Positions 1 to 64,000 of a DNA stretch of 64,000 nucleotides are shown in pieces. Below the pieces are notes generated by a model. It ran no database searches. It was not told the DNA's origin and was given only the letters and a program-made list of their open reading frames with translations. Origin of the DNA: Streptacidiphilus sp. ASG 303 (GTDB taxonomy: Bacteria; Actinomycetota; Actinomycetes; Streptomycetales; Streptomycetaceae). The first letter of the stretch is position 1. Every line of letters starts with the position of its first letter. The DNA lies in assembly GCF_020991365.1 (NCBI RefSeq), contig NZ_JAJLRA010000009.1, forward strand, positions 124,001 to 188,000, given 5' to 3'. The translations under genes and the position numbers were made by a program.

Positions 1-1
1 G

Positions 2-487
2 TACGACGCGGTGGAGCGGACCGCTCCCGACCTGGTGCTCTGCACCGGCCAGGCGGCCGGCCGCAGTGGCCTGACGGTGGAGCGGATCGCGGTCAACGTC
101 GACGACGCGCGCCTGCCCGACAACGCCGGCCGGCAGCCGGTGGACCGTCCGGTCGTGCCCGGCGGACCCGCCGCGTACTTCGCCACCCTCCCGGTCAAGG
201 CCTGCACGGCCGCGGCCCGGGCGGCGGGCGTGCCGTGCTCGGTCTCCCAGACCGCGGGAACCTTCGTGTGCAACCACCTCTTCTACGGACTGATGCACCT
301 GCTCTCCACCCGGTACCCGGACGTCCGGGGCGGCTTCGTGCACGTGCCCTCCCTCCCGGAGCAGGTCCTGGACGGCGCAGGTCCCGCGATGCCGGCGGAG
401 ACGGCCGCGCGCGGGCTGCGGGCGGTCCTCACCGCCGCGGCCACCGTGCGCGAGGACATCCGCCTGGCCGCCGGGGCCGTGCACTGA
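2..487 (+). CDS. pcp: Pyrrolidone-carboxylate peptidase (pyroglutamyl peptidase I), 5'-truncated by window edge
   Basis: Cytoplasmic cysteine peptidase (family C15) that removes N-terminal pyroglutamate from peptides. The reading frame is open from base 2, so the true start lies upstream. About 162 C-terminal residues are visible, against roughly 210 for the full family. All three expected catalytic residues are in view: the Glu in VERIAVN, the Cys in TAGTFVCNH and the His in GFVHVPSLPEQ. The segment NVDDARLPDN is also typical of the family. The frame ends at TGA 485-487, and the next gene is convergent and 160 bp away, so nothing ties it to the ABC locus. Identification is firm; only the N-terminus is unknown. 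Confidence 0.93.
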   Translation, partial: YDAVERTAPDLVLCTGQAAGRSGLTVERIAVNVDDARLPDNAGRQPVDRPVVPGGPAAYFATLPVKACTAAARAAGVPCSVSQTAGTFVCNHLFYGLMHLLSTRYPDVRGGFVHVPSLPEQVLDGAGPAMPAETAARGLRAVLTAAATVREDIRLAAGAVH

Positions 488-524
488 CCGGCTGACCGTC
501 GGGGCCGTGGACCGCCCGGCCGCC

Positions 525-569
525 CGACCGGCCGACCCGCCGACCGGCCGACCCGCCGACCGGCCGACC
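525..569. repeat. 16-bp tandem repeat, about 2.8 copies
   Basis: The unit cgaccggccgacccgc is present perfectly at 525-540 and 541-556 and partly at 557-569. It lies between the convergent pcp and ABC ATPase genes. No function is apparent; GC-rich slippage is the simplest origin. Confidence 0.8.
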
Positions 570-650
570 GGGCGGCGCAGGGCACGGCGGCGGCCTCGGG
601 GCACCGCCCGTCGGGCGCCGTCCGGCGCCCGCCGTCAACGCGTCAGCGCG

Positions 651-1376
651 TCAGCGGGAGAGGATCCGGCCGTCGCCCAGCTCGACGACCCGGTCGGCGA
701 GCTCCATGAGCTGGGGGTCGTGCGTGGCGACCAGGGCGGTCACCCCCTCGCTGTGCACCACGGCCCGCAGCAGCTGCATGACGGCCCGCCCGGTGGCCGA
801 GTCCAGCTGGCCGGTGGGCTCGTCGGCGATGACGAGCGAGGGCTCGTTGGCCAGGGCGCGGGCGATGGCGACGCGCTGCTGCTGGCCGCCGGAGAGTTCG
901 CCCGGGCGCTGGGCGGCGTGGTCGGACAGGCCGACCAGCGCGAGGAGGTCCCGCACCCGTTCCTCGCGTTCGCGGGCCGGGAGGCGGCGCAGCCGCATGG
1001 GCACACCGACGTTCTCGGCGGCGGTGAGGACCGGTATCAGGCCGAAGGACTGGAAGACGAAGCCGATCCGGTCCCGGCGCAGGTCGAGCAGGCCGTCCTC
1101 GCCGAGGGCGGAGAGGTCCTGCCCGCCCACCAGGATCCGCCCGGAGTCGGGCCGGTCCAGACCCCCGACCAGGTTGAGCAGGGTGGTCTTGCCGGAGCCG
1201 GACCGGCCGCGGAGGGCGGTCAGCTCGCCGCGCCGCGCGGTGAGGGAGACCCCGCGCAGGGCGTGGACGGCGGTGGGGCCGCTGCCGAAGGACCGGTGGA
1301 CGTCCTCCACGGCGACCATGGGCGCGGCCGGTGCGCCGGTCGCGGCCGTGCCCTCCGGTGCGGTGCTGCTGCTCAC
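651..1376 (-). CDS. ABC transporter ATP-binding protein (MacB/LolD type)
   Basis: ATPase subunit of an ABC exporter of the LolD/MacB class, which pairs with FtsX-like permeases at the inner face of the membrane. The 241-residue product has Walker A GRSGSGKT at about residues 57-64, the signature LSGGQQQR, Walker B LVIADEPTGQLD and the H-loop ATHDPQ. The GTG at 1376 is preferred because AGGGGGG lies a few bases upstream; an internal ATG at 1319 would remove a 19-residue Ala/Pro-rich lead. It is divergent from the permease operon starting at 1596, with 219 bp between them, so it may be an alternative ATPase for those permeases. Substrate unknown. Confidence 0.9.
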   Translation of the reverse strand: MSSSTAPEGTAATGAPAAPMVAVEDVHRSFGSGPTAVHALRGVSLTARRGELTALRGRSGSGKTTLLNLVGGLDRPDSGRILVGGQDLSALGEDGLLDLRRDRIGFVFQSFGLIPVLTAAENVGVPMRLRRLPAREREERVRDLLALVGLSDHAAQRPGELSGGQQQRVAIARALANEPSLVIADEPTGQLDSATGRAVMQLLRAVVHSEGVTALVATHDPQLMELADRVVELGDGRILSR

Positions 1377-1506
1377 CCGGATCCCCCCCTGTCCGTGGCC
1401 TGCCGTCCATGGCCCGCCGTCCGCGGCCGGCTGCCGGGCCGCGCGGTTGCAGCAGCCTACGGCCCGGCACGGACAGGACGCACACGCCGCCCGTGCCCGC
1501 AGGGTT

Positions 1507-1529
1507 CGGACCTGCCGTCGGGAGGTCCG
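1507..1529. promoter_or_regulatory. Inverted repeat in divergent ABC promoter region
   Basis: Perfect 7-bp arms CGGACCT (1507-1513) and AGGTCCG (1523-1529) with a 9-bp spacer lie between the divergent ATPase gene and the permease operon. A CAGGAT element at 1549-1554 could be a -10 for the rightward operon. The position suits an operator for a dimeric regulator of both transcripts. No regulator gene is adjacent. Inference only. Confidence 0.35.
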
Positions 1530-1595
1530 GATGTCGGCGGGGTGTGGCAGGATCCGTGCCCGACGCCGTGTGCGAACGGTCGAACGGGGGGTTCG

Positions 1596-4500
1596 GTGGG
1601 TGGTTTCGTGGTGCGCAGGCTGCGGGCGCACCGGCTGCTGGTGGCCGCCGCGGCGCTGTCGGTGCTGCTCACCACGTGCGTGCTGGCGGCGCTCACCGCG
1701 TTCGCCGCCTCGGTGGGCGACGCGGGGCTGCGCCGTGCCCTTCAGGGGGCCGACGCGGCGGCCACCCCCCTGGTGGTCACCGGGAGCGTCGGGTATCCGG
1801 AACGGGCCGCCGCCGACCGGACCGTGCGCGAGCAGGCACGGCGTGCCTTCGCCGGCCTGCCCGTGACCGTCCGCTCGGTCGCCTCCAGCGGTCCCTACGG
1901 CCTGCCCGCGCCGCCCGGCACGTCCGCCGACGACACCCCGGACACCACCTTCGCCGCCCTCGACCGGGGCAGGCTGCGGCTGCTGCGCGGCGCGTGGCCC
2001 GGTCCCCCGCGCGCCGGCGCCCCGGTCCCGGTGGCCGTGCCGGCTGCGGCCGAGCGCGTTCTCGGCACCGGGGGCGCCGCGGTGGCCCCGGGCGCCGTGA
2101 TCACCCTCACCGACCGCCTCGGCCGCATGCCGCTGCGGATCCTGGTCACCGGCGTGTACCGGGCGCGGGACGTCGGCGACCCCTACTGGCAGCTGGACGC
2201 GCTCGGCGGCAAGGGCACCCGGACTCTCGTCTCGCGCAGTTACGGGCCGCTCCTCGTGCAGGACGCCGCCTTCCGCAGCGGTGTGCTGCCCCAGTACGCC
2301 GTGGCCTGGCAGGCCGCCGCCGACTTCGGCGAACTCACCACGGGCCGGACCGGCGCGGTGACGGCAGGCGTGCAGCGGTCCGTCGCTGTGCTGGGCGCCC
2401 ACCCCGGGTTCGCGGCCCGCTGCGACCTGCCCGCCGTCCTGCGGCAGGTGCAACGGTCGGTGCTGGTGGCCCGTTCGACCCTGCTGGTGGGGCTGCTGCA
2501 GCTCGCCGCACTCGCCGCCGCGACCCTGCTGGTGGCGGCCGGGGTGCTGGCCGAGCGCCGGGAGGGGGAGAACGCCCTGCTCCGTGCCCGGGGGGCGTCG
2601 ACGGGGCGGATCGCCGCCCTGGCCGCCGCCGAGGCCGTCCTGCTCGCGCTGCCCGCGGCCCTGACGGCTCCGCTGCTGGCCGGGCCGCTGGCCGGGCTGC
2701 TCGCCGCCCACGGGGGGACGGCCGACGCCGGCCTGCGGCTCGCCGGGCCGCTGCCGCCGCAGGTCGGGTGGGTGGCGGCGGCCGCCGCCGGGGGCTGCGC
2801 CCTGCTCGTCCTGGCGCCGGCGCTGCGGCGGGCCGCGGGCGGGGGGACGGGCCGCAGGCCGCGCCGGGCCGTGTCCCCCGGCCTGCTGCGCGGCGGAGCC
2901 GACCTGGCCCTGGTCGCCCTGGCGGCGGCCGCCTCCTGGCAGCTCGACCGGTACGCGTCGGGCGCAGGCGGCAGCGGGGTGCTCACCACCGGGGCGGGCG
3001 GCGGGCTCGGCGTCGATCCGGTCCTGGTCGCCGCCCCCACGCTGGCACTGTGCGCGGGCACGGTGGTCGCGCTGCGCCTGGTCCCCCCGGCCGCCCGGCT
3101 CGCCGAGCGGGCCGCAGCCCGCAGCCGCGGCCTGCCCGCCGCGCTGGCCGGGTGGCGGCTGTCCCGGCGCTCGCTGCAGGGGCCCGGTCCCGTCCTGCTG
3201 CTCGCCCTGGCGACCGCGGCGGGCACCCTGGCGATCGGTCAGGGTGCCGGCTGGAGGAGGTCCCAGGCCGAGCAGGCCGCCTTCGACACGGGGGGCGACG
3301 TCCGGGTGGTCGCGGCGGGCGGCCCCGCGTTCGGCCAGGGCGGCGAGCTGGCGGCGGTGCGCGGGGTGGCGGCGGCGGTGCCGGTGGCCAGGCAGTCGGC
3401 CGTCCGCGGCGACGACAGCGCGGAGCTGCTGGCTCTGGACAGCCGGGCCGAGCGGCCGTCCCTGCCGATGCGCCCCGACCTGGCCGACCGGCCCGCGCCG
3501 CAGCTGCTCGCGCTGCTCGCGGGGGGCAGCGGCCCCGCGGTCCGGTCCGGCATCCCCCTCCCGGGGCGGCCGCGCACCCTGTCCCTGGACGTCGTCGCCG
3601 CCTTCCGCCCCTCCGGCGGCGGTCGCGCCGGGCGTGCGGCACCGGTGCCCTCGGCCGCGAGGGAGTCCCTGGCCGTGACCCTGACCGACCGTCACGGCGT
3701 GGGCTACGCGATGCCGCTGCGGACGGTGCCGGTGGACGGGCGCAGGCACGGCATCACCGTCGACCTGCGCTCCGCGGCGGGCGGCACCGCCGGGATGCCC
3801 GCGTACCCGCTGACGCTCACCGGCCTCACCCTCGACCCGCCGTACGCGGTGCACGGCCCGGCGGAGCAGACCTTCGAGGTGCGGGCGGTCCGGGCCGACG
3901 GCGTGTCCGCGCCCGTCCCGGCAGGGCTGGGCTGGACCGCGTCCTTCACGGGGAACACCGACCAGGCCGGGCCCGGCACCGGGTTCACCACCGGGTCGGT
4001 GCGCTCGGTCTCCGCCGCTCCGGGCGCCCCGCTGGCACTCCGCTACGACGGCGGCCTGCTCCGGCCCGAGTCGCTGCCCTTCCCCGGCGCCGCTCCCCCG
4101 CTCGGCCCCACCATCAGGCTGCTGCCCGCCGGATTCGCCACCCCGCTGCCGCTCCCCGCGGTGGCCACCCGGGAGTACCTCGGCTCCACCCGGTCGCGGG
4201 TCGGCTCGGTCTTCGACGTCCCACTGGGCGGCGGGACCGTGAAGGTCCGGATCGCCGCCGCCGTGGAGGCGCTGCCGGGCACCGGGGCGGCGGGGAGGGC
4301 CGGGCGGGGAGGGCCGGGCGCCGGCCCGGACGGGGACGGCGGGCCCGGCGACGCCGCGGAGAGGCCGGGCGGCGCGCTGCTGGTCGACCTCGGCGAGCTG
4401 GACCGACGCCTGGTCGCGGCCGGCTCCGACGCGGTGTACCCGTCCGAGTGGTGGCTGAATCTGGACCCCGCGGCCGACCCGGCCCGGGTGGCCGCCGACC

Positions 4501-5003
4501 TGCGCGGCCGACCGGACGTGCAGACCGTGCAGGTGCGCTCCGAGGTGTCCGCGGCACTGCTGCACGACCCCCTGGGCCTGGGCCCGCAGACGGCGCTGAC
4601 CGCGATCACGGCGGCGGCCGCGCTGCTGGCCGCGGTGGGCTTCGCGGTCGGCGCGTCGGGCACGGTGCGGCGCCGGGCGGACGAGGACGCCGTGCTGTCG
4701 GCGCTGGGCGTCCGGCGCCGCGACCTGGCCCGCGCGGCCGCCGTGGAGCTGGCGCTGCCCGCGGTGGTCGGCATCGGCGTGGGCCTCGTGCTGGGCGGTG
4801 TGCTCACCAGGGCGGTGGTCCCGCTGCTGGTCCTCACCGCGCAGGCCACCCGGCCGCTGCCGCCGGTGCTGGTCGACCTGCCCGCCGGGCGGCTGGCCGT
4901 GCTCACCGCCGCCGTCGCCGCGGTCCCGCTGCTGGTCGCGGCGGTCGCCGGGCGGCGCGTCGGCGACCTCGCCCGCCGCCTTCGCCGACCGGAGGAACCG
5001 TGA
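1596..5003 (+). CDS. ABC transporter permease, FtsX-like, large
   Basis: Membrane subunit of an ABC exporter of the FtsX/MacB permease family, 1135 residues. One membrane segment sits at residues about 12-34 after the basic start VVRRLRAHR. A first extracytoplasmic region follows, then helix clusters near residues 290-400 and 1010-1130 that resemble FtsX domains, with a second large extracytoplasmic region between. The pattern of two FtsX blocks and big external domains matches actinobacterial lipoprotein or peptide exporters. The GTG at 1596 has ACGGGGGG six bases upstream. Its TGA overlaps the GTG of the next permease (GTGA at 5000-5003). Substrate cannot be read from the sequence. Confidence 0.85.
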   Translation: MGGFVVRRLRAHRLLVAAAALSVLLTTCVLAALTAFAASVGDAGLRRALQGADAAATPLVVTGSVGYPERAAADRTVREQARRAFAGLPVTVRSVASSGPYGLPAPPGTSADDTPDTTFAALDRGRLRLLRGAWPGPPRAGAPVPVAVPAAAERVLGTGGAAVAPGAVITLTDRLGRMPLRILVTGVYRARDVGDPYWQLDALGGKGTRTLVSRSYGPLLVQDAAFRSGVLPQYAVAWQAAADFGELTTGRTGAVTAGVQRSVAVLGAHPGFAARCDLPAVLRQVQRSVLVARSTLLVGLLQLAALAAATLLVAAGVLAERREGENALLRARGASTGRIAALAAAEAVLLALPAALTAPLLAGPLAGLLAAHGGTADAGLRLAGPLPPQVGWVAAAAAGGCALLVLAPALRRAAGGGTGRRPRRAVSPGLLRGGADLALVALAAAASWQLDRYASGAGGSGVLTTGAGGGLGVDPVLVAAPTLALCAGTVVALRLVPPAARLAERAAARSRGLPAALAGWRLSRRSLQGPGPVLLLALATAAGTLAIGQGAGWRRSQAEQAAFDTGGDVRVVAAGGPAFGQGGELAAVRGVAAAVPVARQSAVRGDDSAELLALDSRAERPSLPMRPDLADRPAPQLLALLAGGSGPAVRSGIPLPGRPRTLSLDVVAAFRPSGGGRAGRAAPVPSAARESLAVTLTDRHGVGYAMPLRTVPVDGRRHGITVDLRSAAGGTAGMPAYPLTLTGLTLDPPYAVHGPAEQTFEVRAVRADGVSAPVPAGLGWTASFTGNTDQAGPGTGFTTGSVRSVSAAPGAPLALRYDGGLLRPESLPFPGAAPPLGPTIRLLPAGFATPLPLPAVATREYLGSTRSRVGSVFDVPLGGGTVKVRIAAAVEALPGTGAAGRAGRGGPGAGPDGDGGPGDAAERPGGALLVDLGELDRRLVAAGSDAVYPSEWWLNLDPAADPARVAADLRGRPDVQTVQVRSEVSAALLHDPLGLGPQTALTAITAAAALLAAVGFAVGASGTVRRRADEDAVLSALGVRRRDLARAAAVELALPAVVGIGVGLVLGGVLTRAVVPLLVLTAQATRPLPPVLVDLPAGRLAVLTAAVAAVPLLVAAVAGRRVGDLARRLRRPEEP

Positions 5004-7885
5004 CCGACGCACCCGGCCCCGCGGACACCCGGCCGGCGGGCCCCGGACCGGCGCCCGGGGACGCCGCAGCGCTCCCGCCCGCGGGCGGCCGCCGGCCGCC
5101 GGTGTGCGCCCCGTGGGTCCGCACCCGGCTGCGCAGCGCCCCCGCCGCGGCGGGGGCGCTGGCCCTGCTGGTCCTGGCGCTCTCCTTCCTGGCCGCGGCG
5201 GCGCCGCGCGCCCTGGACCGGTACGCGGACACCGCGCTCCACCGCGACCTGGCCTCCAGGAGTCCGGTCGTGCGGAGCATCGACGCCGAGGCGGTCCTCG
5301 GCCCGGCGCAGGACCTGAGCCCGGAGGCGGTCGCCGCGGCCGTCTCCCCGGCGCGGCTGGCCGCCGTGGAGCGCCGACTGCGCGACACGGTCCGTCCGCC
5401 GCTGCGGATCGACCCGGCCGCGGTCTCCTACGGGGTGTCCACCTCCTCGGGGCACCTGGCCCTGACCGACCCCGGGCTGCCGGAGGTGGACGGCCTGCAG
5501 CCGACCGCCACCCTCGCCTGGCGGCAGGGCGCGGACGCCCACGTGCGGATGGCCGCCGGCCGGCCGCCGCGGGCGGCCCCTGCGGCCGGCGGGGCCGGCG
5601 GGGCCGGCGGGGACGGCGGGGACGGCGGGCAGGGCGGGTTCACCGTGGAGGTCATGGTCAGCCGGGCCACGGCGGACCTGCTGCGGGTGCGTCCCGGCTC
5701 GCTGCTGCACCTGCGGCCGGACACGGGCCCGCCCTTCGTGCTGCGGGTCAGCGGGGTGTACACCGCGCTGTCGGCGGCGGACCCCTACTGGGGTTTCGGG
5801 CAGACGCTGCTGCGGCCCGCCCTGGCCTCCGCGCCGCCCCCGGGAAGCGCCCAGTACTGGCACGTGGGGATGCTGGTGGGCGACGCCTCGGTCCGGGTGC
5901 TGCCCCGCGCGGGCACGGTCGACGCCGCCTGGCACCACCCGGTGGCCGCGGACGGCCTGGCCGCCCGCGAGGTGGCGGCGGCCGAGGACCGGCTCGACGA
6001 CCTCGTCTCCGGCACGGCGGCCTCCCGTCTCCGGTCGGGGACCGGCGTGCCCGGCGGCCTGTCGGTCACCAGTCCGCTCCCGGCGGCCCTCGCCGCGTTC
6101 GACCGGGGCCGTGCCGCGGCCGCGCCGCTGCTCGCCGTGGCCGGCGCCGGACTCGCCGGCGTGGCGGGGGCCGTGCTGCTGATGGCCGGGGGACTGGCCG
6201 CCGACCGCCGCACCGGCGAACTCGCCCTGCTGCGGGCCCGCGGCGCGGGCCTGCCCGCGCTCGCCGGGCGGCTGGCGGCGGAGACGGCCGCAGTGGCGCT
6301 GCCGGCGGCCGCCGCCGGGCTGTCGGCCGCCCTGCTCCTGCTGCCCACGGCCCGCTGGGGCGCGTCCGCGGCGGCGGCCGCAGCCGTGGCCGGGCTGGTC
6401 GTCCTCGTCGTCCCGCTGCGGGCGGTCCTCCCTCACCGGGGGCGCGGGACCGGCCCGGCGCGGGCGGACGTCGCGCGGACCCGCCCCTCCCGGCGGCGCA
6501 CGGTCCTCGACCTGGCGGTCCTGGCCGCCGCCGCAGGCGCGGTGGCCGCCGTCCGGCAGCGCGGCATCGCCGCGGGCGGCGTGGACCCGCTGGTCAGCGG
6601 CACCCCGCTGCTGCTGGGGCTGGCCGGTGCGCTGGTGCTGCTGCGCGTCTACCCGTGGCCGCTGCGGCTGCTCGCCCGCGTCGCCGCGGGCCGCCGCGGC
6701 GCGGTGCCCTTCCTCGGGCTGGCGCGGGCCGCCCGCTCCCCCGCCTCGGGCACCCTGCTGCCGCTGCTGGCCCTGCTCCTGGCCCTGACCGTCGCGGTCT
6801 TCGGCGGCACCGTGCTGTACGGGATCTCCGACGGCCGGACCCGGGCCGCACTGGCGCAGGTGGGCGCGGACGCCAGGATCGAGTCGGGGACCGAGCTGCC
6901 CCCGGGGCTGCCGAGGACGGTCGCGGAGCTGCCCGGAGTCCGCTCGGCCGTGCCCCTGCGGGTGCAGGGCGGGCTCGGCCTGCTGCTGCACCAGGGCGGT
7001 ATGGCGAACGGCTTCACTCTGGTCGTCGCCGACACGGCCGCGTACGCGCGGCTCTCCGCGGCGACCGGGATCGGCCGGTTCGGCACCGGGCTGCTGCGCG
7101 GGGGCGGGGCCGTACCCGCCCTCGCCTCGCCCGCGCTCGCCGCGCGCATCGGCGGCGGGGCCCAGGGCCCGCTGGTGACGACGTACGGCTCGTTCGACGT
7201 GCGGGTCGCGGGCACGCTCGCGCAGACCCCGGCGGCCCGCGACGGCGGGGACTTCCTGGTGGTGCCGCTGGAGCAGGTGCGGGCGCGGTGGGCGCGCGCC
7301 TCCTCCGCCCCCCTCCCGGCCCCGGACCTGCTGCTGCTGACCGGTCCGGTCGACCCCTCTGCGCTGCACCGCACCGTGGAGCGGGCCCGGGGGGCGGAGG
7401 CGGCCACCGTCTCGGTGCGCACCGAGGTGCTGTCCGCCCTGGACCGGGCTCCGCTGCCGCAGGGCGCCACGGCGCTCTACGCGGCGGCGGTGGCCTCCGT
7501 GGCGGTGCTGAGCGTGCTGGCCGTCCTGCTGTCGCTGGCCCGGTCGGCGCCGGGGCGGGCGGCCCTGCTCGCGCGGCTGCGGACGATGGGGATGACCGGC
7601 GGCCGACGCTACCGGCTGGTGCTCCTGGAGGTGCTGCCGCCGCTGGTGGCGGCCGCCGTCGCCGGTACGCTCCTCGGCCTGGCCGCCGTACCCGTCCTGG
7701 GGGCGGCCGTGGACCTGGCGGGGCTGGCGGGGACGGACGTGCCGACAGGGCTGGGGGTCCGCCTCGGGCCGCTGCTGGCCCCGGGCGCCGGGCTGCTGGC
7801 CCTGGCGGTAGGGGCGGCCGCGGCCGAGACGGCGGTGACGGGGCGGCGTCGGATCGCCGCGGAACTGAGAGCAGGTGAGCAGTGA
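5000..7885 (+). CDS. ABC transporter permease, FtsX-like, second subunit
   Basis: Second FtsX-like permease of the operon, 961 residues. After a disordered Pro/Ala-rich N-terminus there is a membrane segment at about residues 50-72, an external domain, a helix block near 370-480 containing the family-typical stretch DRRTGELALLRARGA, another external domain and a C-terminal helix block ending at RRIAAELRAGEQ. A Gly/Ala/Asp stretch at 5576-5635 is a low-complexity loop. The GTG start overlaps the stop of the first permease and has GGAGGA at 4991-4996. Its stop overlaps the GTG of the ATPase gene, so the three are translationally coupled and probably form one heteromeric exporter. Confidence 0.85.
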   Translation: MTDAPGPADTRPAGPGPAPGDAAALPPAGGRRPPVCAPWVRTRLRSAPAAAGALALLVLALSFLAAAAPRALDRYADTALHRDLASRSPVVRSIDAEAVLGPAQDLSPEAVAAAVSPARLAAVERRLRDTVRPPLRIDPAAVSYGVSTSSGHLALTDPGLPEVDGLQPTATLAWRQGADAHVRMAAGRPPRAAPAAGGAGGAGGDGGDGGQGGFTVEVMVSRATADLLRVRPGSLLHLRPDTGPPFVLRVSGVYTALSAADPYWGFGQTLLRPALASAPPPGSAQYWHVGMLVGDASVRVLPRAGTVDAAWHHPVAADGLAAREVAAAEDRLDDLVSGTAASRLRSGTGVPGGLSVTSPLPAALAAFDRGRAAAAPLLAVAGAGLAGVAGAVLLMAGGLAADRRTGELALLRARGAGLPALAGRLAAETAAVALPAAAAGLSAALLLLPTARWGASAAAAAAVAGLVVLVVPLRAVLPHRGRGTGPARADVARTRPSRRRTVLDLAVLAAAAGAVAAVRQRGIAAGGVDPLVSGTPLLLGLAGALVLLRVYPWPLRLLARVAAGRRGAVPFLGLARAARSPASGTLLPLLALLLALTVAVFGGTVLYGISDGRTRAALAQVGADARIESGTELPPGLPRTVAELPGVRSAVPLRVQGGLGLLLHQGGMANGFTLVVADTAAYARLSAATGIGRFGTGLLRGGGAVPALASPALAARIGGGAQGPLVTTYGSFDVRVAGTLAQTPAARDGGDFLVVPLEQVRARWARASSAPLPAPDLLLLTGPVDPSALHRTVERARGAEAATVSVRTEVLSALDRAPLPQGATALYAAAVASVAVLSVLAVLLSLARSAPGRAALLARLRTMGMTGGRRYRLVLLEVLPPLVAAAVAGTLLGLAAVPVLGAAVDLAGLAGTDVPTGLGVRLGPLLAPGAGLLALAVGAAAAETAVTGRRRIAAELRAGEQ

Positions 7886-8913
7886 GCGCAGAGCCGGAGG
7901 ACGGTCCGCGGCAGCCCGGCCACGGCCCGGGGGCCGTACGGGCCGGGGCTCCCGATCCGGAGGCGGGACGGGCCGGGGCTCCGACCCTGGCGGAGCTCCG
8001 CCGCCGGATCGCCGAGGAGCGCGACCACCCGGAGTACGGCAGGGGGGCCGTGATCGCCTGCGACCGCCTCGTACGGATCTTCACCGCGGACGGGGTGGAG
8101 GTGCAGGCCCTCCAGGGCCTAGACCTGCTGGTGGAGCCGGGGGAGCTGATGGCTCTGGTGGGCGCCTCGGGCAGCGGGAAGTCCACGCTGCTGCAGATCC
8201 TCGCCGGGCTGGACGTCCCGACCGCCGGCTCGGCCTCGGTGGCCGGTCACGACCTGCTCTCCATGGGCGCCGCCGAGCGGCTGCGGTACCGGCGCGAGGC
8301 CGTGGGGTTCGTCTGGCAGCAGACGTCCCGCAACCTGCTGCCGTTCCTGACGGCAGGCCAGAACGTCGCCCTGCCGATGCAGCTGGGCGGCGGGGGCCGA
8401 GGCCGGCGGCGGGCCCGCGAGGCGCGGGTGGCGGAGCTGCTGGACCTGCTCGGCGTCGGCCACTGCCGCGACCGGGGGCCGGAGCAGCTGTCCGGGGGCG
8501 AGCAGCAGCGCACGGCCATCGCGGTGGCGCTGGCCAACCGGCCGGCGGTCCTGCTCGCCGACGAGCCCACCGGCGAGCTGGACTCGGAGAGCGCGGCCGA
8601 CGTCTTCGGCGCCTTCCGGACGGTCAACGCCGAGCTGGGGACGACGGTGGTGGTCGTCACCCACGACCCCATGGTGGCGGGCGAGGTGCGCCGCACGGTG
8701 GCGATCCGGGACGGGCGCACCAGCTCCGAGGTGCTGCGGCGGATCGCCCGGGACGCGGACGGCCGGGAGTCGGTGGTCGAACGGGAGTACGCGACCATGG
8801 ACCGCTCCGGCCGGGTGCAGCTGCCCCGCGAGTTCGTGGAGGCGCTGGGGCTGGAGCACCGGGTCGGCCTCGAACTGGAACCGGACCACATCCAGGTGTG
8901 GCCCGACAGCTGA
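7882..8913 (+). CDS. ABC transporter ATP-binding protein with AbrB-like C-terminal tail
   Basis: ATPase of the two-permease exporter, 343 residues. Walker A GASGSGKS is at residues 94-101, the signature LSGGEQQR starts at 203, Walker B VLLADEPTGELD starts near 223, and the H-loop is VVTHDP. About 55 extra residues precede the usual domain start. The last 38 residues, beginning MDRSGRVQLPREF at 306, look like an AbrB/MazE swapped-hairpin unit rather than ABC sequence; this is a pattern match, not a searched result. Family LolD/MacB ATPases are usually about 230 residues, so both ends are extended. The GTG overlaps the upstream TGA. Confidence 0.88.
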   Translation: MSAEPEDGPRQPGHGPGAVRAGAPDPEAGRAGAPTLAELRRRIAEERDHPEYGRGAVIACDRLVRIFTADGVEVQALQGLDLLVEPGELMALVGASGSGKSTLLQILAGLDVPTAGSASVAGHDLLSMGAAERLRYRREAVGFVWQQTSRNLLPFLTAGQNVALPMQLGGGGRGRRRAREARVAELLDLLGVGHCRDRGPEQLSGGEQQRTAIAVALANRPAVLLADEPTGELDSESAADVFGAFRTVNAELGTTVVVVTHDPMVAGEVRRTVAIRDGRTSSEVLRRIARDADGRESVVEREYATMDRSGRVQLPREFVEALGLEHRVGLELEPDHIQVWPDS

Positions 8914-9013
8914 CGTTCCTGCAGGCGGTGCGGTGCGGGGCAGGGCGGCGGTGCCGGGCGGCCCGGCCGCCCCGTCCCGTGCCGGCGGGAGACCCGGGTG
9001 CGGGGGATCCGGG

Positions 9014-9065
9014 GCCGCCGCCCGGGACGGGGCGGGCGTGCCGCCGCCCGGGACGGGGCGGGCGT
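9014..9065. repeat. 26-bp direct repeat, two perfect copies
   Basis: Two identical abutting 26-bp units, each starting gccgccgcccgggacggggc, occupy 9014-9039 and 9040-9065. They lie in the 279-bp space between the convergent ABC ATPase gene and the YciI-like gene, which otherwise shows no gene. Confidence 0.85.
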
Positions 9066-9192
9066 GCCGCCGCAGGGCGCGGCCCCGGTCCGCGGGACGC
9101 GGCGCACGGCGTCGGACGCCTGCGGACCGTCGGCCGGGCGTGCCGGGGCGCCGTGCCGGGGCCGCGCCGCCGGCAGGCCGTCCGGCGTCCCC

Positions 9193-9492
9193 TCAGCCGG
9201 GCAGCTGCTGGCGGTAAGGGTCCAGCGAGGGTGCCGTCTTCGTGGCGAGGAACTCGGTGATCCGGTACTCGCACACCCCTGCCGCGACGAACGGGTCGGT
9301 GGCCGCGAGCGCCTCGATCTGCGCGCGGTCCGTCCCGGCCGCGAGGATCACCCCGCCGTCGCGCGGGACCTTGCGCCCCGAGGCGAGGAACGTCCCGGAC
9401 GTGTAGTGCTCGTCCAACCAGGCCACGTGGTCGGCCAGGACGGCGTCCACCCGGTCGGTCGGCGCGGTGTAGGTCAGCTCCAGAACGAACAT
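9193..9492 (-). CDS. YciI family protein
   Basis: Small protein of 99 residues with the YCII-related alpha/beta fold. It shows the family opening FVLELTYTAP, then DHVAWLDEHY, the conserved segment ASGRKVPRDGGVILA and the end region DPFVAAGVCEYRITEF. The ATG at 9492 gives the usual family N-terminus; an upstream in-frame ATG at 9504 would add four residues and sits closer to a GGGGGAG stretch. YciI-like proteins carry a conserved His/Asp pair, seen here in DHVAW, and have been linked to small-molecule dehalogenation or dehydration chemistry, but the reaction here is unknown. It appears monocistronic. Confidence 0.88.
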   Translation of the reverse strand: MFVLELTYTAPTDRVDAVLADHVAWLDEHYTSGTFLASGRKVPRDGGVILAAGTDRAQIEALAATDPFVAAGVCEYRITEFLATKTAPSLDPYRQQLPG

Positions 9493-9504
9493 GATCGCGA
9501 GCAT

Positions 9505-10064
9505 ACGCCCCACGGCTCCCCCGAGTCCCGGGGCCGCCGCTCCCCGGACGGGCGCGGGTCGCGGCCGGCAGGACCGGCGCGTCAGACGCGTCCGTGCCCG
9601 CCGGACCGGGGTCCGGGTCCGGGTCCGTCCGGCACCCTGCCGGGTGTACGCCGCGGACGTACCCGTCGGGCTCCGGCCGTGTCCTGCGGTTCCGGCGCAG
9701 GTCCTGTGACCGGACGGCGGCGACGTGGCGAGCCGGCCTCTCCGGCGGGGACGCCCGGTGGCTGTCCGGGCCGATCCGCACGGGGGCGGCGACCGGACGG
9801 AAGGGGGCCGGGCGGAGCCCGGTCCGGCGGGGCCGGGTGGCCCTCCGGCGGCCCGGGGCGGTGCACCGGCGGCAAGCGGACGCGCCGGCCGTCCCCGCTC
9901 CCGGGGACGTTGGCACGGGCGGCAGAAGGGTGGGCGGGGGCAACGCAGGCGGCAGCGGGACGGGTCGCGGTCGGTCCGCTCGTGCGGCGGCCCCCGGTCG
10001 GCGGGAGCAGGGCCGCCGCGCTCCTGCTGGACGGTCGACGGCGCCTGCGGCACGCGGACGGGGG
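9505..10064. other. Intergenic region without a recognised gene
   Basis: This 560-bp stretch separates two leftward genes. Open frames here are Pro/Arg-rich on both strands and lack the third-position GC pattern, family motifs and ribosome sites of real genes. No strong hairpin or palindrome was seen. The part nearest 9505 should hold the promoter of the YciI-like gene. Confidence 0.6.
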
Positions 10065-10853
10065 CTACAGCCGGTCGGCGTGGTCGGCGACGGCCTTGAC
10101 CAGGTCGCAGGCGGCCAGGCCGTCGGCGGCCGTGAACGCGACCGTCCCGTCGCCCAGACGCCATGACCTGGCCCGGGACAGCAGGGCGGCGTACCGGGGA
10201 AGGAGGCGCGCGGTGTGGTCGGCGGCCGCCGTCTTGGAGATGACGCCGCCGGTGGCCACGGTGTGGTGCAGGCGGCCGGGGCCGAGGACCAGCCATGCGA
10301 CGGCGTCGGCGGGGATCGGCGCGTGCGGGTCGCGGGAGGCGAGGCGGGGGCGCGCGTCGGCCGCCAGCGGCCGCCAGTACGAGGCGAGGTTGGCCAGGTT
10401 CCACTCCCTCAGCCAGTGCGGGTCCGGTGCCGCGCCGAGGTCCTGGGCGGCGCGGCCCCGCAGGGTCCGGCCGTACCGGTCGAGCGTGGCCCACAGCACC
10501 GGGTCGGGGTGGTGGCCGGAGCGGTGGAGGACCCCGTCGACGACGTGGGGGAAGCCGGGGGATCCGGGTGCCGGCCTCCGGCCGACGGCGTCGAGGGGGA
10601 GGTACACCGCGTCGAGGTGGGGCGGTCCGGCCGCGGCGGCGTGCAGGGCGGCCAGGGCGTCGAGCTCGTCCTCGGCGAGGGGGCGGTCGGTGACGGTCAG
10701 GATGTCCAGGTCGCTGCGGTCCGGGATCCAGTCGCCCAGCGCGGCCGATCCGGTCAGGTGGACGCCCCGGGCGAGGCCGGGGCACGCCCGGTCCAGCCCG
10801 GACAGGTAGGCGTCCAGGGCGGACCGTGCGGCGTCGTCCACCTGCGATTCCAC
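10065..10853 (-). CDS. Nucleotidyltransferase of aminoglycoside adenylyltransferase type
   Basis: A 262-residue protein with the nucleotidyltransferase signature near its start: GSAALGDWIPDRSDLDILTV, where GS plus the DxD carry out metal and nucleotide binding. The C-terminal half is helical and resembles the domain after the ANT(3'')/(9) nucleotidyltransferase core, including PADAVAWLVLGPGRLHHTVATG and ISKTAAADH. Proteins of this type transfer AMP to hydroxyls of aminoglycosides, but many chromosomal members have no proven drug substrate. The GTG at 10853 is the first start giving a sensible N-terminus; no clear ribosome site precedes it, so the start is tentative. Resistance should not be assumed from this call. 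Confidence 0.8.
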   Translation of the reverse strand: MESQVDDAARSALDAYLSGLDRACPGLARGVHLTGSAALGDWIPDRSDLDILTVTDRPLAEDELDALAALHAAAAGPPHLDAVYLPLDAVGRRPAPGSPGFPHVVDGVLHRSGHHPDPVLWATLDRYGRTLRGRAAQDLGAAPDPHWLREWNLANLASYWRPLAADARPRLASRDPHAPIPADAVAWLVLGPGRLHHTVATGGVISKTAAADHTARLLPRYAALLSRARSWRLGDGTVAFTAADGLAACDLVKAVADHADRL

Positions 10854-11478
10854 GGGCCGATGGTAGTCGTGGCGCCGCCCGCCGCCGGGCCCTCCGCCGC
10901 GATCGTCCGACTCCCGCGCCCGACTCCCGCGCCCGACCCCCGCGGACAGGCCTCGTGGGGAGCTGGCGGACGGGACCGCGACGGGCGCGGCCGTCGCAGG
11001 CCTCCTGGCCGGGAGGGCCGCGCCCTCGATCCGGTACGGCGGCTCTGGCGGCACCGCCCGTCACCTGGTGGCCGACGCCTGCGCGGCTCCGTTTCGGCCA
11101 CGCCGGCCGGCTTGCCGGCCGTGGTCCCGGGCCGCCGGAGAAGGCCGTCGCGTTCGCCGGTCTCCTCACCGTCGGCGTGGTGTTCTCCCCCGCCGTCGAC
11201 ATGACGGGCCTCCCGCGTCGGACGGCCCACGCAGGGGACCCCGGACACGGGCGACCTGGCGGTGTCCAGCCCCCACCAGCGCGAGAACGTGCTCCGCTTC
11301 GGCGGCCCCACCGCCGACGGTCTCCGCACACTCCCGCCCGCCCACGACCCCGCCCTTCGGGTGCCCGGAGACCGCAGACACCCGTATGGCCTTCTGGGAC
11401 GACACGGCCACCTGCGAGTATCAGGTCGTACTCCGCCCGCCGCGAAGAGATGCAGGGTCCCGAAGGAGCTGGGTGCCG
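10854..11478. other. Intergenic region, possible gene remnants
   Basis: This 625-bp region lies between the divergent nucleotidyltransferase and aminotransferase genes. Around 11140-11220 on the plus strand one frame reads EKAVAFAGLLTVGVVFSPAV with strong third-position GC, and around 11280-11360 another reads ENVLRFGGPTADGL. Neither is attached to a start or to a recognised family, so decayed coding sequence is possible but unproven. The rest holds no visible gene and should contain two promoters. Confidence 0.35.
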
Positions 11479-12657
11479 ATGGCGCTGATCGATGTCGAGC
11501 GGGTCCGTCGGGAGACGGCGGGGGTCGCACGGGTGGTCCATCTCAACAACGCCGGGGCGTCGCTGCCGCCCCGGCCGGTGGTCGACGCCGTGATCGGGCA
11601 TCTGCGCCTGGAGGAGCAGATCGGCGGGTACGAGGCGGCGGCAGCGCAGGCCGGGCGGATCGAGCACACCTACGACGCGCTGGCCCGCCTGGTCGGCGCC
11701 GGGCGGGACGACATCGCGGTGGTGGAGAACGCCACCCGCGCCTGGGACATGGCGTTCCACTCCCTGCCCTGGGCCGAGGGCGACCGCATCCTGACCGCCC
11801 GTGCCGAGTACGCGAGCAACGCCATCGCCTTCCTGCAGACCGCCCGCCGGCACGGTGTGCGCGTCGACGTCGTACCCGACGACGCGCACGGACAGCTCGA
11901 CGTCGACGCGCTGCGCGCCATGGTCGACGAACGGGTCAGGCTCATCGCGATCACGCACGTGCCGACCCAGGGCGGCCTGGTCAATCCGGCCGCCGAGATC
12001 GGTGAGGTGGCCCGGCAGGCCGGCGTCGTCTACCTGCTGGACGCCTGCCAGTCCATCGGCCAGATGCCCGTCGATGTCGGCGAGATCGGCTGCGACCTGC
12101 TCACCGCGACCGGCCGCAAGTTCCTGCGCGCCCCGCGCGGCACCGGCTTCCTGTACTGCTCGCCGCGGATCCGCGAACAGCTGGAGCCGCCGTTCCTGGA
12201 CCTGCACGCGGCCACCTGGACGTCGGCGGACGGCTACCAGGTCCGGGGCGACGCCCGCCGGTTCGAGAACTGGGAGACCTACTGCGCCGGCAAGATCGGC
12301 CTCGGGACCGCCGTGGACTACGCCCTCGACCTCGGCCTGGACGCGATCGGGGAACGGGTGACCCGGCTGGCCGCGACCCTGCGCGCACGCCTCCGGACGC
12401 TGCCCGGAGTGCGGGTCCACGACCGGGGGGTGCGGCAGTGCGGCATCGTGACCTTCACCGTTGAGGGCCACGACAGCCAGGACGTCGCACGGGCCCTCCG
12501 AGCCGGCGGGATCAACGTCTCGGTCTCCGTCGCCGACCATGCGCGCTGGGACTTCGAACCCCGGTCCCTGACATCGGTCGTCCGCGCCTCCGTGCACTAC
12601 TACAACACGGACGACGAGATCGACCGGCTGGTCGACGCCCTGCCGGCGCCGGCCTGA
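11479..12657 (+). CDS. Aminotransferase class V-fold PLP-dependent enzyme
   Basis: A 392-residue fold-type I PLP enzyme of the cysteine desulfurase/isopenicillin N epimerase group. Visible landmarks are HLNNAGASLPP at the N-terminus, the Asp/Gln pair in LLDACQSIGQMPVDV that contacts the cofactor, and the PLP-binding Lys214 in TATGRKFLRAPRGTGF. Length is normal for the group. No catalytic cysteine loop typical of NifS/SufS desulfurases is obvious, so an epimerase, lyase or aminotransferase role is as likely. The ATG at 11479 follows AAGGAG at 11463-11468; a GTG six bases upstream is also possible. It stands alone, so no pathway can be assigned. Confidence 0.88.
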   Translation: MALIDVERVRRETAGVARVVHLNNAGASLPPRPVVDAVIGHLRLEEQIGGYEAAAAQAGRIEHTYDALARLVGAGRDDIAVVENATRAWDMAFHSLPWAEGDRILTARAEYASNAIAFLQTARRHGVRVDVVPDDAHGQLDVDALRAMVDERVRLIAITHVPTQGGLVNPAAEIGEVARQAGVVYLLDACQSIGQMPVDVGEIGCDLLTATGRKFLRAPRGTGFLYCSPRIREQLEPPFLDLHAATWTSADGYQVRGDARRFENWETYCAGKIGLGTAVDYALDLGLDAIGERVTRLAATLRARLRTLPGVRVHDRGVRQCGIVTFTVEGHDSQDVARALRAGGINVSVSVADHARWDFEPRSLTSVVRASVHYYNTDDEIDRLVDALPAPA

Positions 12658-12985
12658 TCGTCGTCCGACCGAAGCCCCGCGCGGTGCTGAGAAGCCGCGA
12701 GCGACGCGTGTCCGAGGGGCCGGCAGCGGGCACGTCGACCGGCCGACCGACGCCCCCGCCGCCGATGCCCCGAGCGCCGGACGGCTGAGCCGAGACACCC
12801 TCAGGACGTCTTCGGGGACTCGGGAGGGGGGCGCGCGGCGCGGCCGGGGTGGGACTGGCCTGCACCCGGTGGGTCGGCCGTGTCCTCGGGCTGTCCGTCC
12901 GCGGCGGATGCGGCGGGACCGTCGCGCGCGGGCGCGGCGGCGGAATTCCGTGGCCGGTCCCGTGCACGGCTGGCAGGATCGGACG
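12658..12985. other. Intergenic region
   Basis: The 328 bp between two rightward genes hold no gene I can support. The last bases carry a probable promoter for the GNAT gene. No strong terminator hairpin was found after the aminotransferase. Confidence 0.6.
12974..12979 (+). promoter_or_regulatory. Probable -10 element for leaderless GNAT gene
   Basis: CAGGAT ends six bases before the ATG at 12986, the spacing expected when transcription begins at the start codon. This is the usual arrangement for leaderless streptomycete genes. The -35 element is not obvious. Confidence 0.45.
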
Positions 12986-13711
12986 ATGTCGACGGATCCC
13001 TTGCCGGTCAGGGCCCGCGCGCTGTGGGAGGGCCTGGCGTCGGTGCCGTTCCCGGGGAGGGGCGGTGTGCGTGTGGCCGTCTCGCCCCGGTCGCAGCTGT
13101 GCCCAGCGGGCTGGGTGGGCGTGGTGTCCCTGAGCGGGGCGGCGATCGTGACCGTGCCCGACGAGGACACCGCAGCGAGAGCCCGTGCCCTGGCGGACCT
13201 GCCGCCGGACGCGGTCGCCGACGTCGACGCGGTCCGCGGGGTGCTGCCGGTGGCACGCGTCCTGGGCCCGGCGACGCTGGCGTACACGTCCCGGGAGGAG
13301 TTCCGCCCGGTTCCGCCGGGTTCTCCGACGGTGCATCAGCTGCCCTCCGGTCACACGGACCTCCGGGGACTGGAGGAGGAGGCGGGCGAGGCGGACGCCG
13401 GGGAGGCCGGTCTGGAGGAGGCCACCTCGCCGCTGTTCGCGGTCCGCGCGGCGGGCGGGGTCGTCGCCGCGGCCGGGTACGAGGTGTGGCAGGGCCGGGC
13501 GGCCCACATCGGCGTCCTGACCGCCCCCGCCTGGCGGGGGCGGGGTCTGGCCCGGGCCACGGGTTCGGCCGCGGCGGCGCACGCCCTCGCCGCCGGGCTC
13601 CTGCCGCAGTGGCGGGCCCGGATCCCGGCGTCCAGACGTGCCGCCGCGGCCCTGGGTTTCCGGGAGCTGGGCGTCCAGTTGAGCGTCGAGCCGGGCACGG
13701 GGCGGCGGTAG
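12986..13711 (+). CDS. GNAT family N-acetyltransferase
   Basis: A 241-residue protein whose C-terminal third is a GNAT fold: motif A is HIGVLTAPAWRGRGLARATG, with the RGRGLA loop that binds acetyl-CoA pyrophosphate. It is followed by the helix and ASRRAAAALGFRELG, the end region typical of FR47-like members. The N-terminal part contains an Asp/Val-rich segment and FPGRGGV, and probably forms a degenerate second GNAT half. The substrate is unknown. ATG 12986 is chosen because a -10-like CAGGAT sits six bases upstream and family similarity begins soon after. Transcription seems independent. Confidence 0.82.
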   Translation: MSTDPLPVRARALWEGLASVPFPGRGGVRVAVSPRSQLCPAGWVGVVSLSGAAIVTVPDEDTAARARALADLPPDAVADVDAVRGVLPVARVLGPATLAYTSREEFRPVPPGSPTVHQLPSGHTDLRGLEEEAGEADAGEAGLEEATSPLFAVRAAGGVVAAAGYEVWQGRAAHIGVLTAPAWRGRGLARATGSAAAAHALAAGLLPQWRARIPASRRAAAALGFRELGVQLSVEPGTGRR

Positions 13712-13933
13712 GCGGCCTCGTACGCTCCGCGCCCTCGGGCGGCCCCACACGTTCCGGACCGCCGGGAGCCGGGGCGCTTCCGAGGTGCTGCCCGTGCGGC
13801 CGCCGTCCGGCAGCCGGACCGGGCGGCGCGGCGGGTGGTGCGGCGGGCGGCGCGGGGCGGCACGCCGGGGCGTGCCGGAGCGTCCGCCGCGCAGCGGCGG
13901 TACCGGGCCCCGCGGCCCCGCCAGGGCGGCGGG

Positions 13934-13965
13934 GCGGCCGGGCGGCCGGGCGGCCGGGCGGCCGG
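13934..13965. repeat. 8-bp tandem repeat (gcggccgg), four copies
   Basis: Four perfect copies of gcggccgg, with partial copies flanking, lie between the convergent GNAT and HNH nuclease genes. This is a slippage-prone simple repeat with no evident role. Confidence 0.8.
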
Positions 13966-13981
13966 GCGGCGGACGCGGTGG

Positions 13982-14620
13982 TCAGCAGCCGTTGAGGACG
14001 CCGGCCAGGGCGCTCTTCTCGGCGGTGTCGACGGACAGGCCGTAGTAGTACTTCACCTGGACCCAGGCGCGGACGTAGGTGCAGCGGTAGGAGGTCAGCG
14101 GGGGCAGCCAGGTGGCGGGGTCCTGGTCGCCCTTGGACTGGTTCACGTTGTCGGTGACGGCCAGGAGCTGCGGGCGGGTGATGTCGTTCGCGAACTGCTC
14201 GCGCCTGGTGCTGGTCCAGGCGGACGCGCCGGAGTCCCACGCCTCGGCCAGCGGCACCAGGTGGTCGATGTCGAGGTCGGAGGCGGCGGTCCAGGTGGCG
14301 CCGTCGTAGGGCGAGTACCAGGTGCCGGAGACGGCGGCGCAGGAGGAGTCGGTGACGACGCCCGCGCCGTCGCGCATGAGGATCCACTCCCGGGTGTTGC
14401 AGGTGCCGGAGATGGTGTCCCAGGTGGAGAAGAGGCTGCGGCTGTAGCCGGTGCGGTTCTCGGTGGCGACCTTCAGGGAGGACAGGTAGGTGCGGGCGGT
14501 GGACGCCGATATCGGGGTGGGCAGCGCCGCGTCGGCGGTGCCGGTGGCGGCGGTGAGCAGGCCGGCGGCGAGCACGGCGGTGGTGAGGGCGGCGGCGAGG
14601 CGGCGGACGGTTCCGGGCAT
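13982..14620 (-). CDS. Secreted HNH endonuclease family protein (DUF1524-like)
   Basis: A 212-residue exported nuclease-like protein. A Sec-type signal peptide spans about residues 1-32 (basic RR, hydrophobic core, cleavage near TADAA). The HNH/beta-beta-alpha metal site appears as DLDIDHLVPLAEAWDSGA, followed by the second motif RPQLLAVTDNVNQSKGDQDP, which together match the DUF1524 family of extracellular streptomycete nucleases. Two Cys pairs in the mature part suggest disulfides. ATG 14620 has AGGAG about ten bases upstream; the longer frame start at 14704 would bury the signal peptide and is rejected. A perfect inverted repeat lies upstream at 14683-14706. Confidence 0.9.
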   Translation of the reverse strand: MPGTVRRLAAALTTAVLAAGLLTAATGTADAALPTPISASTARTYLSSLKVATENRTGYSRSLFSTWDTISGTCNTREWILMRDGAGVVTDSSCAAVSGTWYSPYDGATWTAASDLDIDHLVPLAEAWDSGASAWTSTRREQFANDITRPQLLAVTDNVNQSKGDQDPATWLPPLTSYRCTYVRAWVQVKYYYGLSVDTAEKSALAGVLNGC

Positions 14621-14682
14621 GGCGGGGCACTCCTGCTGCGGAGGAGGGGCAAGGGAGGGGGTGCCGCACCAGGATTGCGCCG

Positions 14683-14706
14683 GGGTGTCTATGCGGGTAG
14701 ACACCC
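14683..14706. promoter_or_regulatory. Perfect inverted repeat upstream of HNH nuclease gene
   Basis: Arms GGGTGTCTA (14683-14691) and TAGACACCC (14698-14706) are perfectly complementary around a 6-bp spacer. The centre is about 75 bp upstream of the ATG and next to a locally AT-rich stretch (gtgaattgttcatgac). It could be an operator or a small hairpin in the leader. No neighbouring regulator gene points to its partner. Confidence 0.45.
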
Positions 14707-15439
14707 GCTTGTGAATTGTTCATGACCAGTTCGTGTCCGGCCCGCCACTCCGACGGACGCGAGGGCGCCGGAGGCCCGCACCTCGAGGTGACGGTCCGTC
14801 ATGAGAGCGCGGACGGTCCTCGGGGACCGCTGCGGACGGGTCGTGGGCTGCGCCGCACCCGGCCGGACCGCCGCGGCTCGGGACCGTCCACGGAACGGGT
14901 CGGGGCGGGATGCAGGAGCGCGAGGGCACGGACCCAGGGGCGCGGGAACGCGGGGGCGCGGTCGCACGGGGGCAGGGAGTGCTGGGGCGCGGCCCGTTGG
15001 GGATCCCGGCGTCCGCGGCGGGGGGCGGAACAGGTCGGGCGCCTCCGGCCGTGCGCCCCGGCCGGGTACGGCCCGGCCGCGGCCGGGGAGGGAGAGGGAC
15101 CGGCAGCGGGCAGCGGCGAGGCGTCCGTCCCAGCAGCGTCGGCGCGCCGGTGTCAGCGGCGGCGCGGATCCCGGCGTCGGTTCCGGCCCCGGCTGCGGCG
15201 CCGGTCGGCCCGGACATACTGCGGCCCCAGGGGGGACCGCCGCCGCGGCGCCCGGCGACGCACAGCGGGCCGCCCGACCGAAGCAGAGCGGCGGGGGCAG
15301 GGAAGCAGAGGTCCGGTGCCTGGGCACGAGCCGGCAGGACGGTCACCAGAGGGCCGGGGAGGCCGCGCTCCGCCGCCACACCGGGCGGGTCGGCCGGCGG
15401 ACCGGGGAGGCCGGGCCTCCCGCCTTCGGCAGGAAGGCG

Positions 15440-15475
15440 GTCCGCCGCCCCGCCGGGGTCGGCGGGGCGGCGGAC
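15440..15475 (-). terminator. Strong hairpin terminator
   Basis: Perfect 15-bp arms at 15440-15454 and 15461-15475 around a 6-base loop lie about 20 bp past the stop of the leftward gene ending at 15494. There is no U-run, as is common in high-GC actinobacteria. Confidence 0.8.
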
Positions 15476-15493
15476 GGAGGGGGTGAGGGAGGG

Positions 15494-15856
15494 TCAGTGG
15501 CGGTCCCACCAGCAGAACCGCCAGTGGCCCTGGGTGTAGCCCGCGTCGTAGCCGTCGGCGTACCCCCGGGCCCACCGGCGGTCGCCTCCGTTGTCGTGCG
15601 GCCTGAACTCCCGGCGGGCGTGCCGCAGGCGGCAGTCCTCGCGGGCGTCGCGGTACCCGTCGCGGTACCCCTGCCGGAAGCCCTGCCGGTACGGGTTGCC
15701 GTACGAGGGCGCCGACGTCGACGCCGCGACGGAGGCCCGGTGTGCCGTGCCCGGTGCGGCCGACGCCTGGGGGACGGTCGCCGTGGTGAGGGCGAGGGTG
15801 GCGGCGAAGAGCAGCGACCCGAGAGTCGCTGCCCGCTTCTGCTTTCCTGTGCGCAT
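15494..15856 (-). CDS. Small secreted Tyr/Gly-rich repeat protein
   Basis: A 120-residue exported protein of unknown function. Residues 1-39 form a signal peptide: basic MRTGKQKR, hydrophobic LLFAATLALTTATV and a cleavage site after ASAAP. The mature part starts with a Ser/Ala spacer and then has short aromatic-basic repeats, YRQGFRQGYRDGYRD, later echoed by YADGYDAGYTQGH, plus two cysteines. Such YxxGY/F repeats are seen in small extracellular proteins of streptomycetes, but I know of no assigned function. ATG 15856 follows GAGGAGG by eight bases, which decides the start over longer in-frame options. Monocistronic, with a strong terminator after it. Confidence 0.82.
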   Translation of the reverse strand: MRTGKQKRAATLGSLLFAATLALTTATVPQASAAPGTAHRASVAASTSAPSYGNPYRQGFRQGYRDGYRDAREDCRLRHARREFRPHDNGGDRRWARGYADGYDAGYTQGHWRFCWWDRH

Positions 15857-16274
15857 GGTTCCGGCCTCCTCGGAGTGCGGTGACATGCATGCCCTTCTCA
15901 CCATGAACCCGGCCTCGGGGGACGGCAAATCGATCTCCCGCCCCCTCCGCCGCCACCTCCCGCACGTCCCTCCCCCTCCCGACCCCGGGCACCCGGGAGG
16001 GGGCGCATCGAGGTGACGGGACACTCCGCGTCCGAGACGCCGTCAGGAACGCCGGGCGGCGGTCGCGGCCGCGCTCCGGCGCCCCGCGGCCGCGGGGACC
16101 CACGGGCGGACCGCGGGGGACGGGCGGTGCCCGGAGCGGCGCGTTCAGCGGGACGCGCGCCTCCGGTGCGCCGCGGACACGGCAGTGCGCACCCCGGTGG
16201 GCGGGACCCCCGGAGGGGGGCGTACGGTGCGGTCCCGGCACAGTGCCCATCTGCTCCGCACGGGGGGACGAGAA
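15857..16274. other. Divergent intergenic region with hairpin
   Basis: The 418 bp between the small secreted protein gene and the SPFH-like gene should hold both promoters. A 10-bp perfect stem (ccccctcccg 15972-15981 with cgggaggggg 15994-16003, 12-base loop) is the only clear element. Function could be termination of read-through or regulation. No gene was seen. Confidence 0.55.
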
Positions 16275-17246
16275 GTGACACGCAGGAAGCTGGCGTACGG
16301 CGCGGCCGGGGTGGCCGTCCTGATCGTGGTGATCAACGTGTTGTCGGCGCTGTTCGGCGGGTTCGACCGCACCGACGGCGGCGAGGTCGCGGTGGTCCGC
16401 AACGGCGGCATGTTCGACGACCGCAACATCCGGCAGATCATCCCGCCGGCCTCGGGTCTGACCTGGACGGGCCTCTACTCGACCAGCCACAAGTACCCGA
16501 GCCAGCAGCGGTTCTACACCATCACCGCCCGGGCCGGCGCCGGCGACCGGCCGGGCGTCGACGTGGTCCGCACCCCCTCCTCGGACGGGGTGGACATGGG
16601 CATCGAGGGGACGCTGTACTTCACGCTCAACCTCGACCAGAAGACGCTCCGGGACTTCGACAACAAGTTCGGCACCCGCGGCTTCACGGGCGCGGACGGC
16701 AGGCTGTACCACGCCTACGACGGCGACCTGGGCTGGTCGGCCTTCCTCGACCAGATCATCCGCCCGGTCATCGACAACGACCTGCGCGAGCAGATCTCGA
16801 GGTTCCGCTGCGCGGAGCTGGTCTCCTCCTGCGCCCTGGTGCAGAACAGCGGGTCGCCCGGGGTCCCGCCCGCCGGGGCCGGGAAGACCAACAACGGCAA
16901 CATCGCCGCGGTCCAGAACGCCGTCAACAGCTCCCTCGCCGAGGACCTGAAGGTCACGCTGGGCGACGAGTTCCTGCAGGGCCTGCGGTTCAACCTGGTG
17001 CGCGTCAGCCTGCCGGACAACGTGCAGGCGGCCGTGGACAAGGCCCAGGCGGCCTTCGCCGCCGTCTCCGAGGCGCAGGCCCGGGTGGCCCAGGCCAAGG
17101 CGGACGCGGCGGCCAACAGCGCCCGCCAGCAGGGCTACCAGAAGTGTCCGGCCTGCGCGGTCATCGACGAGATGAAGGCGATCCCGCCGAGCGTCACCAC
17201 CTTCGCCCCCGGGCAGAACTTCGCCGTGACCGCACCCGGCAAGTGA
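16275..17246 (+). CDS. Membrane-anchored SPFH/Band 7-type protein
   Basis: A 323-residue protein with one N-terminal membrane segment (residues about 8-28, AYGAAGVAVLIVVINVLSALF) after a basic VTRRK. An SPFH/prohibitin-like domain follows, beginning DGGEVAVVRNGG and containing VDMGIEGTLYFTLN. The C-terminal third, about residues 215-300, is an Ala/Gln-rich helix (VDKAQAAFAAVSEAQARVAQ) that could form the coiled coil through which these proteins oligomerise. A short tail has a CPAC motif, which could be a disulfide or metal site. The GTG at 16275 follows GGGGGG by seven bases. Such proteins scaffold membrane microdomains; the partner here is unknown. Confidence 0.82.
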   Translation: MTRRKLAYGAAGVAVLIVVINVLSALFGGFDRTDGGEVAVVRNGGMFDDRNIRQIIPPASGLTWTGLYSTSHKYPSQQRFYTITARAGAGDRPGVDVVRTPSSDGVDMGIEGTLYFTLNLDQKTLRDFDNKFGTRGFTGADGRLYHAYDGDLGWSAFLDQIIRPVIDNDLREQISRFRCAELVSSCALVQNSGSPGVPPAGAGKTNNGNIAAVQNAVNSSLAEDLKVTLGDEFLQGLRFNLVRVSLPDNVQAAVDKAQAAFAAVSEAQARVAQAKADAAANSARQQGYQKCPACAVIDEMKAIPPSVTTFAPGQNFAVTAPGK

Positions 17247-17251
17247 GGCGC

Positions 17252-17298
17252 CGGCCGCCCCGCACCACCGCCGCGCCGGGCGGGGTGCGGGGCGGCCG
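17252..17298 (+). terminator. Hairpin terminator after SPFH-like gene
   Basis: A perfect 15-bp stem (17252-17266 with 17284-17298) around a 17-base loop begins six bases past the TGA at 17246. Confidence 0.8.
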
Positions 17299-17360
17299 CC
17301 GTACGGAGGGGTGCAGGAAATCCGGCTGACCGGCGGCCGCGGCACGGGGACACTGGGCGC

Positions 17361-17867
17361 ATGCGCATCAGGGAGGTCCGGGCCGCGGACCACGGACGCC
17401 TGCAGGAGATCGAGCGGGCCGCCGGGCAGTGCTTCCGCGAGGTGGGGCTGCCGGAGATCGCCGACGACGAGCCGTTCACGGACGCCGAACTGGACCGGTA
17501 CCGGCGGGCGGGCCTGGCCTGGGCCGCGGTGGACGGGGCGGACGTGCCGGTGGCGTACCTCCTCGCGGAGCCCGTCGACGACGCCCTCCACGTCGAGCAG
17601 GTCTCGGTCCACCCCGACCACGCGCACCGCCGGATCGGGCGGGCGCTGCTGGACCACGCCGCCGGGCACGCCGCCGCCCGCGGGATGCCGGCCCTGACCC
17701 TGACCACGTTCGCCGAGGTGCCGTGGAACGCGCCCTACTACGGGCGCTGCGGCTTCCGGACCATGGCCGAGGAGCAGCTCGGGCCGGAGCTGCGGGCGCT
17801 CGTGCGGCGGGAGGCCGACCTCGGCCTCGACCTGCGGCCGCGGGTGTGCATGCGCCGACCCGTGTGA
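17361..17867 (+). CDS. GNAT family N-acetyltransferase
   Basis: A 168-residue single-domain GNAT acetyltransferase that would move an acetyl group from acetyl-CoA to an unknown amine. The core is complete: beta-4 VEQVSVHPDHAHRRIGRALLDHA with the HRRIGRA pyrophosphate loop, then LTLTTFAEVPWNAPYYGRCGF, where the Asn and the Tyr pair are typical of motif B. Start ATG 17361 gives the normal MRIREVRAADH beginning; GACACT six bases before it suggests a leaderless mRNA. It is followed at once by a hairpin terminator, so it is a single-gene unit. Confidence 0.9.
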   Translation: MRIREVRAADHGRLQEIERAAGQCFREVGLPEIADDEPFTDAELDRYRRAGLAWAAVDGADVPVAYLLAEPVDDALHVEQVSVHPDHAHRRIGRALLDHAAGHAAARGMPALTLTTFAEVPWNAPYYGRCGFRTMAEEQLGPELRALVRREADLGLDLRPRVCMRRPV

Positions 17868-17897
17868 CCGGGCCGCCCTGGCAGGGCTGCGGCCCGG
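17868..17897 (+). terminator. Nested hairpin terminator after GNAT gene
   Basis: CCGGGCCG (17868-17875) pairs with CGGCCCGG (17890-17897). Inside it CCCT pairs with AGGG around GGC. The hairpin starts directly after the stop codon. Confidence 0.7.
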
Positions 17898-18301
17898 CGG
17901 GGGGCCCGGCGGGGGGCGGTCCGGCGGCGGGCGGGGACGGGCGGCGGGCGGCCGCTCCGTGAGGACGCGGTGGACGGCCCTCGGACCGCGGGCCCCCTCG
18001 GCGGGCGGGGCCCGTACGGGCGCCCGCGGCGGGCGCGGACTCCCCGCGGCAGGGACGGACAAACCCACGGGAGAAAACCGCACCTGCCTACCGCGGACCC
18101 CTTGGTGATGTGCAGGTGCGAGGGAGAAGTTTCCCCCAGGGCCGCTCATGCGGCACTATCATCGGCGGGGGCAGGAGACAGAGCCCGCGCCGGGCACCCC
18201 TGCCGCCGTACGACCGGAGCGGCCGCACGGACCGGCACGGCCGCCGGAAGGCCGCGGTCGGCCCGGTGGACGAGGGCCCGGGACGGAAGAGGGAGAGACC
18301 T
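17898..18301. other. Leader/promoter region of modABC
   Basis: About 400 bp without a gene. The first part is GC-rich simple sequence; from about 18060 composition changes and runs of A and T appear (gagaaaacc, gaagtttccccc, cactatcat). It holds the inverted repeat at 18079-18120 and a possible -10 near 18155. This is where control of the molybdate operon should reside. Confidence 0.55.
18079..18120 (+). promoter_or_regulatory. Candidate structured leader or operator upstream of modA
   Basis: CGCACCTGC (18079-18087) pairs perfectly with GCAGGTGCG (18112-18120) around 24 bases. It is followed by gggagaagtttccccc, which can form a second smaller stem. It lies about 180 bp before modA. I cannot match it to a known riboswitch consensus; it could be an operator for a ModE-like regulator or an RNA element. 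Confidence 0.4.
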
Positions 18302-19105
18302 GTGACCATCCGCTCCGTGCGCCGCAGGACCGTGCGGCTGGCCGGTGGGGGCGCCGCGGCGCTGCTGGCGCTGACCGCCTGCGGCTCCTCCGGCCCCTCC
18401 GCCTCGTCGGCGGCCTCGGCGGGGAAGCCGTCCGGCACGGTGACCGTGTTCGCCGCCGCCTCCCTCAAGGAGGGCTTCACCGCCCTGGGCAGGACGTTCG
18501 AGGCGGCCCACCCGGGCACCCGGGTCGTCTTCGACTTCGGCGGCAGCGACACCCTCGCCGCCTCCATCACCTCCGGGGCCCCGGCCGACGTCTTCGCCGC
18601 CGCCAGCCCGAGGACCATGCAGACCGTCACCGACGCGAAGGACGCCGCCGGCACCCCGGTGACGTTCGTCCGCAACCGGCTGGAGATCGCGACGCCGCCC
18701 GGCAACCCCAGGGGGATCCGCGGACTCGCGGACCTCGCCGCCCCCGGCCTGAAGGTCGCCCTGTGCGCGGCGGAGGTGCCCTGCGGCGCCGCCGCGCGGA
18801 AGGCGCTGGACGCCGCCGGGGTGAGGCTGACCCCCGTCTCCTACGAGCAGGACGTCAGGAGCGCCCTGACCAAGGTGGAGCTGAAGGAGGTCGACGCCTC
18901 CGTCGTGTACCGGACCGATGTGAGGGCGGCGTCGGGCAGGGTGGACGGTGTGGAGTTCCCCGAGTCGTCCCGGGCCGTCAACGACTACCCGGTCGTCCTG
19001 CTCAAGAACGCGCCCAACGCGGGAGCCGCGCGGGAGTTCGTCGCCCTCGTGACCTCGCCCGAGGGCGCGAAGGTGCTGACCGGGGCGGGGTTCCTCGCCC
19101 CGTGA
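18302..19105 (+). CDS. modA: Molybdate ABC transporter substrate-binding lipoprotein ModA
   Basis: Extracellular molybdate/tungstate-binding lipoprotein, 267 residues. The signal has Arg-rich SVRRRTVRL, a hydrophobic stretch and the lipobox LTAC near residue 27, so Cys is lipidated. Family landmarks follow: VTVFAAASLKEGFTALG, FDFGGSDTLAASITSGAPADVFAAA and the late YRTDVRAA segment; the Ser residues of the first two motifs normally contact the oxyanion. GTG 18302 has GGGAGAG upstream. Its stop overlaps the modB start (GTGA), placing it first in the modABC operon, which supplies molybdenum for the Mo cofactor. Confidence 0.96.
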   Translation: MTIRSVRRRTVRLAGGGAAALLALTACGSSGPSASSAASAGKPSGTVTVFAAASLKEGFTALGRTFEAAHPGTRVVFDFGGSDTLAASITSGAPADVFAAASPRTMQTVTDAKDAAGTPVTFVRNRLEIATPPGNPRGIRGLADLAAPGLKVALCAAEVPCGAAARKALDAAGVRLTPVSYEQDVRSALTKVELKEVDASVVYRTDVRAASGRVDGVEFPESSRAVNDYPVVLLKNAPNAGAAREFVALVTSPEGAKVLTGAGFLAP

Positions 19106-19959
19106 CCTCCCGCACCCCGTCCGACGCCGCAGCCCGCCCCGGGAGGGGCGGGCCGCGCCGTCCGGACGCCCGCCGCCTCCGCCGCGGGGTCCCGCCGGCG
19201 CTGCTGCTGCCCGCGCTGCTCGGCCTGGCGTTCCTCGTCCTGCCGCTGGTCGGGCTGCTGGTCCGCGCCCCCTGGTCCGACCTGCCGCGGCAGCTCGCCG
19301 ACCCGCAGGTGTGGCAGGCGCTGCGGCTGTCACTGACCACCGCCACCGCCGCCACCGCCGTGGTGCTGGTACTGGGGGTGCCGCTGGCGTGGCTCCTCGC
19401 GCGCACCGAGTTCCCCGGCCGCCGCCTGCTGCGGGCCCTGGTCACCCTGCCGCTGGTCCTGCCGCCGGTGGTCGGCGGCGTCGCGCTGCTGCTCGCCCTG
19501 GGCCGGAACGGCATCGCGGGGCGCTGGCTGGACTCCGCCTTCGGCATCACCCTGCCCTTCACCACCGCGGGAGTGGTCGTCGCGGAGGCGTTCGTGGCGA
19601 TGCCGTTCCTCGTCATCAGCGTGGAGGGCACCCTGCGGGCCGCCGACCCGCGCTTCGAGGAGGCCGCCGCCACCCTCGGCGCCTCCCGCCTCACCGCCTT
19701 CCGCCGGGTCACGCTGCCGCTGATCGCCCCCGGCGTCGCCGCCGGGGCCGTCCTGGCCTGGGCCCGCGCCCTGGGGGAGTTCGGCGCCACCATCACCTTC
19801 GCCGGCAACTTCCCCGGCCGCACGCAGACGATGCCGCTGGCCGTCTACCTGGCCCTGCAGGACGACCCGGAGGCCGCCGTCACGCTCAGCCTGGTGCTGC
19901 TCGCCGTCTCGGTCACCGTGCTGGCCGCCCTGCGCGACCGCTGGACGGCCGCCGCATGA
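19102..19959 (+). CDS. modB: Molybdate ABC transporter permease ModB
   Basis: Membrane channel of the molybdate importer, 285 residues. It opens with about 30 polar residues (RRPDARRLRRG), then a first membrane helix (ALLLPALLGLAFLVLPLVGLL) and five further helices. The coupling motif to ModC is seen as EEAAATLGASRLTAFRRVTLPLIAPGV, the EAA loop of importers, in the normal place. The end helix includes RALGEFGATITFAGN, highly typical of ModB. GTG at 19102 overlaps modA by 4 bp, and the stop overlaps the ATG of modC by 4 bp. Identification is secure. Confidence 0.96.
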   Translation: MTSRTPSDAAARPGRGGPRRPDARRLRRGVPPALLLPALLGLAFLVLPLVGLLVRAPWSDLPRQLADPQVWQALRLSLTTATAATAVVLVLGVPLAWLLARTEFPGRRLLRALVTLPLVLPPVVGGVALLLALGRNGIAGRWLDSAFGITLPFTTAGVVVAEAFVAMPFLVISVEGTLRAADPRFEEAAATLGASRLTAFRRVTLPLIAPGVAAGAVLAWARALGEFGATITFAGNFPGRTQTMPLAVYLALQDDPEAAVTLSLVLLAVSVTVLAALRDRWTAAA

Positions 19960-21053
19960 CGGCCCCCTCCCCCGGCACGGGATCCCCCGCCGCGGGCCCC
20001 GCAGGCCCGGACTCGCCCGGACTGGACGCCCACCTCGTCGTCGAGCGGGGCGCCTTCCGCCTCGACGTCCGGCTCACCGCCGCCCCCGGCGAGGTCCTCG
20101 CGCTGCTCGGCCCCAACGGCTCCGGCAAGACCACCGCCCTGCGCGCCCTGGCCGGGCTCACCCCCCTCACCGGGGGCCGCGTCCGGCTGGACGGCGCCTC
20201 CCTGGAGGACGCGCCGCCGGAGGAGCGCCCCGTCGGCGTCGTCTTCCAGGACTACCTGCTCTTCCCCCACCTCACCGCCCTCGACAACGTCGCCTTCGGC
20301 CCGCGGTGCCAGGGGGTGCCCAGGGCCCGGGCCCGGGCGCTGGCCGCCGGCTGGCTGGACCGCATGGGCCTGGCGGACCGGGCGGGCGCGAAGCCGCGGC
20401 GCCTCTCGGGCGGCCAGGCGCAGCGCGTCGCGCTCGCCCGCGCCCTGGCCACCGAGCCCCGGCTGCTCCTCCTCGACGAGCCGCTCGCCGCCCTCGACGC
20501 CCGGACCCGGCTGGAGGTGCGCGCCGCGCTGCGCCGGCACCTCGCCGACTTCGACGCCGTGGCCGTCCTGGTCACCCACGACCCGCTCGACGCCATGGTG
20601 CTGGCCGACCGGGTCGTCGTGGTCGAGGGCGGGCGTGCCGTCCAGGACGGCACACCCGCCGACATCGCCCGCCACCCGCGGACCGACTACGTCGCCCGGC
20701 TCGTCGGGCTGAACCTCTACCAGGGCCGCGCCGAGGGCCGCACCGTCCGCCTCGACGGGGGCGCGGCCGTCACCGCGGACGGCGACCTCACCGGGCCGGC
20801 GTTCGTCGCCTTCCCGCCCGCCGCCGTCACCGTCCACCGGGAGCGGCCCACCGCCTCCAGCGCCCGCAACCTGTGGCGCTGCGAGGTCGCCGGGCTGGAG
20901 GCCCAGGGCGACCGGATCCGTCTCGACCTGACCGGCGAGCTGCCGCTGGCGGCCGACCTCACCGCCGAGGCCGCCGCCGAGCTGCGGCTGCACCCGGGGG
21001 CGGCGGTGTGGGCGACCGTCAAGGCGGCCCAGGTCCGGGCCTACCCCGCCTGA
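19956..21053 (+). CDS. modC: Molybdate ABC transporter ATP-binding protein ModC
   Basis: ATPase of the molybdate importer, 365 residues. It has Walker A GPNGSGKT, the Q-loop VVFQDYLLFPHLTALDNVAFG, the signature LSGGQAQRVALARAL, Walker B LLLLDEPLAALD and the H-loop VTHDPLDA. The last 100 residues form one TOBE-type oxyanion-binding domain (GNLYQGRAEG-like linker through AAVWATVKAAQVRAYP), where many ModC proteins sense molybdate. The N-terminal 35 residues are a Pro/Gly/Ala extension. ATG 19956 overlaps modB by 4 bp. The final 13 bp overlap the convergent gene at 21041-21634. Confidence 0.95.
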   Translation: MTAPSPGTGSPAAGPAGPDSPGLDAHLVVERGAFRLDVRLTAAPGEVLALLGPNGSGKTTALRALAGLTPLTGGRVRLDGASLEDAPPEERPVGVVFQDYLLFPHLTALDNVAFGPRCQGVPRARARALAAGWLDRMGLADRAGAKPRRLSGGQAQRVALARALATEPRLLLLDEPLAALDARTRLEVRAALRRHLADFDAVAVLVTHDPLDAMVLADRVVVVEGGRAVQDGTPADIARHPRTDYVARLVGLNLYQGRAEGRTVRLDGGAAVTADGDLTGPAFVAFPPAAVTVHRERPTASSARNLWRCEVAGLEAQGDRIRLDLTGELPLAADLTAEAAAELRLHPGAAVWATVKAAQVRAYPA

Positions 21054-21634
21054 CCGGAGGGGCGGGGCGACGGGCCGGCGAGGACGGACGCCGTGCCCTC
21101 CTGGGCCCCGGGGCCGTCGACGGGCACCGGGTCGAGGGTGTCGAAGCAGACGGTGTCCGTCACGGGGTCGAGGTGGAAGCGGCCGGGGTAGCGGGAGCGG
21201 GTGACGAGGTCGTCGTACCGGGCGCTGGCCGTCCACCGGGCGTCCGCAGGCAGGTATCGCGCGAGCTGCTGCGGTACCCGGGGCTGCTCGGCGGGGGCGA
21301 AGGCACGTCCCGGTACGGCCGTGATCGCGCGCACCGTGCCGGCGGGCAGCCGGGCCACCCCGACGACCCGGATCCGCGCGTCCGGGTTCGGAATCGCCCC
21401 ACGGCCGGACCCGTCCGGGTCGTAGCCGAGCCAGTGGGCGTCGGACAGGCGGCCGACCACCGAGAACCTGCGCTGCAGCGGCGCCGTGTCGGTGCGCACC
21501 CTGCCGCGGCCCGGGACGGCGTCGCGGTCGTCCGCCTCCAGGAGGAGGGCCGCACCGCCGGCCACGGCGGCCAGGCCGCCGAGCCCGCCCAGGAGGAGCC
21601 ATCTGCGGCGGCCCACCACGATCGGCTGGTCCAC
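21041..21634 (-). CDS. Membrane-anchored or exported protein of unknown function
   Basis: A 197-residue protein with a single N-terminal hydrophobic segment (residues about 12-32, WLLLGGLGGLAAVAGGAALLL) after GRRR, so it is a signal anchor or an atypical Tat/Sec signal. The remaining region is predicted to lie outside the membrane and has no motif that I recognise; it contains YDPDGSGRG, IRVVGVARLPAGTVRAI and a C-terminal YPGRFHLDPVTDTVCF with a single Cys. Codon use is normal for a real gene. The GTG at 21634 follows GGGGG by eight bases. It is convergent with modC and overlaps it by 13 bp. Confidence 0.72.
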   Translation of the reverse strand: MDQPIVVGRRRWLLLGGLGGLAAVAGGAALLLEADDRDAVPGRGRVRTDTAPLQRRFSVVGRLSDAHWLGYDPDGSGRGAIPNPDARIRVVGVARLPAGTVRAITAVPGRAFAPAEQPRVPQQLARYLPADARWTASARYDDLVTRSRYPGRFHLDPVTDTVCFDTLDPVPVDGPGAQEGTASVLAGPSPRPSGQAG

Positions 21635-22120
21635 GCAAGGCCCCCGCCCTCTTCGGATGCACGCTCTCGGGGCGTCACCCTACCCGGCGGGCCGGTGCCT
21701 CGGGCAGCAGGCGGTCCGCGGGCGCGGCCCGGCCGGCGGGTGCCGGCGGGTGCCGACGGGCCCCGCCGCGGCCGGCGTCAGTCGCGCCCGCCCTTCGGGG
21801 ACGCGCTGCGCGCTCCCCGGCGCCACCGCGGCCGCCGCACGCGCCGTCCGGCCCGGGGCGTGATCGTCAGTGGCCCGTCGTGCTGGGCCGTCGCAGTGTC
21901 GTACCGGGTTCCCCACCGACGTCCTCGCAGAGCGCGAGCAGCGCGCGGGCGGCGGAGGAGCCGGGCAGCCCTGCGGGGTCGGGGAGGGCCCGGAGGGCGC
22001 CGTGGCGGGCGGACGCGCCGGCGGCGTCGCGCGACGCGAAGGAGCCGCGGCCGCCCCTCCGTCCCGGGGCGGGGCGGGGGCTGCCGGCGGGCGGCGTGAC
22101 CGCCGGAGCGGCACCCGGCC
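21635..22120. other. Intergenic region with possible coding remnant
   Basis: No intact gene in 486 bp. On the minus strand 21867-22060 shows a run of codons with strong third-position GC, reading ARHGALRALPDPAGLPG then ARALLALCEDVGGEPGT and ending in TGA at 21867. No start with a ribosome site precedes it and no family is recognised. It may be the 3' end of a decayed gene. The rest is GC-rich and empty. Confidence 0.35.
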
Positions 22121-22918
22121 TCAACCGTTGATCATCGACAGCAGCTGTCCGTGCGTCGCGGCGTCCGCGGCCGCGACGAGCCCGCGGCCGGTCCGCCCGA
22201 CCGGAGCGCCGTCGATCCCGGTGACGACGCAGCCGGCGGCCCGGCACAGGGCGATGCCGGCGGCGAAGTGCACGCTCGCGGTGAGGTCGCCGCCGTCGGT
22301 GACGTACGCGGCGCGCCTGCCGGCCGCGACCCAGGCCAGGGCCAGCGTCGTGGAGACGACCCGGGGCCGGAACCGCGCGGCGAAGCCGGGGTGGGCGAGC
22401 AGGTCGACGGCCCGGAAGCCGGGCGCGTTCGGGAAGGGCGGGTCCAGGTTCACGTCCACCAGCCGGGTGGCGGCCGTCGGCGCCAGCCGTGTGTCGCCCC
22501 CGTCACGCCGGACCCAGGCGGCGCTGCCGTCGGTGAGGAAGACCTCGCCGCCGAACGGGTCGGCCACCGCGGCCGGGCCGTCGCGCAGGGCCACGTTGAC
22601 GGCGACCAGCATGCTGCCGGCGGCGTAGTTGAGGGTGCCGCACAGGGGGTCCACCAGCCACTGGCGCGCCGCGTCGGCCGCGCCCCGCCGCCCGCCCTCC
22701 TCGCCGTGCACCGCGTCCTCGGGCCGTGCGGCACGGATGACGCCGAGGACGGCCTCCTCGGCCGCCACGTCGGCGTCGGTGGCGAAGTCCCCGGCGCCCT
22801 TGTCGATACGGGTGAGCCGCTGCCCGTACCTGGCGCGCACGGCCTCCGCGCCGGCGCGCGCCGCAGCCGCCGCCACATCGGCATCGCCGCGGTCGGGGCA
22901 CGCGTCCGGGTCGGTCAC
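22121..22918 (-). CDS. Inositol monophosphatase family protein with altered metal motif
   Basis: A 265-residue member of the Li-sensitive phosphatase superfamily (inositol monophosphatase, FBPase, CysQ). Landmarks: DKGAGDFATDADVAAEEAV, the Glu motif HGEEGG, and the metal loop WLVDPLCGTLNYAAG. The usual loop is DPxDGTxNF; here the second Asp is Cys93, so metal binding at that site is changed. The end motif normally WDxAAG appears as ASVHFAAGIALCRAAG, lacking the Trp-Asp. The substrate is uncertain and catalysis may be weak or different. GTG 22918 gives a sensible beginning, but no clear ribosome site is present. Confidence 0.82.
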   Translation of the reverse strand: MTDPDACPDRGDADVAAAAARAGAEAVRARYGQRLTRIDKGAGDFATDADVAAEEAVLGVIRAARPEDAVHGEEGGRRGAADAARQWLVDPLCGTLNYAAGSMLVAVNVALRDGPAAVADPFGGEVFLTDGSAAWVRRDGGDTRLAPTAATRLVDVNLDPPFPNAPGFRAVDLLAHPGFAARFRPRVVSTTLALAWVAAGRRAAYVTDGGDLTASVHFAAGIALCRAAGCVVTGIDGAPVGRTGRGLVAAADAATHGQLLSMING

Positions 22919-22955
22919 GGTGTGCAGGGTACCGGGCCGGCGCACCGCCGCCGCC

Positions 22956-22993
22956 GTGCGGGGAGCCGGCCGTCGGCCGCCGCGCCCCCGCAC
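22956..22993 (-). terminator. Possible hairpin terminator after SnoaL-like gene
   Basis: GTGCGGGG (22956-22963) can pair with CCCCGCAC (22986-22993), with GGCCG/CGGCC pairing inside the loop. It lies 34 bp past the stop of the leftward gene ending at 23027. Confidence 0.4.
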
Positions 22994-23026
22994 CCGTCGG
23001 CCCGGTGGGCCCCTGCGGACACGGCG

Positions 23027-23461
23027 CTAACCGCGCGCGGCCGGGTCCGGCACGATCCCGTCGGCGACCAGGGCAGCGGTGACCGCCTCCCCCAGGGCGT
23101 GCACCGCCGACTGCGGGCGGACCATGACGGTGAACTCCTCGATCCGGCCCGCGCCGTCGAACTGGAGCAGGTCGACGCCGTGGATCTCCCGCCCGTTCAC
23201 GGCGGCCCGGAAGAAGAGCGCCGCCGACGGCACCCGGCCGCCGCCCGCGCCGGTCTCGGCCGTCCCGTCCAGGCGCCCGACGTAGCGGAAGTCCTCGAAG
23301 GTGCGCAGCAGCACGCCGAAGAGCCCCTTGACGGCAGGCAGGCCGTCGAAGGGGGCGTACTTCACCGGGCTGTGGAAGCGGACGTCCTCGGTGAACAGCT
23401 CGTCCAGGGCGGTCAGGTCGTGCTCCTCGACTGCGGCCTGGAAGCGCTCTGCGGTGTCCAT
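23027..23461 (-). CDS. SnoaL/NTF2-like nuclear transport factor 2 family protein
   Basis: A 144-residue single-domain protein of the cone-shaped NTF2/SnoaL superfamily. It starts MDTAERFQAAVEEHDLTALDELFTEDVRFHSP, the standard helix-strand opening in which the Asp/His near DVRFHSP line the cavity, and ends with GVDLLQFDGAGRIEEFTVMVRP. Members can be isomerases, cyclases or plain ligand-binding proteins, so no reaction is given. ATG 23461 lies four bases after AGGAGG, which rules out the longer frame from 23545. It could be cotranscribed with the phosphatase-like gene to its left, though a possible terminator lies between. Confidence 0.85.
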   Translation of the reverse strand: MDTAERFQAAVEEHDLTALDELFTEDVRFHSPVKYAPFDGLPAVKGLFGVLLRTFEDFRYVGRLDGTAETGAGGGRVPSAALFFRAAVNGREIHGVDLLQFDGAGRIEEFTVMVRPQSAVHALGEAVTAALVADGIVPDPAARG

Positions 23462-23736
23462 GGGTCCTCCTGGGACCGGAAAGGGTGACGGGTCGTACTG
23501 CCGAGGAGGACGATGCCCGATCCGGAGGATCCGCGGAAGGGACACCGCGGCCCTGCGGCACGCGGTCCCGGCCGCTACCCGGACGGGAGGCGCGGCGGCC
23601 GGACCGCCGTCCCCTCCCGGGCGGCGGTTAGTCGGTGCGGCATCCCGGGGTAGGGGGTCCCCGTGGAAACGGCCCGGTCAGGGCCCGGAGCGGGTCGGGG
23701 TCGGCGCGCCCGGCGACCGGCAGGAGCGGAGGCGGC

Positions 23737-25551
23737 GTGGACGACAGGTGGGCGGAGGACCTCCACCGGCTGTGGCAGGCCGCCGACGAGGCCGTCGACG
23801 TCATGGTCCTGGCGGACGACCTGTACGACGTGCTGCTGAGGCTGCCGGGCGTCCGCGTCGTGGTGGGGACCCGGTGGGACGGGGCTTCCCGGGGGCGCTA
23901 CCTGCGCGCCCTGACCGCCGGGGACGCGGCCCCGACGCTGGAGCTGCTCGCGCACGGCCCGTACGACGGGACCCCGCGGCGGCCGGCGGCCTCGGCGGAG
24001 GTCCGGGAGCACGCGGTGGCGGAGCTCCGGGGCTCGGCGTGGCCGGAGGCGGGCGCCCTGGGGGCGGCCGGCGTGTCCCAGGCCCTGACGTGCACCTTCC
24101 GGCTGGGGGACGGGGAGTGGTCGGCCCTCACCCTGGGGACGGGGGACTTCCCGGAGCGGAAGCTGCTGGAGGCCCGCCTGCGGCAGGTCTCCGAGATCGT
24201 CGCCGCCTGCGGCAGGCGCATCGCCGAACGCGGCCTGGCCGAGCGGCTCCGGGCGGCCGACGCGCTGCTCGCCGAGGCGTCCCTGCAGATGGACGCCTCG
24301 CTGGACGTCGAGGAGACCGTGCAGCGGGTCGCCCGGATCGCGGTGCCCGCCGTGGCCGTCGGCTGCCTGGTGCACCTGTACCGGGACCGGGAGCTGCAGT
24401 GCGTCGCGGCGGTCCACGTCGCGGCCCGCAGCCAGCGGGGGACGGCCGAGCTGGGCCGCTCGGACCCGTGGCTGGCCCGGCTGATCGCCCGGGCGGTGCG
24501 GAGCCCGCAGGGGCTGCGGCTGAACGCCGGCGAGCTCGGCGGGGGGCCCTTCTCCGCGGCGGGCGACGCGGGCGAGGTGGGCGACGTGGGCGACGTGGGC
24601 GCGGTGACGGTGGACGCCCTGCGGGCACGCGGCCGGGTGCTGGGCACCATCACCTTCCTGTACGGCCGGCCGGAGCCCCGGATGCCGGAGGCGCTCTTCC
24701 TGGGGGACCTGGCCAAACGGGCCGCGCTGGCCCTCGACAACGCGATGCTCTACGAGCAGCGCCGCCAGCACGTGCTCTCGCTGCAGCGCCACCTGCTCCC
24801 CGCGGAACTCCCCCACGTGCAGGGCCTCGACCTCGGGGCCTCGTACGAGGTGGGCGACCCCATGCTGGACGTCGGCGGGGACTTCTACGACGTGGTCCCC
24901 CGCGACGGCGGGGCGGCCCTGGTGATCGGGGACGTGTGCGGGCGCGGGGCGGAGGCGGCGGCCCTCACCGGGCTGGCCCGCCACACCCTCCGCACCCTGC
25001 TGGAGGACGGCGCGCCGCCCGGCACCGCACTGAGCCGGCTCAACGCCGCCCTGCGCCGGGAGCGGACCTCCCGCTTCGTCACGGGGGCGATCGCGTGCCT
25101 CGACCCCGACGGCGGGGAGGGCATGCTGCTGCGGACCGCGAGCGCCGGGCACCCGCCGCCGCTGCTGCTCCGGGCGGACGGCGCGGTCGAGCAGGTGCGG
25201 GCGGGGGGACTGCTGCTGGGCGTGGTGGACGAGCCGCGGTACACGGTGGCGGAGGACCGGCTGCGGCCGGGGGACACGGCGGTGTTCTTCACCGACGGCC
25301 TGACCGAGTCGCGGGCCCGGGACGGGTCCTTCTTCGAGGGGCTGCTGCCGGGGCGGCTCGCCGGGCTGCGGGGGCTGGGGGCGGCGCGGGTGGCCGAGGA
25401 GCTGGCGCACCAGGCGGTGGACTTCCGGGCCTCCGGTGCGGACGACATCGCCCTGCTGGTGGCGCGGGTCCGCGGCGCGGACGAGGGCGCGGACCGGGGC
25501 GCGGCCGAGGGAACGGACGGCTCCGGGGGCGGCGGAGAGGGGTGCGGATGA
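23737..25551 (+). CDS. GAF and SpoIIE-type PP2C serine phosphatase
   Basis: A 604-residue soluble phosphatase. Residues 1-180 are an N-terminal region without a recognised fold (WAEDLHRLWQAADEAVDV), 190-340 a GAF sensor domain (ASLDVEETVQRVARIAVPAVAVGCLVHLY as two segments), and 360-585 a PPM/SpoIIE catalytic domain. Metal-binding residues are visible: DVGGDFYD starting at 378, IGDVCGRG, the SAGHPPPLL strand, FTDGLTE and a final GADDIALLV. Such enzymes dephosphorylate STAS-domain anti-anti-sigma factors in partner switching. GTG 23737 follows GGAGCGGAGG. Its end overlaps the response-regulator start (ATGA), so both act together, probably in the neighbouring phytochrome pathway. Confidence 0.93.
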   Translation: MDDRWAEDLHRLWQAADEAVDVMVLADDLYDVLLRLPGVRVVVGTRWDGASRGRYLRALTAGDAAPTLELLAHGPYDGTPRRPAASAEVREHAVAELRGSAWPEAGALGAAGVSQALTCTFRLGDGEWSALTLGTGDFPERKLLEARLRQVSEIVAACGRRIAERGLAERLRAADALLAEASLQMDASLDVEETVQRVARIAVPAVAVGCLVHLYRDRELQCVAAVHVAARSQRGTAELGRSDPWLARLIARAVRSPQGLRLNAGELGGGPFSAAGDAGEVGDVGDVGAVTVDALRARGRVLGTITFLYGRPEPRMPEALFLGDLAKRAALALDNAMLYEQRRQHVLSLQRHLLPAELPHVQGLDLGASYEVGDPMLDVGGDFYDVVPRDGGAALVIGDVCGRGAEAAALTGLARHTLRTLLEDGAPPGTALSRLNAALRRERTSRFVTGAIACLDPDGGEGMLLRTASAGHPPPLLLRADGAVEQVRAGGLLLGVVDEPRYTVAEDRLRPGDTAVFFTDGLTESRARDGSFFEGLLPGRLAGLRGLGAARVAEELAHQAVDFRASGADDIALLVARVRGADEGADRGAAEGTDGSGGGGEGCG

Positions 25552-25982
25552 CGGGCGAACGGCAGGGGACAGCGGTGGCAGGCGGCCTGATCCTGGTGGT
25601 GGAGGACTCCGAGGAGGACACGGAGGCGATCGAGCGCGCGCTGTCGCGGTCCCACCCCGAGGTCGCCCTGGAGTTCGCGTCGGGCACGGAGGGCGTGCTG
25701 GCGCGGCTGCTGGACCCCGCGGCGCCGCGTCCGGGCCTGGTCCTGCTGGACCTCAACATGCCGGGCCGCGACGGGCACTCGCTGCTCGCCGACATCCGCG
25801 CGCGCGGCGAGCTGGCGGACGTGACCGTGGTGGTCTTCACCTCGTCCACCGCGCCCGCCGAGGTCGAGGCGTGCTACGCGGCCGGCGCCGACAGCTACGT
25901 GTACAAGCCGGTGAACTTCGACCTGTTCCGGACGGTGCTGAAGGGCGCCGTCGACTACTGGCAGCAGCAGGGCGGCCACTGA
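25548..25982 (+). CDS. Single-domain response regulator (Rcp1/CheY-like)
   Basis: A 144-residue receiver with no output domain. It has the acidic pocket VVEDSEEDTEAI, phospho-acceptor Asp68 in VLLDLNMPGRDG, the Thr of VVFTSST and Lys123 in YKPVNFDLF. The ED-SEED start and the YKPVNF ending are those of the Rcp1 group, the usual partners of phytochrome kinases. The ATG overlaps the phosphatase stop by 4 bp. It faces the bacteriophytochrome gene at only 27 bp, supporting a phosphorelay from that kinase. How the phosphorylated receiver would act on the coupled phosphatase is inference. Confidence 0.93.
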   Translation: MTGERQGTAVAGGLILVVEDSEEDTEAIERALSRSHPEVALEFASGTEGVLARLLDPAAPRPGLVLLDLNMPGRDGHSLLADIRARGELADVTVVVFTSSTAPAEVEACYAAGADSYVYKPVNFDLFRTVLKGAVDYWQQQGGH

Positions 25983-26009
25983 GGCCGGGCCGTACCGGAC
26001 GGGCGGCCC

Positions 26010-28559
26010 TCAGCCCTCCGCGCCCCCGTCCAGGGTGAACCAGACGGCGGTGCCCTCGCCCGGCGCGCTCTCCAGCCAGAGCACCCCTCCGTGGCGCTCC
26101 ACGATGCGCCGGACGACGGCCAGGCCCACACCCGACCCGCCGCCCCGCTCGGTGCGCCGGTGCAGCCTGCGGAAGAGCTGGAAGACCTCCTCGTGCTGGT
26201 CGGCGGGGATGCCGATGCCGTTGTCGCGGACGACGACGGCGGGCACGGGGCCGTCGCCGCCGGGCGGCACGGCGCTCCCGGCGGCGACCTCGACGGTGCG
26301 CGGTCCGGTGTCGGACGCGTACTTGGCGGCGTTGACGAGGAGGTTGACCAGGACCTCCCGCAGGCGGGCGGGGTCCGCGGAGACGACGGGCAGCGGGCCC
26401 GGCCGCAGCACCGCGACCTCCCGCTCCGCCAGGCGGCCCCCGGCGACCTCCAGGGCCTCGTCGAGCAGGGTGTCCAGGGCGGTCCGCTCGCGCTGGAGGC
26501 CGACGCGGCCCAGGCGGGAGAAGTGGAGGAGCGAGTCGAGCAGGCCGTCCATGCGGGCGGCGAGCCGCTGCACGGTGTCCAGCCGGCGGCGGGTGGCCGC
26601 GTCCAGGTCGGGGCCCGCGTCCTCCACGATGAAGGCGGAGGCGTTGGAGATGCCGCGCAGCGGCTCCTTCAGGTCGTGGGCGGCGGCGTGCGCGAAGGAG
26701 TTGAGGTCCTCGTTGATGCGGCGCAGCTCCTCGTTGAGCTGGGAGAGCTCGGAGGCGCGGCGCAGCAGCAGGTCCGAGAGGGTGCGCCACAGCTGGTGGG
26801 CCGCGGCCCGGTCCTCGGCGGTCCAGGGCAGGCTGCGGCCGCGGACGGTGGCGCGGAAGACCGCGGTGGAGCCGCGCGGGGTGAGGCGCTCGCCGCGGGG
26901 GCCGAGGCGGACCGGGCGGGCCGGGTCGGCGGCCCAGTCCCGGGAGGTGGGCCACTCGCGGCGCCACCAGGCGAGGACGTCGCCCTCGCCGGTGAGGGGG
27001 ACGAGGAGCAGACCCGCCGGCAGGCCGCCGTCCTGCGCGGCCGGGCGGGACGGGGGCACGGGCGCGGATGCGGCGGGAGCGGTGGTCGTGCCGTGCGCGG
27101 CGGCGTCCTGCGTGGCGGCCGGGGCGGCTGCGTCCTGCGTGGCGCCCGGCGCGGCGGCGCCCGGGGCGGCCGGCCGGTCCGGGGCCGGGGCCGGGGTGCC
27201 CGCGGCCGCCCGGTCCTGCTCCGCGAGGGTCTCCGGGAGGCGGTCGGTGCACCAGACCGTCCCGGCGGGCAGTCCCGCGGCGAGCCGGGGCAGCAGGGGG
27301 GCCAGGGCCGGGGGCGGCTCGGCTCCCCCGGCCGCCGCGGTGCCGCCGCGCAGCAGGAGCACGCCGTCGGCCGCGGCCAGCTCCGGCAGGCCGGGCGTCT
27401 CCATGAGGCTGCCCGCGAGGTCGTCGGTGATCCGGCCGGCCAGGCCGGCGAGGACGGACCGGCTGCGCGCCAACGTCTCGGACTGGCTGCGCTCGTCGAG
27501 GGCGGCCAGTTGGAGCGAGAGGGCGGTGCCGAAGAACTCGCAGGCGGCCCGCAGCTCCGGGGAGAGCCGGTTCGGGGTGTCGCCGTGGCAGGCGATCAGC
27601 CCCCACAGGCGCCCCTCGCGCAGCAGGGAGACGGACATCGAGGAGGTGACACCGATGTTCCGGAGGTACTCCAGGTGGTAGCCCGAGACCGTGCGCAGGA
27701 CGGATCCCGACAGGTCCAGCGGCTGCCCCGTGGCCGGCCGCACCGGCGGGTGGAGGCCGACGGTGGGGTCGTCGACGTCGGCGATGACCCGGATCCAGTT
27801 GCGCGTGTACAGGCGGCGGGCCTGCGGCGGGATGTCGCTGGCGGGGAACCACAGGCCGAGCCACGGCTCGCGGCCCTCCGCGATCTCCTCGGCGACCACC
27901 TCGCCGGGGCCGTCCTCGCCGTCGAAGCGGTACGCGACCACCCGGTCGTACCCGGTCAGGGCCCGCACCTCGCGCACCGCGGCCCGGCAGCACTCGGCCG
28001 CGGTGGCGGCGCCCTGGAGGCGGCGCAGCGCCCGGCGGACGCCCGGGTAGAAGTCCTGGAAGGCGAAGGGCGCGCCCGCGGTCCGCGGTTCGAACTCCAG
28101 GACCAGCAGGTCGTCGGTGCGGTGGACCGTCACGTCGAAGAGGCGGGGGCGGCCGTCGACGGTCACGGTCATGGGCAGCAGCCCTCCCCCGGCGGGGTCG
28201 GTCTCCGCGGCCTCCCGTGCCTGCGCCCACTGCTCCGCCCCGAGCAGGCGGGCGGCCCCGGTGCCGACCAGGTCCTGCGCCTCGGCCCCGAGCAGGTCGC
28301 CGGTGTTGAGGGCGGCGGTGTCCACCACGCCGTCGGCGGCGCGGACGGCGAGCAGGGTGCCGTAGGACTGGACGCCCCCCAGGAGGTGGATGGGCTCGCG
28401 GACGCACGCGCCGAGGTCGAACGCGTCGGACACCTGGCGCTCGGCCTCCACCGCGCGCTCCGACAGCCAGTCGTACCGCGGGCGGCGGTCCTGCGCCTCC
28501 GGCCGGCCGCCCGGGGCCGGGGGCCCGTCCTGTCCCGTCGACGGGACCCGCTCGGCCAT
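26010..28559 (-). CDS. bphP: Bacteriophytochrome sensor histidine kinase
   Basis: Red/far-red photoreceptor kinase, 849 residues, in the order PAS (about 40-160), GAF (170-330), PHY-like (340-590) and histidine kinase. Cys52 in ACVREPIHLLGG is at the biliverdin attachment position. The GAF domain carries the chromophore motif PASDIPPQAR (near 239-248) and SGYHLEYLRN with the conserved His; WGLIACHG follows. Phospho-acceptor His628 lies in AAAHDLKEPLRGISN, then the N-box NLLVNAAKYAS, DNGIGIP and GSGVGLAVV. A Pro/Ala low-complexity insert is seen in the PHY region (about 455-500). ATG 28559 follows GGGAGGAG. The heme oxygenase gene upstream would supply biliverdin. Confidence 0.96.
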   Translation of the reverse strand: MAERVPSTGQDGPPAPGGRPEAQDRRPRYDWLSERAVEAERQVSDAFDLGACVREPIHLLGGVQSYGTLLAVRAADGVVDTAALNTGDLLGAEAQDLVGTGAARLLGAEQWAQAREAAETDPAGGGLLPMTVTVDGRPRLFDVTVHRTDDLLVLEFEPRTAGAPFAFQDFYPGVRRALRRLQGAATAAECCRAAVREVRALTGYDRVVAYRFDGEDGPGEVVAEEIAEGREPWLGLWFPASDIPPQARRLYTRNWIRVIADVDDPTVGLHPPVRPATGQPLDLSGSVLRTVSGYHLEYLRNIGVTSSMSVSLLREGRLWGLIACHGDTPNRLSPELRAACEFFGTALSLQLAALDERSQSETLARSRSVLAGLAGRITDDLAGSLMETPGLPELAAADGVLLLRGGTAAAGGAEPPPALAPLLPRLAAGLPAGTVWCTDRLPETLAEQDRAAAGTPAPAPDRPAAPGAAAPGATQDAAAPAATQDAAAHGTTTAPAASAPVPPSRPAAQDGGLPAGLLLVPLTGEGDVLAWWRREWPTSRDWAADPARPVRLGPRGERLTPRGSTAVFRATVRGRSLPWTAEDRAAAHQLWRTLSDLLLRRASELSQLNEELRRINEDLNSFAHAAAHDLKEPLRGISNASAFIVEDAGPDLDAATRRRLDTVQRLAARMDGLLDSLLHFSRLGRVGLQRERTALDTLLDEALEVAGGRLAEREVAVLRPGPLPVVSADPARLREVLVNLLVNAAKYASDTGPRTVEVAAGSAVPPGGDGPVPAVVVRDNGIGIPADQHEEVFQLFRRLHRRTERGGGSGVGLAVVRRIVERHGGVLWLESAPGEGTAVWFTLDGGAEG

Positions 28560-28699
28560 GCCCGGCTCCTCCCGGTGGGGCCGGCCGCGGTGGGGCGGGC
28601 CGGTCCTTCTGTCGCTGTGCGTCGCCCCCCTTGCATCGTCCCACCTGCGGGGACGCTGCGCCGACCGGTCCCCGGGGGCGGGGGGAACCGGCGGTGCCG

Positions 28700-29413
28700 T
28701 CAGACGCGCGCCGGGAAGAGCGCGGCGAGGCCGGCGAGGACGGCGCCGTTGAACGCGAAGGCGTCGCAGCACTCCGCCGCGACCCGGCGCCGCTCCGCCT
28801 CCCCGAGGGGGAGGCCGTCGAGCAGCCCGCGGTACTCCCGCCGGAAGGCGGGCGTGCTGCCGATCCGCTCGAAGACGTAGAAGCGGACCCCGTCGCCCCC
28901 GGCGTCGAGGCCCCAGGTCCGCTCGGCGGTGCGGCGGACCACCTGCCCGCCGGCGAGGTCGCCCAGGTAGCGGGTGTAGTGGTGGGCGACGTACCCGGCG
29001 GGCCAGTGCGCGGCGACCTCCGCGATCCGCGCGGCGTAGCGCCGGGTGGCCGGCAGGGCCGAGGCGCGGGCGCGCCAGTCCTCCCCCGCCAGGTGCCGCA
29101 GGTCCCGCTCGAGCTCCGGGACCCGCTCCAGCTCCGGCCGTACGAACGGTCCCGCCACGGGGTCGTCCGCGAGGCGGGCGGCCCCGTCCTCCAGGGCGCG
29201 GTACACGAACCACAGCTGCTCGGTGTAGCGGGCGTAGGCGTCGAGGCCGAGCCGCCCGCCCAGCAGGTCGCCCATGAACGGCGACTCCTCGGCCTCGGTG
29301 TGGGCGGCGCGGGTGGCGGTGCGCAGGGCTTCGGAGAAGGGGCCGGGCGGGAGGTCGGGTACGGGACCGGGTGCGGGGCCGGGCGGGAGGTCGGGTATGA
29401 GGTCGGACGGCAA
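28700..29413 (-). CDS. Biliverdin-producing heme oxygenase
   Basis: A 237-residue heme oxygenase that cleaves heme to biliverdin, CO and iron. The proximal heme ligand is His38 in ATRAAHTEAEESPFMGDLL. The distal helix with its Gly pair is YTRYLGDLAGGQVV, and FYVFERIG is also typical. A Pro-rich lead with a repeated DLPPGPxP unit precedes the domain. TTG 29413 is proposed as the start because AGGAG at 29419-29423 is five bases upstream and no ATG/GTG fits in frame. It is 140 bp upstream of the phytochrome gene on the same strand, so it should make the chromophore; iron release from heme is another possible role. Confidence 0.94.
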   Translation of the reverse strand: MPSDLIPDLPPGPAPGPVPDLPPGPFSEALRTATRAAHTEAEESPFMGDLLGGRLGLDAYARYTEQLWFVYRALEDGAARLADDPVAGPFVRPELERVPELERDLRHLAGEDWRARASALPATRRYAARIAEVAAHWPAGYVAHHYTRYLGDLAGGQVVRRTAERTWGLDAGGDGVRFYVFERIGSTPAFRREYRGLLDGLPLGEAERRRVAAECCDAFAFNGAVLAGLAALFPARV

Positions 29414-29549
29414 GGGGGCTCCTGGGTCGGGGGCGCGGGAGGCATGTCCGCAGGTGGTCGCGCGCCTCAGCCTGCCCGTTCCCGCCCCCGGCACACGTGG
29501 CGCACGGCACGTCGCGGCCCGGAGCGCGGGCTCCGGCGGACGCGGACGG

Positions 29550-29590
29550 CCCGCGGCCCCGACCGGCAAGGCTCCGGTCGGGGCCGCGGG
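29550..29590 (-). terminator. Perfect 17-bp hairpin terminator
   Basis: Arms 29550-29566 and 29574-29590 are fully complementary with a 7-base loop. The hairpin lies 20 bp beyond the stop of the leftward PRC-barrel gene. Confidence 0.88.
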
Positions 29591-29610
29591 AGTCCGCAGC
29601 GGTGGCCGCG

Positions 29611-29958
29611 TCAGCGGTGGCCGCCGTAGTACTGGCCGTACTGCTGGTGGTAGCCGGAGTCCACGGCGTGCTTGTCCTTGTCGTACTCCGGCGCGTTCTT
29701 GATCTCGTCCTTGGTGCGCGAGACGTAGACGGTGCGCTCGTTGGCGTCGATGCTGGAGACGGTGCCGGCGGGCAGCAGGACGTGCTTGCCGAAGATCCAC
29801 GGGCCGGTGTCGACGACGAGGTACTGGCCGTCGACCTCCTCGCTCGCCTTGTCGACCTTGCCGATGTGGCCGTCGGTGGCCTCGACGCGGTAGCCGACGA
29901 GGTCCACGCCCGCCGTGTAGCCGCTGTCCGCGCCGTAGCCCCACATGGTCTCGCTCAT
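29611..29958 (-). CDS. PRC-barrel domain protein
   Basis: A 115-residue small soluble protein. A PRC-barrel occupies residues about 15-80: DLVGYRVEATDGHIGKVDKASEEV, then GQYLVVDTGPWIFGKHVLLPAG and ANERTVYVSRTKDEIKNAPEY. The C-terminus is Tyr/Gln/His-rich (YHQQYGQYYGGH). Such proteins are abundant stress-associated proteins in streptomycetes, commonly under SigB-like control; the upstream minus-strand sequence ggggtagcggc near 30032 resembles a GGGTA -10, but no matching -35 is clear. ATG 29958 follows AAGGA. It forms its own unit with a strong terminator. Exact function unknown. Confidence 0.9.
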   Translation of the reverse strand: MSETMWGYGADSGYTAGVDLVGYRVEATDGHIGKVDKASEEVDGQYLVVDTGPWIFGKHVLLPAGTVSSIDANERTVYVSRTKDEIKNAPEYDKDKHAVDSGYHQQYGQYYGGHR

Positions 29959-30218
29959 GTCCGCAGTCCTTCCGCAGTGTCGGAGTGCCGGGACGGGATC
30001 GCCGTCCGCACTTCTCTCCGGGGCAGCCGCTACCCCGGGATCCCGCGGGCAGTCATCCCGTCCTGCGCGGGAATCGGGCGGCACCGCTCCCGAGCAGGGC
30101 GTTGCCGGGGAAAGGTTTCTGACGCCCCGCCACCTCCCCCGCCGGCGGGCCGGGTCACCGGCGCGCGTACAACCTTTCGGGACGGGGCGTGTCTTCTCCG
30201 GTGACGGAGGGGGACGCC

Positions 30219-31718
30219 ATGGGGCGCAGGACCACGGCCGGCGGGACCGCCGGAGCCGCGCTCGCCGCCGGGATGCTCGTCCTGGCCGCCTGCGCCGCGG
30301 GCGGGGGCGGCGGGCCGGGCGGCGGTGGTGCGGCGGGCGGCGGCGGTGCGGCGGGCCCGGCCCGCGGGGGCGGGCGGCCGGTGCCGTCGGCCGCGGCCCG
30401 GCCCGCCGCGCGCCCGGCGGTGGACTTCGACGGCGACGGGTACGGCGACGTGGCGGTGGGCGCGGGCGACGGCACGGTGCGCGGGCGGGAGCGGGCCGGG
30501 GGCGTGGTGGTGCTCCGGGGCTCCGCACGCGGCCTGGCGCGTCCCGTCGTCGTCACCCGCGACAGCCCCGGCGTGCCCGGTCCGGTGCGGGCCGACGAGG
30601 GCTTCGGCGGCACCGTGGGCGCGGGCGACCTGGACGGCGACGGGCGGACCGACCTGGTGGTCTCGGCCGGCCGGGGAGGGCCCGTGGTGCTCTGGGGCGG
30701 CCCGCGGGGGCTGTCCGGCGGCACGGCGCTGCGGATGCCCGCGGGCGGCTCGGCCGCCGCCCTGGCGGTCGCGGACACCGACGGGGACGGGCACCGCGAC
30801 GTCGTCCTGCTGGGCACCTCCGCCGTCACGACGGCCCCGGGTCCGGACACGGTGTCGGTACTCCACGGGCCGGTCCGCCGCTCAGGCGCGTCCGGCCGGG
30901 TGCGGACGCTGGCGCTGCGGGCCGACCGGCGCGACGGGATCACGGGCGGCGCGCTCGCCGCCGGGGACCTGGTGGGCGACCGGCGTGCGGAGGTGGTGGT
31001 GGCCGGCTTCACGCGCGAGGACTCGGGCGACCTGTCCGCCCCCGGCGCCTGGGTGCTGGCCGAGGACGCCCGCAGCCTGCACCGTGTGCTGCGCCTGTCC
31101 GGGGGCAGCACGGCGGCGGTCGGCGACGTCGACGGGGACGGCCGTGCCGACCTGGCGCTCGGCGACCCGGACGCCGGGGAGGGGGCGGGCCGTCTGGTGG
31201 TCCGGTACGGGGGCGCCCGCGGCCTGCGGCCCGGGGGGACCGGGGTCACGCAGCGGACACCGGGCGTCCCCGGGCCGGTGCCGGGCGCCGACGCCGCGCA
31301 CTTCGGGCACGCCGTGGCCGTGCGCGACACCGACGGGGACGGCCGGGCCGAGGTCGCCGTGGGCGTGCCCGACGACGGCGGCCCCGGACCGGCGCGCACC
31401 GGCGTCGTGCTCCTCCTCCGCGGGGGGCCGCACGGACTGTCCGTGCGGGGCGTGCGGGAGGTCGTGTCCGGCCGGCCGGCGCCCGAGGGCGTCCAGGAGG
31501 TGTTCGGCGGCACCGTGCTCCTCGCGGACGTGACGGGGGACGGCCGGGCCGAACTGCTCACCGCCGCGACCGGCGCCGACGACGGCCACGGGGTGCTGCA
31601 CGTCTCCTGCGCGGCCCGGCCGGGTCCGTGCCCGGCGGCGGCCGCCGTCGGGCGCGCCGGCCTGCGGGGACTGCCCGCCGCCGACGCCTTCGGTTTCGGC
31701 GGCGCCCTGGCGGGCTAG
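30219..31718 (+). CDS. FG-GAP repeat lipoprotein (integrin-alpha-like beta-propeller)
   Basis: A 499-residue surface lipoprotein. The signal peptide ends in the lipobox LAAC near residue 24, followed by a Gly/Ala-rich spacer. The mature part has about seven calcium-loop repeats of the DxDGDGxxDxxxG type: DFDGDGYGDVAVG, DLDGDGRTDLVVS, DTDGDGHRDVVLL, DVDGDGRADLALG, DTDGDGRAEVAVG and two weaker ones. These predict a seven-bladed propeller closed by FGFGGAL. Proteins of this kind bind ligands or partners outside the cell; no enzyme site was noticed. ATG 30219 follows GGAGG by eight bases. Confidence 0.9.
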   Translation: MGRRTTAGGTAGAALAAGMLVLAACAAGGGGGPGGGGAAGGGGAAGPARGGGRPVPSAAARPAARPAVDFDGDGYGDVAVGAGDGTVRGRERAGGVVVLRGSARGLARPVVVTRDSPGVPGPVRADEGFGGTVGAGDLDGDGRTDLVVSAGRGGPVVLWGGPRGLSGGTALRMPAGGSAAALAVADTDGDGHRDVVLLGTSAVTTAPGPDTVSVLHGPVRRSGASGRVRTLALRADRRDGITGGALAAGDLVGDRRAEVVVAGFTREDSGDLSAPGAWVLAEDARSLHRVLRLSGGSTAAVGDVDGDGRADLALGDPDAGEGAGRLVVRYGGARGLRPGGTGVTQRTPGVPGPVPGADAAHFGHAVAVRDTDGDGRAEVAVGVPDDGGPGPARTGVVLLLRGGPHGLSVRGVREVVSGRPAPEGVQEVFGGTVLLADVTGDGRAELLTAATGADDGHGVLHVSCAARPGPCPAAAAVGRAGLRGLPAADAFGFGGALAG

Positions 31719-31834
31719 GACCTGTCCGTCGGTCCGGCCGGGCCCTCCCCGGGCGCAGCGGGTGCCGGGGCACGCGACGGTGCTTCCGCTCGGCCGGGTC
31801 GGCACCCGCACCGGGCCGGGGGAGGCTCCTCACG

Positions 31835-32072
31835 ATGCCGCAACGAACCGACACGCCTCCCACGTGGGACGAGCGTGCACGGCTGGTCACCTTCCTGGAC
31901 CACGCCCGTGACACCGCGCGGGCCACGTGTGAGGGCGTGCCCCCGAGGACGCCCGCAAGGCCCCGCTCCCGGGTTCGCCGCTGATGACGCTGTGCGGGTT
32001 GGTCAGCCGTCTGCGCCGGGCCGAGTCCTACCGGTGGCAGGTGGTGTTCCTGGGCGAGGAGTTCGCGGGGCC
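31835..32072 (+). pseudogene. Remnant of a DinB-like (DUF664) protein gene
   Basis: The frame from ATG 31835 reads TPPTWDERARLVTFLDHARDTAR, a typical DinB/DUF664 N-terminus. The family continuation EDARKAPLPGSPLMTLCGLV and RWQVVFLGEE is in another frame. A one-base loss in the C run at 31940-31944 explains the shift. Similarity stops near 32072, so about 80 of some 170 residues remain and the C-terminus is gone. Immediately after, homology switches to an unrelated gene fragment on the other strand. A sequencing error could explain the frameshift but not the truncation. Confidence 0.8.
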
Positions 32073-32081
32073 GCTCGCCGG

Positions 32082-32215
32082 GCCGACTGCCGGGCGGCCC
32101 CCGGCGCGGCGCGATGGGGGCCCACGGCACCCCGCGGGCGCGGAGCCGGTCGCCCCGGGTCTGCAGGCCCGCGTCGACCTGGGCGCTCACCGAGGAGGCG
32201 ATGCGGGGCAGGAGC
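32082..32215 (-). pseudogene. Fragment of a ClpX-type zinc-finger protein gene (degenerate copy of 40471-40602)
   Basis: Read leftward, this stretch encodes [20 protein letters not shown] and [13 protein letters not shown], closely matching the C-terminal part of the intact gene at 40443-40814. At DNA level, 32082-32215 and 40471-40602 align with only scattered substitutions and a few small indels, in the same orientation. The start, the zinc finger and the true end are missing. It abuts the DinB remnant, forming a chimeric scar. Confidence 0.85.
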
Positions 32216-32280
32216 ACCTCGGGCGCGTCCGGCGCCGGCGGCCGGGAGGCGGGTCCGGGCCCGGCCCCCGGCCGCACGGG

Positions 32281-32311
32281 GAAGGGCCCCCGCCGACGGC
32301 GGGGACCCTTC
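32281..32311 (-). terminator. Hairpin terminator after first S8 peptidase gene
   Basis: GAAGGG-CCCCGCC pairs with GGCGGGG-CCCTTC with one C/A mismatch inside and a 3-base loop. It lies about 38 bp past the stop of the leftward gene ending at 32349. Confidence 0.8.
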
Positions 32312-32348
32312 CTGTTCGTCGCTGCCGGCTGGCGCCGTCAGGACCTGC

Positions 32349-35300
32349 TCACTGCTCGGCCCTCGTCAGGTACGCGTCGATGATCGTCTCGGTGACGGTG
32401 TTGCCCTGCCGGTCGGCCGCCTCGGCCTTGAACGAGACGCTGCCGCCCGCCCTGGGGTTGGTGACCTCGACGGCGCCGTCGTGCACGGCGGCCTTCTGCC
32501 AGCCGGCACCCCTGTCGTACGAGACCCACACCTCGAGGGACTTCAGGTTCCGCCCCTCGGCGGATCCCTCGACGGTGACCGGGACCCGCAGCCTCGTCCG
32601 CTCCCGGGCCGTGCTGTCCAGGGAGAGCTCGGGCGTGAAGCGCACGACGGAGGCGGGGATCCGGGTGATGCCCGGCGCGTAGGCGGAGGAGAACGTCCAG
32701 GACGCGGTCATGGTCGTGGAGACGTGCGCCACCGCTCCGCGGGTGACGGTGGCGGTCAGCCGGTAGTCGGCCCGCTCGTCGGGCGCCACGTAGAAGTAGT
32801 CGAAGGGGTAGATGCTCCGGTAGACGAGCTGTCCGTTGCGGTAGAAGGTCGTCAGCGCGCTGTCGTACGGCGCGTTGTTGTCGCCGAAGTCCCCGCTGCC
32901 GTCCGAGAACAGCGGGATCGCGCCGAGCAGCGCCTCACCGTTGCGGAGCAGCCCGGAGCCGTCCGGGAGGGAGGGCCCGAAGACACCCACGTTGAACGTG
33001 TGCCGGTAGGAGTGCCCCGGCTGGAACGCCTGGTCGGACCAGACGTAGCTGCTCTCGTAGGAGTCGTGGGCGTCCACCTGGTCGAAGACCAGCGTCCAGG
33101 GGGTGTCGGCCGACAGCAGGTGCAGGGTGGTCGCGTGAGGGAGGGGGCGGGCCTCACCGAGACCGCTGCCGCCCTCCGTGACCGGGGTGACGAAGCCGGT
33201 CCTGCCCTCGGCCGGCGCACCCATCCTCAGCCTGACGTCGGAGAAGTCCCGGGGAGCGGGGTGGTCGGCGAAACCGGTCAGGTACGTGTCGCCCTTCGGC
33301 CGGTACACCAGGGCGTAGTCGTCGTGCCCCTCGGCGCCGGTGGAGAAGGCGAGCGAGAGCTGCTGGTTCAGGGTGTCCCCGGGGTACGCCTTCGGGCCGA
33401 CGTGAGCGGTGTGGAACTTGCCGAGGTTCGCGGTGAAGAGTCCGAAGCGGGTGAAGGTCCCGTCGGGCAGGTCGACGCCCGCGCTGATGTACCCGAAGGT
33501 CGGCTGCGCGGTCCGGTCCGGCACGGTGACGTCGATCGCCTTGGCGGTGCGCGCGTCCAGCGTCACCGTGGTGTCCTCGGTGACGTCCAGGTTGGGCCGG
33601 TTGAACCAGTCGGCGCCCTGGCTGTACGAACCCTCCGGGTCCACACGGACCATGCTGTTCAGGAAGTAGCGCCCCTTGGGGACGCGCACCGAGTGCGTCT
33701 CCCCTCCCAGGGCGATGTCGTTGCCCCGAAGCGGACCGGTCAGCGCCTGCAGGTACGCGTCCCAGGAGGCGGCGGGGCTGCCGCCGCGGTCCAGGGGTTC
33801 CACGGTGACGGTGTAGTGCTCCGACTCACGGTCCACGGCGAACACGGTGCCGACGGTCTGGCCGTCGCCGGTGGCGGTGACCCGTCCGGTGAAGGTACCG
33901 ACCGCGTCGCCCCCGAGCCGGGTGTCGGCGGTGACCTTCACGGTGGCCTCGCCCTGCGCCGGGACGGTGACCCGGGCGTCGGTGGTGAACATCCCGGCGG
34001 GCGCGGGGCCGCCGTCGGGCCCGGTGGCGTCCACGGCCAGGTCGAGGGTGACCGGCGTGCTGCCCAGGTTGCGGTAGGTGAGGTCCCGGACGAGCGGCTG
34101 GTCGTCGGTGTGCGGCCACTGGGCGAGGCCGAAGGGGATCGAGGTCTGGCGGGCGACGACGGTCTGCTTGATCGCCTTCCGCAGGTCGACCCGGCCGGAT
34201 CCCTGCTGGAACGGCCCGTACGCACCCGGCGTGGTCGACGCGACGAGTGCCTGCTTGATGTCGTCGCCGGTCCAGTCGGGGTGCTGCTGGGCGAGGATGG
34301 CGGCCGCGCCCGCGACGTGCGGGGTGGCCATGGAGGTGCCGCTCAGCGCCACGTACCCGTCCGCGACCGGCGTACCGGCGCCGGCCATCAGGCTGTCGTG
34401 CGCGGCCGCGGCTCCGATGGCCACACCGGGCGCCGTGATGTCCGGCTTGATCGCGCCGCCGGCGGCCCGGGGGCCGGTGCTGGAGAAGGGTGCCAGCACG
34501 TCCTGCTTGTCGACGGCGCCGACGGTGAGGGCGGCGTCGGCGCTGCCGGGCGTGTTGATCGTGCCGGGCCCGCCTTCACCGGTGTTGCCGGCCGCCACGA
34601 CGAAGAGCGTCCCGCTCTCGGCCGACAGCCTGTCGACGGCCTCCTCCATCGGGTCGGTCTCGGGAGTGTCGTAGCTGCCGAGGCTGAGGTTGGCGACGTC
34701 CGCCTTCTCCGCCGCCGCCCACTCCATGCCCGCGATGATCTGGGACATGCTGCCGCTGCCGTTGTCGTCGAGGACCTTGCCGGCGAGGATCCGGGCTCCC
34801 GGCGCCACGCCCCGGTACTTGCCGCCGGACTTCGCCCCGGTACCGGCCGCGATGGACGCGACGTGCGTCCCGTGGCCGTACCGGTCCACGGTGTCGGGCG
34901 ACTGGGAGAAGTTGCGCTCGGCCACGACCTGGCCGGCCAGGTCGGGGTGGGTGGTGTCCACCCCGGTGTCGAGGACGGCGATGCGCGTACCGGTGCCGTC
35001 GAAGCCGGCCGCCCACGCCTCGGGGCCGCCGATCTGCGGCACGCTCTTGTCCAGGGAGGCGTGGACGACGGCGTCGAGCCACACCGAGGCGATGCCGGGC
35101 GCCGCCGTGCGGCCGGCGTCGCCGGCCGTCCCCCTGGTGACGGCGGACCACAGGTCCGCGGTCCCGTTCGCGGGTGCGGCGACGGCGTCGGCGTCGATGC
35201 TGCTCAACGTCCGCTCGACCTCGGCGCCGGCGGTGGCGCGCAGCGCCGTCCTGGCCGCCGGGCGTGCCGCGTCGTACATCACGATGAGCCGCAGGTCCCT

Positions 35301-35717
35301 GCGTTGCGCATAGGCGGGGGAGCTCAACGTGGTGACGTCGAACAGGCGGCGGTCCAGGCGGCCGCTCGCGATCAGGCCCCGCGCGTCGTCGGGCACGGCG
35401 TAGGTGTGCCCGCCGGCGGTCTCGACACGGATGGGTATGTCCGCGCGGCCCCGGGCGGGCCGCGCGGAGACGATTTCGCCCTTGCCGTCCACCCCGATCC
35501 GGTCACCGGTGATCAGGGGGATCCAGCGGTGTGCCGTGCGGGTGCCGGCGTCACCGCCGTCGCGAGCGGGCCCGAGGTCCGGGGACGGGGCCACCGTCGG
35601 ATGCGCCGCCGTGGTGGAGCCTGCGGGCACGGGGGGCGACGGCGGGGCGGCGGCGACCGACAGCAGGCCGAGCCCCACGGCCATGCCGAACACGGGTCTC
35701 ATGAAGATGGATCTCAC
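32349..35717 (-). CDS. Large secreted S8 family serine peptidase (subtilase)
   Basis: A 1122-residue exported subtilisin-like protease. Residues 1-30 are a signal peptide, then an inhibitor-like propeptide to about 210 and the S8 domain at about 235-500. The catalytic triad is complete: Asp250 in IAVLDTGVDTTHPD, His285 in YGHGTHVASIAAG and Ser462 in LSGTSMATPHVAG, with oxyanion Asn in VVAAGNTG. The remaining 600 residues are beta-rich, ending in an immunoglobulin-like part (YDRGAGWQKAAVHDG). GTG 35717 follows GAGAGGA; an in-frame ATG 15 bases later is an alternative. It is paralogous to the next upstream gene. Substrate unknown. Confidence 0.95.
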   Translation of the reverse strand: MRSIFMRPVFGMAVGLGLLSVAAAPPSPPVPAGSTTAAHPTVAPSPDLGPARDGGDAGTRTAHRWIPLITGDRIGVDGKGEIVSARPARGRADIPIRVETAGGHTYAVPDDARGLIASGRLDRRLFDVTTLSSPAYAQRRDLRLIVMYDAARPAARTALRATAGAEVERTLSSIDADAVAAPANGTADLWSAVTRGTAGDAGRTAAPGIASVWLDAVVHASLDKSVPQIGGPEAWAAGFDGTGTRIAVLDTGVDTTHPDLAGQVVAERNFSQSPDTVDRYGHGTHVASIAAGTGAKSGGKYRGVAPGARILAGKVLDDNGSGSMSQIIAGMEWAAAEKADVANLSLGSYDTPETDPMEEAVDRLSAESGTLFVVAAGNTGEGGPGTINTPGSADAALTVGAVDKQDVLAPFSSTGPRAAGGAIKPDITAPGVAIGAAAAHDSLMAGAGTPVADGYVALSGTSMATPHVAGAAAILAQQHPDWTGDDIKQALVASTTPGAYGPFQQGSGRVDLRKAIKQTVVARQTSIPFGLAQWPHTDDQPLVRDLTYRNLGSTPVTLDLAVDATGPDGGPAPAGMFTTDARVTVPAQGEATVKVTADTRLGGDAVGTFTGRVTATGDGQTVGTVFAVDRESEHYTVTVEPLDRGGSPAASWDAYLQALTGPLRGNDIALGGETHSVRVPKGRYFLNSMVRVDPEGSYSQGADWFNRPNLDVTEDTTVTLDARTAKAIDVTVPDRTAQPTFGYISAGVDLPDGTFTRFGLFTANLGKFHTAHVGPKAYPGDTLNQQLSLAFSTGAEGHDDYALVYRPKGDTYLTGFADHPAPRDFSDVRLRMGAPAEGRTGFVTPVTEGGSGLGEARPLPHATTLHLLSADTPWTLVFDQVDAHDSYESSYVWSDQAFQPGHSYRHTFNVGVFGPSLPDGSGLLRNGEALLGAIPLFSDGSGDFGDNNAPYDSALTTFYRNGQLVYRSIYPFDYFYVAPDERADYRLTATVTRGAVAHVSTTMTASWTFSSAYAPGITRIPASVVRFTPELSLDSTARERTRLRVPVTVEGSAEGRNLKSLEVWVSYDRGAGWQKAAVHDGAVEVTNPRAGGSVSFKAEAADRQGNTVTETIIDAYLTRAEQ

Positions 35718-35793
35718 GGTTTCCTCTCGCTCTGCCGCTCCGCACCGGCCTGTGCTTCCACAGCCGGGGCCGAGCGGCGACACAACGGACGCA

Positions 35794-35811
35794 GTGTCCG
35801 ACGCCGGACAC
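35794..35811. promoter_or_regulatory. Perfect palindrome upstream of first S8 peptidase gene
   Basis: GTGTCCG (35794-35800) and CGGACAC (35805-35811) are perfect arms around ACGC. The centre is about 85 bp upstream of the start codon. It could be a regulator site; the partner is unknown. Confidence 0.4.
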
Positions 35812-35882
35812 ATGCACGGTCGAACAGAAGCCCCGTGCCCGGACGGACCGTCAGCCGACGGCTTGCCGGACCCTCGTGGGGA

Positions 35883-35928
35883 GGCTCCTGCGCGGGGTGG
35901 CTCTTCGCGGGGTGGCTCCTCGCGGGGT
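35883..35928. repeat. 15/16-bp tandem repeat, three copies
   Basis: Units ggctcctgcgcggggt, ggctcttcgcggggt and ggctcctcgcggggt follow one another directly in the space between the two subtilase genes. Confidence 0.85.
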
Positions 35929-36139
35929 GCCGGGCTTCGGCCACCGCCGGGCACAGGGGGGTCCGTCCCGGAGGCGGGGCCCTCCGCCGCGGGCCGCCCT
36001 GCGACGGGCGCCCGCGGAGGGCCGCTCCCCCGGCGCCTGCGCACACGGGCAGGCCGGGCCGCGCCGGGGGCCGGGGCGGACCGCACGGTCCTGTGCGGGC
36101 CGCCCCGGGCCGGTCGTGCGCGGTCGCCGGGCGACCGCG

Positions 36140-36195
36140 CCGGTCAACCGGTCAACCGGTCAGCCGGTCAGTCGGTCAGCCGGTCAGCCGGTCAT
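36140..36195. repeat. 8-bp tandem repeat CCGGTCAR, seven copies
   Basis: Seven near-perfect copies of CCGGTCAA/CCGGTCAG (the fifth begins with T, the last ends in T) end seven bases before the stop codon of the second peptidase gene. CCGG is self-complementary, so the transcript could fold in several registers. Confidence 0.9.
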
Positions 36196-36202
36196 TACGG
36201 GT

Positions 36203-39200
36203 TCACCGGATCCCGAAGGCCCGGATCACCGTCTGGGTGACGGTGTTGCCGGCCGTGTCCCGGGCGCTCGCCCGGAGGGAGACGAACCGGGCCCCCTTCG
36301 GTGCGGACAGGCCGAACCGGCCGCCGTGGCCGGGCACGGCCCTCCGCCAGGTCCGTCCGTCGTCGTAGGACAGCTCCACCGCGACCGGTGCGAGCGCGCC
36401 CGCGCCGACGGCACCGGGGAGGTGGCGGGCGGACACCGACAGGTCCGCACCGTTCCCCGCCCGGCCCGCCGCGTCGGTGGCGACCGCGTAGTCCAGCTGC
36501 AGCAGGGGCAGGACCTCGGACTCGTCCGACGACGGCGCCTTCGAGGTGAAGGCCCATTCGGTGTGCGTCGTGGCGGAGTAGGGGCTGACCGAGGCGTCCC
36601 GGCCGGTGTCCAGCACCAGGCGGTACGGGAGCCTGTCCGGGCCGGGCGCGTCGGCTCCGACGACGGTGGCCGACCCCTGCGCCAGGAGGGTGCCTCCCTG
36701 GTAGAGGGTGAGGGCCTGGCGCGTGCGCTGGTAGTCCATGGTCATGCCGACGTGGTCGGAGCCGCCCCAGCCGGGGACGTCGAAGCTCAGCCAGCTCCCG
36801 CTGCGCCGGGGCAGCTTGTAGTTGTTGTTGAGGTACGGGCGCTCGATCGGCTTGAACCACTCCTCCGCCTGCGTGCTCCCGGGGCGGTAGGCGGTCCTGG
36901 GCTCGATCTCGTAGAGGAGGCCGTCGACGTAGGCCTCCTGGCCCCAGGTGAACGCGCCGCCGGTGGAGATCCAGTCGACCCGCTTCCCGTTCACGGGCTC
37001 GCGCATCGTGGTGCCGATGCCCCAGTCGGAGTAGGCGGGCCAGTCGAACCGGAACTCCCCGCCGCCCCGCGACGGGTCCGGGCTGTCGAAGGTGACGTCG
37101 ACCCGGGCCAGGTTCTTCGCACTGCCCTGCTGGACCAGGTCGTCCGGGATCTCGTTGTGCCAGGTCCGCATCAGGTCGTAGACGTAGGGGCTGACCGGCT
37201 GGGAGTCGACGCGGAGCACGGCGTCGCCGCCCTGCGTCAGCCGGATGAGCTTCTCGCCCTCGTCCGTGCTGAGCAGTGCCACGTCGATCCGGGCGGACGT
37301 CAGCGGTCGGGGGCTGTAGTCGCGGACCCAGCGTCCGGGCTGGTCGTTCACGACCAGCAGGAGCGCCGCCCCGGCCCGGACGGCGGCGGCGGCCTGGTCC
37401 GCGTCGCTGACCGAGGCAGTGCGGCGCACCACCACCGCCTTGCCGCGGGCGTCGACCCCGGCGTAGTCCGCGGCCGCGCCGTCGCCGGCGACGACCGCCT
37501 TCAGGTTCCGGCGCCCCTTCGGCAGGGGGGTCATGCCCGTCTGCTGCAGGACGTCGGAGAAGTCGGTGGCGCCGAGGGCGACGCTCAGCGCGGGCTGCTC
37601 CTTGCGCCAGCGCGCGGCGAGGTAGAAGTCGCCGTGGGTCACCTTGGTGCGCAGGGGCTGCGCCCAGAGGCTGTCGTAGCTGGTCTGGGTCTCCATGTAG
37701 TCGCGCCAGGAGCCGCCGCCCATGGAGCGGTGGTACTCGAGGCGCTGGTAGGTCGCCTCCGTGCGCTGGGGCGTGGTGACGTCGACCCGGCGGATCCTCG
37801 AGGCGTCCAGCACGACGGTGGTGTCGCGGTCCATGGTGACGTCGGGGTCGCCGAGCAGCGCCATGCCCATCGAGTGCGGGCCGTGGAGGCCCTGGACGGT
37901 CTTGAAGGACAGGACCGAGTACGTGTCGTCGGGCAGGAACGTCGTCAGCGTGCCGGTGGCGTCGACCAGGTAGAAGGCGGGCGAGAAGTCGCCCGACCTG
38001 AGCACCTCCACGACGCCGGACATGGGCCGGCCCTCGCCGTCCTTGAGGGTCATCGTCAGCCTGTGGGCGACGTCGCCGAGCGCCACGGCCGTGTGGGCGA
38101 CCCGGTGCCCCGCGGGGTCGGCGGCGGTGACCTGGCCGCTGTAGTGCCTGCCGGCGGAGGCCTGGGAGCCGTCGATCGTGAGGGTGACGGACGCGGACCC
38201 GTGCGCGGGCACGGCCACCCGGGTCGCGGACAGCCGGAACATGCCCGCGGGGGCGCCGGGGGCGTCGACGGACAGGTCGAGGGTGACGGGCGTGTCCGCG
38301 AGGTTGGTGTAGGTCACGGGGCGCAGGACCGTACTGGAGCCGCCCGCGGGCGCCTGCCCCGCGAAGGCGGTGGCGGAGGCGAGGACGGTGGCCCGGACCG
38401 CCGCCGCCGCGTCCACGCGGCCGCTGCCGCCCTGGAAGGCGTCGTACTGCGGGGTGGGCCGGGAGCTGCTGACGAGCAGGTCCTTGAGCCGGCTCCCCGT
38501 CAGGTCCGGGTGGGCGGCGGCCAGCAGTGCGGCGGCGCCCGCGACGTGGGGCGTGGCCATCGAGGTGCCGCTCAGCGTCTGGTAGCTGCCCTCGCCCTCC
38601 GGGGCGTACTGGGAGCGGGCCGCGAGCACGTCGACACCGGGGGCGGTGATCTCCGGCTTGAGGCCGCCGTCACCGACGCGGGGCCCCTGGCTGGAGAAGG
38701 AGGCGACGTCGTCGGCGGAGTCGACCGCGCCGACGGTCAGTGCGGAGTCCGCCGCGCCGGGCGCGCCGATGCTGCCGGGCGCGCCCTGGTTGCCGGCGGC
38801 GACCACGAACAGCGCCCCCGTCTCGGCGCTGAGGCGGTCGACCGCCTCGCTCATCGGGTCGGTGCCGTCGGACGGCGCGTCGGAGCCGAGGCTCATGTTG
38901 ACGATCCTGGCGTGCTGGTCGCGCGCCGCCCACTCCATGCCCGCCAGGACCCACGAGTCCTGCCCGGAGCCGTCGTCGGCGAGCACCTTGCCGATGCGGA
39001 GGTCCGCGCCGGGCGCGACGCCCCTCTCCCGTCCGCCGGACGCGGCGCCGGTCCCGGCGATCGTGGAGGCCACATGGGTGCCGTGCCCGTTGCGGTCCAC
39101 GACCTCCTCGCCGGGGACGAAGCTCCGCGAGGAGGCGATGCGGTCCGCGACGTCGGGGTGCCCGGGGTCGACCCCCGTGTCGAGCACCGCGACGTCCACG

Positions 39201-39934
39201 CCCTGCCCGGTGTCACCGCCCGCCCAGACGTCGGGCGCACCGATCTGGGCCGTGGTGTCGGCGAGGTCGGCCTTCACGAGGCCGTCCAGCCAGATCCGCG
39301 CGACGCCGGAGCCGAAGCCCGGGGCGCCGGACCGCGTCCCCGCCCTCGCGGCGCCCGCGGGCGCGGCGGTGACGGCGGCCCAGAACTCGGCCGAGTGCCT
39401 GCGGTCCTCGGTGAGCGCGGCGCCCTGCACGCTGTCCAGGGTCCTGACCCGGGTGGAGCCCTGCGGGGACGCGCCGGAACGCAGCTGCGCCGCCCCGTCC
39501 GTGTAGGAGACGATGAGCGGCAGCCGGTCGCGGTGCGCGTCGTCGTAGCCGTCGGCGACGAGGGCCGTGATGTCGAACAGCCGCCGGTCCAGGGTGCCCG
39601 CCGCGACGTACGGGAGGGCCGCGTCGGGATAGACGTACAGGTGGCCCCCCGACTCCATGACGCGCGCCTCCGCGGGGGACCCGTCGCCGCTGCGCACGTC
39701 GACGGTGCCGCCCCTCCCACCGGACCCGCGGACGGTGGCGACGTCGCCGGTGACCAGGGTGACCGTGTGGACACCCGGCGGCACGGCCGCCCGGGCCGGT
39801 GCGGTGGACGCGGGCGGCGCGGCCGCCGGGACCGGCCCGGGGCGTGCCGGGGAGGCGGCGACGGGGGCGGCCGTGGCCAGGAGGGCCGCGCCGGCTGCGG
39901 CCAGGACCGTCCAGCGTGCGGGTGGTGGCTTCAA
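36203..39934 (-). CDS. Large secreted S8 family serine peptidase, second paralogue
   Basis: A 1243-residue exported subtilase. The signal peptide is residues 1-28 (ARWTVLAAAGAALLATAAPVAAS), followed by a propeptide and the catalytic domain at about 240-500. The triad is Asp252 in VAVLDTGVDPGHPD, His287 in NGHGTHVASTIAG and Ser458 in LSGTSMATPHVAG; Asn is in VVAAGNQGAPG. Later regions are beta-rich and include a PA-like segment (DQAAAAVRAGAALLLVVNDQ) and an end repeat akin to the first paralogue (DTAGNTVTQTVIRAFG versus DRQGNTVTETIIDAYL). TTG 39934 is taken as start, with GAGGA five bases upstream and no better codon in frame. Confidence 0.95.
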   Translation of the reverse strand: MKPPPARWTVLAAAGAALLATAAPVAASPARPGPVPAAAPPASTAPARAAVPPGVHTVTLVTGDVATVRGSGGRGGTVDVRSGDGSPAEARVMESGGHLYVYPDAALPYVAAGTLDRRLFDITALVADGYDDAHRDRLPLIVSYTDGAAQLRSGASPQGSTRVRTLDSVQGAALTEDRRHSAEFWAAVTAAPAGAARAGTRSGAPGFGSGVARIWLDGLVKADLADTTAQIGAPDVWAGGDTGQGVDVAVLDTGVDPGHPDVADRIASSRSFVPGEEVVDRNGHGTHVASTIAGTGAASGGRERGVAPGADLRIGKVLADDGSGQDSWVLAGMEWAARDQHARIVNMSLGSDAPSDGTDPMSEAVDRLSAETGALFVVAAGNQGAPGSIGAPGAADSALTVGAVDSADDVASFSSQGPRVGDGGLKPEITAPGVDVLAARSQYAPEGEGSYQTLSGTSMATPHVAGAAALLAAAHPDLTGSRLKDLLVSSSRPTPQYDAFQGGSGRVDAAAAVRATVLASATAFAGQAPAGGSSTVLRPVTYTNLADTPVTLDLSVDAPGAPAGMFRLSATRVAVPAHGSASVTLTIDGSQASAGRHYSGQVTAADPAGHRVAHTAVALGDVAHRLTMTLKDGEGRPMSGVVEVLRSGDFSPAFYLVDATGTLTTFLPDDTYSVLSFKTVQGLHGPHSMGMALLGDPDVTMDRDTTVVLDASRIRRVDVTTPQRTEATYQRLEYHRSMGGGSWRDYMETQTSYDSLWAQPLRTKVTHGDFYLAARWRKEQPALSVALGATDFSDVLQQTGMTPLPKGRRNLKAVVAGDGAAADYAGVDARGKAVVVRRTASVSDADQAAAAVRAGAALLLVVNDQPGRWVRDYSPRPLTSARIDVALLSTDEGEKLIRLTQGGDAVLRVDSQPVSPYVYDLMRTWHNEIPDDLVQQGSAKNLARVDVTFDSPDPSRGGGEFRFDWPAYSDWGIGTTMREPVNGKRVDWISTGGAFTWGQEAYVDGLLYEIEPRTAYRPGSTQAEEWFKPIERPYLNNNYKLPRRSGSWLSFDVPGWGGSDHVGMTMDYQRTRQALTLYQGGTLLAQGSATVVGADAPGPDRLPYRLVLDTGRDASVSPYSATTHTEWAFTSKAPSSDESEVLPLLQLDYAVATDAAGRAGNGADLSVSARHLPGAVGAGALAPVAVELSYDDGRTWRRAVPGHGGRFGLSAPKGARFVSLRASARDTAGNTVTQTVIRAFGIR

Positions 39935-40058
39935 CGGGTTCCTCGTGGGCGTCGGGACAGGCGGGGATCACTGCGCCTGCAGCCGCTCGGCACATCGGGG
40001 TGGGACGGCGCCGCGGACTCGTGGGGGAAGATACGGGCCAGCGCCTTCGGGCCGCCGA

Positions 40059-40072
40059 GTGACGTGGATCAC
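40059..40072. promoter_or_regulatory. CRP-like half-site pair upstream of second S8 peptidase
   Basis: GTGACGTGGATCAC has perfect GTGA/TCAC arms with a 6-bp spacer, about 130 bp upstream of the start. This is the general form of CRP/FNR-family sites. One short match in GC-rich DNA is weak evidence. Confidence 0.25.
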
Positions 40073-40410
40073 GCGTCGGCGGTCTGGACAGGGGCCCGCG
40101 GATGCGCAGGGCCCCCGACAGCGGAAGGCCTTCCCGCCGGCAACCGCACCCGCGCGGCATCGCGGGGAGGAGGCCGCCCGCCGCACGGGCCCGGTCCCCT
40201 CGCCCGGACCGGGCGCACCGCGGCCGGGGAACCGTATTCCTGCCTCGACAGGCATGCGGTCCCTTCCCTTTGAGGCAGTGTCGGATCCGGATGCGCCGCC
40301 GCTCGGGCGCTGACCTCGTCCGGGCGGTCCCGGGAGCGCGGGCGGGGGCGGCTCCGGCCGGACGCGCCCGGCAGCGGGGGCGCACGCCACGCCCCGGGGG
40401 CGACCGGGGC

Positions 40411-40434
40411 CCCGCCCCTGCGGCACGGGGCGGG
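40411..40434 (-). terminator. Possible hairpin terminator after zinc-finger gene
   Basis: CCCGCCC (40411-40417) pairs with GGGCGGG (40428-40434), just past the stop of the leftward gene ending at 40443. Confidence 0.45.
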
Positions 40435-40442
40435 AGGGGCCG

Positions 40443-40814
40443 TCAGGGCTGGCCGGAGAACTTCTGCCAGGCCGACTGCCGGGCGACCCCCAGCGCGGCG
40501 CCGATGCGGGCCCACGGCACCCCGCGGGCGCGGAGCCGGTCGACCCAGGTCTGCAGGCTCGCGTCGACCTGGGCGCTCACCGAGGCGATGCGGGGCAGGA
40601 GTTCGAGGATCTCGTCGTCGGTCATCGTCTCCGAGACGGGGACCTCGGGCGTCTCCCCGGGGGCGGCGGGACGGGCCAGGATGTCGCCGCAGAGGCGGAC
40701 GCAGCCGTCGCAGATGTAGACGCCCGGGCCCGCGACGACCTTGCTCACCTCGGTCTCCGGCCTGCCGCAGAAGGAGCAGTGGAGGGTGCGGTCGGCGAAG
40801 AGCTGCGCGGGCAT
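40443..40814 (-). CDS. ClpX C4-type zinc-finger protein with C-terminal helix-turn-helix-like region
   Basis: A 123-residue protein that begins with the zinc ribbon otherwise found at the N-terminus of ClpX: Cys13, Cys16, Cys35 and Cys38 in CSFC and ICDGC. No ATPase domain follows. After an acidic linker there is a helical region ending [27 protein letters not shown], which looks like a small helix-turn-helix of the kind seen in streptomycete DNA-binding proteins. A transcriptional or adaptor role is possible but unproven. A decayed partial copy lies at 32082-32215. ATG 40814 follows a GGAGGATCC ribosome site. Confidence 0.85.
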
Positions 40815-40950
40815 GGATCCTCCGTCATCGACTCCGCGTCAGGACGGTCCTGACGCCCTGTCGTGACGAACGTAGCGCGTCAGGAGGGGACTGACAACGG
40901 CCCGGCGGACACCCCGCGCCGCCCGTGCGGCCCGTCCCCGCCCACCCGCG

Positions 40951-40994
40951 TCCGCCCCTCCGCCGCTCCGCCCCTCCCGAGGCGGAGGGGCGGA
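40951..40994 (-). terminator. Hairpin terminator after MMPL gene
   Basis: Perfect 14-bp arms at 40951-40964 and 40981-40994 with a 16-base loop lie about 35 bp past the stop of the leftward MMPL gene. A second near-copy of the right arm at 40998-41011 allows an alternative fold. Confidence 0.75.
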
Positions 40995-41029
40995 GGGACG
41001 GAGGGGCGGATGCGGGTGCGCGGCCGCCG

Positions 41030-43213
41030 TCAGCGGGGCCCGGACGCGGCGGTGGCGCCGTGCCGGTCCGGGGCGGCGGGGCCGTCGGACGGCCGCCGCG
41101 CGGCCTCCTCGGGCCTGCCGGGCCACCAGAAGCGCCGCCCGGTGAGCAGGACGAGGGCGGGCACGAGGACGGTCCGCACCAGGAGGGTGTCCAGCAGGAC
41201 GCCGACGCCGACGATGACGCCGATCTGGGTGAGGGTGATGAGCGGCAGCACCCCGAGGACGGCGAAGACGGCGGCGAGCAGGATTCCCGCACTGGTGATG
41301 ACGCCGCCGGTGGAGGCGAGGGCGCGGAGGACCGCGGCGCGGGTGCCGTGGCCAGCGAGGGTGTCCTCGCGGGTGCGGGCGATGAGGAAGATGTTGTAGT
41401 CGACGCCGAGGGCGGCCAGGAAGAGGAACGACAGCAGGGGGACGCCGGCGTCCAGGGCCGGGAAGTCGTACACCGTGCGGAAGAGCGCCCAGGAGGCGCC
41501 CAGGGCGGCGAAGTACGACGCGATGACGGTCAGGACCAGCAGGAGCGGCGCGACCAGGGCCCGCAGCAGCACCACCAGGACGACCAGGACGATGGCGAGG
41601 ACGAGGGGCACGACGACGCGGGTGTCCCGGGCGGTCGCCCGGGCGACGTCGTAGGTCTCGGCGGTGGTGCCGCCGACGAGCGCGTCCGCGCGCGGCACCT
41701 CGGCCAGGCGGCCGCGCAGCCGGGCGATCGCGGCGTCGGAGGCGCGGGTGCCCGCCGCGTCCTCCAGGACGACCTCGGCGGTGGCGTGGCGGGCGGTGCG
41801 CTCGCCGGGGGTGACCTGGGCGACGCCGGGCACGCCGCGGGCGGCGCGGACGACCTCGTCCGCGGCGGCGGCGGAGGAGACGACGGTGAGGGGGTCGCCG
41901 GCGCCGGCGGGGAGGACGGACTGGAGGGTCTCCTGGCCGAGGACGGCCTCCGGCCTGCTGCGGAAGGAGTCGTTCTGCGAGAGGCCGGTGTGCAGTCCGA
42001 GCGCCCCGGAGGCCAGGAGGACCAGGACGGCCGTGCCGGCGGCCGTGACGGCGGCGGGCCTGCGGGCGACGGCGCGGCCGAGCCGGGCCCAGCCCCCGCG
42101 CCGGTCGGCCGTGACGGGGTCGCCGACCCTGGGCACGAAGGGCCAGAAGATGCCGCGTCCGGGCAGGACGAGGGCGGCGGGCAGGACGACGAGGCCGCAG
42201 AGCATCGCGGTGAGGATGCCGACCGCCCCGGCGAAGCCGAGGCCACGGTTGCCGGTGAGTTCGGCGGCGAGGAGGGTGAGGAGGCTGAGGACGACGGTGG
42301 TGCCGCTGGCCAGCACGGCGGGCGCGGTGCCGCGCCAGGCGCGGGCCATGGCCCGGAAGCGGTCGTCCTCCAGGTGGAGCTCGTCGCGGTAGCGGGAGAC
42401 CAGGAGCAGGGCGTAGTCGGTCCCGGCGCCGAAGACGAGGACGGAGAGGATGCCGGCGGAGGCGGCGTCGACGTCGACGCCCGCGATCGGGGCGAGGACC
42501 CCGACGAGCACGGAGGCGAGGCGGTCGCCCGCGCCGACGACGAGCAGCGGGACGACCCACAGCAGGGGGCTGCGGTAGGTGACGAGGAGGAGCAGCGCGA
42601 CGACGGAGGCGGTCACCAGCAGCAGGGTGGTGTCGGCGCCGTCGAAGACCTTGCCGAGGTCGGCGGAGAAGGCGGGGCCGCCGGTGACCTGGGCCCGCAG
42701 GGGCGCCTGGAGGCCCTGGGAGGCGGTGCGGCGGATCGTGTCGATCCGGGCGGCGTTCTCGTCGTCCCCGACGCCGCTGCGGAGCGGGACGGCGACGGTG
42801 GCGACGCGGTCCTTCGCGTACGCGGCGCGGGCGGGCGCCCCGCCGAGGCCGAGCCGGCCCAGGGGGGCCGTCCGCTGCTCGATCTGTGCCCGCTGCGCGG
42901 CGGTGAGGGGGGTGCCGTCGGCGTTGCTGTAGACGACAAGGGCGGGGGCGACCGCTCCGGAGGGGAGCGTTCCGACGATGCGGGAGACCTGGGCGGACTG
43001 GGAGCTCGCCGGGAGGCCGGATCCGGTGGTCGCGGTGGTGGTGGCGTCGGCGGGCCCGAGGGTGAAGGCCGCGCCGAGGCCGAGGGCGGTGAGCAGGAGG
43101 ACGAGCCACGCAGCGCCGCGCAGGCGGCGGGAGGAGGGGCGCAGGGCCCGGTGCGGGCCGTCGTCGGGAGCGGCGGACCCCTGGCGGCCGGAGCCGGGCA
43201 TGGTTCGAGACAC
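41030..43213 (-). CDS. MMPL family (RND-type) membrane transporter
   Basis: A 727-residue membrane protein with the MMPL layout: helix 1 (residues about 33-53), an external domain to about 170, five helices, a linker near 345-370 (RRGGWARLGRAVARRP), a seventh helix, a second external domain and five final helices. Typical motifs are VFGAGTDYALLLVSRYRDEL and FLAALGVDYNIFLIARTRED, where the Asp-Tyr pairs are the proton-relay residues of RND transporters. It would export lipids or drugs by proton antiport. GTG 43213 follows GAGG. It is divergent from a MarR regulator with an operator between them, so derepression by a ligand is likely. Confidence 0.94.
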   Translation of the reverse strand: MSRTMPGSGRQGSAAPDDGPHRALRPSSRRLRGAAWLVLLLTALGLGAAFTLGPADATTTATTGSGLPASSQSAQVSRIVGTLPSGAVAPALVVYSNADGTPLTAAQRAQIEQRTAPLGRLGLGGAPARAAYAKDRVATVAVPLRSGVGDDENAARIDTIRRTASQGLQAPLRAQVTGGPAFSADLGKVFDGADTTLLLVTASVVALLLLVTYRSPLLWVVPLLVVGAGDRLASVLVGVLAPIAGVDVDAASAGILSVLVFGAGTDYALLLVSRYRDELHLEDDRFRAMARAWRGTAPAVLASGTTVVLSLLTLLAAELTGNRGLGFAGAVGILTAMLCGLVVLPAALVLPGRGIFWPFVPRVGDPVTADRRGGWARLGRAVARRPAAVTAAGTAVLVLLASGALGLHTGLSQNDSFRSRPEAVLGQETLQSVLPAGAGDPLTVVSSAAAADEVVRAARGVPGVAQVTPGERTARHATAEVVLEDAAGTRASDAAIARLRGRLAEVPRADALVGGTTAETYDVARATARDTRVVVPLVLAIVLVVLVVLLRALVAPLLLVLTVIASYFAALGASWALFRTVYDFPALDAGVPLLSFLFLAALGVDYNIFLIARTREDTLAGHGTRAAVLRALASTGGVITSAGILLAAVFAVLGVLPLITLTQIGVIVGVGVLLDTLLVRTVLVPALVLLTGRRFWWPGRPEEAARRPSDGPAAPDRHGATAASGPR

Positions 43214-43227
43214 GATGACCTCATATG

Positions 43228-43246
43228 TCGTTAAGCAGCTTAGCGA
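43228..43246. promoter_or_regulatory. Probable MarR operator between MMPL and MarR genes
   Basis: TCGTTAAG (43228-43235) and CTTAGCGA (43239-43246) form an inverted repeat with one mismatch around CAG, inside a 58-bp divergent gap that is unusually AT-rich for this genome. MarR proteins bind such sites to block both transcripts. Confidence 0.7.
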
Positions 43247-43271
43247 TTATTACCGTGTCAGACTGTGGACC

Positions 43272-43799
43272 ATGGCGCAACCCGACACACCCCACCCTCC
43301 GGGCGGCGGCCCCGGGGACGAGCTGTCCGAGGCGCTGCGCGAGGTGCTCACCCTGACCCAGCTCGCCCGCGGCGCCCTCGCCCACCGGCTCGGGATGCCG
43401 CTGACCGACGTCGAGGCCGTGGAGCACGTGATCATGGCCGAGGCCGCGGGCGAGCAGCTCGGACCGGTGGAGCTCTCCCGGCGGCTCGGGGTGACCTCGG
43501 CCGCGGCCACCCAGTCCGTGCACCGCCTGGCGGGCGAGGGGCACGTGGAGCGCACGCCCCACCCGGCGGACCGGCGGCGCCAGGTCCTGCAGGTCACCGA
43601 CACCGGCATGCGCCACGTCATGGGCGAACTGGCACCCCTGCTGGGCCTGCTGGGCGGGGCCTCGGCCGGGATGTCCGAGGAGGAGCGCGGGGCGGCGCTC
43701 CGGTATTTGGCGAACGTCGCCGCCGCCTACCGCGCGTTCCTCGACCGGCCGCAGGACCGGGCCGCGGCCGGCCCGGGGCCGGAGCGGCCGAGCCGCTAG
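43272..43799 (+). CDS. MarR family transcriptional regulator
   Basis: A 175-residue dimeric winged-helix regulator. Helices at residues about 18-45 form the dimer arm. The DNA-reading region is LGPVELSRRLGVTSAAATQSVHRLAGEGHVER, and the wing contains HPADRRRQVLQVTDTG, the classical MarR signature. An acidic/Pro tail ends the protein. ATG 43272 has no clear ribosome site, and GACTGT five to six bases upstream suggests a leaderless mRNA. It is divergent from the MMPL exporter, with a palindrome between, so it most likely represses the exporter and itself until a substrate binds. Confidence 0.93.
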   Translation: MAQPDTPHPPGGGPGDELSEALREVLTLTQLARGALAHRLGMPLTDVEAVEHVIMAEAAGEQLGPVELSRRLGVTSAAATQSVHRLAGEGHVERTPHPADRRRQVLQVTDTGMRHVMGELAPLLGLLGGASAGMSEEERGAALRYLANVAAAYRAFLDRPQDRAAAGPGPERPSR

Positions 43800-43918
43800 C
43801 ACACCCGCCGGACACGCCCAGGGGCCCCGCGCGGGGGAGGCGCGGCCGGGCCCGCCGGGGGTCCCGGAGCCTCCGCACGGCACTGCGGCGGGGGGCGGGA
43901 ATGCCTGCGGCCGAAAAT

Positions 43919-43933
43919 TTGTATAAGATTCAA
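43919..43933 (+). promoter_or_regulatory. AT-rich near-palindrome in pirin promoter
   Basis: TTGTATAAGATTCAA has arms TTGTAT and ATTCAA (one mismatch) around AAG, in the only AT-rich block nearby. TATAAG within it could also be a -10. It sits about 50 bp upstream of the TTG start of the pirin gene and resembles operators of MarR/OhrR or HxlR-type redox regulators. Confidence 0.5.
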
Positions 43934-43979
43934 CAACATCCGCGGAGCGGCCCCGCTCCCCGAGCGCCAAGGAGACGCC

Positions 43980-44741
43980 TTGTCCTCCCTCGTCGACATC
44001 CGCCGCGCAGGCGAGCGCTTCCACACCCGCGCCGGCTGGCTCGACTCCCGCCATTCGTTCTCGTTCTCCCGGCACTGGGACCCCGGGAACACCCACTTCG
44101 GGCTGCTCCTCGTCTCCAACGACGACGTCGTGGCACCCGGCACCGGCTTCGACACCCACCCCCACCGCGACATGGAGATCATCACCTGGGTGCTGGAGGG
44201 CAGCCTGGTGCACCAGGACTCCGAGGGGCACAACGGTGTGATCCACCCCGGGCTCGCCCAGCGGATGAGCGCCGGCACCGGCATCCTGCACAGCGAGAAG
44301 AACGACTCCTGGACCCTCACCGGGGACCCCGAGCACCAGACCCCGGTGCGGTTCATCCAGATGTGGACCGTCCCCGACGAGGCCGGCATCGCCCCCGGCT
44401 ACGAGCAGCTCGACATCGGCGGCGAGCTCGCCCGCGGCGGCTGGACCACCCTGGCCTCGGGCATGCCGAAGCACCTCCAGCAGCGGGCGATCGGCATCCG
44501 CCAGAAGCACGCCGCCCTGCACGTGGCGCAGATCCGGCCCGGGGAGACCCTGGAGGCCGCCACCGCGCCCTTCGTCCACCTCTTCGTCGCCCGCGGCGAG
44601 GTGGCGCTGGAGGGCTCCGGCCCCCTCGCGCAGGGCGACGCCGCGCGGATCACCCGCTCCGACGGCCGCCGCATCACCGGTGGGCCGGAGGGCGCGGAGG
44701 TGCTGATGTGGGAGATGGACGCCGCCCTCTCGGTCGGCTGA
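43980..44741 (+). CDS. Pirin family protein
   Basis: A 253-residue bicupin protein. The N-terminal cupin carries the metal ligands in GFDTHPHRDMEIITWVLEG (two His) and the second set in GTGILHSEKN (His and Glu), so a metal site is intact. Pirins of this type act as quercetin 2,3-dioxygenases or redox-responsive partners. TTG 43980 is the start because AAGGAG at 43969-43974 is well placed and the family sequence SLVDIRRAGERFHTR begins there. An AT-rich palindrome in the promoter suggests inducible control. It is convergent with the NmrA-like gene. Confidence 0.93.
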   Translation: MSSLVDIRRAGERFHTRAGWLDSRHSFSFSRHWDPGNTHFGLLLVSNDDVVAPGTGFDTHPHRDMEIITWVLEGSLVHQDSEGHNGVIHPGLAQRMSAGTGILHSEKNDSWTLTGDPEHQTPVRFIQMWTVPDEAGIAPGYEQLDIGGELARGGWTTLASGMPKHLQQRAIGIRQKHAALHVAQIRPGETLEAATAPFVHLFVARGEVALEGSGPLAQGDAARITRSDGRRITGGPEGAEVLMWEMDAALSVG

Positions 44742-44799
44742 CACGGCGGCCGGCGGACAGGCCCGCCGACGGCCGGGCCCGCGCCCCGCGGCGCCGCCC

Positions 44800-45666
44800 T
44801 CAGCGGGCGGGCCGCGGGGCGCCCGCGGTGAGGCCCTCGGCCCAGGCCTCGAAGGAGGTCCAGGCGATGTCCGGGTAGGCGCGGTGCAGGGCGCCGATGT
44901 CGACGGCGTAGCCCTCGCGGGACAGGAAGTCCCACATCGCCCCCATGTCGGCGCTCCCCTGCCGGACGAGGGAGAGCGGGACCTGCACCGGTTCGACCGG
45001 ACGGCCCAGCGCACGCTCCAGGACCGCGGCCATCCGCGCCGGGGTCGGCGCGTCCGAGGCCACCTCGACACGGCGGCCCAGGTGCCGGTCGCGGTCGGCG
45101 ACGACGGCCGCCACCAGCGCGCCGAGGTCCCGGCGGGCCACCTGCTGCAGCGGCCGGTCCGGCGGGATCGGGAACTCCAGCCAGCCCGAGCGCAGGGCCT
45201 GCGGGTCGCCGAGGAGGTTCTCGAAGAAGTACGTGGGGGCGACCACCGTCCACGGCGGCCCCTCCTGGGCGAGGACCTCCTCGATCCGCTGCTTGCTCTC
45301 GAAGTGCGGCACGCCCGTCCGCCGGTCGGCGGAGGCCACGGAGGAGAACACCAGGTGCGGCAGGCCGGTCCGTGCGGCGGCCCGCACGACGGCGAGCCCC
45401 TGCTCGACCTCCGCCTCGGGGCCGAACTCGAAGGGCGTGGTGACCGCGAACGCCGCGTCCACCCCCTCCAGCGCGCCCCCCAGGGAGGAGGGCTCGCCGA
45501 GGTCGCCGCGGACGACCTCCACCCCGCGCTCCCGCAGGGTCCGCGCCCGCAGGCTGCCAGGGTCGCGGGCCACCGCCCGCACCGCGTGCCCGCCCTCCAG
45601 CAGGGCGTCCACGACGGCACCCCCCTGACCACCCGTCGCCCCCAGTACCGCCACGTGCAAGGACAT
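44800..45666 (-). CDS. NmrA-like NAD(P)-binding oxidoreductase/sensor
   Basis: A 288-residue atypical short-chain reductase of the NmrA group. The Rossmann motif is VAVLGATGGQGGAVVDALL, followed by AVARDPGSLRARTL and GVEVVRGDLGEPSSL. The late part has APTYFFENLLGDP and a family-typical C-terminal region. No Tyr-x3-Lys catalytic pair is obvious, as usual for NmrA-like proteins, which often sense NADP(H) rather than catalyse. ATG 45666 follows GAGGGAG by about ten bases. Nothing neighbouring shows its role. Confidence 0.9.
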   Translation of the reverse strand: MSLHVAVLGATGGQGGAVVDALLEGGHAVRAVARDPGSLRARTLRERGVEVVRGDLGEPSSLGGALEGVDAAFAVTTPFEFGPEAEVEQGLAVVRAAARTGLPHLVFSSVASADRRTGVPHFESKQRIEEVLAQEGPPWTVVAPTYFFENLLGDPQALRSGWLEFPIPPDRPLQQVARRDLGALVAAVVADRDRHLGRRVEVASDAPTPARMAAVLERALGRPVEPVQVPLSLVRQGSADMGAMWDFLSREGYAVDIGALHRAYPDIAWTSFEAWAEGLTAGAPRPAR

Positions 45667-45834
45667 CCGTCCCGACTCCCTCGGCCGCCGTTCCCGTCCC
45701 TCCGATGGTCGCCGGGGGCCCCCTCCCCCGCCATCGGTGGGGGCGTCCCGGGTGACGGCCGGTCGCGGTCCGGGGCCGGTGTGCGCACGATGGTGGTGTC
45801 CGCAGAGGGGCCCGGCACATCGCAGGGAGGCACC

Positions 45835-46779
45835 GTGGAGCTGTTCCCACCGCTGCCGTACGAGGAGTGGCGCGCGACGAAGGAGACCCTGCACCGGTTC
45901 GCACAGGTGGTGGGCAAGGTGCGCCTGGCGGCCTCGCCGCGCCGCAACCACTGGTGGAACGTGCCGTTCCACCTGACCGGCCGGGGCATGACCACCCGCC
46001 CCATGGGGCTCGGCGACGACGGCGGGTTCTTCTGCGTCGACTTCGACTTCACCGCGCACCGCCTGGAGGTCACGGCGGGCGACGGCTCCGCGGCGTCCTT
46101 CGCCCTGCCGGGGCTGTCCGTCGCCGCCTTCCACGACCGGCTGCGCGCCGCCCTGGCGGGGGTGGGCGCCCGCGCGGTGATCGCCCTCCCCCGGCCCTTC
46201 GACCTGCCGGACTCCGGCCGCCCCTTCGCCGAGGACGAGGAGCACTGCACCTACGACCCGGCGCAGGCGAACCGGTACTGGCGGATCCTCTCCCAGGTCA
46301 ACCTGGTCCTGGAGGAGTACGCCGCGCAGTGGTCGGGGAAGACGTCGCCGGTCCACCACTTCTGGCACACCTTCGACATCGCGGTCACCCGCTTCTCGGG
46401 GCGCGTCGTCCACCACCCGGCCACCGTCGACCCCGTCACCCGGGAGGCGTACTCCCGGGAGGTGGTCAGCGCCGGCTTCTGGTTCGGCGACCCCGCCTTC
46501 CCGCGGCCGGCCTTCTACTCCTACACCGCGCCGGAGCCCGAGGGCCTGGCCGGGCAGCCGCTGGAACCCGCAGCCGCCCGGTGGGTCGAACGCAACGGCA
46601 GCCACCTCGCGGTGCTGGACTACGAGGACGCCCGCAGCGCGCCCGACCCGAAGGGCGCCGTCCTCGCCTTCCTCGACAGCGCCTACCGGGGCGGGGCGGT
46701 GCTCGCCGGCTGGGACACCGCCCGCGACGCCTGCCCCGACGGCACCACCGACCCGGTGGTCGCCGCCGGGCCGGGGTGA
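45835..46779 (+). CDS. DUF5996 family protein
   Basis: A 314-residue conserved protein of unknown function. It begins LFPPLPYEEWRATKETLHRF and continues with VGKVRLAASPRRNHWWNVPF and TGRGMTTRPMG, which I recognise as the DUF5996 pattern common in actinobacteria. The second half holds HHFWHTFDIAVTRFSG, ending with an Ala-rich helix. No signal or membrane segment is seen and no catalytic motif is obvious, though repeated His residues could bind metal. GTG 45835 follows GGGAGG by four bases. The longer upstream frame from the preceding GTG/ATG codons lacks family sequence. Confidence 0.85.
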   Translation: MELFPPLPYEEWRATKETLHRFAQVVGKVRLAASPRRNHWWNVPFHLTGRGMTTRPMGLGDDGGFFCVDFDFTAHRLEVTAGDGSAASFALPGLSVAAFHDRLRAALAGVGARAVIALPRPFDLPDSGRPFAEDEEHCTYDPAQANRYWRILSQVNLVLEEYAAQWSGKTSPVHHFWHTFDIAVTRFSGRVVHHPATVDPVTREAYSREVVSAGFWFGDPAFPRPAFYSYTAPEPEGLAGQPLEPAAARWVERNGSHLAVLDYEDARSAPDPKGAVLAFLDSAYRGGAVLAGWDTARDACPDGTTDPVVAAGPG

Positions 46780-46830
46780 GGACTCCGGTGCAGGGCTCCC
46801 GCGCCCGGGCCGGGCCCGGTGCCGCCGGAC

Positions 46831-46866
46831 GTCCGGCGGGCACGGGGCGTCCGGCGGGCACGGGGC
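46831..46866. repeat. 18-bp direct repeat, two copies
   Basis: The unit gtccggcgggcacggggc is repeated perfectly at 46831-46848 and 46849-46866, in the space upstream of the SDR gene. Function is not evident. Confidence 0.85.
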
Positions 46867-46921
46867 GTCCGCCCGGCCGTCCGGCCCGACCCGTCCGAGA
46901 GGACCCCAGAAAGGACCCACC

Positions 46922-47590
46922 GTGGACACTCCCCGACCCACCACCGCACTGGTCGTCGGCGCGGGCCCCGGCATCGGCGCCTCCCTCGCCCGCGCCCTGG
47001 CCGCCGAGGGCCACCGGATCGGGCTCGTCGCCCGCGACGCGGGCCGGCTGGAACGGCTGGCCGCCGACCTGTCCGGCCAGGGGGCGGACGTCGCCGTCCG
47101 GACCGCCGACGCGGGGCGCGCCGAGGAGGTCGCCGAGGCGGTGCGCGCGCTCGGGGCCGACGGGCCGGTGGAGGTGCTGGCCTACAACGCCGCCTACCGG
47201 GCGGGACGCCTCACGGACTGCGGTCTCGACGAGCTGCGGCACGCCCACGAGGTGAACGTGCTCTCCGCGCTGGCGGCCGTGCGGGCGGCCCGGGACGACC
47301 TGGTCCGCACCCGGGGCTCGGTGCTGCTGACCGGGGGCGGGCTGGCGCTGCGCCCCAGTGCGGAGGAGGGGGTGCTCTCCCTGGGCAAGGCGGGGCTGCG
47401 CGCGGCCGCCCACATTCTCGCCGCGGACCTCGGCGAACGGGGCGTGCGGGTGCGCACGCTGACCGTGGCGGGGCCGGTCGCACCGGGCACGGCGTTCGAC
47501 CCCGACCTCATCGCCCGGGCGTTCCTGGCGCTGCGCGACGGCGACGAGGTGGAGCGCGTCTGGACCGGCACCGACGCGGGCGGTGGCTGA
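46922..47590 (+). CDS. Short-chain dehydrogenase/reductase-like protein lacking catalytic Tyr
   Basis: A 222-residue Rossmann-fold protein. The cofactor loop GAGPGIGASLARALA, the ARDAGRLERLA segment and YNAAYRAGRL (in place of NNAG) define the SDR fold. The active-site helix reads LSLGKAGLRAAAHIL: Lys156 is present, but the Tyr expected at position 152 is Leu, and the preceding Ser strand reads LLTGGGLALRP. It may therefore be an inactive or divergent member. GTG 46922 follows AAGGA. It is followed at 184 bp by a small gene on the same strand, but they need not be cotranscribed. Confidence 0.87.
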   Translation: MDTPRPTTALVVGAGPGIGASLARALAAEGHRIGLVARDAGRLERLAADLSGQGADVAVRTADAGRAEEVAEAVRALGADGPVEVLAYNAAYRAGRLTDCGLDELRHAHEVNVLSALAAVRAARDDLVRTRGSVLLTGGGLALRPSAEEGVLSLGKAGLRAAAHILAADLGERGVRVRTLTVAGPVAPGTAFDPDLIARAFLALRDGDEVERVWTGTDAGGG

Positions 47591-47773
47591 GGGCCTCACC
47601 CGGCCGGACGGGCGGCCTCCGCCCGGCTCCCGCCCCGCCGGCACCGCGCCGCACCCCTGTCCGCACCGGTGCCTCCGCCCGCACCGGTATCTCCCCCGGC
47701 ACCGGGGCACCGGACCCCGCAGGGCCCCGGCGGGCGCACCGGAGACCCCCGCAGCACCACAGAGGAGACGACC

Positions 47774-48043
47774 ATGGACGCACAGACCGCACGCGGCACG
47801 ATCCGCTCCGTGTTCGGCGACGCCCTGCAGCGTGTCGACGTCATCGAGTTCCCGGCCGGAAACCTGTCGATCACCCTCGGCGCAGGTACGCACACGGCGA
47901 CCATCGACGGCCACCCCGACTCCGGATGGGGCCTGTCGGTCGACCCGGGCGAGGACGAGGGTTTCAGCGGCCACGAGGAGACCGCGGCGACGCTGGAGGA
48001 GGCGCTCCGCAGGGTCCGCGCGGCGTTCGCGGTCGGCGCCTGA
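47774..48043 (+). CDS. Small conserved hypothetical protein
   Basis: An 89-residue acidic protein that I do not recognise as a named family. It reads IRSVFGDALQRVDVIEFPAG, then THTATIDGHPDSGWGLSVDP and ends in a helix ETAATLEEALRRVRAAF. Two strands followed by a helix suggest a small alpha/beta domain. ATG 47774 has AGAGGAG six bases upstream. Codon bias is normal for this genome, and the gene is convergent with the RibD-like gene. No signal peptide or metal motif. Confidence 0.78.
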   Translation: MDAQTARGTIRSVFGDALQRVDVIEFPAGNLSITLGAGTHTATIDGHPDSGWGLSVDPGEDEGFSGHEETAATLEEALRRVRAAFAVGA

Positions 48044-48093
48044 GGGGCGGCGTCCGAGGGAGGGGCGGCGGAGTGCCCGGCCGCGGCGGCCCG

Positions 48094-48687
48094 TCAGCGG
48101 GCCGCCGGACGGTAGGTGCACACCTGGGCGCCACCGGGGCTGGTGACGGCGGAGACGAGCTCCAGGGTGCGCAGCACGCCGTCGTCGGGGAAGATCCGCT
48201 TCCCGCCGCCGAGGAGCACCGGCATGACCACGAGCCGCAGTTCGTCGACCAGGCCCTCGCCGAGCAGGGTGCGCACGAGTGTGGGGCTGCCCATGACCAG
48301 CAGGTCGCCGCCGCCCGTCCCGCGCAGCTCCCGGATGCGGGCAACGGCCTCGCCGCCGGGGATGCGCGTGGTGTTCTGCCAGGTCAGCTTGTCGTCGCCG
48401 AGCGTGCCGGAGACGACGTACTTGGGGATGGCGTTCATCCGGTCGGCGAACGGGTCGCCGGCCCGTCCGGGCCAGGCCGCGGCCATCGTCTCCCAGGTGC
48501 GGCGCCCGAACAGCAGCGCCTCGGCCCCGGAGAGCGCCTCGGCGAAGGAGCCGCCCACCGTCTCCGGGTCGAAGAACGGGTGCGACCAGCCGCCGTGGGC
48601 GAAGCCGCCGTCGGTGTCCTCCTCCGGCCCGCCCGGCGCCTGCACCACGCCGTCCAGGCTCATGAACTCACTGACCACGATGCGCAT
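48094..48687 (-). CDS. Dihydrofolate reductase family protein (RibD C-terminal type)
   Basis: A 197-residue NADPH-binding reductase fold. It starts RIVVSEFMSLDGVVQAPGG, the standard first strand, and has LLFGRRTWETMAAAWPG, KYVVSGTLGDDKLTW, the cofactor loop LLVMGSPTLVRTLL and LRLVVMPVLLGGGKRIF. These match the RibD_C/YyaP-like group, which is distinct from true drug-target DHFR; natural substrates are generally unknown. ATG 48687 is preceded by GAGGAG at about eight bases. It stands alone on its strand. Confidence 0.92.
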   Translation of the reverse strand: MRIVVSEFMSLDGVVQAPGGPEEDTDGGFAHGGWSHPFFDPETVGGSFAEALSGAEALLFGRRTWETMAAAWPGRAGDPFADRMNAIPKYVVSGTLGDDKLTWQNTTRIPGGEAVARIRELRGTGGGDLLVMGSPTLVRTLLGEGLVDELRLVVMPVLLGGGKRIFPDDGVLRTLELVSAVTSPGGAQVCTYRPAAR

Positions 48688-48932
48688 ACGACTCGCTCCT
48701 CGTCCTCGTCCGGGGTGGGGCAGGGCAGACCACCGCACCGCGCCGGCCGGACTCGTCGCACCCGGGCGGCACCGCGGAGGGCGGCACGGACACAGCGTTG
48801 CACGCACCTACGACAACGGCCGGGAGCCGGGAAGCCGGACCGCCCGGGGCGGCCGCAGCGGCGCCCGGCCGTCCGGGACGTCCGGAGGCGGCCGGGACGG
48901 CGGGACGGGCCTGCCTGCCGCGCCGCCCGGCC

Positions 48933-48974
48933 GTGCCCGCGCGGCGCTCGGCGGTGCCCGCGCGGCGCTCGGCG
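48933..48974. repeat. 21-bp tandem duplication
   Basis: Two perfect copies (48933-48953 and 48954-48974) of a unit beginning gtgcccgcgcggcgctcggc. No function apparent. Confidence 0.88.
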
Positions 48975-49188
48975 GTGCGGAGGAGCGCGGGGTACGCGCG
49001 CCGGGCACGGGCCTGTTCAGGGGTCAGACGGCGCGAAGAGGGCCGGGAACGGGCCCGACAGAAGTGACGCGACGTCAGCATGGTCGACCGAGGGGCATGT
49101 CGTCGACCGGACGGGGGGAGGACGGCGTTTCATCGGGCGCCCGCCCCCGTCCCGGGGCGGGCACGCGGCGGTGGCACCCCCGGCGCCG

Positions 49189-49194
49189 TAGGCT
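49189..49194 (+). promoter_or_regulatory. Probable -10 element of OsmC-like gene
   Basis: TAGGCT ends eight bases before the ATG at 49203, and no ribosome site is present between. This fits a leaderless transcript. Confidence 0.5.
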
Positions 49195-49202
49195 GCACGC
49201 CC

Positions 49203-49682
49203 ATGACGACAACGCACACCTACGACGTGACGGTCGCGTGGACCGGGAACCTGGGGGCCGGGACCGACGGCTACCGCTCCTACAGCCGCGACCACGAGGT
49301 GCGGGCGGACGGCCCGCCGCCGCTGCCCGGCTCGTCCGACCCCGCCTTCCGCGGCGACGCGGCCCGCTGGAACCCCGAGCAGCTGCTCGTGGCCTCGCTG
49401 TCCCAGTGCCACATGCTCTGGTACCTGCACCTGTGCGCGGCCGGCGGGGTCGTGGTGACCGCGTACGAGGACCGTGCCCACGGCGTGCTGGCGATGGACG
49501 GGAGCGGCGGCGGGGGCCGGTTCGCCCGGGTGGTCCTGCGGCCGGAGGTGGAGGTGGCCGAGGCGTCGATGGTGGAGCGGGCGCGGGCCCTGCACGGGGA
49601 GGTCGGGGCGGTCTGCTTCATCGCCCGGTCGGTGGACTTTCCCGTCGAGCACGAGCCGGTGGTCCGCACCGCGCGGGGGTGA
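49203..49682 (+). CDS. OsmC/Ohr family peroxiredoxin-like protein
   Basis: A 159-residue thiol-dependent peroxidase fold that would reduce organic hydroperoxides. The two redox cysteines are present: Cys69 in LLVASLSQCHMLWYLHLCA and Cys138 in GAVCFIARSVDFPVEHEP. A Glu expected near the site is provided by the WNPEQLLV segment. The layout (YDVTVAWTGNLGAGTDGYRSYSRDHEV at the start, in two strands) is that of the OsmC-like subgroup. ATG 49203 lacks a ribosome site, and a -10-like TAGGCT lies eight bases upstream. A hairpin terminator follows. Confidence 0.92.
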   Translation: MTTTHTYDVTVAWTGNLGAGTDGYRSYSRDHEVRADGPPPLPGSSDPAFRGDAARWNPEQLLVASLSQCHMLWYLHLCAAGGVVVTAYEDRAHGVLAMDGSGGGGRFARVVLRPEVEVAEASMVERARALHGEVGAVCFIARSVDFPVEHEPVVRTARG

Positions 49683-49698
49683 GCGGAACCGGCCCGGG

Positions 49699-49725
49699 CG
49701 CCGTGCGGCGCTCCGCCGCACGGCG
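49699..49725 (+). terminator. Hairpin terminator after OsmC-like gene
   Basis: A perfect 12-bp stem (CGCCGTGCGGCG with CGCCGCACGGCG) around CTC starts 17 bases after the stop codon. Confidence 0.82.
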
Positions 49726-49909
49726 GGGACCGTCCCGCGTCCGGGTGGCGCTGGATGCGCCGCGTCCGCCGCGCCCCCGGCTGCGGGACGGGCGACGGCG
49801 GCGCGGTCGACGGCGGGGCGGTGGACGGCGGCGGGACGGGCGGGGCGGTGGACGGCGGGCGCGGACAGCGGTGGTCCGCGGGACGGGCCCCCGCGCCGAC
49901 GGGCGGTCC

Positions 49910-51445
49910 TCAGCGGTGCAGGAGGAGGAAGCCGTCCTCGTCGGCCACGGTGCGGTAGCCGTGCGCGCGGGCCTCCGCGACGAGCTGCGCCTGCTGCTCC
50001 CCCGAGACGGGCCAGCCCTGCGGGTCGGCGGTGTCGACGACGATCCACTGCGGATCGGGGCGGCTGCCGGGGTAGCCGAAGTCGGTGACCGAGGCGCGTG
50101 CGGTGAGCTGCGGGACGAGACGGTTGGACGCGGCGACGGTGGCGCCGTCGGGGATGCGGTCCAGGACGCGGTGGGCGGCCGCGACGCGGGGCGGGGTGCG
50201 CCACGTCGCGGGCTGCAGGAGCTGCCACAGGGGGAACTGGGGCAGCAGGAGCGCGGTGACCGCGCCCCCGGCGGCCAGGTGGTGGCGGACGGCGGCCGTG
50301 CCGCCGGGACAGCGGCGCAGGCCGTCGACGAAGGCGGTGGAGACGACCGGCATCAGAACGGCGCTGTAGTGGTAGCCGGTGCCCCAGTAGGCGGGGTTGT
50401 CGGAGAGGAAGCGCCAGGCCAGCGTCGGCGCGGCCGCCCAGAGCAGCGGGGAGCGCAGGGCGAGGAACGCGGTGGGCGCGAGGAGCAGGACGAGGGTGAC
50501 GGCCTTGGTGTCCGGGGTGACCAGGCCGAGGGTGAGGGCGCGCAGGAGGTCCGTCGGTCCCGCGCCGGTGCCCGGGGAGCCGGATCCGGCTCCGGCCCCC
50601 GGGAGCTTGTCCCAGTAGGCGAAGGAGCCGGCCGGGTTGGCGGCGGGTATGAGGACGAGGACCTCGGCCAGGGTCCCGGCCAGCCCCGCGGCGGCGGCCG
50701 CCAGGCCGAGCCGGCGCCCGCCGCGCAGCGCGACGAGGACGCCGACGACGGCCGCGGTCAGCCCCAGGTCCTCCTTGACCGCGAGCAGCGGCAGGCTCCA
50801 GGCGACGGCGGCCCGCAGGCGGCCCTCCCCCAGCGCGGTCAGGGAGAACGCGAGGAGCGGGACGGCGAGGCAGACCTCGTGGAAGTCGAAGCCGGCCGTC
50901 TGGGCGACGCCCCAGGAGAGCCCGTACCCGGCGGCGACCGCCGCGGCGGCCGGGCGCCCCAGGGCGCGCTGCGCCCAGCGGGCGAGCGGCACGACGGGGA
51001 CGGCGAGGAGGGCCGCCTGGGCGAGCAGCAGGACCAGGGGTGAGGGCCACAGCCGGTAGAGCGGCGCGAGGAGGGCCAGGGCCGGGGAGAAGTGGTCGCC
51101 GAGGAGGGGGAATCCGGGTCCCTTGAGCTCGGAGACGGGCAGGTGCCCGTGGGCGTAGGAGCGGACGGCCTGCTCGAAGATGCCGAGGTCGTAACCGGTG
51201 GTCAGGAGGCGCTGGTGCAGGCGCAGCGACAGCGCGGCGTAGGCCGCGAAGCACAGCGCGGCCGCGACGGGGATCCACGCCGTGCCGGGGGGACCGGCCG
51301 GGCGGCCCGGCACCGGCGGCCGTCCCGGGGCGGGGACGGTGGCGCGGGCGGGGACGGCGGCGCGGGCGGGGACGGCGGGCGCGGCAGGAGGGCGGGCGGC
51401 AGCGGTACGGGGGGCAGCGGTACGGGTGGCGGTCGGTTCGCTCAT
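49910..51445 (-). CDS. DUF2079 integral membrane protein
   Basis: A 511-residue multi-spanning membrane protein of the DUF2079 family, distantly like GT-C glycosyltransferases. The family opening is LHQRLLTTGYDLGIFEQAVRSYAHGHLP, followed by GDHFSPALALLAPLYRLWPSP, where the Asp and His residues resemble the external acidic site of GT-C enzymes. About nine helices follow, then AYWGTGYHYSAVLMPVV and a soluble C-terminal domain ending DEDGFLLLH. The N-terminal 60 residues are a low-complexity Ala/Pro/Arg region made by a short repeat. ATG 51445 follows CCGGAGG. It is divergent from the two-component system, whose regulator may control it. Confidence 0.88.
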   Translation of the reverse strand: MSEPTATRTAAPRTAAARPPAAPAVPARAAVPARATVPAPGRPPVPGRPAGPPGTAWIPVAAALCFAAYAALSLRLHQRLLTTGYDLGIFEQAVRSYAHGHLPVSELKGPGFPLLGDHFSPALALLAPLYRLWPSPLVLLLAQAALLAVPVVPLARWAQRALGRPAAAAVAAGYGLSWGVAQTAGFDFHEVCLAVPLLAFSLTALGEGRLRAAVAWSLPLLAVKEDLGLTAAVVGVLVALRGGRRLGLAAAAAGLAGTLAEVLVLIPAANPAGSFAYWDKLPGAGAGSGSPGTGAGPTDLLRALTLGLVTPDTKAVTLVLLLAPTAFLALRSPLLWAAAPTLAWRFLSDNPAYWGTGYHYSAVLMPVVSTAFVDGLRRCPGGTAAVRHHLAAGGAVTALLLPQFPLWQLLQPATWRTPPRVAAAHRVLDRIPDGATVAASNRLVPQLTARASVTDFGYPGSRPDPQWIVVDTADPQGWPVSGEQQAQLVAEARAHGYRTVADEDGFLLLHR

Positions 51446-51496
51446 GCGGCGGCCTCCGGTCGGCGGGACGGGTGCCGCCACCCTGGCCGCCGGCCG

Positions 51497-51533
51497 CTGA
51501 CCGGACGCTGACCGGACCTGACCGCGCGGTCAG
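51497..51533. promoter_or_regulatory. Direct repeats and palindrome, probable OmpR-type regulator site
   Basis: CTGACC occurs at 51497, 51508 and 51518, spaced 11 and 10 bp; the first two belong to a perfect GCTGACCGGAC 11-bp direct repeat. The third is the left half of a perfect 16-bp palindrome CTGACCGCGCGGTCAG (51518-51533). Direct repeats at one helical turn are the usual binding form of OmpR/PhoB regulators, and the adjacent gene encodes one. Confidence 0.65.
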
Positions 51534-51554
51534 GGAGCCGGCCGGCCGCTGTGC

Positions 51555-51560
51555 CACGCT
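51555..51560 (+). promoter_or_regulatory. Probable -10 element of response regulator gene
   Basis: CACGCT ends six bases before the GTG at 51567 with no ribosome site between, consistent with a leaderless message starting at the GTG. Confidence 0.4.
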
Positions 51561-51566
51561 GACGGG

Positions 51567-52292
51567 GTGAGAATCCTGGTGGTCGAGGACGAGCGCGGCC
51601 TGGCGGAGACCCTCCGGCGCGGCCTGTCCGCGGAGGGCTTCGCGGTCGACCTGGCGCACGACGGGCGCGAGGGCCTGTGGAAGGCCCGCACCGGCGACTA
51701 CGCCCTGATCGTGCTGGACCTGATGCTCCCCCTCCTCAACGGCTACCGGGTCTGCGCGCAGCTGCGGCGCGAGGGGGTGCACACCCCGATCCTGGTGCTG
51801 ACCGCGAAGGACGGCGACTGGGACCAGGCGGAGGCGCTGGACACCGGCGCGGACGACTACCTGGCGAAGCCGTTCTCGTACGTGGTCCTGGTGGCACGCC
51901 TGCGGGCGCTGCTGCGCCGACCCCGGACCGCGGTGTCCCCGCTGGCCGTCGTCGGGGACCTCACGGTGGACACGGCCGCCCGTACCTGCCGCCGGGCGGG
52001 CGTGCCGATCGCCCTGACGCCCCGTGAGTTCGCGGTGGCCGAGGTCCTCGCCCGCCGCTCCGGCGAGGTGGTGTCCAAGGGCGAGATCCTGGCGGAGGCC
52101 TGGCCGGACGAGGCGGAGGACCCCAACCTGGTCGAGGTGCGGATCAGCGGCCTGCGCCGGAAGATCGACGCGCCGTTCGGACGCCGGTCGCTGGAGACGG
52201 TGCGCGGCGCCGGCTACCGACTGGTCGACGACCGCCGCGGCGACGACGACGGCAGCCGTGGAGACGGCGACGGCGGGAGCCTCGATGGCTAG
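51567..52292 (+). CDS. OmpR/PhoB family response regulator
   Basis: A 241-residue two-domain regulator. The receiver (1-115) has the acidic pair in VVEDERGL, phospho-acceptor Asp51 in VLDLMLPLLNGY, the Thr in LVLTAKDG and Lys in DDYLAKPF. The winged helix (about 130-222) reads ALTPREFAVAEVLARRSGEVV, then VEVRISGLRRKID and TVRGAGYRLV. A charged Asp/Gly/Arg tail follows. GTG 51567 is used; it may be leaderless. The gene overlaps the histidine kinase by 8 bp, and CTGACC direct repeats lie just upstream, suggesting autoregulation. Confidence 0.95.
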   Translation: MRILVVEDERGLAETLRRGLSAEGFAVDLAHDGREGLWKARTGDYALIVLDLMLPLLNGYRVCAQLRREGVHTPILVLTAKDGDWDQAEALDTGADDYLAKPFSYVVLVARLRALLRRPRTAVSPLAVVGDLTVDTAARTCRRAGVPIALTPREFAVAEVLARRSGEVVSKGEILAEAWPDEAEDPNLVEVRISGLRRKIDAPFGRRSLETVRGAGYRLVDDRRGDDDGSRGDGDGGSLDG

Positions 52293-53985
52293 CCGCCGAC
52301 GGGTGGGGCCGCGCTCGGTCCGGGCCCGGTCCGCGCTGGCCGCCGGGGCGGCGTCCGCCGTCCTCTTCACCGGCGGCGCGCTGTGGACGCACCACCAGGT
52401 CCGCGACCAGGCCATGGCCACCACCCGGGCGCAGGCGCAGGACGAACTCGCACGCCTCCTGGAGGTCGTCGGCGGGGGCGCACTCCCGTCCGAGGCGTGG
52501 GGGGACTTCCCCTACGAGGTCACCGCGGGCGGCAGCCGCGTCCCCCTCGCCTCCAGCCCGGACATGGAGCCCTTCGAGCGGGCGGCCGGCACGGTGCTGC
52601 CCCCTCCCGGAAAGGGGGGCGCTGGACTGGTCGGCGACCGGCACGAGGTCCGGTTCGGCAGGCCCCCGGGCACCGCGGGCAGCCCGCTCGCGGGCCGGAC
52701 GTTCACCGCCGTCAGCGGCGACCTGTCGGTCGCCGCCTCCCGCCCGCGGCCACCGGCGGTCCTCGCCGGGGACCTCGCCGACGACGACGCCGTCCGGGTG
52801 TACGTCGTCGTCACCCCGTTCGGGGCCGACCGTGCGGCGGGTGCCGTCGACCGGCTCCTGGCGCCGGCGGTCCCGGCAGCCGTGCTGGTCGTCGCCGGCA
52901 CCGCCTACCTCGCCACCCGGCGCGCACTGCGGCCGGTCGAGGCGATCCGTGCCCGCACGGCGGCGGTCACCGCGTCCGACCCGCGCGAACGCGTGGACGT
53001 CCCCGACACCGGCGACGAGATCGCCGCGCTCGCGGTGACGATCAACGCCACCCTGGAGCGGCTGGACCGGGCGGCGTCCGAGCAGCGGCGCTTCGTCGCC
53101 GACGCCGCCCACGAGCTGCGCAGCCCGGTGGCGGGACTGCTGGCCGCGCTGGAGGTGTCCCTGGCCTACCCGGAGCGGACGGACTGGCCCGCGGCCACGG
53201 AGGAGGCCGCGGGCCAGGCCCGGCGCCTGCAGACGCTGGCGGAGGACCTGCTCCTCCTGGCCCGCCTGGACGCCGGTTCCGCGGCCGGTACGGCCGCGGG
53301 CCGGGCGGTGGACCTGAGGGCGCTGGCCTCCGGTGTGGTGGCGGACCACGCCGCCGGCCGCGCGGCGGGGACGTCCGGACCGCAGGTCGTCGTCACGGCC
53401 GCGGCGGACCCGGCGGCCACGGAGTCGGCGGCCACGGAGCCGGCGGCCACGGGCGCGGTAGAAGCAGACCCAACGGCCACGGACCCGGCGGCCACGGACG
53501 CGGTGGCCACGGACGCGGTGGCAGCGGACCCGGCCGTGGTGCGGGGAAGTCCCGTGCTGCTGGAGCGGGTCCTGCGCAACCTGCTGGACAACGCGGTCCG
53601 GCACGCCCGCACCCGCGTCGAGGTCGCGGTCGCCCGCGTCCCCGGCGGCGGCGCGGGCGGGAGCACGGGCGGCGCGGAGGTGGTGGTGCGGGTCTCCGAC
53701 GACGGCGACGGCGTGCCGCCGGCCGACCGGGAGCGGGTCTTCGACCGCTTCACGCGGCTGGACGCGGCCCGCGACCGGGGCAGCGGCGGCGCGGGCCTCG
53801 GTCTCGCCATCGCCCGCGACCTCGCCGCCCGCCACGGCGGCACGCTCGCGGTGGACCCCGCGGCGCGGTCCGGAGCGTGCTTCGTCCTGCGCCTCCCCGC
53901 GGCGGAGGGGCCGGGAGCGGCCGGGACGGCTCCGGTGGGGGTACGGCCGCTCCTAGAAGGAGCGCCACCAGTCCCGGCACGGTGA
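52285..53985 (+). CDS. Two-component sensor histidine kinase
   Basis: A 566-residue membrane kinase partnered with the upstream regulator. Helix 1 is at about residues 14-34, an external sensor region spans 35-180, helix 2 lies near 190-210, HAMP at 212-262, and the dimerisation helix has phospho-acceptor His276 in DAAHELRSPVAGL. The ATP domain shows NLLDNAVRHA, the DDGDGVPPADRERVFDRF motif and GGAGLGLAIARDLA. Between the His helix and the N-box there is an odd Ala/Thr/Asp-rich insert (53400-53535, repeats of PAATD/ESAAT). ATG 52285 follows GGGAG and overlaps the previous gene. The signal sensed is unknown. Confidence 0.94.
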   Translation: MASRRRVGPRSVRARSALAAGAASAVLFTGGALWTHHQVRDQAMATTRAQAQDELARLLEVVGGGALPSEAWGDFPYEVTAGGSRVPLASSPDMEPFERAAGTVLPPPGKGGAGLVGDRHEVRFGRPPGTAGSPLAGRTFTAVSGDLSVAASRPRPPAVLAGDLADDDAVRVYVVVTPFGADRAAGAVDRLLAPAVPAAVLVVAGTAYLATRRALRPVEAIRARTAAVTASDPRERVDVPDTGDEIAALAVTINATLERLDRAASEQRRFVADAAHELRSPVAGLLAALEVSLAYPERTDWPAATEEAAGQARRLQTLAEDLLLLARLDAGSAAGTAAGRAVDLRALASGVVADHAAGRAAGTSGPQVVVTAAADPAATESAATEPAATGAVEADPTATDPAATDAVATDAVAADPAVVRGSPVLLERVLRNLLDNAVRHARTRVEVAVARVPGGGAGGSTGGAEVVVRVSDDGDGVPPADRERVFDRFTRLDAARDRGSGGAGLGLAIARDLAARHGGTLAVDPAARSGACFVLRLPAAEGPGAAGTAPVGVRPLLEGAPPVPAR

Positions 53986-54286
53986 ACGATGCATGAGCCG
54001 ATCGTACGGTCCGGCCCTCCTGCGTGCACGCGCCTTTCCCGCAGGCGCCGCTCCGCGAGGGCGCCGTACGGGCACGGGACGGGCGTTCACCGCTTCCGCG
54101 CATCCCGGGGCCGGCGGAGGCGGTGAACGCCGCGCGCCCGGTGCACGTCATGTCCTCGCCCCCGCAGGGCCCCGGGGGCGGGGGAATCCGCTCCGCGGTT
54201 TCCTGTTATGCCGGTCCCGTGCAGGCGTCTGCTGAGGTGGGGCCGCCCGGAACGGAAGGGCGGTGCGAGACGACAGGTGGTCGACG
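53986..54286. other. Promoter region of the sigma-factor fusion gene
   Basis: 301 bp without a gene. It contains a hairpin CGCCCCCG/CGGGGGCG (54157-54164 with 54173-54180) and, just after it, a possible ECF-type promoter. No terminator is clear after the kinase gene. Confidence 0.5.
54183..54209 (+). promoter_or_regulatory. Possible ECF-type promoter of the sigma-factor fusion
   Basis: GGAAT (54183-54187) and TGTTAT (54204-54209) are separated by 16 bp. GGAA-type -35 elements are common for ECF sigma factors, which frequently control their own genes. The match is short and unproven. Confidence 0.25.
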
Positions 54287-57199
54287 ATGAGGGTGAGCGG
54301 TACGGACGTGCGTGGGGACGCCGACCTGGTGCGGGCGGCGCAGGCCGGGGACGCGCAGGCGCTGGAGGCGCTGGTGCGGCGGTCGGTGCCGCTGGTCTAC
54401 AACCTGGTGGGCCGGGCGCTGGGCGGCGGCCAGGACGTGGACGACCTGGTGCAGGAGACGATGCTCCGCGTGCTGGGGGCGCTCGGCGGCCTGCGGGAGC
54501 CCGAGCGGTACCGGTCCTGGCTGGTGACGATCGCGCTGCGGCAGGTCAGGGACCGGTGGCGGTCGGGGTCGGCCGCCCCCGAGGCGGCGGCCGACCTGGC
54601 GGAGCTGGAGGAGCGGCGGCCGCAGGCGGGGGTCCGGTTCGAGGAGTGGGCGATCTGGCGGCTGCGGCTCGGCGGCCAGCGCCGGGAGACCGCCGCCGCG
54701 GCGGCGTGGCTGGACGAGCAGCACCGGCACACCGCCGCCCTGTGGTGGCTGGAGGTCGCCGGGGAGCTGACCCGGGGTGAGGTGGCCGGAGCGCTCGGGG
54801 TGGGCGCGGCGCACGCGGCGGTGCGCGTCCAGCGGATGCGCGGGCAGCTGGACGTGTGCCGGGCGGTGGTCCGCGCCCTGGAGGCGCACGGCGCCGCCGC
54901 GCCCGGGGACGGGTGCGACCTGCTGGGCTCCCTGGTCGACGGCTGGGACGGGGTGCCGTCGGCCCTGATGCGCAAGCGGCTGGCCAGGCACCTGCGGGCC
55001 TGCCCGTCCTGCCGGCGGTTCGGCGAGGGCCTGGTGCCGGCGGAGGGGCTGCTGACCGGCCTGGGCCTGGTGCCGCTGCCGCCCGGCCTGGACGCGCACC
55101 TCTCCGGTGCCCTGGCGGGGCTCCCGGCCGGACCCGGGACGACCGCCGCCACCGGGCCCGGGGGACACACGGCCGGAACCGGGGGGCACGCGGCCAAGTC
55201 CGGGGGGCACGCGCCCGGAACCGGGGGGCACGCGGCCGACGCGGCGGTGCGCGGCGCCCGGGCGGCCCGGCGGGCGGGCCGGGCGCGTCCGGGCCTGCAG
55301 GCCCTGGCGGTGAAGTCCACCGTCGGCGCGGCGGCCGTCGCCGCGGCGGCCGCGGCGGTCGCGGTCGCCCTGCCGCCGCGGCAGGACCTCGCCTCCGCGC
55401 ACCCGTCCGCCCCCTCCCCGTCGGCCGCGGTGCGGTCGGCGACGGCCGCACCGGTCCCGCAGCCGCGTCCGCAGTCCTCGGCGGTGCCGACCCGCACCAG
55501 CCGCTCGCAGCGGTCCGCACCCGCGATGGCCGACACCGGCTACCCGGTCCCGGCCCGGCCGGCCCGTCCCACGGGCAGGACCTACTACGTGAGCCCCGGC
55601 GGCTCGGACAGCAACCCGGGGACCTCGCCCCGGGCGCCCCTGCGCACCATCCAGCGGGCCGCGGACCTGACCGCGCCCGGCGACACCGTGTCGGTCATGA
55701 ACGGCACGTACACGGAGGCACGCGAGGGCCTGGACGTCGTCCGCATCACCCGCTCGGGCGGGCCCGGACGGCCCATCACCTACCAGGCCTACCCGGGCCA
55801 CCACCCCGTGATCCACCCCGTCACCGGCTGGAACGGGATCTCCGTCTCCGGCGCCTCCTACATCACCGTCCGCGGCCTGGACATCCGGGGCACCCGCGCC
55901 TCGCTGTCCCTGGCGGACGCGGAACGGCACTCCGTCCCCGGCAGGCCGGCCTTCAACACGAACTGCCTGTCGGCGGCGAAGGGCTATCGGAGCTTCCCGC
56001 ACCACCTCACGATCACCGGCAACCTCGTCCACGACTGCCCCGGGGCGGGCATCTCGGTGGCCGACGCCGACCACGTCACGATCGACCGGAACCGCGTCCA
56101 CTCGACCTCCTGGTACACCGCGTACGGCACCAGCGGCATCTCCGTCCTGCGGGCCCGGGACGTGGACCGCGGCGACCCCTCCCGCTACAAGATCCGCGTC
56201 ACCCGCAACGTGTCCTACGACAACGAGACCAAGGTCAAGTGGGAGGGCTGCCACTGCTACTCGGACGGCAACGGCATCATCATCGACACCCTCAAGGACA
56301 AGGGGGGCGACGGGCCGGACTACCGGGGCCGCGTCCTGGTCGCCGGCAACGTGTCCTTCGACAACGGCGGGTCCGGGATCCACTCCTTCAAGGGCATCCA
56401 CGTCGACATCGTCAACAACACCGCGTTCATGAACGGCCGCAGCCCCCGGATGAAGTACTACGGCGACATCTTCGCCGCGAACAGCACCGACGTGCGCCTG
56501 CTCGACAACATCGCCTACGCCCGGCCGGGCGGGTACGTGAACTCGAAGTCCCGCAACGTCCGTGTCACCTACGACTACAACGTCTACTTCAACGGGCGGC
56601 GGCCCGAGGTGAAGGGCCCCCACGACATCGTCGCCGACCCGCTGTTCGCCAGGCCCGGCACCGTCTTCGGGGAGGCCGACTTCCGGCTGCGCCCCCACTC
56701 GCCGGCCGCCGGCACCGGACTCCCCTTCCCGGCGGCCCAGGGGTCCGGCCCCGCCCGTGGCGGCCGCCGCGCCCCCGACCGCGGCGCACTCCTGAGCGGC
56801 GTCCCGCTGGGCGGCGCGGCGGACGGCCTCCCGGCGTCGGCGGTGTCCGGCCCCGGGGGCGCGGACGGTCCCGCGCCGGGGGCGGACGGCCCTGCAGCGG
56901 GGATGGAGGGCTCCGCTGCGGGAGCGGCCGGCCCGGGGGACGGGACCGGGGCCGGGACCACCGCACGTCCCGGCAAGGGAGCCGTGGCCGCCCCGTCCGG
57001 GAGGGGCGGTGCCACGGAGCACGCCGCGGAGGCGGGCGCCCTGCCCGCCGGGCAGGCCCCCGCGGACAGCCCGGCGGACGGAGGCCGGACCCTGGCGCAC
57101 ACCGGGGCCGACCTGGCACCGCTGGGCGCCGGGGCGGCCGCCCTCGTCGCCGGGGGCGCGCTGTTCCTGGAGGCGCGCCGCCGTCGGCGGCGTTCCTGA
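54287..57199 (+). CDS. ECF sigma factor fused to zinc finger, membrane anchor, beta-helix and LAHTG sortase signal
   Basis: A 970-residue fusion. Residues 11-95 are sigma region 2 (DADLVRAAQAGDAQALE, DVDDLVQETMLRVLGAL, RSWLVTIALRQVRDRWR). About 145-195 is a region 4-like helix-turn-helix (GELTRGEVAGALGVGAA). His235-x3-Cys239-x2-Cys242 (RHLRACPSCRRF) matches an anti-sigma zinc finger. GGH repeats (about 285-320) precede a basic stretch and an Ala-rich membrane helix near 342-362. Outside, a DUF1565/pectate-lyase-like beta-helix spans about 430-815 (TYYVSPGGSDSNPGTSP at its start). After a Pro/Ala/Gly linker come LAHTG at 936-940, a hydrophobic helix and RRRRR: a class E sortase signal. ATG 54287 follows AGGTGG; an in-frame GTG lies at 54263. 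Confidence 0.9.
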   Translation: MRVSGTDVRGDADLVRAAQAGDAQALEALVRRSVPLVYNLVGRALGGGQDVDDLVQETMLRVLGALGGLREPERYRSWLVTIALRQVRDRWRSGSAAPEAAADLAELEERRPQAGVRFEEWAIWRLRLGGQRRETAAAAAWLDEQHRHTAALWWLEVAGELTRGEVAGALGVGAAHAAVRVQRMRGQLDVCRAVVRALEAHGAAAPGDGCDLLGSLVDGWDGVPSALMRKRLARHLRACPSCRRFGEGLVPAEGLLTGLGLVPLPPGLDAHLSGALAGLPAGPGTTAATGPGGHTAGTGGHAAKSGGHAPGTGGHAADAAVRGARAARRAGRARPGLQALAVKSTVGAAAVAAAAAAVAVALPPRQDLASAHPSAPSPSAAVRSATAAPVPQPRPQSSAVPTRTSRSQRSAPAMADTGYPVPARPARPTGRTYYVSPGGSDSNPGTSPRAPLRTIQRAADLTAPGDTVSVMNGTYTEAREGLDVVRITRSGGPGRPITYQAYPGHHPVIHPVTGWNGISVSGASYITVRGLDIRGTRASLSLADAERHSVPGRPAFNTNCLSAAKGYRSFPHHLTITGNLVHDCPGAGISVADADHVTIDRNRVHSTSWYTAYGTSGISVLRARDVDRGDPSRYKIRVTRNVSYDNETKVKWEGCHCYSDGNGIIIDTLKDKGGDGPDYRGRVLVAGNVSFDNGGSGIHSFKGIHVDIVNNTAFMNGRSPRMKYYGDIFAANSTDVRLLDNIAYARPGGYVNSKSRNVRVTYDYNVYFNGRRPEVKGPHDIVADPLFARPGTVFGEADFRLRPHSPAAGTGLPFPAAQGSGPARGGRRAPDRGALLSGVPLGGAADGLPASAVSGPGGADGPAPGADGPAAGMEGSAAGAAGPGDGTGAGTTARPGKGAVAAPSGRGGATEHAAEAGALPAGQAPADSPADGGRTLAHTGADLAPLGAGAAALVAGGALFLEARRRRRRS

Positions 57200-57415
57200 C
57201 CGGACGGCGGGGCGCCTCCCCGAGCCGGCCCTCCGCCCGGACCGTCGCCGTGCACGGGGCGGCGGTCCGGGCGGCGCGGCGGGGGCGGCCCGGGCTGGGG
57301 AGAGGACGGCCGTGTCCGGGCCCACGCAGTCCGCAGAGGACCGCTCCTCACCGCCGGCCGGGCCGCCCCCGCCGACCGGGCCGCGGGGAGCGGCCGGCCG
57401 GCGGGTGAGCGGCGC

Positions 57416-58234
57416 TCAGCGCGGGCCGGCGGGCGGCAGGACGCCGCGGCAGCCCGGGAGCGGGGCGGGGTGGCCGGGGGCGGGGCCGGCGGCCCGGCGC
57501 TCGCGGTCGCGTTCGGCGCCCTCCCGCACCGCCCGGTGCACGGCGCGGGCCAGCCGGGCGCCCCAGAGGGAGCGGGGTCCGCCGAAGGGTTCGGCGGGGC
57601 GGCCGGGCCCAGGGGTCCGCACCGCCACGCAGACCGCGTCGGAGGGGGTGCCGGAGCAGTCGTAGCCGGCGTCGAGCAGGGCCTGCACCTTGGCCTCGGC
57701 CGCCGTGGTGGCGAGGTTGACCAGGCCCGCGTCGGTGACCGCCGCCGGGACGACCGCGAGGATGTTGACCGTGCCGGGGACATAGGGCGCGGCCGACCCG
57801 GCACGGGCTGAGGCACCGGCAGGGGCCGTTCCGGTCGGGTCCGGGGCCGCCGCCCAGACGGGCACCCCGATGCCGGAGGTCACCACTGCGGTCACCCCGC
57901 CGTCGACCGCCCGGGTGACGTCGTCCACCTCCGCGGCGGTCATCAGGCCCACGCCCTCACCGGCGAGGCCGTGCGCCGCGGCGAGCCGGGCGAGGTGCCG
58001 GTCGGGGTCCATGCGCGCGTACCCGGCGCGGACCTGGGCGTTCACCACCCAGTGCCGCTCGCCGAGGCCGCCGCCGAGGACGGCGCTGCTGACCATCCGC
58101 CAGCCCGGACCGGCCCGCCAGACGAGCAGGTGGCGGCAGGCGCCGTCCTCCGTGCGGCAGGAGCGCTCGACCACGACGCCCGGCGGCGGGCAGCCCTCCT
58201 CCGGCCCGCGGGCCTCCTCCCGCAGCAGCGTCAC
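57416..58234 (-). CDS. cbiZ: Adenosylcobinamide amidohydrolase CbiZ
   Basis: A 272-residue enzyme that removes the aminopropanol side chain from adenosylcobinamide to give adenosylcobyric acid, a cobamide salvage and remodelling step. Family motifs seen are SSAVLGGGLGERHWVVNAQV, GVGLMTAAEVDDVTRA, AVVTSGIGVPVWA, GTVNILAVVPAAVTDAGLVN and EAKVQALLDAGYDCSGTPSDA. The length is near normal. GTG 58234 follows AGGGAGGGG by five bases; the frame upstream runs through a 15-bp tandem repeat and is not coding. No cobalamin riboswitch or other cobalamin gene is adjacent, so it is an orphan. Confidence 0.93.
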   Translation of the reverse strand: MTLLREEARGPEEGCPPPGVVVERSCRTEDGACRHLLVWRAGPGWRMVSSAVLGGGLGERHWVVNAQVRAGYARMDPDRHLARLAAAHGLAGEGVGLMTAAEVDDVTRAVDGGVTAVVTSGIGVPVWAAAPDPTGTAPAGASARAGSAAPYVPGTVNILAVVPAAVTDAGLVNLATTAAEAKVQALLDAGYDCSGTPSDAVCVAVRTPGPGRPAEPFGGPRSLWGARLARAVHRAVREGAERDRERRAAGPAPGHPAPLPGCRGVLPPAGPR

Positions 58235-58275
58235 CGTCGCCCCTCCCTGTCGCGGCCGTGCGGCCGTCACGGCCG

Positions 58276-58350
58276 GTCCGTCCGGCAGCCGTCCGTCCGA
58301 CAGCTGTCCGTCAGGCAGCCGTCCGTCCGGCAGCCGTCCGCCGGGCAGTC
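58276..58350. repeat. 15-bp tandem repeat, five copies
   Basis: Five abutting units related to gtccgtccggcagcc lie at 58276-58290, 58291-58305, 58306-58320, 58321-58335 and 58336-58350; the first and fourth are identical. They sit just upstream of cbiZ, within its likely promoter region. Confidence 0.92.
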
Positions 58351-58441
58351 TCCCAGACCGGCCCGGACGGCCCGGCGGGCGGGACCGCCCCGCCCGGCAC
58401 CGGGACCGCCGGCGCCGCCCGGTGCCGCCGCCGCGGCAGCG

Positions 58442-58500
58442 GGGGGCCGCCTCCTGTGACGCGGCGTCAGACCGGCTGCACGTCACGGGAGGCGGCCCCC
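58442..58500 (-). terminator. Long hairpin terminator after alcohol dehydrogenase gene
   Basis: Arms 58442-58461 and 58481-58500 match at 19 of 20 positions around a 19-base loop. The hairpin lies 22 bp beyond the stop of the leftward dehydrogenase gene and separates it from cbiZ. Confidence 0.88.
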
Positions 58501-58522
58501 GGCACCCTCCCGGGGTCCCGGC

Positions 58523-59707
58523 TCAGGGCTTGAAGAGCACCTTGACGGCGCCGTCCTCCTTCTTCTGGAACATCGCGTACGCCTCGGGCGCCTTCTCCAG
58601 CGGGACCCGGTGGGTGGCGAAGTCGTCGACGCCGAGGGGGTCGGCGTCGGTGAGCAGCGGCAGGATGTCGCCGACCCAGCGGTGGACGTTGGCCTGGCCC
58701 ATCCGCAGCTGGATCTGCTTGTCGAACATGGTGAGCAGCGGCATCGGGTCGGCCATGCCGCCGTAGACGCCGGAGACGGAGACGGTGCCGCCGCGGCGGA
58801 CGAGGCCGATGGCGAGGTGGAGGGCGCTGAGGCGGTCCAGGCCGGCGTTCTCCATGAGCTTCGCGGCGAGGGCGTCGGGCAGCAGTCCGGTCAGCTGCTG
58901 GGCGAGCTTGCCGACGGGGGCGCCGTGGGCCTCCATGCCGACGGCGTCGATGACGGCGTCGGGGCCCCGGCCGCCGGTGAGGTCGCGGACGGCGTCGACC
59001 AGGTGCTTCCCGTGCTCGCGCAGGTCCAGGGCGTGGACGCCGCGGGCGCGGGCCCGCTCCAGGCGCTCCGGGACGAGGTCCACCCCGATGACGGTGCCCG
59101 CGCCGCGGTGGGCCGCGATGCGGGCGGCCATGTCGCCGATCGGTCCGAGGCCGAGGACGGCGACGCTGCCCCCGGGCGGCACGGCCGCGTACTCGACGGC
59201 CTGCCAGGCGGTGGGCAGCACGTCGGAGAGGTAGACGAAGCGCTCGTCGGGCGGCCCGTCGGGCACGGCGATCGGGAGGGTGTTCCCGAAGGGCACCCGC
59301 AGATACTCGGCCTGGCCGCCGGGGACCTGGCCGTAGAGCTTGGTGTAGCCGAACAGGGACGCGCCGGTGCCGTACTCGTGGACCTGCGTGGTCTCGCACT
59401 GCGAGTGCAGCCCCTGCCCGCACATGAAGCAGGTGCCGCAGGAGACGTTGAAGGGCACGACCACGCGGTCGCCGGGGCGCACCGCGGTGACCTCGGGCCC
59501 GACCTCCTGGACGACGCCCATCGGCTCGTGGCCGAGGATGTCGCCCTCGTCGATGAACGGCCCGAAGAGCTCGTAGAGGTGGAGGTCGGACCCGCACAGG
59601 CCGGTGGTGGTGATCCTGACGATCACGTCGGCCGGGTCCTTGATCGCCGGGTCGGGCACGGTGTCCACGCGGACGTCGCGCTTGCCGTGCCAGGTCAGGG
59701 CTCTCAT
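58523..59707 (-). CDS. Zinc-dependent alcohol dehydrogenase (MDR family)
   Basis: A 394-residue medium-chain dehydrogenase. Catalytic zinc ligands are in TGLCGSDLH (Cys) and GHEPMG (His-Glu). The structural zinc lobe is CGTCFMCGQGLHSQC. The cofactor-binding Rossmann turn is VAVLGLGPIGDMAARIAA, followed by GVDLVPERLERAR, where the Asp prefers NAD. The insert around residues 250-290 is typical of the glutathione-independent formaldehyde dehydrogenase-like group, so an aldehyde or alcohol of that sort is a reasonable substrate class. ATG 59707 follows GGAGGAG. It ends at a strong terminator and seems monocistronic. Confidence 0.93.
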   Translation of the reverse strand: MRALTWHGKRDVRVDTVPDPAIKDPADVIVRITTTGLCGSDLHLYELFGPFIDEGDILGHEPMGVVQEVGPEVTAVRPGDRVVVPFNVSCGTCFMCGQGLHSQCETTQVHEYGTGASLFGYTKLYGQVPGGQAEYLRVPFGNTLPIAVPDGPPDERFVYLSDVLPTAWQAVEYAAVPPGGSVAVLGLGPIGDMAARIAAHRGAGTVIGVDLVPERLERARARGVHALDLREHGKHLVDAVRDLTGGRGPDAVIDAVGMEAHGAPVGKLAQQLTGLLPDALAAKLMENAGLDRLSALHLAIGLVRRGGTVSVSGVYGGMADPMPLLTMFDKQIQLRMGQANVHRWVGDILPLLTDADPLGVDDFATHRVPLEKAPEAYAMFQKKEDGAVKVLFKP

Positions 59708-59968
59708 GGTTTCTCCTCCGGTGGTGCGGTGTCCGGGTGCTCCCGTCCCGCTTCGGCCCCCCTGCCGGTTCCCCCTGCCGGTTCCCCCGCCTCGGTCGCC
59801 TCTCCCGGCGCGGTGCGCCGAAACCCCGCCGCCCGCGCGGCCGGGGCGTTGTCGGCGGGCCGCGCGATACTGCCCGTGGGGCGCGGGGCCCGGAGGGCCC
59901 GGCCGCCCGGGGCACCCGCTGACCCGGCGGCCGACGGCGGCCCCGGGGCGGACGTGAGGAGGGACGCC

Positions 59969-60700
59969 GTGACGGAGTGGCCGACCGGGCGGGGCACCTC
60001 CCTGAGCGCCGCGCAGCGGCGGGTGCTGCTGGAGGCGGACCCGGTCACGGGCGAGGCGGACGGGAGTGCGGCGGCGCTGCGGGCGCTGGCGGCCAAGGGA
60101 CTTGTCGCGGCGTACGGCAGGCGGGGCGCCCGGTACCTGACGGCGTTCGGGCGGCAGGTGCGCGCCGGGCTGGAGGCGGACCGGCGTCCGGAACAGGAGC
60201 AGGACCGGGAGCAGGGCGGCGGGCGGCCCTCGGGGTTCGCGGCGGCGACGGGCGGGGAGACGGGCACGGGCGCGCCCGTCCCGGGGCGGGCGGCCGCGGC
60301 GGCGGCCGCGTGGGAGGCCCTGCTGGAGATCCGCCGGGTGACCGGCTCCGGGGGCGGACCGGGGTCCGGGGGCGCGGCGCGGCGGACGCCCGCCGCGTGG
60401 GAGCGCGGGCGGCCGGTGCCCGCGGTCGCGCTGGCGCTGGAGGCGGCGGGCGTGCCGTCCGCCGTCGCCGACGCCTCGGGGCGGCGGGTGCGCGCCGGCT
60501 ACCGCGTCACGGCGGGGGGCGGGACCGGGTCGGCCAGGGTGGAGTGGCTGGTCCTGCCCGGCACGCCCGCGGCGGCGGACGAGGCGGAGCGGCGGCTGCG
60601 GGAGTGCGCGTCGCTGCTGGGCCGGTGGGGGTGGGAGGCCCTGCCGTACCGGGCGTCGGGCGGGGTGCGGTTCCTGGAGGTGGCGCCCGCGCGGGCCTGA
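59969..60700 (+). CDS. Hypothetical protein with N-terminal winged-helix-like segment
   Basis: A 243-residue protein that I do not recognise. The first 65 residues (LSAAQRRVLLEADPVTG, AALRALAAKGLVAAYGRRGARYLTAFG) look like a small winged helix, where a helix pair is followed by a wing ending in a GR-rich strand. A Gln/Glu/Gly linker follows (EQEQDREQGGG). The C-terminal part is an alpha/beta region with a two-fold GYRVTAGGG and LRECASLLGRWGWEALPYR. GTG 59969 follows AGGAGGG. No signal or membrane segment is present. A regulatory role is possible but unsupported beyond the fold guess. Confidence 0.72.
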   Translation: MTEWPTGRGTSLSAAQRRVLLEADPVTGEADGSAAALRALAAKGLVAAYGRRGARYLTAFGRQVRAGLEADRRPEQEQDREQGGGRPSGFAAATGGETGTGAPVPGRAAAAAAAWEALLEIRRVTGSGGGPGSGGAARRTPAAWERGRPVPAVALALEAAGVPSAVADASGRRVRAGYRVTAGGGTGSARVEWLVLPGTPAAADEAERRLRECASLLGRWGWEALPYRASGGVRFLEVAPARA

Positions 60701-60782
60701 GCGGCGCGGTCCCGGACCTCGGCCGCCCGACTGCGCGGCGCACGCAGCCCCGCGGGAGGGGACGGCGCGGCGGACGCGGCCC

Positions 60783-61427
60783 TCAGGAGCCGAGCATCGC
60801 CCGCACCTCGGTGAGCCACGCCAGGTCCGCCTGGGCGCGGCGGAGGCCGAACAGGGCGGTCATGCCGCGGGCGTCGAGCCGGGGCGGACCGCCGTCCGGG
60901 GCCTGCGGGCTCCGGGGGGCGGGTCGGAGTTCCAGCCGCGGCAGGGCGGCGGTGTCGACGCCCTTGCGGCGGAGGATGTCCGCGCAGTGCTCCTCGGTCG
61001 AGGCGGCGCGGCGGTGCCAGGCGGCGAGGAGCTCCTCCAGGCGGGCGGGGTCGTCGTGGGCGGCGAAGAAGAGCCGGAGCTGGAGGGGCTGGCGCCCCCG
61101 TTCCTCGGTGAGGTCGACGGTGGCGAGCCACGAGCGGAAGGCGGCCTCGCCCTCGGCGGTGGCGCGGTAGACCCGCTTGTCCGGCGCGCCGCTCTGCGGG
61201 ACGTCGCGGGCGGTGGCCCAGCCGCGATCGGCGAGCTTGGGCAGCTCGGCGTAGATGTGGGCACGGGTCACCGGCCAGAAGTGGCCGATCGACCGGTCCG
61301 CGAGACGCGCGAGCTCCCATCCGCTGGCCGGTCCGTCCAGGAGCAGGCCGAGGACGACGTAGCCGCCCACCGACGGCGGCCGCGGCATGGGCCCGGTGTC
61401 GTCGCTGCGGCGTTTCGGCTGGGGCAT
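60783..61427 (-). CDS. PadR family transcriptional regulator
   Basis: A 214-residue regulator. The winged helix is VLGLLLDGPASGWELARLADRSIGHFW and AHIYAELPKLADRGWATARDV, with the wing KRVYRATAEGEAAF; these are the standard PadR motifs. The C-terminal region (LQLRLFFAAHDDPARLEELL) is the helical dimerisation part of the Vir/PadR_C type. ATG 61427 lies six bases after a GATACT -10 element, which suggests a leaderless transcript; ATG 61388 is a shorter option. It is divergent from the MFS exporter, and the gap holds a TAGTCAA palindrome, the likely operator. Confidence 0.93.
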   Translation of the reverse strand: MPQPKRRSDDTGPMPRPPSVGGYVVLGLLLDGPASGWELARLADRSIGHFWPVTRAHIYAELPKLADRGWATARDVPQSGAPDKRVYRATAEGEAAFRSWLATVDLTEERGRQPLQLRLFFAAHDDPARLEELLAAWHRRAASTEEHCADILRRKGVDTAALPRLELRPAPRSPQAPDGGPPRLDARGMTALFGLRRAQADLAWLTEVRAMLGS

Positions 61428-61433
61428 GGGGCC

Positions 61434-61439
61434 AGTATC
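61434..61439 (-). promoter_or_regulatory. Probable -10 element of padR-like gene
   Basis: On the minus strand GATACT ends six bases before the ATG at 61427, and no ribosome site lies between. Confidence 0.5.
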
Positions 61440-61474
61440 CCAGTCCGCCTTGCGGGCGTCGGCCCTCTCCTGCA

Positions 61475-61506
61475 TAGTCAACAGTGCACTAGTCAACACT
61501 TGACTA
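61475..61506. promoter_or_regulatory. PadR operator candidate in divergent promoter
   Basis: TAGTCAACACTTGACTA (61490-61506) is a palindrome with perfect 7-bp arms around CAC. A further TAGTCAACA half-site lies at 61475-61483, 15 bp away. The block is strikingly AT-rich for this genome and ends at the ribosome site of the exporter gene, so a bound repressor would block its transcription. Confidence 0.75.
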
Positions 61507-61518
61507 AGGAGGTCCGTG

Positions 61519-62937
61519 GTGCGGATGCCGCAGCCGAGGACCGCCACCCTGGTGATCACCGGGGCCGGATCCTTCATGGTCCTGCTGGACGTCACGGTCG
61601 TGTCGGTCGCCCTGCCGTCGATCGGCCGCGACCTGCACGCCTCCCTGTCAGGGCTGGCGTGGGTGGTCGACGCCTGCACGCTGCCCTTCGCCGCGACGCT
61701 GCTCACCTGCGGCACCCTGGGCGACCGCGTCGGGCACAGGAGGCTCTTCACGGCGGGCCTCGCCCTCTTCACCGTCGGCTCGGCGCTCTGCGCGGCCGCC
61801 CCCTCCGCCGGGTGGCTGCTCGCCGGACGGGCGGTCCAGGGCGTGGCCGGCGCCGCGGTGTCCCCCAGCGGCCTGGCGCTGATCACCGCCGCGTTCCCCC
61901 GGGAGAAGGAGCGCGCCCGCGCGCTCGGCACCTGGTCGGCCGTCGGCGGCCTCGCCCTGGCGGCCGGACCTCTCCTCGGCGGCCTGCTGATCGAGGCCTC
62001 CGGGGACTGGCGGTGGGTGTTCCGGGTGAACCTGCCGATCGGGGCTGCGGCCGTGCTGGCCGGTACGCGCCTGCTCCCGGCGCACGCGGGACGGCGCCGC
62101 GGATCCGTCGACCTCCCCGGCCAGGTGCTGTCGACCGCGGGTCTCGTCTCGGTGGTGTACGCGCTCGCCGAGGGCGGCGTGCGCGGGTGGACCGACGGCC
62201 GGGTGGCGGCCTGCCTGGGCGCCGGCGCCGTCCTGCTGGCGGCGTTCACCGCCCGGCAGGCGGCAGCCGCCGAACCGATGCTGCCGCTCGGCCTCTTCCG
62301 GCGGCGCCTGTTCGGCGCGGGAGGCGCCGCGACGTTCGCCGTGGGCTTCGCCCTGACCTCGCACGCCTTCTTCATGAGCCAGTACTTCCAGGACGTGCAG
62401 CGGACCGGTGCGCTCGGCAGCGGGCTGCGGAGCCTGCCGACCACCGTCGGCATCTTCGCCGCGGCGCCCCTCGCCGGACGGCTGGCCGCGCGGTACGGCT
62501 ACCGGGTCCCGGTCACCGCGGGCACCCTGGCCGCGGGCACCGGCGCCCTGTCCCTGACCGGGATCCGGGACGACACCGGCTACGCCTCACTGTGGTGGCC
62601 GCTCGCCCTCGTCGGCGTCGGCTTCGGCCTCGCGCTGAGCCCGCTGGTGGGGGCCGTCCTCGCCGCGGTCCCCCCGCAGGCGGCGGGTGCGGCGGCCGGG
62701 GCGGCCAACGCCGCCCGCCAGCTCGGCGGCACCGTCGGCGTCGCCGTCCTCTCCGCACTCGCCGCCGGGCGGATCGCGGACGGCAGCGGCCTCACCGCCG
62801 CCGTCCGCACGGCCTTCCTCGTCAACGGCGCCGTCCTGGCCGCCACGGCCGCACTCTCCTGGCCCCTGCTGCAGCACCCGCGAACCGCGCCGGCCGAGAC
62901 GGCCCACCCCGCCCCGAAGGAGAACGAACCCGCATGA
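61519..62937 (+). CDS. MFS transporter of the DHA2 (14-helix) drug exporter family
   Basis: A 472-residue proton-driven exporter. The DHA2 pattern is clear: MVLLDVTVVSVALPSIGRDL in helix 1, DACTLPFAATLLTCGTLGDRVGHRRLF covering motif A, the GPLLGGLLIEASGDWRWVFRVNLPIG segment (motif C and the WRW-FxxN turn), and late FFMSQYFQDVQ. It would export cationic or lipophilic compounds. The GTG at 61519 has AAGGAGG six bases upstream; GTG 61516 and ATG 61525 are alternatives. Its stop overlaps the ATG of the HbpS-like gene, so both are cotranscribed and likely repressed by the divergent PadR protein. Confidence 0.93.
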   Translation: MRMPQPRTATLVITGAGSFMVLLDVTVVSVALPSIGRDLHASLSGLAWVVDACTLPFAATLLTCGTLGDRVGHRRLFTAGLALFTVGSALCAAAPSAGWLLAGRAVQGVAGAAVSPSGLALITAAFPREKERARALGTWSAVGGLALAAGPLLGGLLIEASGDWRWVFRVNLPIGAAAVLAGTRLLPAHAGRRRGSVDLPGQVLSTAGLVSVVYALAEGGVRGWTDGRVAACLGAGAVLLAAFTARQAAAAEPMLPLGLFRRRLFGAGGAATFAVGFALTSHAFFMSQYFQDVQRTGALGSGLRSLPTTVGIFAAAPLAGRLAARYGYRVPVTAGTLAAGTGALSLTGIRDDTGYASLWWPLALVGVGFGLALSPLVGAVLAAVPPQAAGAAAGAANAARQLGGTVGVAVLSALAAGRIADGSGLTAAVRTAFLVNGAVLAATAALSWPLLQHPRTAPAETAHPAPKENEPA

Positions 62938-63383
62938 ACAGGCTCACCGACGACGACGTCACCCGTGCCCTGGCCGCCGCCCGCGAGGCCGCGGACGGCC
63001 TGCCCCACTCCTTCGCCACCTGCGTCGTCGACGCCGGCGGCCACGTCCTGGGGCTGCTCCGGGACACGGCTGCGGCCGTCGCCGCCGCCCACAGCGCCGA
63101 GAGCAAGGCCCGCACCGCGGTCCACCTGCTCGCCGACACCGGCGCACTCCCGCCCACCAGCCCGCTGGTCCCCGCCCTCGTCTCCGGACTGCCCCACCCG
63201 GTCAACGTCTTCCCCGGCGGACTGCTGCTGCGCCGCGGCGGGGAGGTCGTCGGCGCGGTCGGCGTCGGGGGCAGCCCCGACGCCGGGGACGACCTCGCGG
63301 TCGCCCGGGCCGCCCGCCGGGCCGTGGAGGACCCGGCCGAACGCCGGGAACGCAGGGCCGGCCATGAGCAGGGGGCCTGCTGA
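62934..63383 (+). CDS. GlcG/HbpS family heme-degrading-domain protein
   Basis: A 149-residue protein with the GlcG/HbpS (DUF336) fold: DDVTRALAAAREAADGL, FATCVVDAGGHVLGLLRDTAA, SAESKARTAVHLL, then FPGGLLLRRGGEVVGAVGVGG and DDLAVARAARRAV. HbpS of Streptomyces binds heme and works as an extracellular redox sensor, but this protein has no signal peptide, so a cytoplasmic role is expected. ATG 62934 overlaps the MFS stop by 4 bp, with AAGGAG upstream. Cotranscription suggests help with export, sensing or detoxification of the same compound. Confidence 0.9.
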   Translation: MNRLTDDDVTRALAAAREAADGLPHSFATCVVDAGGHVLGLLRDTAAAVAAAHSAESKARTAVHLLADTGALPPTSPLVPALVSGLPHPVNVFPGGLLLRRGGEVVGAVGVGGSPDAGDDLAVARAARRAVEDPAERRERRAGHEQGAC

Positions 63384-63439
63384 CCGCGGCCGACGGGACC
63401 GGTCGCGGCCGCCCCGCCGGCGCCTGGGGGGCCGCGGTC
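63382..63439 (+). terminator. Possible hairpin terminator after MFS/HbpS-like operon
   Basis: GACCGCGGCC (63382-63391) pairs perfectly with GGCCGCGGTC (63430-63439), with smaller inner stems in the 38-base loop. It starts at the stop codon of the operon. Confidence 0.45.
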
Positions 63440-63836
63440 GGGGCCCTGCCCGTCGGATGCGCGGCCCTGCGGGGCCGTGACCGCCCGGCCGGTCAGCCGG
63501 GGAGGGCTGCGAGGGCGGAGGTTCCGGCGTGTCGGACGATCGCGCGGAGGGCATCCGCAGGGAGTGCCGGCGGCGGGAACCGGAGGCAGGTCCGGCCCCT
63601 TTTCGGTAGGGCCCGGGAAGGAGCCCTGCACGGTGCCGTCGGCTCGGGACCGCGCCCTCGGAGGGGGGAGACGGGACGACCGGGCGGCTCCGGAGGCGAC
63701 GCGGGAAGCCGGCGCAGTCCTTTCACCGGCTCTCGACGCATGGCAGGATGCCTGCCGCACTGACCGTGCACGGGAACCGCCGACCGGGATCGGCGCAGCC
63801 GCCGCAGAGGACGGCTGCCTGCCGAGGAGGTCGCGC
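63440..63836. other. Intergenic region with a possible DUF1801 remnant
   Basis: No intact gene in about 400 bp. On the minus strand 63493-63600 reads KRGRTCLRFPPPALPADALR then AIVRHAGTS and ends in TGA at 63493. This resembles the C-terminal end of DUF1801-type proteins, but the upstream part is absent. The resemblance is from memory and weak. The right part should contain the promoter of the last gene. Confidence 0.3.
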
Positions 63837-64000
63837 GTGGACCGGAGCTTCCGCACGAGGGACGATGCCATGGACCTGCTGGACCGCCACCTCGTGCCCG
63901 ACGGGCATCCCCGTCTGGCCGCACCGTCCCGCCGCCCGGCGGAGGACGGCCCCGAGGACGGCAGGGGCGACGGGGGCGCAGGCAGAGGCGGGCGGACCGG
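63837..64000 (+). CDS. Start of an unidentified gene, cut by window end
   Basis: GTG 63837 lies six bases after GAGGAGG (63824-63830), and the frame stays open to the window end (about 54 residues, FRTRDDAMDLLDRHLVPDGH visible). ATG 63867 is an internal alternative. The sequence becomes low complexity (Asp/Gly/Arg) near the end. No family can be named from this part. Confidence 0.5.
   Translation, partial: MDRSFRTRDDAMDLLDRHLVPDGHPRLAAPSRRPAEDGPEDGRGDGGAGRGGRT

Follow-up and report, generated by a model that had tools for sequence, protein, structure and literature searches.

The 64,000-nt stretch of Streptacidiphilus sp. ASG 303 DNA analysed here (the window; contig NZ_JAJLRA010000009.1, positions 124,001 to 188,000) encodes a single 970-aa protein in which an ECF sigma factor, a zinc anti-sigma-like module, a membrane helix, a right-handed beta-helix and a C-terminal sorting signal follow one another. 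On balance, it probably works as a one-protein, self-regulating sigma switch whose sensor is sorted to the wall and whose sigma factor is freed by proteolysis. The gene and its upstream region possessed the following features:

54204..54230 (+): putative self-promoter TGTTAT-N16-CGTCT, beginning 83 nt before the ATG, the only exact match in the genome
54287..57199 (+): complete 970-aa gene running from the sigma factor through zinc anti-sigma module, TM and beta-helix to the sorting signal, with full-length orthologues L001, L002, L007, L040 and L041
54371..54565 (+): sigma-70 region 2, residues 29-93 (Pfam PF04542, E 1.7e-16)
54716..54880 (+): sigma region 4-like helices, residues ~144-198 (TIGR02937 coverage 25-188; low-confidence model)
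54914..55012 (+): zinc anti-sigma-like motif, C210 ... H235-x3-C239-x2-C242, invariant in the alignment and present in 115/115 members
55316..55372 (+): membrane helix 1 (TM1), residues 344-362, N-in by charge (hydropathy; flanking charge)
55373..55582 (+): Pro/Ser-rich extracytoplasmic stalk, residues 363-432 (from sequence; same place in relatives)
55583..56800 (+): right-handed beta-helix with a putative PL9/Pel9A-like fold, residues 433-838 (Pfam; AF2 model/Foldseek)
57092..57106 (+): LAHTG sortase motif, residues 936-940 (LAxTG in 7 of 8 orthologue C-termini, the window's included)
57113..57196 (+): hydrophobic helix 943-961 and Arg-rich tail (mean hydropathy 1.86; from sequence)

The gene was a single unbroken open frame, with GC3 between 0.84 and 1.00 in all 19 blocks of 150 nt across it, 55337-55637 included. 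Five orthologues (L001, L002, L007, L040, L041) carried the fusion at full length in one frame, three of them (L001, L002, L007) with 48-51% identity to the window protein; two others were broken over several frames (L005) or missing the N-terminus at a contig end (L003). The sigma-to-sorting-signal fusion proposed in the initial annotation is thus real, its domain order agreed with profiles, alignment and hydropathy, and the concern that orthologues might lack the sigma part was contradicted by the five full-length cases. A frameshift artefact around 55300-55580 was ruled out by the even GC3 and the one-frame orthologues. That two genes were joined by a sequencing error or a recent accident could find support in the split L005 gene and in a beta-helix unfused in 7 of 12 genomes, but the five other one-frame fusions, the even GC3 and an upstream motif in common make this extremely improbable. 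No conserved gene neighbourhood was seen among the sorted fusions compared.

At the N-terminus, the Sigma70_r2 match was over its Pfam cut-off, and TIGR02937 (sigma70-ECF) matched residues 25-188 at 43.9 bits (cut-off 42.9). Region 2, as first described, was therefore confirmed by Pfam, while the region 4-like part was upheld by the TIGR02937 span but not by a separate Pfam match; as no region-4 model was among the six Pfam families listed at E ≤ 10 for the window protein, the region 4 call rests on TIGR02937 coverage and the alignment. A weak structure model of the sigma/zinc part (pLDDT 68.1, pTM 0.47) placed helices at residues 144-157, 163-170 and 174-203, and had no PDB match at E ≤ 0.001. 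Residues C210, H235, C239 and C242 were invariant in an alignment of 10 sequences (A4), and the C..Hx3Cx2C pattern was found in all 115 distinct family members. The H-x3-C-x2-C finger first described at His235, Cys239 and Cys242 thus held as a pattern, but zf-HC2 at residues 220-243 scored under the Pfam curated cut-off (19.4 vs 22.2 bits). C210 is added to these three residues as a fourth conserved candidate zinc ligand.

The best 19-residue hydrophobic window (344-362, mean hydropathy 2.03) coincided with the single membrane segment initially placed at about 342-362, and a TM1-like stretch occupied the equivalent position in L001, L002, L007 and L041. Net charge was +6 in the 30 residues before TM1 and +1 in the 30 after it, which argues for an N-in orientation; charge and hydropathy together support the N-in/C-out topology on which the earlier interpretation had been conditioned.

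Beyond the stalk, Beta_helix (1.3e-11), DUF1565 and NosD all exceeded their Pfam cut-offs, bearing out the right-handed beta-helix, whose conserved core reached about residue 814. The Pel9A-like Pfam model scored 24.9 against a cut-off of 25.2 in the window protein and was over the cut-off in L001, L002, L003 and L008. With an AF2 model of pLDDT only 69.6 as the query, the best Foldseek match was 1ru4 (Pel9A; E 6.5e-8, TM-score 0.41) and the other structural neighbours were PL9/GH136 beta-helices; profile alignment to 5olq was significant only over profile positions 9-118. Of 12 genomes with the domain at E ≤ 1e-80, 7 encoded the beta-helix+LAxTG module as a free, unfused protein; because of this cut-off, distant fusions such as L038/L039 were undercounted. 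Given these unfused copies, the tag travels with the beta-helix and not with the sigma factor.

LAxTG was present in 7 of the 8 orthologue C-termini, the window's included (MARTG in L040), in a set comprising the frame-broken L005 and the N-terminally incomplete L003. The LAHTG motif, hydrophobic helix and Arg tail noted at the outset were thus present and conserved in orthologues. The host genome possessed two class E sortases in tandem (NF033747 matches over the cut-off), one of them SrtE1-like, matching Streptomyces coelicolor SrtE1 (5cuw) at 2.2e-39. With a conserved LAxTG, a hydrophobic stretch and a basic tail, the protein carries the features of a predicted class E sortase substrate. 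SspA, CwpA and CwpB and the chaplins, substrates of class E sortases, are surface proteins that carry standard signals for secretion, whereas the N-terminal half of the window protein is a cytoplasmic sigma factor. The C-terminal sorting signals of SspA, CwpA and CwpB (Actinoplanes), handled by SrtE, are akin to its tag (PMC13251363).

The family with sigma, anti-sigma, membrane and outside domains was found in 230 of 297 genomes of the host's bacterial family. From 130 loci (L042-L171; 30 from search output, 80 in list order and 20 chosen mostly for long frames), 126 were C-terminally complete and four open ended (L045, L051 and L063, left outside the set because they are sorted beta-helix fusions, and L086, at a contig end); removal of 11 duplicates gave 115 sequences, drawn from high-scoring listed matches and not at random, of which L076, L126, L140 and L151 look frame-broken or meet masked letters. 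A CAP domain was detected in 109 of these 115 other members with a custom model built from seven of them (the Pfam CAP model was run on L009, L013, L197 and L200). GH99-like members were L010 and, by similarity, L165 and L166. A sorting-type signal ([LIVM][AP]xTG within 70 residues of the C-terminus) was present in none of the 115. The initial view of the protein as an atypical member of a class already known is supported. The ECF52/ECF53 architecture (actinobacterial ECF, zinc finger, TM helix, long extracytoplasmic C-terminal extension) fits the window protein, which, judged by group descriptions, probably belongs to a family of this kind.

Upstream, exact matches to TGTTAT-N17-RTCT numbered one in the 7.0-Mb host genome, as in the window, and this one preceded the 54287-57199 gene. 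All seven sorted sigma/beta-helix genes for which upstream DNA was available, the frame-broken L005 among them, had TGTTAT-N16-CGTC 78-87 nt before the start, and in five whole genomes each of the nine exact TGTTAT-N17-RTCT sites was followed, 80-114 nt further on, by a sigma profile match belonging to a family member. Of the 115 family genes, 88 had the shorter GTTA-N19-TCT within 330 nt upstream, whereas 20 block-shuffled sets gave counts of 0-2 and the opposite strand a count of 5; the 27 genes without it included both GH99-like ones. A TCTCC form was found in 148 of 297 genomes (reversed control pattern, 4 of 297) and was absent from the host genome because the site of the 54287-57199 gene reads CGTCTG. 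With one mismatch allowed, the host genome held six further sites, compared to three for the reversed control, so that further weak targets are conceivable; no other clear target was seen there. This motif, overlooked in the initial annotation and new here, is likely a self-regulating promoter of the gene, and the sigma factor encoded by that gene may itself recognise it.

Two sigma/beta-helix genes without a sorting signal had no detectable motif in front of them, nor did any of eight free beta-helix genes, so for the beta-helix itself no promoter common to sensor and effector was seen. Genes for further proteins, apparently exported and among them free copies of the CAP domain, also had the motif in front of them in relatives. 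Among 20 motif regions chosen by eye around sites, 12 held a family sigma gene. Eleven of these had a free CAP gene directly upstream of the sigma gene and co-oriented with it; the motif preceded the CAP gene in all 11 and the sigma gene too in six. The CAP gene of L009 had only a looser site. The 30 listed loci that, along with these regions, showed the motif before separate genes do not constitute a random draw.

From these data we infer a mechanism in which the attached zinc anti-sigma-like module would hold the N-terminal ECF sigma factor inactive, while one helix would span the membrane N-in and place a polysaccharide-binding or polysaccharide-acting beta-helix outside, where the C-terminal class E signal would allow SrtE to attach it to the wall. 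Regulated proteolysis would be set off by a signal from wall or polysaccharide, or by a pull on the anchored domain, and the freed sigma factor would read TGTTAT-N16-CGTCT before its own gene, giving more of the same surface sensor. Tentatively, SrtE may join the intact protein to the wall, in which case one polypeptide would run from sigma factor through membrane to peptidoglycan, wall or polysaccharide movement or digestion would lead to cutting, and the freed sigma factor would mainly re-read its own gene.

The protein could otherwise be a self-amplifying surface protein that senses no ligand, with the beta-helix as the product, wall-sorted after routine near-membrane cleavage, and a sigma factor that drives its own gene at a certain growth stage. 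This would agree with the only exact site in the host genome being the gene's own, with the occurrence of free beta-helix+LAxTG proteins and with the lack of a sorting-type signal in all 115 other members, but a zinc motif kept in 115 of 115 would be needless for a mere promoter-driver and the motif stands before separate genes too in relatives; we consider this account rather unlikely. It is also conceivable, at a low probability, that the zinc module and TM hold the sigma factor at the membrane and that the sortase acts on a separately cleaved outer half, with no span from wall to sigma factor and LAxTG keeping the shed sensor in the wall. Sortase action and site-1-type cleavage would both take place outside, and a covalent membrane-to-wall bridge would presumably be strained in growing hyphae, both points in favour of this reading.

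Sigma factors that carry their own anti-sigma and outside domains have been described but are little studied. The sortase tag of the window protein would link wall chemistry directly to transcription; if the wall-wired reading is true, the gene would be a one-gene switch installing its own wall sensors. A fragment linked to the wall, expected to vary in amount with SrtE, would provide a biochemical handle, and the family promoter motif a ready reporter. The outside domain fused in CAP members is similar to neighbouring proteins with the same promoter, which suggests a rule for the family found in 230 of 297 genomes: the regulated effector may be predictable from the sensor.

In the RsgI/sigma-I system of Clostridium thermocellum, sigma and anti-sigma are separate proteins and the sigma factor is non-ECF; to our knowledge, this system is without a sortase tag and IutY of Pseudomonas putida is without a wall anchor. 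RsgI is a substrate-sensing membrane anti-sigma cut in its TM helix by RseP (PMC12203970). IutY (ECF243) unites a sigma factor with its membrane anti-sigma, Prc and RseP being reported to release the sigma factor; it differs from the window protein in responding to the siderophore aerobactin (PMC8999054). SCO4117 of S. coelicolor, the first characterised ECF52 member according to its authors, is like the window protein in possessing an ECF sigma, a zinc finger, a TM, a Pro-rich stretch and a carbohydrate-related C-terminal domain, and proteolytic release was proposed for it; it differs in carrying a carbohydrate-binding module (smart00776) in place of the beta-helix and in its reported motif (CSGYN-17-SRHA against TGTTAT-N17-RTCT), and the words sortase and LPXTG do not occur in the main text of that paper (PMC5826349). 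ECF53 proteins are, like the window protein, actinobacterial and extended at the C-terminus by a zinc finger plus one or two TM helices (PMC8999054), and proteolytic release is a published proposal for ECF48/52/53 (PMC8999054, PMC5826349). Predicted glycosyl hydrolase and carbohydrate-binding domains occur in some ECF52/53 members, those with glycosyl hydrolase domains being matched here by GH99-like L010, L165 and L166 (PMC10766802). A beta-helix with a sortase tag, as in the window protein, appeared in no ECF53 description found in the accessible text of PMC8999054 and PMC10766802, and such a sortase-tagged sigma fusion was not found described in the accessible text of the open-access literature searched.

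Concerning the distribution of the beta-helix, it was detected at E ≤ 1e-40 in 2 of 394 genomes of a class-level survey, both from the host's bacterial family. As regards a single origin of the fusion, the beta-helix tree rejected a single clade of fused domains (AU p = 0.008 with 7 rows and 0.002 with 9 rows; long branches) and the sigma tree did not (p = 0.28 and 0.53; long branches), the sampled non-GH99 rows being labelled CAP, including L097 and L151, which had no CAP-model match. In two genomes (G092 and G174), a sigma/beta-helix gene and an unfused LAxTG beta-helix gene were arranged divergently.

The gene at 54287-57199 (+ strand) formed a single open frame of 970 residues with a third-position GC content of 0.84-1.00 throughout, including the stretch in which the initial annotation had allowed for a frameshift. 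The encoded protein possessed the following features:

Residues 29-93 (+): sigma-70 region 2, profile match
Residues 25-188 (+): ECF superfamily, profile score just over the cut-off
Residues 344-362 and 943-961 (+): the two strongest hydrophobic segments, by hydropathy
Beyond about residue 430 (+): right-handed beta-helix, profile matches
Residues 936-940 (+): LAHTG, read from the sequence; the second hydrophobic segment and then an Arg tail come after it

The proposed sigma factor was retained through region 2 and the superfamily match, but a separate sigma region-4 model found no match in the profile search of this protein. Likewise, the zinc-finger profile scored below its cut-off, but the proposed H-x3-C-x2-C residues (H235, C239 and C242) were invariant, together with C210, in an alignment of ten sequences, and the motif pattern was present in 115 of 115 members of the wider family. 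As charges of +6 before and +1 after flank segment 344-362, the protein is predicted to be N-in, in line with the topology first considered. The beta-helix domain and the C-terminal sorting signal were also recovered.

The same domain order, sorting signal included, was found in relatives. The contig scan returned two full-length, one-frame fusions (L001 and L002), a third relative (L003) truncated at the end of its contig and a fourth (L005) split over several reading frames. Further relatives were located on a Streptomyces cyaneofuscatus plasmid (L007) and in two additional genomes (L040 and L041). L001 and L002 are probably the genes of genomes G374 and G039, which have the same open-frame lengths, and each was counted once. 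In Streptomyces sp. WAC08241, the counterpart of the window gene (L005, 4974-7888) was broken over several frames, through decay or sequencing errors. The sorting pentapeptide was LAxTG in seven of the eight C-termini, window included, and MARTG in L040; in all eight a hydrophobic stretch and then a basic tail came next. The window's own genome encoded five sortase-domain genes, four of which were classified, all over cut-offs, as two class E enzymes in tandem and two of class F (the fifth gene is L020). The class E sortases invoked by the initial annotation are therefore present, and one of them (L017) resembled S. coelicolor SrtE1 (5cuw; 2.2e-39).

The beta-helix domain was detected at E<=1e-80 in 12 of 394 genomes of the bacterial family, five with one-frame sigma fusions and seven unfused, and an additional free form was carried on a plasmid (L008). 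At the class level, it was found at E<=1e-40 in 2 of 394 genomes, both of this bacterial family (Streptomycetaceae, as judged from named relatives). All eight free forms ended with LAxTG, and several had signal-peptide-like starts by eye (L036 and L037 not among the clear cases). In G092 and G174 (loci L038 and L039), a free LAxTG beta-helix gene was divergent from a sigma/zinc/transmembrane/beta-helix gene devoid of sorting signal. In the beta-helix domain tree, free forms were interspersed and a single clade of fused forms was rejected (AU p = 0.008); in the sigma tree, one clade of fusions was not rejected (p = 0.28 or 0.53). This leaves two readings: repeated joining of the domains, or loss of the sigma part in some lines. 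An AlphaFold2 model of the beta-helix, built from five sequences (mean pLDDT 69.6), had as nearest PDB folds a pectate lyase (Pel9A), lacto-N-biosidases of family GH136 and a rhamnogalacturonan lyase of PL9 type. TM-scores were modest, one of the ten best matches reaching 0.32 and the others 0.35-0.50. Sequence profiles agreed with these structural neighbours over the N-terminal part. The ligand is therefore likely a carbohydrate, any catalysis being only putative.

A profile of the sigma/zinc part matched, at E<=1e-30, 230 of 297 genomes of the bacterial family, spread over 10 of its 17 genera. From the high-scoring matches listed, 130 loci were sampled, of which 126 were C-terminally complete and 115 distinct. 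A CAP domain (model built from family members) was present in 109 of these 115, a GH99-like domain in two (L165 and L166, by similarity to L010, which scored GH99 by Pfam), and one (L097) matched neither CAP, GH99 nor beta-helix; three appeared frame-broken or masked. No sorting-type pentapeptide occurred in the last 70 residues of any of the 115, the tag being confined to the beta-helix branch within the loci sampled. The GH99-like member of L010 (4956-6965) adjoined a gene annotated as xylosidase, and, of the sequences placed in the trees, L097 had the sigma part closest to that of the window (57-58%).

Alignment of upstream regions revealed a shared, putative promoter motif, TGTTAT-N16-CGTC, 78-87 nt before the start of all seven sorted sigma/beta-helix genes with upstream DNA, despite only 45-46% sigma-part identity between the window and L001, L007 and L041. 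The form GTTA-N19-TCT lay within 330 nt upstream of 88 of the 115 family genes (75 distinct instances); block-shuffled controls (20 sets) gave 0-2, and the opposite strand gave 5. Exact TGTTAT-N17-RTCT matches numbered nine in five whole genomes (one for the reversed control), each followed 80-114 nt downstream by a family member's match to the sigma profile. The sole exact match in the window's genome was at 54204-54230; allowing one mismatch added six sites, near background (three in the reversed control). The TCTCC form occurred in 148 of 297 genomes (reversed control, 4 of 297) and was absent from the window's genome, since the site there reads CGTCTG. The window sigma factor may itself recognize this motif. 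The upstream regions of L165 and L166 were without it.

Among 34 sites in the 30 loci returned by the TCTCC-form search, 12 preceded a family sigma gene, 10 a gene for a free CAP protein, and 12 another gene or nothing clear. The last group included an alginate-lyase-domain protein whose start looks Tat-like by eye, proteins combining a basic N-terminus and a hydrophobic segment with a metallopeptidase match under the cut-off, a BTAD-domain regulator, two sites without any frame found, and an AT-rich site (L185) that looks like a chance occurrence. The genes downstream of the motif in L199, L196, L202 and L210 are candidate regulon members; one encodes a protein with an alginate-lyase domain, and others have weak reprolysin-like matches under the cut-off. 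In 20 regions around motif sites, chosen by eye, 12 had a family sigma gene, and in 11 of these a free CAP gene lay directly upstream in the same direction, preceded by the motif in all 11, with the motif also before the sigma gene in six; L230 had the sigma gene and motif without a free CAP gene. The outside domain of CAP members therefore often mirrors a neighbouring protein under the same promoter motif. This pattern was not seen for the beta-helix, as none of the eight free beta-helix genes had the motif in front, and neither did the sigma/beta-helix gene of L038 or that of L039. Sigma/zinc anti-sigma/transmembrane/CAP proteins were widespread in Streptomycetaceae, and in the 11 loci L211-L214 and L216-L222 the gene adjoined a free CAP gene with the same motif.

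Anti-sigma-fused ECFs with carbohydrate-type extensions are already known. Proteolytic release has been proposed for ECF48, ECF52 and ECF53 and is reported for IutY (PMC8999054, excerpt), and SCO4117 is the published comparison for the zinc-module/proteolysis model (PMC5826349, excerpt). By analogy with these proteins, the zinc module would hold the sigma factor until proteolysis, and the C-terminal end of the sensor would be presented to SrtE. The data themselves show the domain architecture, its conservation, the sortases and the placement of the motif, whereas inhibition, sorting, cleavage, the ligand and reading of the motif by this sigma factor are inferred. We regard this overall model of a zinc-held sigma factor, a SrtE-sorted sensor and proteolytic release as reasonably probable; that wall linkage takes place with the sigma factor still part of the chain, as first envisaged, seems less likely than not. 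No description of a sortase-tagged sigma factor, of CAP-domain sigma factors or of the promoter motif was found in the open-access literature searched; the main ECF classifications lay outside its scope and may list CAP or beta-helix members. The hypothesis of a wall-sorted sigma factor is unusually testable.

Concerning the neighbourhood of the window gene, a gene resembling a response regulator (51567-52292) and an open frame resembling a histidine kinase, both named by eye, lay upstream (51567-53985), with no counterpart seen beside the sigma/beta-helix gene in the relatives compared. Downstream, on the minus strand, genes resembling an adenosylcobinamide amidohydrolase (57416-58486) and a zinc alcohol dehydrogenase (58523-59707) were identified by eye.
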